Part shown: positions 1 to 23,753 of the stretch, piece by piece
Position numbering within the stretch: the stretch's first letter is position 1
Layout of the letters: each line of letters begins with the position of its first letter
DNA from: a virus
Virus record (IMG/VR): IMGVR_UViG_3300007276_000310
Coordinates: 1-23,753 of that record
Direction: 5' to 3' (one strand)
Length of the DNA stretch: 23,753 nt
The notes under the pieces: model-generated
Database searches by the model: none
What the model saw: the letters and a program-made list of their open reading frames with translations, nothing else
What the model was told of the DNA's origin: nothing
Made by a program: the position numbers and the translations under genes

Positions 1-576
1 ACTAATCATTACCTACCCAAGTCTACGTGGGTCAACAGTCACATGTATAAATCGCTAATTGATATGCGTACAAGTCATGGCGAGACAGCATGGAATACAC
101 AGCCTATGACAAAGACTGATGATGGTAAGTACCTAGACTTTCAGCGTGATCCATTCAAGTCACATGAACAGTGGACATGTACAACCGAACGCCACAAACA
201 ACCTGTAACACGTATCAAGGTTAGTCCAGAAAAGCGTAAGTATTACGAAGCTATACGTGAGTATGCCGAATGGGCTTGGGTAATGCAAACCATATTGATG
301 AACCGCGATCACTACGACTGGGAACACCAACGACTCATACGACAACAGTGTGGTGATGCGATAACTGACAGTGATGTGTTTCGTGATATGTTGAAAGACC
401 CTACCGATGAGCGACGTTCGCCTGTAGCCATAGCTATACTGGGTGAAATATCCGAGTATGACTGGCAGACTCAAACGTCATCACCACCAGAAGATGAGAA
501 GAAGTTTATGAGTAGGTTCAAGTCACAGGTTGACAAGTTAGCCAACTTCAAAATCAAGTATCAAGACTACAAATAG
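1..576 (+). CDS. Unknown phage protein, 5'-truncated by window edge
   Basis: The reading frame is open from the first base of the window to a TAG stop, so the gene almost certainly begins upstream. The first ATG (position 43) has no Shine-Dalgarno sequence before it, and the 14 codons ahead of it contain no stop. The visible 191 codons encode a soluble, charged protein rich in Trp and Tyr, with a KRKYYEAIREYAEWAWVM stretch that looks alpha-helical and a Lys-rich C-terminus ending KIKYQDYK. I recognise no family and see no signal peptide or membrane segment. It is followed after 10 nt by the next gene, whose AGGAG overlaps this gene's end, so the two are probably in one operon. Its place just upstream of nuclease and polymerase genes suggests an early gene, but no function can be assigned. 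Confidence 0.75.
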   Translation, partial: TNHYLPKSTWVNSHMYKSLIDMRTSHGETAWNTQPMTKTDDGKYLDFQRDPFKSHEQWTCTTERHKQPVTRIKVSPEKRKYYEAIREYAEWAWVMQTILMNRDHYDWEHQRLIRQQCGDAITDSDVFRDMLKDPTDERRSPVAIAILGEISEYDWQTQTSSPPEDEKKFMSRFKSQVDKLANFKIKYQDYK

Positions 577-586
577 GAGATATGAA

Positions 587-1579
587 ATGTTTTTATCTGC
601 CATACCAAGAGCAATAAACTACCACAAAAAGGGTGATGTTTCTCGACCAATAAGTTCAGTGAAAGCCTTGAGAGAAGCTACGAAGAACGACAAACGCCAC
701 GAGTACGAGTGGGGTAAGTTCTGCCAGTTCTTTGATGACTTTGTGTACAAAGCTACGATGCACCTACCCAACGTAGAGTTTGTTATGAGTTCAGTATCAA
801 CAACTAAATATGAGGTAGTGGTGTTTTACAACGATGATTTGTGTGAGATGGGTAGACTGAGTACCACGTACTACGATGGTAACTTGCAATATCACGTACA
901 GAGTCACGTCATACAGAACCAACGATACTGCCCACACAATTCACCCGATGACTACCACACGTTATCGAGCAAGAATATATCGAAAGCCGTAGCCAATGCG
1001 CGTAAATACTTGCGTCCCAATACAATGTCCGATATTGCTAGGTCAACACATGATAACGTGGAACAACGAGTTATGAAGCATCGTGGTGACGTAACTAGTG
1101 AGCGTGCAAATCGAGCACGCGAGGTGGGATTCGAGGTAAGTCGTGTAGGTGACTTGCCTGACATAGCACAAACAGTCATGGACATGCACCGAATGGGTTT
1201 GATGACTGTAGATGAGGAGTTAGATGGAAAGCTAGGCAAGCTGTACGAAGCCATTGAGAACTACTATGCACTACTTGGTGAAGATGACGAGTACATGACT
1301 TGTGTGTGGATAAAGAATGATGAGATACAGATGCACCCATTCGATGTACACTACAGACATGCCAGTCAAGCCACTAGAGTAAGTCGTGGTCAAGCACCTT
1401 GGGACGAGAGCTTTGGACGTTTCCCTTGTACAATACCGCGTAACGAGTTACCAGATAGTGTGGCGGATAGGGTAGCTGTGTTAGATGTCTTAGGTGTTAA
1501 TGATTTTGTATATGATGTTGGCGTTAAGTTATCAGATAGTGTATATTACGTTAGATATGACTGGGGATACCCAGAATAA
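587..1579 (+). CDS. Unknown 330-residue phage early protein
   Basis: The ATG start is supported by AGGAG at 575-579 with a 7-nt spacer. The product is a soluble mixed alpha/beta protein with no signal peptide or membrane segment. Its middle (about residues 130-190) is basic and helical, with many Arg, Asn and Ala residues. The C-terminal third is acidic and aromatic and ends in YYVRYDWGYPE. I do not recognise a domain. The context is a run of phage replication genes transcribed in the same direction, separated from the next one by a 45-nt gap that holds a perfect 17-bp dyad. A DNA-metabolism or host-takeover role would be a guess from position only. Confidence 0.8.
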   Translation: MFLSAIPRAINYHKKGDVSRPISSVKALREATKNDKRHEYEWGKFCQFFDDFVYKATMHLPNVEFVMSSVSTTKYEVVVFYNDDLCEMGRLSTTYYDGNLQYHVQSHVIQNQRYCPHNSPDDYHTLSSKNISKAVANARKYLRPNTMSDIARSTHDNVEQRVMKHRGDVTSERANRAREVGFEVSRVGDLPDIAQTVMDMHRMGLMTVDEELDGKLGKLYEAIENYYALLGEDDEYMTCVWIKNDEIQMHPFDVHYRHASQATRVSRGQAPWDESFGRFPCTIPRNELPDSVADRVAVLDVLGVNDFVYDVGVKLSDSVYYVRYDWGYPE

Positions 1580-1584
1580 TAAAA

Positions 1585-1601
1585 GTTCTACACTGTAGAA
1601 C
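1585..1601. promoter_or_regulatory. Perfect 17-bp dyad, possible operator
   Basis: GTTCTACA, one central base, then TGTAGAAC: both 8-bp arms match perfectly. It lies in the 45-nt AT-rich gap between the 330-residue gene and the VRR-NUC gene, 13 nt upstream of the latter's AAGGAG (1613-1618). The near-zero loop and the absence of a T-run argue against an intrinsic terminator. The symmetry suits a dimeric repressor. The encoded HTH protein at 7666-7911 is a conceivable partner, but nothing in the sequence proves that. Confidence 0.35.
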
Positions 1602-1624
1602 AAAAATAATGTAAGGAGTGACGT

Positions 1625-1954
1625 ATGGCTATGACACCTGAAAGAAAGGTGAAGAAGAAAGTGGCTGACTATCTAAGAAGTATAGGTGCATACTTTTTCT
1701 ACCCCGCAACTGGTGGGTATGGTAGAAGTGGTGTGCCTGATATAGTTGGTTGTTACAAGGGCAAGTTCTTTGGTATTGAATGTAAGGCAGGTAGCAACAA
1801 GCCTACTGAGTTACAGAAGAACGAGTTAAAGCAAATCGCCCAAGCAGGTGGTATTGCAACTGTAACCAATGAGGATACAATACACACCCTTCAATATATA
1901 TTGAATGGTTTACCCGAACCTGACCCTAACCAATTGGAGTTTGACTTTGATTGA
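1625..1954 (+). CDS. VRR-NUC domain nuclease
   Basis: This 109-residue single-domain protein has the VRR-NUC form of the PD-(D/E)XK nuclease fold. An N-terminal helix (ERKVKKKVADYLRSIGA) is followed by a glycine-rich turn and SGVPDIVG, with P38-D39, then GKFFGIECKAG, with E52-x-K54 as the metal-binding and catalytic residues. A helix beginning with the conserved PTELQKNEL follows. The length is normal for phage stand-alone VRR-NUC proteins, which are thought to act as structure-specific or Holliday-junction-type endonucleases. AAGGAG at 1613-1618 supports the start, and a second ATG two codons later is possible. The C-terminus (LEFDFD) is acidic, like several other proteins in this operon. 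Family assignment is strong; substrate is inferred. Confidence 0.93.
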   Translation: MAMTPERKVKKKVADYLRSIGAYFFYPATGGYGRSGVPDIVGCYKGKFFGIECKAGSNKPTELQKNELKQIAQAGGIATVTNEDTIHTLQYILNGLPEPDPNQLEFDFD

Positions 1955-2126
1955 GGGTAAGCCTGTGGTCGAGGCTGAATTAGAAAGTATTGATATGGCA
2001 ATACGTAGAGAGCGCAACCGCCTATGGAAACTAGAAGATGAAGATTTAGATCCTAGTTATAGTTGGCTTGATTACTTGTTAGCTGAAAAGGCGCGTGGCG
2101 TACAGCACATTGTATTAAACTTTTAG
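1947..2126 (+). CDS. Small unknown protein with probable TTG start
   Basis: The frame is open from an ATG at 1905, but that would place the first 50 nt inside the VRR-NUC gene with no ribosome site. TTG at 1947 is preceded by GGAG (1936-1939) at a 7-nt spacer and gives an 8-nt overlap with the VRR-NUC stop, so I prefer it. ATG at 1995 is the alternative. The product is about 59 residues: a short N-terminus, a charged helix (AIRRERNRLWKLEDEDLD), then a second helix (YSWLDYLLAEKARG) and a hydrophobic end. The family is unknown. It reads directly into the DUF3310 gene, whose AGGAG overlaps this stop codon. Confidence 0.7.
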   Translation: MIEGKPVVEAELESIDMAIRRERNRLWKLEDEDLDPSYSWLDYLLAEKARGVQHIVLNF

Positions 2127-2135
2127 GAGAACACT

Positions 2136-2441
2136 ATGGTAGATGCAAGCCCAAAAGAGTGGGACGAACTAAGAAAGAAGCACCCTGAACTTATAGAGAA
2201 GTATGAAAACTTTTTGGACGAGGTGGGTGACGATCCAGTAAATAATCCGAACCATTACAATACAGGTGGAGTAGAATGTATTGAGGGTATCGAGTCTAGT
2301 ATGAGTCCTAACGCGTTTCTAGGTTATCTCAAGGGTAACTGTATGAAATATATGTGGCGTTATGAATACAAGGGTAAACCCCTTGAGGATTTAGAAAAGG
2401 CTCAATGGTATCTCAATCTGCTAATAGAACGGATTAAGTAA
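2136..2441 (+). CDS. DUF3310 family protein
   Basis: Residues 33-100 match the DUF3310 signature well: DPVNNPNHYNTGG, then the Cys-Ile-Glu segment (VECIEGI), then FLGYLKGNCMKYMWRYEYKGK and a final LEDLEKAQWYLNLLIE helix. The NPxHY and KYxWRxxxK blocks are the hallmark of the family, which is frequent in phage replication clusters and occurs in T7 gp1.7 (a nucleotide kinase-related protein). Whether this short stand-alone form is catalytic is not known to me. The acidic N-terminal extension (residues 1-32) is variable. The start is fixed by AGGAG at 2125-2129, and the stop overlaps the polymerase start by 1 nt (TAATG), indicating translational coupling to DNA polymerase. Confidence 0.92.
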   Translation: MVDASPKEWDELRKKHPELIEKYENFLDEVGDDPVNNPNHYNTGGVECIEGIESSMSPNAFLGYLKGNCMKYMWRYEYKGKPLEDLEKAQWYLNLLIERIK

Positions 2442-4261
2442 TGGATCTTATTACGTTAGACTTTGAGACGTACTACGACAAAGATTTCTCGCTACGTAAG
2501 ATGACAATGGAAGCCTACATTCGTGACCCTCGCTTTGAGGTGATCGGTGTAGGTGTTAAACTGAATAGTGGTGAGACTGAATGGGCAAGTGGTACGCATG
2601 AGCAGATTAGTAGGTATCTACATTCTTTTGATTGGAGCAACGCTATGCTCCTTTGCCATAACACTTTGTTTGACGGTGCTATTATTTCTTGGCTCTTTGA
2701 TATACAACCTCGCGTCTATGCTGATACTCTTTGCATTGCTCGCGCACTACACGGTGTCGAGGTTGGTGGATCTCTGCACGTCCTTAGTAAAAGGTATAAT
2801 ATTGGAACTAAAGGCACGGAAATTTTAAATGCCGTAGGTAAACGTAGAGAAGACTTTACACCAGAAGAACTTAGTAGGTATGGTGACTACTGTGTCAACG
2901 ATGTAGAGTTAACCTATAAGTTGTTCATGCTTATGGGTAAGAACTTTCCTAAACAAGAGATGCGCATCATTGACATGACATTGCGCATGTTCACCGAACC
3001 AATGCTAGACCTAGACATTGGACTACTTCAAGAACACCTAGATAATACCATCAAGATAAAAGAAGATTTGATACATTCAAGTGGTGTCACACGTGAACAG
3101 CTAATGAGTAACCCCAAATTTGCCGAACTACTGGTATCAATGAATGTCGATCCCCCGATGAAAATAAGTCTCACAACACGCAAAGAAACCTACGCATTCG
3201 CAAAAAGTGATGAGGGATTTAAAGCGTTACAAGAACACGAAGACCCACGTGTACAGGCACTTGTTACTGCACGTTTGGGTACAAAGAGCACGTTAGAAGA
3301 ATCACGTACTGAGAGGTTTATAGGTATTGCTAAACGTGGATTAATACCTATCCCAGTGAGGTACTATGCCGCGCATACAGGTAGATGGGGTGGTGATGAC
3401 AAGATAAACATACAAAACCTACCCAGTCGTGGTGCTAATGGTAAGAAGTTGAAGTCCAGTATCATCGCGCCAGTAGGTTACACACTAGTTGATTGTGATT
3501 CATCACAGATCGAGGCGCGTGTACTTGCATGGTTAGCAGGGGAAGACAACCTAGTCAAAGCGTTTGCTAACAACGAAGATGTGTATGTCAAAATGGCGGC
3601 AAAGATATACCACGTCAAAGAGAAAGACGTTACCAAAGAACAACGATTTGTAGGTAAAAGTACGATACTCGGTGCAGGTTACGGCATGGGTGCGGTTCGG
3701 TTTGCTGAGCAGTTGCGAGCGTTTGGTACAAAGATAGAGGTAGATGAGGCACGTAGGATTATATCTATCTACAGAGATACAAATTGGAGAATAGCTCAGT
3801 TCTGGCGTGAGTGTCAGAACATGTTAGTGAGTATGTCTCGAGGAGAGGCAGGTGCAGTGGGTACAAACAACCTACTTACCTACAGAGATAACTCGATAAA
3901 GTTGCCAAGTGGTCTGCGTATGCGGTATGGTGACTTAAATTATGAACAAGGCGAACGCGGTTTAGAGTTTAGTTACATGACAAGGCGTGGTCGCACAAGG
4001 ATCTACGGTGGTAAGGTTACAGAGAATGTATGCCAAGCTATCGCTAGGTGCATCATGGGTGAACAGATGTTGGCTATTGCTAAGAGATACAAGCCTGTAC
4101 TTACAGTGCATGATTCTGTGGTATGCTGTGTACCTGATGATGAGTTAGACGAAGCTAGACAATACATAGAAGATTGTATGAGTACAACACCATCTTGGGC
4201 AGAGGGTATGCCTATAACATGTGAGTCTGGCATTGGTAAATCTTATGGAGACTGTGAATAA
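2441..4261 (+). CDS. polA: Family A DNA polymerase with 3'-5' exonuclease
   Basis: This 606-residue replicative polymerase lacks the 5'-3' exonuclease domain, as expected for phage family A enzymes. The proofreading domain shows exo I D7/E9 (DFET), exo II D78 (HNTLFDGA) and exo III Y150/D154 (YCVND). In the polymerase domain TGRWGG and INIQNLPSRG lead into motif A (D353, SSQIEAR, E358). Motif B has R402, K406, L410 and Y414-G415. Motif C has H557-D558 (VHDSV). By alignment, D353 and D558 are E. coli Pol I D705 and D882, and L410 is at the F762 position. The residue after the catalytic Asp of motif C is Ser rather than the usual Glu. The start overlaps the DUF3310 stop and has little SD of its own, so it is probably coupled. 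All catalytic residues are present. Confidence 0.97.
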   Translation: MDLITLDFETYYDKDFSLRKMTMEAYIRDPRFEVIGVGVKLNSGETEWASGTHEQISRYLHSFDWSNAMLLCHNTLFDGAIISWLFDIQPRVYADTLCIARALHGVEVGGSLHVLSKRYNIGTKGTEILNAVGKRREDFTPEELSRYGDYCVNDVELTYKLFMLMGKNFPKQEMRIIDMTLRMFTEPMLDLDIGLLQEHLDNTIKIKEDLIHSSGVTREQLMSNPKFAELLVSMNVDPPMKISLTTRKETYAFAKSDEGFKALQEHEDPRVQALVTARLGTKSTLEESRTERFIGIAKRGLIPIPVRYYAAHTGRWGGDDKINIQNLPSRGANGKKLKSSIIAPVGYTLVDCDSSQIEARVLAWLAGEDNLVKAFANNEDVYVKMAAKIYHVKEKDVTKEQRFVGKSTILGAGYGMGAVRFAEQLRAFGTKIEVDEARRIISIYRDTNWRIAQFWRECQNMLVSMSRGEAGAVGTNNLLTYRDNSIKLPSGLRMRYGDLNYEQGERGLEFSYMTRRGRTRIYGGKVTENVCQAIARCIMGEQMLAIAKRYKPVLTVHDSVVCCVPDDELDEARQYIEDCMSTTPSWAEGMPITCESGIGKSYGDCE

Positions 4262-4464
4262 TGGCTAAAGACAAAATAGAAAAAGCAATTAAAGAAGCAC
4301 ATGAAGCGGCTGATGAAGCTATTGATGAACTACAAGAGGATATTACAGAGGCACGTAACTCTGTTATGGAATGGCTACACACGGAACGCACTTTCAAGCA
4401 AGCTGAACTTCTTGTAGCAGGTCTAGGTGTATTGGCAATAATCTGGGCTGTAGGTAGCATGTAA
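4261..4464 (+). CDS. Small coiled-coil protein with C-terminal membrane anchor
   Basis: This 67-residue protein has two parts. Residues about 3-40 form an alternating Lys/Glu/Ala amphipathic helix likely to be a coiled coil. Residues 48-66 (AELLVAGLGVLAIIWAVGS) are a plausible single transmembrane segment with almost nothing after it, a tail-anchor layout. GGAG at 4247-4250 precedes the ATG by 10 nt, and both ends overlap neighbours by 1 nt (TAATG), so it is coupled to the polymerase upstream and the nuclease downstream. The family is unrecognised. The layout would suit tethering a complex to the inner membrane. A holin-like role is possible but less likely amid replication genes. Confidence 0.8.
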   Translation: MAKDKIEKAIKEAHEAADEAIDELQEDITEARNSVMEWLHTERTFKQAELLVAGLGVLAIIWAVGSM

Positions 4465-5135
4465 TGAGTATTACGCCTTGGTCATTCAGTAAAATTAAAT
4501 CCTTTGAACAATGCCCTAAGAAGTTTTATCATCTAAAGGTAGCAAAGGATTATAAAGAGCCTGAGACTGAGGCGATGCTTTATGGTACTGCTGTGCACGA
4601 AGCGGCAGAGGAGTACATTCGAGATGGAAAGCCGTTACCCCCTGAGTACGATTATATAAAAGCCCCACTAGATTCATTGAACATGAAACAGGGGAACAAA
4701 CTTTGTGAATACGAGATGGGGTTGACGGCTGACCTCGAACCTTGTGGGTTCTGGGACGATAACTGTTGGTACAGGGGTATAGCTGATTTAGTTATACTTG
4801 ACGAAGAAAACAAAACTGCTTGGGTAATAGATTACAAGACAAGCAAGAACACACGTTATGCTGACAAGGGACAGTTAGAACTTATGGCGTTGTGTGTATT
4901 TAAACATTTTCCTGACATTGAGACTGTACGTGGCGGTCTTTTATTTGTAGTATGTAACGAGTTAATACGTGAAACGTATGGCAAAGATCAAGCTGGTAAG
5001 ATGTGGGAGAAGTGGTTAGCTGATTACAACCGCATGGAACAGGCTTGGAAAAAAGATGTATGGAATGCTCACCAAAGTGGGTTATGTAAACGACATTGCA
5101 TTGTTACAGAATGCGTGCATAATGGTAGACACTAA
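4464..5135 (+). CDS. PD-(D/E)XK nuclease, Cas4/RecB-like
   Basis: This 223-residue exonuclease belongs to the RecB/Cas4-like branch (PDDEXK_1 type). Ordered motifs are SFSKIKSFEQCPKKFY (C17), GTAVHEAAEEYI (H45), YRGIADLVIL (D108), VIDYKTSK (D123-x-K125) and GQLELMAL (Q137), matching the H, D, D-x-K, Q set of the family. C17 plus C208, C212 and C217 near the C-terminus (GLCKRHCIVTECVHNG) resemble the one-plus-three cysteine arrangement that holds a 4Fe-4S cluster in Cas4 and AddB. The C-terminal spacing here is C-x3-C-x4-C rather than C-x2-C-x5-C. No CRISPR genes are nearby, so a role in phage recombination or end processing is more likely than adaptation. Confidence 0.93.
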   Translation: MSITPWSFSKIKSFEQCPKKFYHLKVAKDYKEPETEAMLYGTAVHEAAEEYIRDGKPLPPEYDYIKAPLDSLNMKQGNKLCEYEMGLTADLEPCGFWDDNCWYRGIADLVILDEENKTAWVIDYKTSKNTRYADKGQLELMALCVFKHFPDIETVRGGLLFVVCNELIRETYGKDQAGKMWEKWLADYNRMEQAWKKDVWNAHQSGLCKRHCIVTECVHNGRH

Positions 5136-5374
5136 TGAGACGTAAAAGAGCCAAACAAGTAAACGCTCCAGTAGGGAGTAAAGCATTCGAGGCACGTATG
5201 GAACGCCAACGTGCTAGGCGTGCATTTGATAAAAAGAATGGTAAAGCCGCACGCAAAGGTAAAGATATAAGCCACAACAAGATGTTAAAGAATGGTGGCA
5301 GTAACAAGGACGGATATAGATTAGAAAGTCCTAGTAAGAATAGATCTAGGAATGGGCATAAGCCCAAGAAATAG
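5135..5374 (+). CDS. Very basic 79-residue unknown protein
   Basis: The ATG overlaps the nuclease stop by 1 nt (TAATG). The product is very rich in Lys and Arg throughout, starting MRRKRAKQVNAPVGSKAFEA and ending SKNRSRNGHKPKK, with few hydrophobic residues, so it is probably largely disordered and nucleic-acid binding. I see no Cys/His zinc site and recognise no family. The position directly after the nuclease suggests a DNA- or RNA-binding accessory factor, but this is inference from charge and context. A TGGGC-ATAA-GCCCA hairpin (5353-5366) lies at the 3' end of the coding sequence, followed after 9 nt by TTTTT, which could weakly terminate this gene cluster. Confidence 0.75.
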   Translation: MRRKRAKQVNAPVGSKAFEARMERQRARRAFDKKNGKAARKGKDISHNKMLKNGGSNKDGYRLESPSKNRSRNGHKPKK

Positions 5375-5552
5375 TTTTTGCTTGGTGTGTCAGACGCTTA
5401 GCTTGATGCGTCGTTAAACAACGTGGTTCGTTCCTCCTCCTTTGCGGTGCTGTATAACCACAAAAATCGAGTTAGCTTTGGGTATTGATTAAAGTCCCAC
5501 ATAGCAGACCTAGCCCCATCTGTAGCGACAAGGGGCCATCACTGGGTTCCAC

Positions 5553-5579
5553 GGTTATTTGGGTTATCTGGGTTATTTG
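5553..5579 (+). repeat. Three tandem 9-bp repeats (iteron-like)
   Basis: GGTTATTTG, GGTTATCTG and GGTTATTTG are directly adjacent, the middle copy differing by one T to C change, and the array is followed by a partial GTTT. They lie in the largest non-coding gap of the replication arm, 103 nt before the helicase start. Short direct repeats beside a helicase gene are typical of initiator or regulator binding sites, but three copies are few and function is inferred. Confidence 0.5.
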
Positions 5580-5636
5580 GTTTGCGCTATTTTTACGGGC
5601 GCAAGAAATGTAAGTATGTACGTCGTAACAAGTTAT

Positions 5637-5658
5637 CGTAAACGGACACCGTTTTACG
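5637..5658 (+). promoter_or_regulatory. Imperfect hairpin before helicase leader
   Basis: CGTAAACGG, loop ACA, then CCGTTTTACG form a 9-bp stem with one bulged T. The structure ends beside the GAGG (5658-5661) of a 5-codon ORF, so folding could affect access to that site. There is no T-run behind it, so it is not a classic terminator. An operator or translational control element fits better. Confidence 0.35.
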
Positions 5659-5668
5659 AGGTTAACTT

Positions 5669-5686
5669 ATGGAGAATAAAAATTGA
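5669..5686 (+). promoter_or_regulatory. 5-codon leader ORF (MENKN) overlapping helicase start
   Basis: ATG at 5669 is preceded by GAGG (5658-5661) with a 7-nt spacer and encodes M-E-N-K-N before TGA at 5684-5686. Its stop overlaps the TTG start of the helicase (5683-5685), and the helicase's own GGAG (5671-5674) lies inside it. This geometry would suit coupled translation or re-initiation. It may be chance; no expression evidence exists here. Confidence 0.3.
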
Positions 5687-7218
5687 AGATAGTAGATAAC
5701 CGCGCACTGTTACTTAACCTGAGATCACCCGGGCGGGTTACGAGTGTTATACCAAAGAGTAAGAAGTTATCAGAACATGAAGTATTAGTTAATTGGGGAG
5801 TTGATGAAGTGCAAGTATTACGTAACATAGGTATCAACGCGCCTTCACCTATTGAAGGTAAGTATGAGTGGACAGGTAGATACGATCCGTACGAACACCA
5901 AAAAGCCACAGCAAGTTTCTTTACACTAAATAAAAAATCATTTTGTTTTAACGAGCAAGGTACAGGTAAGACAGCCAGTGCTATTTGGGCATCAGATTAT
6001 TTATTAGATCAGGGCAAGATAAACAGGGTGTTAGTTATATGCCCTCTATCTATTATGGAATCCGCATGGCGTAACGACCTGTTTAACTTTGCTATGCACC
6101 GCAAGGTAGATGTAGCGTATGGTTCAGCCAAGAAGCGTAGAGAGATAATCGAAGGTGACGCTGAGTACGTGATAATAAATTACGATGGTGTGGAGATTGT
6201 ACAAGAATCTGTACAATGTGGTGGCTTTGATTTAATTATTGTAGATGAAGCTACACACTATAAGAATGTACAGACTAAACGGTGGAAGACACTAAACAAG
6301 TTAGTAGGTAAAGATACTTGGCTGTGGATGATGACAGGTACACCTGCGGCACAAAGCCCAACCGATGCGTTTGGTATAGCCAAACTTGTAAACCCAACAG
6401 CACTACCTCGTTTCTTTGGGTCTTTCCGAGATCAAGTCATGGTCAAGGTAACAAACTTTAAGTGGATACCAAAAGATGATGCTACTGACAGGGTGCATCG
6501 AGTCTTACAACCTGCCATACGTTACACCAAAGAAGAGTGCCTAGATTTACCACCTATGGTTTATGTTAAGCGTGAAGTCGACATGACTGCGCAACAAAAT
6601 AAATACTACAAAGAATTAAAGAATAAGATGATTATGCAAGCAGCAGGAGAGCAAATCACCGCTGCAAATGCGGCAGTAAACATGAACAAGTTACTCCAAA
6701 TATCATCTGGCGCTGTATATACCGATACTGGTGAGTCATTAGAGTTTGATATAACTAAAAGATATAAGGTGCTACGTGAGGTCATTGATGAGTCAAGTAA
6801 GAAAGTTCTAGTCTTTGTACCTTTCAGACATACCATACAGTTACTCACTGACAAGTTAAGGAAAGATGGTATAACCACAGAGGTAATCAATGGTGATGTA
6901 CCTGCACCCAAACGTACTGATATATTTAAACGCTTTCAAGAACAAGACGACCCAAAAGTTTTAGTTATCCAACCACAGTCTGCGGCACACGGTGTAACAC
7001 TTACAGCGGCAAACACTGTGGTGTGGTGGTCGCCCACCAGTTCGTTAGAAACGTACGCGCAAGCGAATGCTAGGGTGCACAGATCAGGTCAGGATCAAAA
7101 GTGTACAGTTGTCCACCTACAAGGATCTTACGTAGAGAAACGTGTTTACACATTATTGGACAATAGAATAGACATACACACAAAAATGATTGACTTATAT
7201 AAAGAAATACTTGACTAG
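5683..7218 (+). CDS. SNF2-family (SF2) DNA helicase/translocase
   Basis: This 511-residue protein has both RecA-like lobes. Lobe 1 has DPYEHQKATASFF (Q-motif-like), Walker A QGTGKT (residues 92-97, K96), VLVICPLSIMESAWRND (motif Ia), the DEAT box (VDEATHYKN, D188-E189) and MMTGTPAAQSP (motif III). Lobe 2 has VLVFVPFRHT, VLVIQPQSAAHGVTL (motif V) and YAQANARVHRSGQ (motif VI with R464, R467, Q470). DEAT replaces the more common DEAH. The VHRSGQ form is diagnostic of SNF2-like enzymes. Such phage proteins are thought to remodel forks or recombination intermediates. The start is TTG, supported by GGAG at 5671-5674; the next in-frame ATG is too far downstream. The family call is firm; the exact substrate is unknown. 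Confidence 0.95.
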   Translation: MKIVDNRALLLNLRSPGRVTSVIPKSKKLSEHEVLVNWGVDEVQVLRNIGINAPSPIEGKYEWTGRYDPYEHQKATASFFTLNKKSFCFNEQGTGKTASAIWASDYLLDQGKINRVLVICPLSIMESAWRNDLFNFAMHRKVDVAYGSAKKRREIIEGDAEYVIINYDGVEIVQESVQCGGFDLIIVDEATHYKNVQTKRWKTLNKLVGKDTWLWMMTGTPAAQSPTDAFGIAKLVNPTALPRFFGSFRDQVMVKVTNFKWIPKDDATDRVHRVLQPAIRYTKEECLDLPPMVYVKREVDMTAQQNKYYKELKNKMIMQAAGEQITAANAAVNMNKLLQISSGAVYTDTGESLEFDITKRYKVLREVIDESSKKVLVFVPFRHTIQLLTDKLRKDGITTEVINGDVPAPKRTDIFKRFQEQDDPKVLVIQPQSAAHGVTLTAANTVVWWSPTSSLETYAQANARVHRSGQDQKCTVVHLQGSYVEKRVYTLLDNRIDIHTKMIDLYKEILD

Positions 7219-7267
7219 TACACAATCATACGCTATGTTGTCTATCCCTTTTGTAAAGGAGCGTAAA

Positions 7268-7666
7268 ATGAGTGAAGAAAAACTGACTGCTGAGAAGTTA
7301 ACTACTGTTTATTTGAAGATAAAAGATAAGCGTAGCGAGTTATCGGCAGAGTTTAAAGAGAAAGATGCTGAGTTATTGGAGCAGTTGGATAAGGTAAAGC
7401 GTGCTTTACTGGACTACTGTGAAGATCAAGGTGTCGATAGTGTAAGAACTTCTGCGGGATTGTTTTACCGTTCTGCTCGTACACGCTATTGGACTAGTGA
7501 TTGGTCTTCAATGCACGAGTTTATTCTTGAGCATGAAGCGCCTGAACTGTTAGATAAACGTGTGAATCAGGGCAACATGAAACAGTTTTTGGAAGAGAAC
7601 CCCGACCTTGTACCTAAAGGTCTTAACGTAGATTCTGAATACGTTGTATCAGTAAGGAGAAAATGA
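7268..7666 (+). CDS. Coiled-coil protein, Gp157-like architecture
   Basis: The frame is open from 7190 inside the helicase gene, but AAAGGAG (7255-7261) places the true ATG at 7268, giving 132 residues. Residues about 15-52 form a strong Glu/Lys coiled coil. A short beta-rich segment (GVDSVRTSAGLFYRSARTRYW) and a C-terminal domain ending EYVVSVRRK follow. A coiled coil followed by a strand pair introduced by G-V/I-x-S-V/I resembles the phage Gp157 family, often found beside ssDNA-binding proteins and recombination genes. That similarity is of layout rather than a firm domain match. The stop overlaps the next gene's preferred ATG by 1 nt (TGATG). Confidence 0.8.
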   Translation: MSEEKLTAEKLTTVYLKIKDKRSELSAEFKEKDAELLEQLDKVKRALLDYCEDQGVDSVRTSAGLFYRSARTRYWTSDWSSMHEFILEHEAPELLDKRVNQGNMKQFLEENPDLVPKGLNVDSEYVVSVRRK

Positions 7667-7911
7667 TGTCAGATAATTTTGTTCCAATCGGTGACGTAGC
7701 AGATAAGTTTAGTGTATCTAAACACACAGTCAGGCAGTGGTTGCGTAAAGGCAAGATCCCTGCGGATATGTATGTGAAGATCGGTAACACTTATCGTTAC
7801 AACCTTCAAGGGATTGAAAACGCCTTTTTGAATACCAATAAAGATTCGGTAGAAAAAGAGGCGGTCAGTGACTACGAGTTTGGCACTGACATGTTAGACG
7901 AGGACTTCTAA
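7666..7911 (+). CDS. Small HTH (MerR/excisionase-like) DNA-binding protein
   Basis: Residues about 6-50 form a HTH_17-type helix-turn-helix with wing: PIGDVADKFSVSKHTVRQWL, then RKGKIPADMYVKIGNTYRY. The xxVSxxTVRxWLRxGKIP pattern is characteristic. Two adjacent ATGs occur. The second (7666) lies 6 nt after AAGGAG (7654-7659) and is preferred over 7663, which would leave only 3 nt. The remaining 30 residues are acidic and end GTDMLDEDF, a tail resembling those by which SSB-type proteins bind partners. It could be a transcriptional regulator of this operon, an origin-binding factor or an excisionase-like accessory. No integrase is visible, which makes the excisionase role less likely. Confidence 0.85.
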   Translation: MSDNFVPIGDVADKFSVSKHTVRQWLRKGKIPADMYVKIGNTYRYNLQGIENAFLNTNKDSVEKEAVSDYEFGTDMLDEDF

Positions 7912-8570
7912 TGAGAAGGTTGAGCATACGTGGTGGTACGTTTACTGATATTGCTGATGGGCAAGAAACCCCTTTAGGTGATATGGTAAATGTAATCATC
8001 GTGAATGCCGCGCCTGTATCAAGATCATATTTTGGTAATGAGTTTGACCCTAACAAGTCTACTGCGCCAGTCTGTTGGTCTGATGATACACAACGACCCT
8101 CTACCAAGGTATCAGAGGATAACGTGCAATCACGTAGGTGTATGGACTGTACACAGAATGTACGTGGTTCTGGTGAGCATGGTGGTAGGGCTTGTCGGTT
8201 TCAACAACGACTTGCTGTTGTGTTTGAAGGAGATCTCGAAGAGGTGTATCAGTTGCAGATACCTGCCAGTTCTATATTCGGCAGAGCGCAAGGCGGTAAC
8301 ATGGGTATGCAAGAGTATGCTCGCCACCTATCTTCACATGATACGTCTGTTATTGCTGTCGTTACAAACATTACGTTTGATAAAGATAGTGTTGTTCCAA
8401 AACTTTATTTTAAACCTATGCGACCTATTGACAAAGGTGATGGGCTAAAGATAGCAGAGATGGTGGTACACGAAGATACAAAACGTGCTATCACATCATT
8501 CGTCCCTGTAACTAGTGAACCCTCACCCTTCGGTAAAGTGGAAGGTGGGTTTGATATAAATGCAAACTAA
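7911..8570 (+). CDS. Cys-containing protein of the SSB locus
   Basis: The start overlaps the previous stop by 1 nt (TAATG). The 219-residue protein has four cysteines, C55, C77, C80 and C95 (PVCWSDD ... RRCMDCTQN ... GRACRFQQR), which could bind one zinc ion, between beta-rich N- and C-terminal parts. Near the end it carries PFGKVEGGF (residues 206-214), which is repeated exactly in the adjacent ssDNA-binding protein. The APVCWSDD/CxxC/RACRF pattern occurs in phage proteins next to gp2.5-like SSBs. I know no proven function for it. A ssDNA-binding or SSB-partner role is inferred from the shared motif and the adjacency. Confidence 0.85.
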   Translation: MRRLSIRGGTFTDIADGQETPLGDMVNVIIVNAAPVSRSYFGNEFDPNKSTAPVCWSDDTQRPSTKVSEDNVQSRRCMDCTQNVRGSGEHGGRACRFQQRLAVVFEGDLEEVYQLQIPASSIFGRAQGGNMGMQEYARHLSSHDTSVIAVVTNITFDKDSVVPKLYFKPMRPIDKGDGLKIAEMVVHEDTKRAITSFVPVTSEPSPFGKVEGGFDINAN

Positions 8571-8581
8571 GGTAATTAATT

Positions 8582-9283
8582 ATGGCTAATACAAATAGCA
8601 GTTATATTATAGAAAACGTTGAGGCTCTTTGGCCTCGTATCAATAAACCATACCGTTTTGATAACGCAGAAAATCGCACTGTACCGTGTACCGCGTTTGA
8701 CGATGGTGCTAAATACGAGATTAAATTTCGTATGACAAAAGATCAAGCTAAGGCTTTGTATCTTGAAATGTGTAAGGCGTATGAGGAACGCAAAGAAAAA
8801 GGGTGGCCTGAGAAAGTTGATAATCCATTCACCAAAGATGACGATGGTATGTATGTGTACAAAGCCACGTTGAAAGGTGCGTATGGTAAAGAGGCTACAC
8901 TTAAACCTGTACAAGTGGACTCGAATGGGAGTAAACTACCAGAAGATTTCATGTTAACCACAGGCAGTACAGTCAATGTGGCTGTAATCTTTGTGCCCTA
9001 TAACATGCGTGAAGCAGGAATCTCACTACGTTTGAAAGCGGTACAAGTAATTAAATATGTACCTATGGAATCTAGCACGCCATTCGGTAAGGTTGAAGGT
9101 GGCTTTACATTCCAGAAAGATGATAACCCTTTTGAGGTTGTTGAAGCTAAACCTACTACCAATGTTATTGAAGGTGAGTTTGGTGATACACCTGAACCAA
9201 AGAAAGTCAGTAAAAAAGCAACACCTAAACCAAAAAAGACTGACGCTGATCTTGCATCAATCGTAGACGACTGGGACGACTAG
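8582..9283 (+). CDS. ssDNA-binding protein, T7 gp2.5-like
   Basis: This 233-residue protein has the layout of phage SSBs of the gp2.5-like group. It has an OB-fold-like N-terminal region (residues about 8-165) starting ENVEALWPRINKPYRFD and ending with the characteristic GISLRLKAVQVIKYV strand pair. A PFGKVEGGF motif (167-175), a flexible Lys/Pro linker and an acidic, aromatic C-terminal tail (DLASIVDDWDD) follow. In T7, such a tail contacts the DNA polymerase and the primase-helicase, and the same is likely here. A weak AAGG (8569-8572) lies before the ATG, 11 nt after the previous gene. The family call is by fold layout and context, without an alignment. Confidence 0.82.
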   Translation: MANTNSSYIIENVEALWPRINKPYRFDNAENRTVPCTAFDDGAKYEIKFRMTKDQAKALYLEMCKAYEERKEKGWPEKVDNPFTKDDDGMYVYKATLKGAYGKEATLKPVQVDSNGSKLPEDFMLTTGSTVNVAVIFVPYNMREAGISLRLKAVQVIKYVPMESSTPFGKVEGGFTFQKDDNPFEVVEAKPTTNVIEGEFGDTPEPKKVSKKATPKPKKTDADLASIVDDWDD

Positions 9284-9314
9284 TCCCACAAACTTAGCTA
9301 GGTATAACCGAAAA

Positions 9315-9330
9315 GGGGGCAACTGCCCCC
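9315..9330 (+). terminator. GC-rich hairpin in gap after SSB gene
   Basis: GGGGGC, loop AACT and GCCCCC make a perfect 6-bp GC stem in the 81-nt gap between the SSB and primase-helicase genes. The following bases (CTGCTATCTCC) contain no T-run, so it is not a standard intrinsic terminator. It may pause or partially terminate transcription, or stabilise the upstream mRNA to give more SSB than primase. Confidence 0.45.
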
Positions 9331-9364
9331 CTGCTATCTCCACCCTCGGAATTAGGAATGTATT

Positions 9365-12169
9365 ATGGATGCAGAAGTATTTTTGCGGCACGTCACAGGG
9401 GAAGACGGGTACTACTGTTTATTTGCTGTTAAGCTAGGACAAAATGACAGGCCACAAACGTTTCATACAGACTATGATTCGTTACTACAAGAAGCACGTA
9501 AGCTAGATGCTCGTGGGTATAGCCCATACTTTGCACTGGCTACGTTTGAAGAAAGTGGTACTCGTGTAGCTGACAACGTAAAACAGTTAAAGTCTTTCTT
9601 TATGGACATCGACTGCGGGGAAGGCAGAGATTATCCAACGAAGAAAGAGGGATTACAAGCCCTACAAAGATTTTGTAAGAAGGTTGAACTACCAAGACCT
9701 TTGTTAGTTGATTCAGGTAGAGGGGTACATTGTTACTGGCCTTTGTCTGAACCTGTTAGCAAAGAAACGTGGAAGCCTGTAGCCGAGCACCTTAAACAGC
9801 TATGTAAAAATCATGGGTTTATTGTTGACCCATCAGTAACTGCCGATGCGGCTCGTGTACTGCGTATACCTACTACGCACAATCATAAGACTGAACCACC
9901 AACAGAAGTAACATTCTTTAGTGAGCATGTACCAGAGTATGTGACGCTAGATGAGTTTGCTAAGTGCATTGGTGCGGATAAGGTAGAAACAAAGTCACTT
10001 GAGCCTATGCCTAACAGCGCAGTTATGGATGCGTTGATGGGAAACAAACAATTCAAATTTAAAGATATTATTGCTAGAGAATCTAGCTGTGCGCAGTTAG
10101 TTAACATAGTAGTAAATCAGGATGAGTGTAGTGAGCCTATGTGGCGAGCAGGGCTGTCTATAGCTAAGTTCTGTTCTGATGGGCAGAAAGCCGCACACGT
10201 TATGTCTAAGAATCACCCTGAGTATTCAGCAGAAGAAACACAGGATAAGTTTGACAAAATTAAAGGGCCTTATCAATGTGCACACTTTGATGAGTTCAAG
10301 CCTGATGTATGTACCAAGTGTCCGCACTGGGGCAAGATCAAGTCACCTATATCGTTAGGTGGTAGCATAAAAGAAGCTACCGAAGAAGATAATATAGTAG
10401 AAGTACCTGCACTTGATCTACCAAACACACCTACTACTACGTATGTAATTCCTACATACCCAAAGCCATATATACGTGGCGCTAGTGGTGGTGTATATAT
10501 ACGTACCACAGATGAAGAAGGTGATCCTACTGAGGAACTTATATACCACAACGACATTTACATCGTCAGTCGTATTGTAGATGTCGAACTAGGGGAAGTT
10601 GTGGTAATACGTTTACACCTACCACAGGACGGTGTACGTGAATTTACAGTTCCACTTACAGCAGTAACTTCAAGAGAAGAATTTAGAAAACAGATGTCCA
10701 TGCAAGGCGTGGCAATAACAAAGATGGATAAACTTATGACTTATATGACTACTTGGATTAACGAGTTGCAAGCTACTACAAAAGCTGACTTGGCTCGTAC
10801 CCAGTTTGGTTGGACTGATGATACACACAGTGCATTCATTTTAGGCAATCAAGAAATATCAAGAAATGGTGTAAAGAGTAACCCACCATCTAAAGCTACA
10901 GCAGGTTTGATGAGTGCGTTCAAACCAAAAGGTACGCTAGAGCAGTGGAAAGAAATGGCTAACTTCTATAACCGTGATGGCTTTGAGTTACACCAATATA
11001 TAGTAGCTAGTGCTTTCGGTTCACCACTTATGGCGTTAATGCCCATCGCATGTTCGAGCTTACACGTTCATAGTAAGGAGTCTGGACTAGGTAAGACCAC
11101 TGCTATGTACGTAGGAGCGTCTGTTTGGGGCAATCCAAAGACCTTAGTAGTCGAAGCAAAAGATACGCAGAATTCATTGATGTTACGTGGTGAGGTATAC
11201 AAGAACTTACCTTATTACATTGATGAGTTAACAAACGCCAAGGGTGAAGAACTATCTGACTTAATATATCAACTATCTAGTGGTAGGCAACGTAACAGGA
11301 TGGCAGGTAGCGCGAACACAGAGAGACATCGGGGTGAGCCGTGGAGTTTACTATCTATATCTACAGGTAACACTAGTGTCATTGAACGAATAAGTGCTTT
11401 CAAGAATGCTCCGAAGGCCGAAGCGGCTCGTATGCTAGAAACAAAAGCTGTTAAGTTATTTGATGAGACAAAGACTAAGCACCTGACTGATGCACACCAG
11501 TCTAACTCTCAAAACATATATGGGGTTGTAGGCGTACCCTATCTGCAATATCTAATGCAGAACATGGATAGAGTTATAAACCTATTACAAGAAGTACAGC
11601 AGAAGTTAGATGCAGGTGCGCAACTAACCGCACAGGAAAGGCATTGGTCAGCAGGTTCTACCGTTACTGTAGCAGGGTTTATGTTGGCTAGTGAACTTGG
11701 GTTCTTAGAGTATGACAAAGAAGGCTTTTTTAGGTACGCCCTACGCTTATTAAAAGAGAATAAGACTATGGCTAGCGATATGATAGCTTCTACGGCTGAC
11801 ACATTGAATGACTTTGTGCACGAGCATTGGGGTAGCATACTAAAAATTAAAAGCACTGATGATATGCGTAAGAATCAGGGCAATGGTATGGACGACCTAG
11901 TTATACCTGAAGCTGATCCTCGTATTCGCTTGGTAGGTCGTTATGAGACTGACGTTAAGAAGTTATACATAATACCTAAAGTATTGAAAGCATGGGCTGC
12001 TAAACAACAGATAAATTACAGTTCATTGATAGACGAATTGAAAGCTAAGTTTAAAGGTAAGTATGAAAAGATAAGGCTTACTAAAGGTACATCAACCAAG
12101 ATGCCACTAACACACGTGTTTTGTGTAGATTGTTCTGAAGTTGATTTAGACGAAGATGCTGAAACTTGA
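9365..12169 (+). CDS. Primase-helicase: AEP-like primase fused to DUF927-like ATPase
   Basis: This is a 934-residue multidomain replication protein. Residues about 1-200 look like an archaeo-eukaryotic primase/PrimPol domain: SFFMDIDCGEG (D81, D83 as metal ligands), DSGRGVHCYWPL (H122) and DPSVTADAARVLRIPTT. A linker region carries C305, H307, C316 and C319 (CAHF ... CTKCPHW), a possible zinc site. Residues about 380-700 resemble the DUF927 P-loop ATPase region, with Walker A ESGLGKTT (K577), Walker B PYYIDELT (D620-E621) and a sensor-like STGN (667-670). The C-terminal part ends in a small winged-helix-like segment and an acidic tail (SEVDLDEDAET). AGGA at 9354-9357 supports the start. It probably unwinds DNA and primes synthesis for the encoded polymerase. 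Confidence 0.88.
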   Translation: MDAEVFLRHVTGEDGYYCLFAVKLGQNDRPQTFHTDYDSLLQEARKLDARGYSPYFALATFEESGTRVADNVKQLKSFFMDIDCGEGRDYPTKKEGLQALQRFCKKVELPRPLLVDSGRGVHCYWPLSEPVSKETWKPVAEHLKQLCKNHGFIVDPSVTADAARVLRIPTTHNHKTEPPTEVTFFSEHVPEYVTLDEFAKCIGADKVETKSLEPMPNSAVMDALMGNKQFKFKDIIARESSCAQLVNIVVNQDECSEPMWRAGLSIAKFCSDGQKAAHVMSKNHPEYSAEETQDKFDKIKGPYQCAHFDEFKPDVCTKCPHWGKIKSPISLGGSIKEATEEDNIVEVPALDLPNTPTTTYVIPTYPKPYIRGASGGVYIRTTDEEGDPTEELIYHNDIYIVSRIVDVELGEVVVIRLHLPQDGVREFTVPLTAVTSREEFRKQMSMQGVAITKMDKLMTYMTTWINELQATTKADLARTQFGWTDDTHSAFILGNQEISRNGVKSNPPSKATAGLMSAFKPKGTLEQWKEMANFYNRDGFELHQYIVASAFGSPLMALMPIACSSLHVHSKESGLGKTTAMYVGASVWGNPKTLVVEAKDTQNSLMLRGEVYKNLPYYIDELTNAKGEELSDLIYQLSSGRQRNRMAGSANTERHRGEPWSLLSISTGNTSVIERISAFKNAPKAEAARMLETKAVKLFDETKTKHLTDAHQSNSQNIYGVVGVPYLQYLMQNMDRVINLLQEVQQKLDAGAQLTAQERHWSAGSTVTVAGFMLASELGFLEYDKEGFFRYALRLLKENKTMASDMIASTADTLNDFVHEHWGSILKIKSTDDMRKNQGNGMDDLVIPEADPRIRLVGRYETDVKKLYIIPKVLKAWAAKQQINYSSLIDELKAKFKGKYEKIRLTKGTSTKMPLTHVFCVDCSEVDLDEDAET

Positions 12170-12371
12170 TGACATAGCACCTGATGGCGTACGCATTATC
12201 GTACGTTGGGATAAGATGGGCGTTGGCGCTTCAGTCTTCGTCCCATGTATCAATGCTCGTAAAGCACGAGAACAAGTTAACGTAATATTTAAAAGAAGAG
12301 GTTGGAAATACAAAGCCCTAACCTCCATAGAGAGTAACAAGTTAGGTGTACGCTTTTGGAGGATCGTGTGA
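12156..12371 (+). CDS. Small basic unknown protein
   Basis: This 71-residue protein overlaps the end of the primase-helicase gene by 14 nt in another frame, with no strong SD, so translation is probably coupled. It reads as a compact alpha/beta domain: two strands (GVRIIVRWDKMGVGASVFVP), a helix (ARKAREQVNVIFKRRGW), then a basic loop and final strand (KLGVRFWRIV). It is rich in Arg and Lys. I recognise no family. It is the last gene of the rightward operon, just before the terminator. Confidence 0.72.
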   Translation: MLKLDDIAPDGVRIIVRWDKMGVGASVFVPCINARKAREQVNVIFKRRGWKYKALTSIESNKLGVRFWRIV

Positions 12372-12425
12372 TATTATAGGAAAAGAAGTAACTTCCTCCC
12401 CTTTGTTGCTTCTGTCACTCCCTTG

Positions 12426-12461
12426 ACTCCCCTTTGTTCCGAGGCATTGGGGAGTTTTTTT
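12426..12461 (+). terminator. Rho-independent terminator of the + strand arm
   Basis: ACTCCCC (12426-12432) pairs with GGGGAGT (12449-12455) across a 16-nt loop and runs straight into TTTTTT (12456-12461). The stem is perfect. It sits 54 nt after the last rightward gene, at the convergence point with the leftward late genes, whose last stop codon overlaps the T-run. Read on the - strand there is no T-run behind the stem, so it acts mainly on + strand transcripts. A second CTCCCCTTTGTT copy at 12396-12407 offers a competing partner for the GGGGAG arm. Confidence 0.85.
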
Positions 12462-15400
12462 ATTTACTGTATTCTTTCCAACTATCCATTAAGGCTTCTC
12501 TATACATAGCAGATACAACAACTCCATTATGTTTAGTAGCCGCAGATCTATGTTGAGCTTTCACCGAAGCCTTAATATTATCACGCGATATAACAAACTT
12601 TTGACCTTTATGCCTTTTGTTAAATTCTTTTATGTCTTCCCACGTATCAGCCATTTCTTGGTAGTCTCTATCTCGTAACGCCTTGTAGTATCTACCAGTA
12701 AGTTTCTTACGCTCTTTTGCTATAGCAGTGGTGACTTTGGTGTCTCTAGCGCTCTTTTCGCTGTTAAATGCCAAGTCAGTTGGCATAAAGCCTAGGAATT
12801 TAGAGAAGATTTCACCACCTTTAATATCATCAAGCATAGGTTCACCTGCCCTAGTTAACACACCCTCATCGTAATATCGGAATGAAGTCAGCACATTTGA
12901 TGCACCCGCAGGAGCAAACGACTCTGTCGCACGAAGGAAGTTACCATCCGCAAAGTCTTTCATACCCCTTTGGAATCTACTTAGAGTGCTAACAAATGGC
13001 CCACCTAAGTAGTAACCAAAGTTAGCTTCTACACTAGGATCTCGCATGTAGCGTCTTGACTGGAATATTAAATCATTTAGTTTAACACGATCAGATATAG
13101 ACATGCCTGTAAGTGTAGATACCGGCCCTTTGTAGAAATCCTCTTTTATAAACTTACGTAACCTTGTATCTGCATCATCTTCGTCATCATCTAAGAATAG
13201 ATCCCAAAGCGTAGATATTATGCCCCACAGGGGAGTACCACCAATACCCGCAAAAAAGGCCGCGCTTAAATGTATACCCGCTAATTGTTGTAGCCCTATT
13301 TTTCTTTCTTGTGGGGTAGAGAATATACGTAATATACCTTTTATACCCGCTTTTATCATAGCTGAGTTCATAAGCACACCATAACTCTTATACATGAGTG
13401 CCAACCTACCAACATCTTGTTTTGCTACGGGCATTGTAGTTTCTAAGGTAGAACCACCGTTGGTTTCTTGTGTTAGGTATATGGCATCCAAAGCGGCTAT
13501 CTTACGTAACTCGTTTACATTTGGAGGTACGTCAATTTCTTTACCCAAACGAGGGCTGTAGTATTTCTTACCTGCCTTAAACTGTTCAGCCATTTGCTGA
13601 CGTATTAAGTTGTAAGAGCCTATAATTACTGTCTGGGTGTTAAAGCGTTCACCTTGTACAAAGAAGTATGCAGACGCTCGCATTAGTTTGTCATACCTAC
13701 TAGTCTTCTCGTCAACACCCAACTCTCGGTTTATGTTTGTGCCAAACAATTTACCTTGTAAATCAGCTTCTTTTATCACTGGTATCAAAGATTCTAGCTG
13801 TTCTATTTCTTCTAACGCGGCCTTTTCGTCCATAGCGTGTTCGCGTATCTTCTTCTTGTGGCTTTCTTTTAGCGTGTAGGTAGCCCCTTCACCTGTACCT
13901 TTTATATCATAAAATTCTTTTATGGACATTCTGGAGCCACCAACCATACGTGCTGATCGCATAAACTCGTCGATAGTCCTTTGTACACCAAACCGTGGCG
14001 CTAGGTACGGCATAACAAATAATGGAACCTGTGTCATGTTTACAATGGCGGATGATAAGTTAAAGCCTAGTGTGTACAAAAACGCTACTTGGTTTGCATG
14101 TTTAATAAAGTATTCTTTACCCTTATCTTTAGCTCCCATCAATGCAAAATTGGCGTGGTCTTGTATGAGCGCATCTCTGACAGCATTAATTTTAGCGTTG
14201 TCTGGTTCCTCTTTGCTTAACTCTGTCGCCCTATCAGTAATATCTCTAACTGCCATACGAATCTCTGCGGCTGATCTTATTTTAGCGGCTTGTAAAGCCA
14301 AAGATTTACCCTTTGTCTGCGCGGCAGTCATCACATTTTGGTCGTAACCAAAGTCTCCCTTACGTGCAATTAGTGAACGCACAAAAGAATTCTCTGGAGT
14401 TGTAGCGGCATACATGCGAATCACTTGGTCTTGTATAGATTCCGAAACGTTCTCTTTCTGTAACATGTCCAATATATCTGATACAAATGTACCACTAGGA
14501 GATTTCTCAAACAAAGGTCTTGTAAGTTCTCCATTAAATTTACTGATAGTGGAGTTATCTACGTCAGGGTCAGCTTCTAGTCTTTCCACCATAGCATCGC
14601 GTTGCGCTACATGTTCGTATGTAAGTAAGGCGTTCTCAACACCAAGTGCTTCACCTGTCTTAGGGTCTCGTCTTGTATAAGTAAACCATATTCTAAACTC
14701 ACCATCGTCCCGCACTAATGGAAAGTAGTTTTTTATTTTAGCTTTGGATAGCAGTTTTCTGTTTATATCCCGTAATAACTTCCTACCTGCCTCGTTACCT
14801 GAATCTTTTATAATTCTATCAGTCTCAACGTCCATAGCTTTTTCAATGTCGTTAAATGTAGAAGCGTAATAACTTTTTTCCCTGTTATATTGTTCTTTCA
14901 TTTTTCGTTGTACGTCAATTGGGAACTCGTTTAGTTCGCGTTGTAACTCATCAAATACTTCTGCTAGATCTACAGTTTCAAGTGTTTTACCTTCGTAGTC
15001 TGAACGCTTGCCGAAAGGGTCTACGTCATAGATGGTAGCACCGTAGTCTGGGCTGTAAACAATACGGTTAAATGCAGCAAATACTTTTGCGCCTACACCT
15101 TCAAAAAACTTTCTTTGTTGTTCTATAAACTTGTCGCTTCTAGCAATAGCGGCATCACTACTCCCGCGCTGTTTGTTTATCTCCCTATGTAGCTTGTGTC
15201 CCAGATCTCCAAAACCTGTTACAGTAGCTATATCTGCCAGTGTGGAAAGGTGTATGAACTTAGCGAAGTTTCTAAGGCCTCCACCTCGGGCTTTCATGTT
15301 CTTCCAAAAGTCTGACATTCCGGGTTGATGTTCTTTTACTTCAAGACGCGCTTCTTCTAATCTATCTGTTGTAGATTTAGCCATCTCTCTTATAGAACCT

Positions 15401-18400
15401 CTATCGGAACGTACATACCTAAAGTTAGGATCTAGGTTAGGTTCTAGTATAGCTTCTGCTAATCTATCTATTTCTTGTAAAGCGCTACCTAATTGTCTAG
15501 GTGGATCTCCACGCAACATACGTAAAATGTTTTTAATGATATTGATAAATTTATCTAGCGCCGTGTATTCTTTACCATCTACTTTAATCTTACCTAATTC
15601 TTTTCTAAACACACGATTGTTAAGCCCTTCAGCTAAAAACTCATGTATGTCTGTCGTGCCGTATGCAGTGCCTAACTTACCTTCAAGGTCATTGAACAGC
15701 TTGTATAGAGCCTTGACAGCAGGAGAGTTAGGATTCTTCTCTATGGCTACTTCACTCAATGCGTGACTAGTTTCGTGCAATACAAAGTGCGTAGTTGTGT
15801 TGAAACCTTCTTTTAAGGTTATGGTATCTGTTCTGTAGTCATAGTATGCAAATGGCACTTCATCAGCGTTTTTATAAGCCTGTGGATACCTTTTAACAGT
15901 TTCTTCACCAGTTACAAATTCTACTTTTGTATCAGCTATCTTGTTAGCAAAGTTTCTTGCGTTAGCTCGTAACTCAGAACTCTCTGCAGTTTTCGCTAGT
16001 TCTAACAATGCTTCTTTTAACTTGTTTGCACGTAGTAACTTATCTACTTTGTCAGATACCATACGTAGTAATACCTTGGCATCTGCTTTGGATATTTTAG
16101 CTTCTCTAACTACCTCACCTTCGTACTGCTTACCTACAGTAGTTATGTCTTCTTTAGTAGCTTCATTTAGCATGTACTTTGAGCCGTAGTCATCAAGCAT
16201 GCGTCGCAATGCGCCATAAGATACCCCAGTGTCCTTCCACTTTTTGGCTATCTGTTGCATCACCTCTACTTTTATTTCGCGCTTGGCCTCTTCTACTTTT
16301 CTTTTATCTACAGCCTCTTGGTCTATCTCAACTCCTTTTTTAGCTGGCTCCGCTTTAGGCTGTGCTTTAGCTTTAGGCTGTGCTTTAGCTTTAGGCTGTG
16401 CTTTAGGTTTAGGTTGTGCTTTAGCTTTAGGCTGTGCTTTAGGTTTAGGTTGTGCTTCAGCTTTAGGTTGTGCTTTCTTCCTAGTTACCTTAGCCTTACG
16501 CGTCTTAACAGCTTTTTTAGCTGTGTCCGCAGTCTCTTTCTTAGCAGCAGCTTTTTCAGATTTTTCTTGCGCCGCTTTAGCATCTGCTTCACGCAACTGT
16601 TGTACCTTAGTACGTAGGGCTTTGTTAGTTTCTTGACTTAAATTCTTTTTAGCCCATGCCAAGACCTTAGCGGCTTTTTTAGGAGTTAGCCCTCTAGTGG
16701 TTATTCCAGCAGTTTTAATTGGGTTATTGTTAGGGCTAGCTACTTGATATGTGGCATGTAACAAAGCGCTCATTGGGCTATCAAATTTCTGCATGTAAAT
16801 AGATACTTCTTTAACATCTGCAGGTATAGCACGTTCTAAGGAGTCATCTTGAATTCTTTTTGTGGTTGGTAGGTCGTATACATTTTTTAATGCTCTACGA
16901 TCTTGATTTAGTTTTCTGTGTTCAGGAACTAGCGTACTGCTAGTAGGGTACTTTACTAGGTCTACTTTTCTACCAGAATCTAGAACACGCTCTTTTGTGG
17001 TGGGTGTATCAATTGACGGAGCTTCAACAGGCTCCATCGTAGCGGGTCTGACTGGTTTTGTTCGGAGGCGTGGAGCCCCTAGTTGTAGTTCCTGTTGACT
17101 ACCTAGTGCAAAGACTGGCTCTCTTTTTCGTCTAGTAGATCTTCTAGTGTTACGCTTACGACCATCCAATCTTCCTTGGAGAGGCTTTCCAGCGCTGGGG
17201 GTACCATCAGCACGTCTCTGTCCCATGAATTCTGAACGACTTTGAATGCGGTCTCTAGTTCTTCTCTCGTCAGGTGTTCTAGCAGTTTGCTTTCCAACAT
17301 TTCCGATTTGCTCCTTTATCTTAGCTTCTAATTTACTAAGATCTGAGTCAGAAGGCAAGAAAGGTTGTCTACTTTCCATCTCTTGTAGTTCGGCAGGGAA
17401 CATATCCATTTGTTCAGTATTGCGGTTTTTCCTAGCAGCTTTTTGCCTATCGTCAAATTGTTTTTGTTTCGCCGCTTCTGTAACACGCTGTGGCTTTTCT
17501 GCACGCTGAGTACGTTGGTATGATTCCAAACTAGCCACTTCAGCCTTGGTTGCTTTTGGGTTTCTGTAGCCGTCTTGTTGCAGGGCTTTTTCAAACTTCT
17601 TAGTTAACGCTCTAGAATTAGTGGTGGTAGAAGAATCTAACACTCGGTTAAGTATCGTTCTTCTATTTATCATAGTGCGCTCTTCTCGAGCCCTATCTCT
17701 AGCCGTATCTATTTTACGTGTAGAGTCTATTTTATCTTGCTCCACCATAGATTCTAGTTCGGCGGTTTCTAGCTCGTCTATCATATCCCGTGTACTAGTA
17801 TCGCGCTCAGTCAACGGTTCTTTTAAATCTTGAACAGGTTTTGGGGGCCCTTGTTTATCACGTTCTTCTTGTTCAGCGACATTTAATTCTTCTGCAAACA
17901 TATCGCCCTGTATATCATCACGCTCTTCTCGGGCTTTTTCTTGTCGCTCATCAAACTTTCTTTGTTCTACACGTTCTTCAGTAGTATCAATACTATCGTC
18001 TGTTACTTTAGCTCTTCTACCTTTTCTACTTAAAACGTCTTTAAGTCCCTGTACTATAGCACCAGAACCAGCGCCATAAGAGCCTTCTTCTAGCACGCCC
18101 ATATTAATAAGTTCTTGTTCGGGGTCGTACCCTGCTTGTACTAAGTTTTGTAGTATAGCGGCAGATGCTTCTTGGCCACCTTCTATTATGCCCGTACCGA
18201 CCATACGTTGTAATCTAGTAACAATCCCGTTAACAGTATCACTGTCTATCCTACTTACCAGTTTGTCCATTACATCAGACAATCCCGGAATTTTTAGCCT
18301 AGTAGCAAGCCTTCCGAGAGGTATCATTTCGGTTAGACCAACACCTACACCTTTCAGGGCGGCTAAATTACGCTCTTCTTCGGTTGCACCTGCGGCTCTA

Positions 18401-18864
18401 GCACGCTCACTAGATTCTCCCGCACCTGCTGCACCTGACACTACACCTGCTATTGGTATGGCTGCAGGGCCCGCAAACGCTGCAGGTACAAGTCCTAATA
18501 TAGAACCAACACCTTGGCCTAAGTTATACGCTATAGAATCTTCGTCTACGTTATCAAAAGAAAGGGCTTCTTGAGTTGCTAGGATCTTTTTGCGTGCGGC
18601 AAGTTCTGCCTCTTCTTCAAGAGGAGCAATAGCGCCTAGCGCGGCTGAACTATATAAACCCACAGCACCCGTGGGTATACCTTTAAAGAAGTTACCAATC
18701 ACACCAGTCTCTTCCTCACGTCCCACTTCTAAAGATGGGTACTTCTTGCGCTGTAGTTCGTTGTAGGCTTTTTCATAGAGCTCGCTTAGTTCTCTAGCTT
18801 CGCTCTCCAACCCTTGCGCCTTGGCGTTGTTATACGCACTTCTTATGTCTTGTAAGGTAGCCAT
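12460..18864 (-). CDS. Giant polyvalent virion protein with zincin metallopeptidase-like domain
   Basis: This 2134-residue protein is the last gene of the leftward operon. The N-terminus is helical, with a Gly/Ala hydrophobic segment (about 112-148). A long charged region (300-780) has repeated DERQ(E/K)KAR-like stretches. A (AQPKxK)7 linker covers 798-839. A zincin-like domain has HETSH (H1030, E1031, H1034) and HEFLAEG (E1079) as a possible third ligand. A long helical region follows with YFPLVRDDGEF and GFNLSSAIVNMTQVPL, and the C-terminal part (about 1850-2050, FGYYLGGPFVSTLSRFQRG) resembles LPD38 of large polyvalent proteins. Such proteins are known or proposed to be packaged and co-injected with phage DNA. 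The peptidase may process virion proteins or act on host targets. The start is 7 nt after the previous stop with a weak AGG. Confidence 0.88.
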   Translation of the reverse strand: MATLQDIRSAYNNAKAQGLESEARELSELYEKAYNELQRKKYPSLEVGREEETGVIGNFFKGIPTGAVGLYSSAALGAIAPLEEEAELAARKKILATQEALSFDNVDEDSIAYNLGQGVGSILGLVPAAFAGPAAIPIAGVVSGAAGAGESSERARAAGATEEERNLAALKGVGVGLTEMIPLGRLATRLKIPGLSDVMDKLVSRIDSDTVNGIVTRLQRMVGTGIIEGGQEASAAILQNLVQAGYDPEQELINMGVLEEGSYGAGSGAIVQGLKDVLSRKGRRAKVTDDSIDTTEERVEQRKFDERQEKAREERDDIQGDMFAEELNVAEQEERDKQGPPKPVQDLKEPLTERDTSTRDMIDELETAELESMVEQDKIDSTRKIDTARDRAREERTMINRRTILNRVLDSSTTTNSRALTKKFEKALQQDGYRNPKATKAEVASLESYQRTQRAEKPQRVTEAAKQKQFDDRQKAARKNRNTEQMDMFPAELQEMESRQPFLPSDSDLSKLEAKIKEQIGNVGKQTARTPDERRTRDRIQSRSEFMGQRRADGTPSAGKPLQGRLDGRKRNTRRSTRRKREPVFALGSQQELQLGAPRLRTKPVRPATMEPVEAPSIDTPTTKERVLDSGRKVDLVKYPTSSTLVPEHRKLNQDRRALKNVYDLPTTKRIQDDSLERAIPADVKEVSIYMQKFDSPMSALLHATYQVASPNNNPIKTAGITTRGLTPKKAAKVLAWAKKNLSQETNKALRTKVQQLREADAKAAQEKSEKAAAKKETADTAKKAVKTRKAKVTRKKAQPKAEAQPKPKAQPKAKAQPKPKAQPKAKAQPKAKAQPKAEPAKKGVEIDQEAVDKRKVEEAKREIKVEVMQQIAKKWKDTGVSYGALRRMLDDYGSKYMLNEATKEDITTVGKQYEGEVVREAKISKADAKVLLRMVSDKVDKLLRANKLKEALLELAKTAESSELRANARNFANKIADTKVEFVTGEETVKRYPQAYKNADEVPFAYYDYRTDTITLKEGFNTTTHFVLHETSHALSEVAIEKNPNSPAVKALYKLFNDLEGKLGTAYGTTDIHEFLAEGLNNRVFRKELGKIKVDGKEYTALDKFINIIKNILRMLRGDPPRQLGSALQEIDRLAEAILEPNLDPNFRYVRSDRGSIREMAKSTTDRLEEARLEVKEHQPGMSDFWKNMKARGGGLRNFAKFIHLSTLADIATVTGFGDLGHKLHREINKQRGSSDAAIARSDKFIEQQRKFFEGVGAKVFAAFNRIVYSPDYGATIYDVDPFGKRSDYEGKTLETVDLAEVFDELQRELNEFPIDVQRKMKEQYNREKSYYASTFNDIEKAMDVETDRIIKDSGNEAGRKLLRDINRKLLSKAKIKNYFPLVRDDGEFRIWFTYTRRDPKTGEALGVENALLTYEHVAQRDAMVERLEADPDVDNSTISKFNGELTRPLFEKSPSGTFVSDILDMLQKENVSESIQDQVIRMYAATTPENSFVRSLIARKGDFGYDQNVMTAAQTKGKSLALQAAKIRSAAEIRMAVRDITDRATELSKEEPDNAKINAVRDALIQDHANFALMGAKDKGKEYFIKHANQVAFLYTLGFNLSSAIVNMTQVPLFVMPYLAPRFGVQRTIDEFMRSARMVGGSRMSIKEFYDIKGTGEGATYTLKESHKKKIREHAMDEKAALEEIEQLESLIPVIKEADLQGKLFGTNINRELGVDEKTSRYDKLMRASAYFFVQGERFNTQTVIIGSYNLIRQQMAEQFKAGKKYYSPRLGKEIDVPPNVNELRKIAALDAIYLTQETNGGSTLETTMPVAKQDVGRLALMYKSYGVLMNSAMIKAGIKGILRIFSTPQERKIGLQQLAGIHLSAAFFAGIGGTPLWGIISTLWDLFLDDDEDDADTRLRKFIKEDFYKGPVSTLTGMSISDRVKLNDLIFQSRRYMRDPSVEANFGYYLGGPFVSTLSRFQRGMKDFADGNFLRATESFAPAGASNVLTSFRYYDEGVLTRAGEPMLDDIKGGEIFSKFLGFMPTDLAFNSEKSARDTKVTTAIAKERKKLTGRYYKALRDRDYQEMADTWEDIKEFNKRHKGQKFVISRDNIKASVKAQHRSAATKHNGVVVSAMYREALMDSWKEYSK
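16348..16473 (-). repeat. Seven tandem 18-bp units coding AQPKxK linker
   Basis: Seven consecutive 18-nt units inside the giant gene encode AQPKAE, AQPKPK, AQPKAK, AQPKPK, AQPKAK, AQPKAK and AQPKAE. The DNA copies are close to identical (GCTTTAGGCTGTGCTTTA pattern on the + strand), indicating recent slippage or unequal crossing-over. The peptide resembles the Lys/Pro/Ala spacers of TonB or histone H1 tails: extended, rigid and positively charged. Confidence 0.9.
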
Positions 18865-18871
18865 TTGTTAC

Positions 18872-20728
18872 CTACTTTAAACTTTCTACTAGGTCTTCAC
18901 CTTTTTCACCAAGATCTATATCGCCGTCTAAAATGTCAGGCTCAGTTTTCGGGTTCGTAGAACTCAGATCACTTTCCTCAAAATTAACATTGTAAAGTTT
19001 ACCTATCTCGGCCATTACCAATTTACGTGTAGGCTCAGCAACTGTGCCTGAAATTAAATTAGCTAGCGCTATTATCATGTCGTATCTTTCTCGATCGTCT
19101 AGTTTACTCAGGTCTAGATTATCAATTTCCACCTGTCTACTTTCCAAGAATTTTTGCTTCTCTTTTGCTCGTTCAGCGTCAATTTTTTCCAACATTCCAA
19201 GCAAATAGTTTTTGGTGTCTATGTTCTTCATTTCTAGACGGAAATTTTGCTGTTCACTTATACCTGCAGCTTTAAGTGCCGCGCTAATACGCTCAGCGTT
19301 TTGCTCCATGTACATTTGCGTTTGTCCAAGCAACAGTTCTGCGTTTTGTGCGCCTATGTTTGCAAGTGATTGTAGTGCAGCTACTTTAGTGTTTTGGCTA
19401 AGTTCAACTGCTTTAGCAACCTGATTATCGGCTTTCTCCAACGCAGCTACCTTAGTATCAAATCGTTGTTTATATTGGTCTATCTTGTTTTGTTTAAACT
19501 CTAAAGTTTTTTCATTCTGAGTTCTTGACGCATTTGCAATACGTCTACCTAGCCCACTACCTGCACGCATATCTTGTAGCATCTGTGCACGTTGTACTTC
19601 AGGAGACATCTGACGGTCTTGCTCTTTAGCTAAGTCATCTTGTAAACCTTTTAAACCCATTTCTCCTGTTTTGGGGTCTTGGCCTTTATCTAAATCAGCT
19701 ATGCCGTAGCGCTCATCAAACCTTTTCTGCGCTACGTCTTGTATACCACCCTCACCAAATACATCCTTCTTAGCCATATCTCCAAGGGTACCCATAGTAT
19801 CCTCACCGACAGCATCACTAGCCATATTAGACTTTATAGCAGTTTGTTGTTCTGGGGTTATCGCGGTATCCATCCCCGCAATTTTTTCAAGCACCGCAGT
19901 AGTGTCGGTCATTTGAGGCCCGCCTTGATTGCTACTCATAGCAGACAAAACTTTTTCGTACATAGGATCTTTTTTATATTCCTGACCTCTAGCTATTTCA
20001 GCAGATGTTACCACTGGCCCCGGGGTTGTGCTAGAGGTGTCCTGCAAAGAGTTAGGGTCTACATCTAGACTTTTTAACTCTTTTTGAAGTCTTTCTATTT
20101 CTTTCTGAACTTGTATTTTTTCGCTAATTATGTCACGAGTGGGTTGCTGAGGGAATTTTGCAAGTTTTTCCCGCTCCTGCTTTAACCTCTGCATTAGACT
20201 ATCTTTGAGTACCGCTTTCTTTGCTGGATCTGTTGACCCACCTTCAGAAAAACCAACAATACCCCCGCTAGCCATCATAGGAGGACGACCACCAGCCATA
20301 GCGGGTAAGCCACCCATAGGAGGTTTGGGAGCGCCACCCATAGGAGGACGACCACCAGCCATTGGCATAGGAGGTTTAGGAGCGCCACCCATAGGAGGAC
20401 GAGCACCTGCAATACCACCTTGTTGCGGCGGGCGTTGAGGTTGACCTTTTTGCGCGGCGCGTTGCGCCATTATACCCGCAGTCTGATTGGTCATTTCATT
20501 CTGCGTCATACCCATGACTTTTTGTTCTAGCTGGTCTTTAATAGTGTTAGGATTTTGCTGTTGCGCCATTTGCAGTTCTTTGAGCGCCGTGTCTTTTTCA
20601 CGAGCTATTTTTTGAGTAGCCATAACGTCAAGTAGATCTTTAGATACAGTGCTAGTTTTACCTCGCATCTGCATACTATCTGCTTTATCGTTAACCTGTT
20701 GGTCAATGTTTCCCATTATGCCTAACAT
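18872..20728 (-). CDS. Pro/Gly-repeat and coiled-coil virion-type protein
   Basis: The start ATG overlaps the upstream stop (TAATG on the - strand) and is preceded by GGAG at an 8-nt spacer. The 618-residue product has a helical N-terminus (1-90), a Pro/Gly repeat region (98-152) built from GGRPPMGGAPKPPM units, the motif ASGGIVGFSEGG (153-164), and then long Gln/Lys/Glu-rich helices likely to form coiled coils (about 175-230 and 400-560). The C-terminus is acidic (DGDIDLGEKGEDL). No signal peptide, enzyme motif or membrane segment is seen. Its place between another GGIVGFSEGG protein and the giant polyvalent protein suggests an internal virion or ejection component, comparable in position to T7 gp14-16. 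That is inference. Confidence 0.82.
   Translation of the reverse strand: MLGIMGNIDQQVNDKADSMQMRGKTSTVSKDLLDVMATQKIAREKDTALKELQMAQQQNPNTIKDQLEQKVMGMTQNEMTNQTAGIMAQRAAQKGQPQRPPQQGGIAGARPPMGGAPKPPMPMAGGRPPMGGAPKPPMGGLPAMAGGRPPMMASGGIVGFSEGGSTDPAKKAVLKDSLMQRLKQEREKLAKFPQQPTRDIISEKIQVQKEIERLQKELKSLDVDPNSLQDTSSTTPGPVVTSAEIARGQEYKKDPMYEKVLSAMSSNQGGPQMTDTTAVLEKIAGMDTAITPEQQTAIKSNMASDAVGEDTMGTLGDMAKKDVFGEGGIQDVAQKRFDERYGIADLDKGQDPKTGEMGLKGLQDDLAKEQDRQMSPEVQRAQMLQDMRAGSGLGRRIANASRTQNEKTLEFKQNKIDQYKQRFDTKVAALEKADNQVAKAVELSQNTKVAALQSLANIGAQNAELLLGQTQMYMEQNAERISAALKAAGISEQQNFRLEMKNIDTKNYLLGMLEKIDAERAKEKQKFLESRQVEIDNLDLSKLDDRERYDMIIALANLISGTVAEPTRKLVMAEIGKLYNVNFEESDLSSTNPKTEPDILDGDIDLGEKGEDLVESLK
20237..20260 (-). 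repeat. 24-bp repeat coding GIVGFSEGG, copy in the 618-residue gene
   Basis: CCCACCTTCAGAAAAACCAA then CAAT on the + strand is identical to 21565-21588 in the neighbouring gene. It encodes the core of ASGGIVGFSEGG; the flanking codons diverge. Confidence 0.85.
20277..20405 (-). repeat. In-gene DNA repeats coding GGRPPMGGAPKPPM
   Basis: A 36-nt sequence starting ATAGGAGGTTTGGGAGCGCC at 20316 recurs at 20367 with one mismatch (51-nt period). ATAGGAGGACGACCACCAGCCAT occurs at 20277 and 20340. Together they code the Pro/Gly-rich linker of the 618-residue protein. High DNA identity points to recent duplication; copy number may vary between strains. Confidence 0.8.
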
Positions 20729-22656
20729 TATGTAGTCTCCGTATTTATATTAGTGGGATCTTGTTGGTACCCGAAAAGTTTTAGTAAGTATTCCATGCCA
20801 GCCTGTCCTTGCTGAAGCTCTCCTAACGCGCTGGGCTCTGTGTAGCTAGTAGTCCTAGCCGAAACTGGTAGCCCCTGTAGCAATGACTGCATGTACTGCA
20901 CCATCTTAGCGTCGTAATCACGTTCTTCTCTAAACTGTCCGTAGTCCGCAGCTATACCTTCAGAAGCTATATCACGTTGTGTTTGACCTGCATTCATTTG
21001 TGCTGCTAGGGTATCAAAACCATACTGATTAATGTTTTGTTGGTTTTGTTGCGCTCTATCCATAGCTTGAGTGAAGCCTTGCGCTCGCTGTGTCGCTGCC
21101 ATGTCACCGATACTTCTAGTTAGGTTGTTAGCAGCTTCGGCACGCAGTAGTGCGTCTCTTGAACCACCGAAAGCGCCCGCACTAGTTAACGCTTGTCTAT
21201 TTTGTAGCTGAGTAATCTGGTCTTGTCTGCGCATATCAGCAGCGGTGCGATCAATAACATTCTGCTCATAAGGGTTCATAAACCTAGTTGCATCATTAGG
21301 GTCAAATGCACCCATTTGTTTGGTTACAGAACTACTACTTAGTGGGTTGTTTAGAGCCATAACACCGGTCATAGCCTGATCTTGCAAAGTGCTAGTTCCC
21401 GCAGTTAGCGGGCCAGTGTATGCTTCATACGGACTTTCAGCTTCTGCCCTACCATAAGATAGCATGTCAGTTACATAATCACCTGCCCAGTTTGCAAGTG
21501 CTCCCGACTGCCCTACCTCCTGACCTACTGGAGTTTCTTCTTGAGCATCGTATGTGCCTGTTGGCCCACCTTCAGAAAAACCAACAATGCCACCGCCAGC
21601 CATTTTAGGCATAAACTTTTGCGGATCTATTTGTTTACCTTGTTCTGGATTACCTGTGCGTGCTGTACGAACATTATCCATCATATTATGTAGCTGTTGT
21701 GCACCTGCATCAGAGTTACCATTACCTAGGTGACTTACTACATCTGCAGGTACTACAAACTCACCATCGCTCAAACGTGCTTCTTGCTTACCATCAATAC
21801 GTGCAGGTACTTTGTCAGCCATGCCATCAGTCTTACCACCTAAGTAGTAACCATTATTAAACAACTGACCACTTTGCATAGAGGCTAGACCCCCACCAGC
21901 ATACTTGCGTACACTACCACCCATAGCCATACCACTGGTATCATCTGCAGCAGGAGCAGGGTTCATAATTGATTCGATTTCTTCTGGACTCTTACCTTCC
22001 ATCTCTAGCTTTTGTCTCTGAGATTTTTTCTCTGCGTCAGCTACGGACATGGGAGTAAACTTTTCTTCTTCAGGTTTAGCGTATATGGTGTCTGTAAAGT
22101 AACGTCTGCCTTTACCTCCGGGCCTACGTTCATACCCGCGCTTATAGCGATCTCCCCCAAAACGCTGTGAGTTTAGTTCAGCATCACTCATTTCTTCTAA
22201 ACTGTCCGGGTCGCTAAAATCGCCCTTCATCATTTTCTTGTCGCCAGTAAGATCTTGAGTAGTTAATATGCCTGATCTACTTCCTTCTGTGCGATAGTCC
22301 TTATCTTGATCTACACGTTTTCTTACTTTCTGAAGCCTATCAATACCACCCTGATACCCTACTTCAGGGCGGTTTGGCTGTGTGTATTTGCTTATCATAG
22401 ACGCAGCGCCTATGTTTAGTAGCTGCCCTACAGGATCATTGGGATCACCCATTCGTTCTAGTATGCCATCGCCAAGATCTAGAACCGAGCCACCAATACT
22501 AGTTAACAGGTCGCCTATAGTGCCTGTAAGACTATTGTTTTGCCCCGTACTACCTTGAGTTAGCGAGTTGTCTTGATTACCATGCACAGCTGCAGCACTA
22601 GAACCGCCGCCCGTGGACTCTTGGACTACTCCTGTACCACCTAAATACGTTGACAT
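20728..22656 (-). CDS. Gly-rich virion-type protein with GEFVVPADVV region
   Basis: The start overlaps the upstream stop (TAATG on the - strand), with GGAG at a 7-nt spacer. The 642 residues include a Ser/Gly-rich N-terminus, a charged region (100-230), a glycine-rich block (243-300: AMGGSVRKYAGGGLAS, then GYYLGGKTDGMADKVPARID and LSDGEFVVPADVV), the motif AGGGIVGFSEGG (353-364), and a C-terminal helical region (about 410-600) with FMNPYEQNVIDRTAADMRRQ, LTSAGAFGGSRDALLRAEAA and SLLQGLPVS. The DGMADKVPA/DGEFVVPADVV and SAGAFGGSR segments recur in phage virion proteins of unknown detailed role. It is probably an internal or tail-associated structural protein. No catalytic site is visible. Confidence 0.82.
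   Translation of the reverse strand: MSTYLGGTGVVQESTGGGSSAAAVHGNQDNSLTQGSTGQNNSLTGTIGDLLTSIGGSVLDLGDGILERMGDPNDPVGQLLNIGAASMISKYTQPNRPEVGYQGGIDRLQKVRKRVDQDKDYRTEGSRSGILTTQDLTGDKKMMKGDFSDPDSLEEMSDAELNSQRFGGDRYKRGYERRPGGKGRRYFTDTIYAKPEEEKFTPMSVADAEKKSQRQKLEMEGKSPEEIESIMNPAPAADDTSGMAMGGSVRKYAGGGLASMQSGQLFNNGYYLGGKTDGMADKVPARIDGKQEARLSDGEFVVPADVVSHLGNGNSDAGAQQLHNMMDNVRTARTGNPEQGKQIDPQKFMPKMAGGGIVGFSEGGPTGTYDAQEETPVGQEVGQSGALANWAGDYVTDMLSYGRAEAESPYEAYTGPLTAGTSTLQDQAMTGVMALNNPLSSSSVTKQMGAFDPNDATRFMNPYEQNVIDRTAADMRRQDQITQLQNRQALTSAGAFGGSRDALLRAEAANNLTRSIGDMAATQRAQGFTQAMDRAQQNQQNINQYGFDTLAAQMNAGQTQRDIASEGIAADYGQFREERDYDAKMVQYMQSLLQGLPVSARTTSYTEPSALGELQQGQAGMEYLLKLFGYQQDPTNINTETT
21565..21588 (-). repeat. 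24-bp repeat coding GIVGFSEGG, copy in the 642-residue gene
   Basis: This is identical over 24 nt to 20237-20260 and encodes the core of AGGGIVGFSEGG. The identity at synonymous sites suggests a recent copy or strong constraint. Confidence 0.85.
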
Positions 22657-23753
22657 TACTTATCTCCAATAATTTTAAGTATTTCGTCAGTCTTATCTTT
22701 AATCATACCACCTTTCGCACGCCTTTGTTGTGGCAGTATTATATCATTTAAAAAGTTATCTCCATACATAGAAGCACTTTCATAAAACCCTTTTTGCTGG
22801 TCAGTAGCGAACACATTATCGCCAGCGAAATCATATATGTAATCTATGTTGGTTAGCGGTGCTTGTTGTTCCGTAACCTTACGCTCTTGTTGCATGGCTC
22901 TAACCAACTCTTCACGCTGTCTTTCTTCTGTTTGCGCGGTTAACATGTTTTGGAATTCAGTTTGCATGTTTAGCTGCGCTTCTAAATTTTGTTGGCGTTG
23001 CTGCTCTAATTGCTGTTCAAACTCCAATTCAGCTTGTTCTTGTTCTGCAAATAACCCCGTGGCAGGAGTAAACTGAGAATCCGCAATGGTAGAATAATCT
23101 CCAGTATCTACCACATCCTGCATAAATCTTATGTCTTCACTGTCAAATGTACCATCATTATTAACATCATACAACGCATTATATTCATCCGTCGCAGCTT
23201 CTAAATACGATTCTGCTAGATTAACTTCTTCTTGTGTTAATTCGTTAGCAGGTTTTCCTATTAAGTTGGCTAATACTTGTATCTCTCCGCTAACCGATTC
23301 TATGTCTCCTCGAGTAGCCAAATCCTGCAATTGCCCTTGAATATTTTTAATATCCGTCTGAGCTGTAGTAATAGCGTCCTCAGCCGTATCTAGATCCGCC
23401 TGTGTAGCTGTGCCGCTTTCCAGTAATGAACTATAATTATTCTCTGCAGTAGCCAATCTATCAGTAGCTGCAGTCAAATCAGTTTGCAATGTGTCTACTG
23501 TGTCTTGAGCAGCTTTAGTTGCAACATCAGCTTGTAGGGTAGTAATATCTTGTTGGGCAGTACCTAAATCAGTTCTTAGATTAGTAACATCTGTTTGTGC
23601 TTGTGCTACTGCCTCCTCTGCTTTGTCTAGATCCGCCTGTGTAGCAGTACCGCTTTCTAGCAATGAAGCATAATTATTTTCTGCAGTGGTTAATCTAGTT
23701 TCAGCAGCTTCTAAATCAGTCTGCGCAGCTTTAGTTGCAACATCAGCTTGTAG
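22656..23753 (-). CDS. Coiled-coil repeat protein with EF-hand-like loop, truncated by window edge
   Basis: The frame is open to the right edge of the window, so the gene starts beyond it. TTG at 23663 lies inside a repeat and is not a likely start. The visible 365 codons begin with a long heptad coiled coil made of two related units (LQADVATKAAQ ... LESGTATQADLD). A helical segment (LANLIGKPANELTQEEVNLA) and one EF-hand/dockerin-like loop, DVNNDGTFDSED, follow. A Gln/Glu-rich coiled coil (EQAELEFEQQLEQQRQQN...) precedes the C-terminus, which carries a short RAKGGMIKDKTDEIL motif. The stop overlaps the next start by 1 nt. It is probably a fibrous virion or internal structural protein. Calcium binding is inferred from loop positions 1, 3, 5, 7, 9 and 12. 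Confidence 0.85.
   Translation of the reverse strand, partial: LQADVATKAAQTDLEAAETRLTTAENNYASLLESGTATQADLDKAEEAVAQAQTDVTNLRTDLGTAQQDITTLQADVATKAAQDTVDTLQTDLTAATDRLATAENNYSSLLESGTATQADLDTAEDAITTAQTDIKNIQGQLQDLATRGDIESVSGEIQVLANLIGKPANELTQEEVNLAESYLEAATDEYNALYDVNNDGTFDSEDIRFMQDVVDTGDYSTIADSQFTPATGLFAEQEQAELEFEQQLEQQRQQNLEAQLNMQTEFQNMLTAQTEERQREELVRAMQQERKVTEQQAPLTNIDYIYDFAGDNVFATDQQKGFYESASMYGDNFLNDIILPQQRRAKGGMIKDKTDEILKIIGDK
23301..23753 (-). repeat. Two coiled-coil repeat units of 72 and 79 codons
   Basis: A 29-nt sequence at 23509-23537 recurs exactly at 23725-23753 (216 nt apart), marking the start of each unit. The conserved LESGTATQADLD blocks are 79 codons apart because the second unit carries seven extra residues (DTVDTLQ). 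More units may lie beyond the window. Confidence 0.85.

What the first reader, a model, noticed from the sequence alone, without database searches (positions are those of the whole stretch)
20237..21605. Identical GGIVGFSEGG module in two neighbouring virion-type proteins
GGIVGFSEGG occurs in the 618- and 642-residue proteins, with 24 identical nucleotides. Related Gly-Gly-hydrophobic pieces occur in the latter (AMGGSVRKYAGGGLAS) and in the third protein (RAKGGMIKDK). I have the impression that similar AGGGIVAF-type motifs recur in marine phage proteins. A short module repeated across three consecutive genes may be a processing site for a virion protease, an assembly tag or a packaging signal, possibly read by the adjacent peptidase-bearing protein.
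Basis: partly seen in the sequence, partly recalled or inferred. Interest (0 to 1): 0.65.

Follow-up and report, generated by a model that had tools for sequence, protein, structure and literature searches.

The report
Conserved junction motif in phage-injected proteins
A short glycine-glycine motif found in two neighbouring phage genes turns out to be conserved across a very large group of uncultured phages, at the joints of proteins that are probably carried in the virus particle and injected into the host, and it may mark where those proteins are cut or docked during assembly.

Summary
GGIVGFSEGG occurs in both adjacent genes with a 24-nt identical run. In a sample chosen without reference to the motif (by the neighbouring B domain), 70 of 72 downstream genes carry the core [MFY]-A-x-GG-[IV][VI]-[AGS]-[FY] near residue 133 (0.4 expected). 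The gene order M, B, A, giant recurs. B matches a 'DNA ejection protein' family, some A proteins carry peptidoglycan hydrolases just after the motif, and 47 of 47 complete giants carry a zincin HExx(x)H. A GG motif sits at 32 of 33 M-B fusion joints (3.9 expected) but is not enriched at separate B N-termini (3 of 146; 5.4 expected); separate M proteins simply end there. The M module resembles tape-measure C-terminal regions. Best reading: a short linear motif at module boundaries of podovirus-type ejection proteins, most likely a maturation cleavage site (about 0.45), possibly cut by the giant's zincin; a docking motif is the main rival. A DNA packaging signal is not supported. No cleavage has been shown.

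The parts
20237..20266 (-). Motif GGIVGFSEGG, residues 155-164 of P0001 (A protein)
   Evidence: core motif in 70 of 72 A genes of a B-selected sample
21565..21594 (-). Motif GGIVGFSEGG, residues 355-364 of P0002, at the joint between M module and B domain
   Evidence: motif at 32 of 33 M-B fusion joints
21889..21921 (-). Looser motif GGSVRKYAGGG upstream of the M module in P0002
   Evidence: sequence; matches GGx[VILM]xx[YFW]xxGG, which is found in upstream virion genes of related loci
21607..21843 (-). M module of P0002 (residues 272-350), like tape-measure C-terminal regions
20731..21504 (-). B domain of P0002 (about residues 385-642); family of phrog_4287 'DNA ejection protein' by profile relation to loci that match it
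18872..20728 (-). P0001, the A protein (618 aa), carries the first motif copy
20728..22656 (-). P0002, M-B fusion protein (642 aa)
12460..18864 (-). P0004, giant protein (2134 aa), last third like a DarB-type polyvalent protein
15763..15777 (-). Zincin motif HETSH in P0004 (residues 1030-1034), with EFLAE at +45
22692..22721 (-). RAKGGMIKDK near the C-terminus of P0003: a C-terminal tail type also seen in some B proteins, not the same motif

Best explanation
The motif is a conserved short linear motif, core [MFY]-A-x-G-G-[IV]-[VI]-[AGS]-[FY], at module boundaries of a cassette of podovirus-type ejection (internal virion) proteins. In the A protein it separates a roughly 130-residue N-terminal region, ending in a Pro/Met/Gln-rich stretch, from the rest, which in some phages is a peptidoglycan hydrolase. 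In P0002 it separates a tape-measure-like M module from the B ejection domain. Most likely mechanism (inferred): it is a maturation cleavage site. Precursors enter the particle as joined chains and are cut at or next to the Gly-Gly pair, which removes the N-terminal region of A like a propeptide and separates M from B where they are fused. The best candidate enzyme is the zincin metallopeptidase in the giant protein encoded next door, acting in trans. Shown here: conservation, position, gene order, zincin signature. Inferred: cleavage, its timing and the enzyme.
For: Core motif in 70 of 72 A genes of a sample not selected by the motif, median residue 133, 0.4 expected. Motif at 32 of 33 M-B fusion joints (3.9 expected) and 5 of 8 B-A joints (0.6), but not enriched at N-termini of separate B proteins; flexible T/G/S/P-rich stretches follow the motif separately at these joints. 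Specific residues kept inside otherwise variable stretches. Hydrolase matches start 15-26 residues after the motif in three A proteins. Zincin signature in 47 of 47 complete downstream giants, with conserved EF[VAL]AE downstream in many. Precedents: zincins are proposed to process polyvalent proteins (PMC5512222); SPN3US ejection proteins lose propeptides of 125-137 residues at AxE (PMC10052503); T5 and lambda tape measures are cleaved (PMC10038345).
Against: No cleavage data exist here. DSL-LC04 and ct7L0027 have motif-like segments but no HExxH in the neighbouring large protein; MinM2 has HExxH without the strict motif. The P0002 copy is degenerate in a 92%-identical relative. Looser GG motifs also precede the M module in unfused proteins. 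Motif and zincin may co-occur only because the cassette is inherited as a block; relatedness was not corrected.
Confidence: 0.45

Rival explanations
1. Docking or assembly motif: the GG-hydrophobic-aromatic segment is an uncut peptide that binds a partner (portal, another ejection protein or the giant), for instance by strand addition, and so loads or orders the proteins in the head.
For: Strong residue conservation within variable stretches; several looser copies per protein and in neighbouring upstream genes; tandem copies at many joints.
Against: Not enriched at N-termini of separate B proteins, although a docking site belonging to B should persist there; no partner identified.
Confidence: 0.33
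2. Flexible glycine hinge: the motif is only a linker that lets modules move while passing through the portal and tail.
For: Located between modules; predicted coil with the lowest confidence around the motif (a poor model overall).
Against: The I/V, V/I, A/G and F/Y positions and the upstream M/F/Y-A are conserved, which a plain linker does not need; ordinary flexible stretches lie beside it.
Confidence: 0.15
3. DNA-level signal (packaging or recombination) or a recent chance duplication confined to this phage.
For: 24 identical nucleotides, more than codon usage predicts.
Against: Nucleotides differ in close relatives while the protein motif persists in A; the protein motif is found across very diverse viral contigs. 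Exchange between the two genes explains the identity.
Confidence: 0.02
4. Short membrane-active segment that inserts into the envelope on ejection.
For: Hydrophobic and glycine-rich, in proteins that probably cross the envelope.
Against: Only about four hydrophobic residues, commonly followed by Asp or Glu.
Confidence: 0.03

Closest known systems
T7-type ejection (internal virion) protein cassette gp14-gp15-gp16
   Same: Three consecutive genes in the virion module with the largest last; hydrolase domains may sit in gp15-like or gp16-like proteins (PMC8954989).
   Different: No sequence homology to T7 proteins shown; extra M module; GG motif and zincin giant are not described there.
Polyvalent proteins of phages (Iyer et al. 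2017)
   Same: Giant protein with zincin metallopeptidase and a DarB-like C-terminal part, next to virion genes.
   Different: Processing proposed there is mainly of the polyvalent protein itself; here the motif lies in companion proteins and is rare in the giants.
Siphophage tape-measure proteins (lambda gpH, mycobacteriophage TMPs)
   Same: M module resembles their C-terminal GEFV region, preceded by GG; some tape measures are cleaved.
   Different: Here in phages with a podovirus-like gene set; the lambda match is short and needs profile comparison.
SPN3US/phiKZ and T4 prohead-protease processing of head and ejection proteins
   Same: Works like it, if cut: motif-directed removal of N-terminal propeptides of similar length (PMC10052503).
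   Different: Those use a serine prohead protease and AxE-type sites; here a GG motif and a candidate zincin.
Adenovirus maturation protease sites
   Same: Cuts internal virion precursors at (M/I/L)XGG-X sites (PMC4246237).
   Different: A cysteine protease of animal viruses; analogy only, no homology claimed.

Membership tests
Podovirus ejection protein cassette | Recurrent gene order with a gp16-like large last gene in the virion module | tested here: met
   M-B-A-giant order in most loci; portal, head and tail fibre genes in the same module of the 66-kb relative
Podovirus ejection protein cassette | Member proteins present in virions | tested here: inconclusive
   Record notes say the phiM5 B protein and three following proteins were detected in particles; not for this phage
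Podovirus ejection protein cassette | Sequence family match to ejection proteins | tested here: inconclusive
   B relatives match phrog_4287; P0001 and P0002 themselves give no PHROG hit
Tape-measure protein | C-terminal GEFV-type module | tested here: met
   PDB sequence hit only E=0.023
Tape-measure protein | Sets the length of a long tail | not testable with these tools
   Gene set looks podovirus-like; P0002 is not filed as a tape measure
Zincin metallopeptidase (P0004) | HExxH and a downstream Glu ligand | tested here: met
   HETSH at 1030, EFLAE at +45, pattern shared with many giants; no Pfam hit
Maturation protease cleavage site | Demonstrated cut at the motif | not testable with these tools
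   No proteomic data available for these phages
Maturation protease cleavage site | Conserved motif at domain boundaries of virion proteins | tested here: met

The most novel reading that the evidence does not exclude
A Gly-Gly directed maturation system, widespread in uncultured phages, in which a zincin carried in the giant injected protein cuts its companion ejection proteins at [MFY]-A-x-GG-[IV][VI], releasing propeptides, tape-measure-like modules and cell-wall hydrolases.
Probability: 0.28. Interest if true: 0.8.

Novelty: new variant of a known kind. Interest (0 to 1): 0.58.

Why it matters
The motif and its cassette occur in a very large set of uncultured phages; an A-family query found no match in the named phage collection. 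It gives annotators a marker for ejection proteins that Pfam and PHROGs largely miss, links podovirus-type ejection proteins to siphophage tape measures through the M module, and turns an open question, what the peptidases in injected giant proteins cut, into a direct mass-spectrometry test.

Tried and rejected
DNA packaging signal: disfavoured by diverged nucleotides in relatives. Chance: rejected by controls. Third copy in P0003: judged a different C-terminal motif. Pfam and PHROGs on P0001 and P0002: nothing informative. Tblastn of an A-family N-terminal region in named phages: no match. PDB fold search of the M model: no match. Profile search of the B domain against PDB sequences: none. 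Structure of M-motif-B: low confidence, not interpreted beyond disorder. L110 in the motif scan is a holin-like chance hit. Text search for the motif letters in papers: nothing; the library lacks most subscription journals.

Full report
Observation. The window is an IMG/VR virus record. GGIVGFSEGG occurs twice on the minus strand, at 20237-20266 in P0001 and 21565-21594 in P0002, with 24 identical nucleotides. Given the shared residues and the window's codon usage, identity of the seven complete shared codons has P of about 0.002, so the two genes have probably exchanged this stretch. In a 92%-identical relative the P0001 copy is kept while the P0002 copy reads GGIAKFSEGS with different nucleotides, and the P0001 copy there ends in the same GGGCCA as the window's P0002 copy. 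This argues against a DNA signal.

Breadth. Nearly all hits lie in long frames, typically around residue 105-145 of 400-800 aa proteins, and positions not selected for are conserved: A at -2 in 106 of 116, M, Y or F at -3 in most. In other genes of the same loci a looser motif occurred 16 times forward and 0 times reversed. All 16 lay in genes 1-4 upstream of the index gene; still looser patterns gave a few hits elsewhere.

Cassette. Profiles built from the window's proteins show a recurrent order: an M protein two or three genes upstream, a B protein just upstream, the A protein with the motif, and a giant protein downstream. B was found just upstream of, or fused to, the index gene in 105 of 119 loci. 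P0002 is an M-B fusion. B relatives match phrog_4287 'DNA ejection protein', and in Sinorhizobium phage phiM5 the B protein and three following proteins are noted as detected in the particle proteome. Some A proteins carry SLT, glucosaminidase or M15 domains, in three checked cases with the matched stretch starting 15-26 residues after the motif. The 66-kb relative that is identical to the window in P0001 and P0002 has portal, major head and tail fibre genes in the same module. By order and content this resembles the T7-type ejection cassette (PMC8954989); homology to T7 proteins was not shown.

Sample not selected by the motif. Eighty loci were fetched with the B-domain alignment. Of 72 downstream genes of at least 250 aa, 70 carry GG[IVL][VIAL][AGS][FYL], with 0.4 expected from shuffles and median position 133. 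Of 47 complete downstream giants, 47 carry HExx(x)H, 0.76 expected. In many the surroundings show HExxHA and a downstream EF[VAL]AE at about +44; P0004 has HETSH at 1030 and EFLAE at +45, as expected for zincins of polyvalent proteins (PMC5512222). Relatedness among these loci was not corrected, the sample holds the best-matching loci only, and the profiles came from motif-selected loci.

Joints. Among M-B fusions 32 of 33 joints carry a GG-hydrophobic-aromatic motif against 3.9 expected; B-A fusions 5 of 8 against 0.6. Separate M proteins end mostly within 0-2 residues of the module, so they cannot carry it, and N-termini of separate B proteins are not enriched (3 of 146, 5.4 expected). The motif therefore goes with the joining of modules. 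Looser copies also precede M in unfused proteins.

The M module. It matches annotated tape-measure proteins, the lambda gpH segment 751-777 by profile comparison (score 32.6 against at most 15.5 in 40 shuffles) and, weakly, a solved tape-measure chain (E=0.023). Tape measures of lambda and T5 are reported to be cleaved during tail assembly, in T5 between a hydrophobic stretch and the muralytic domain (PMC10038345). Whether the lambda cut lies near the GG preceding its module was not tested here.

Mechanism. I prefer a maturation cleavage site (0.45) because specific residues are kept at joints inside variable stretches, because the position of the motif in A resembles the 125-137 residue propeptides of SPN3US ejection proteins (PMC10052503), and because a peptidase signature is encoded next door. 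The docking motif is close behind (0.33). Against an obligate enzyme-substrate pair: DSL-LC04 and ct7L0027 have motif-like segments without HExxH, and MinM2 the reverse; phiM5, vB_OspP_OH, CV-1-33 and GB2A lack both. The pattern could reflect ancestry. Structure prediction gave low confidence around the motif and no fold match for M.

Novelty. No paper in the held library contains the motif letters, but that library is partial. I rate it a new variant of a known kind: motif-marked module boundaries in ejection proteins.

Noticed in passing
22656-23753 (P0003); relative G001 9561-25469: The window's third protein is the C-terminal end of a 5302-aa protein with long repeated coiled-coil-like segments, lying between the tail fibre gene and P0002.
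   Followed up: partly
G001 63997-65302 (L158): Three small Lys/Gly-rich proteins between the head and tail genes carry GG pieces such as GGKVKKYKSGG, close to the looser motif.
   Followed up: no
L009, L033, L107 and others, C-termini of B proteins: Some separate B proteins end in KGGxIKEK followed by a short helix-like tail, resembling the end of P0003 (10 of 191 against 0.4 expected).
   Followed up: partly
L017, L069, L102, L105 and others, N-termini of M proteins: Many M proteins begin with a conserved GRGxDxMLVHMTPxEV...NPxTGLPEA segment of unknown function.
   Followed up: no
L247 (ct7L0027) 8920-12477; phiM5 B protein in L248: In ct7L0027 the B domain is followed by a Peptidase_S74 (chaperone of endosialidase) domain, a GG motif and an SLT domain; the phiM5 B protein is annotated as chaperone of endosialidase. 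S74 domains are known self-cleaving chaperones.
   Followed up: partly
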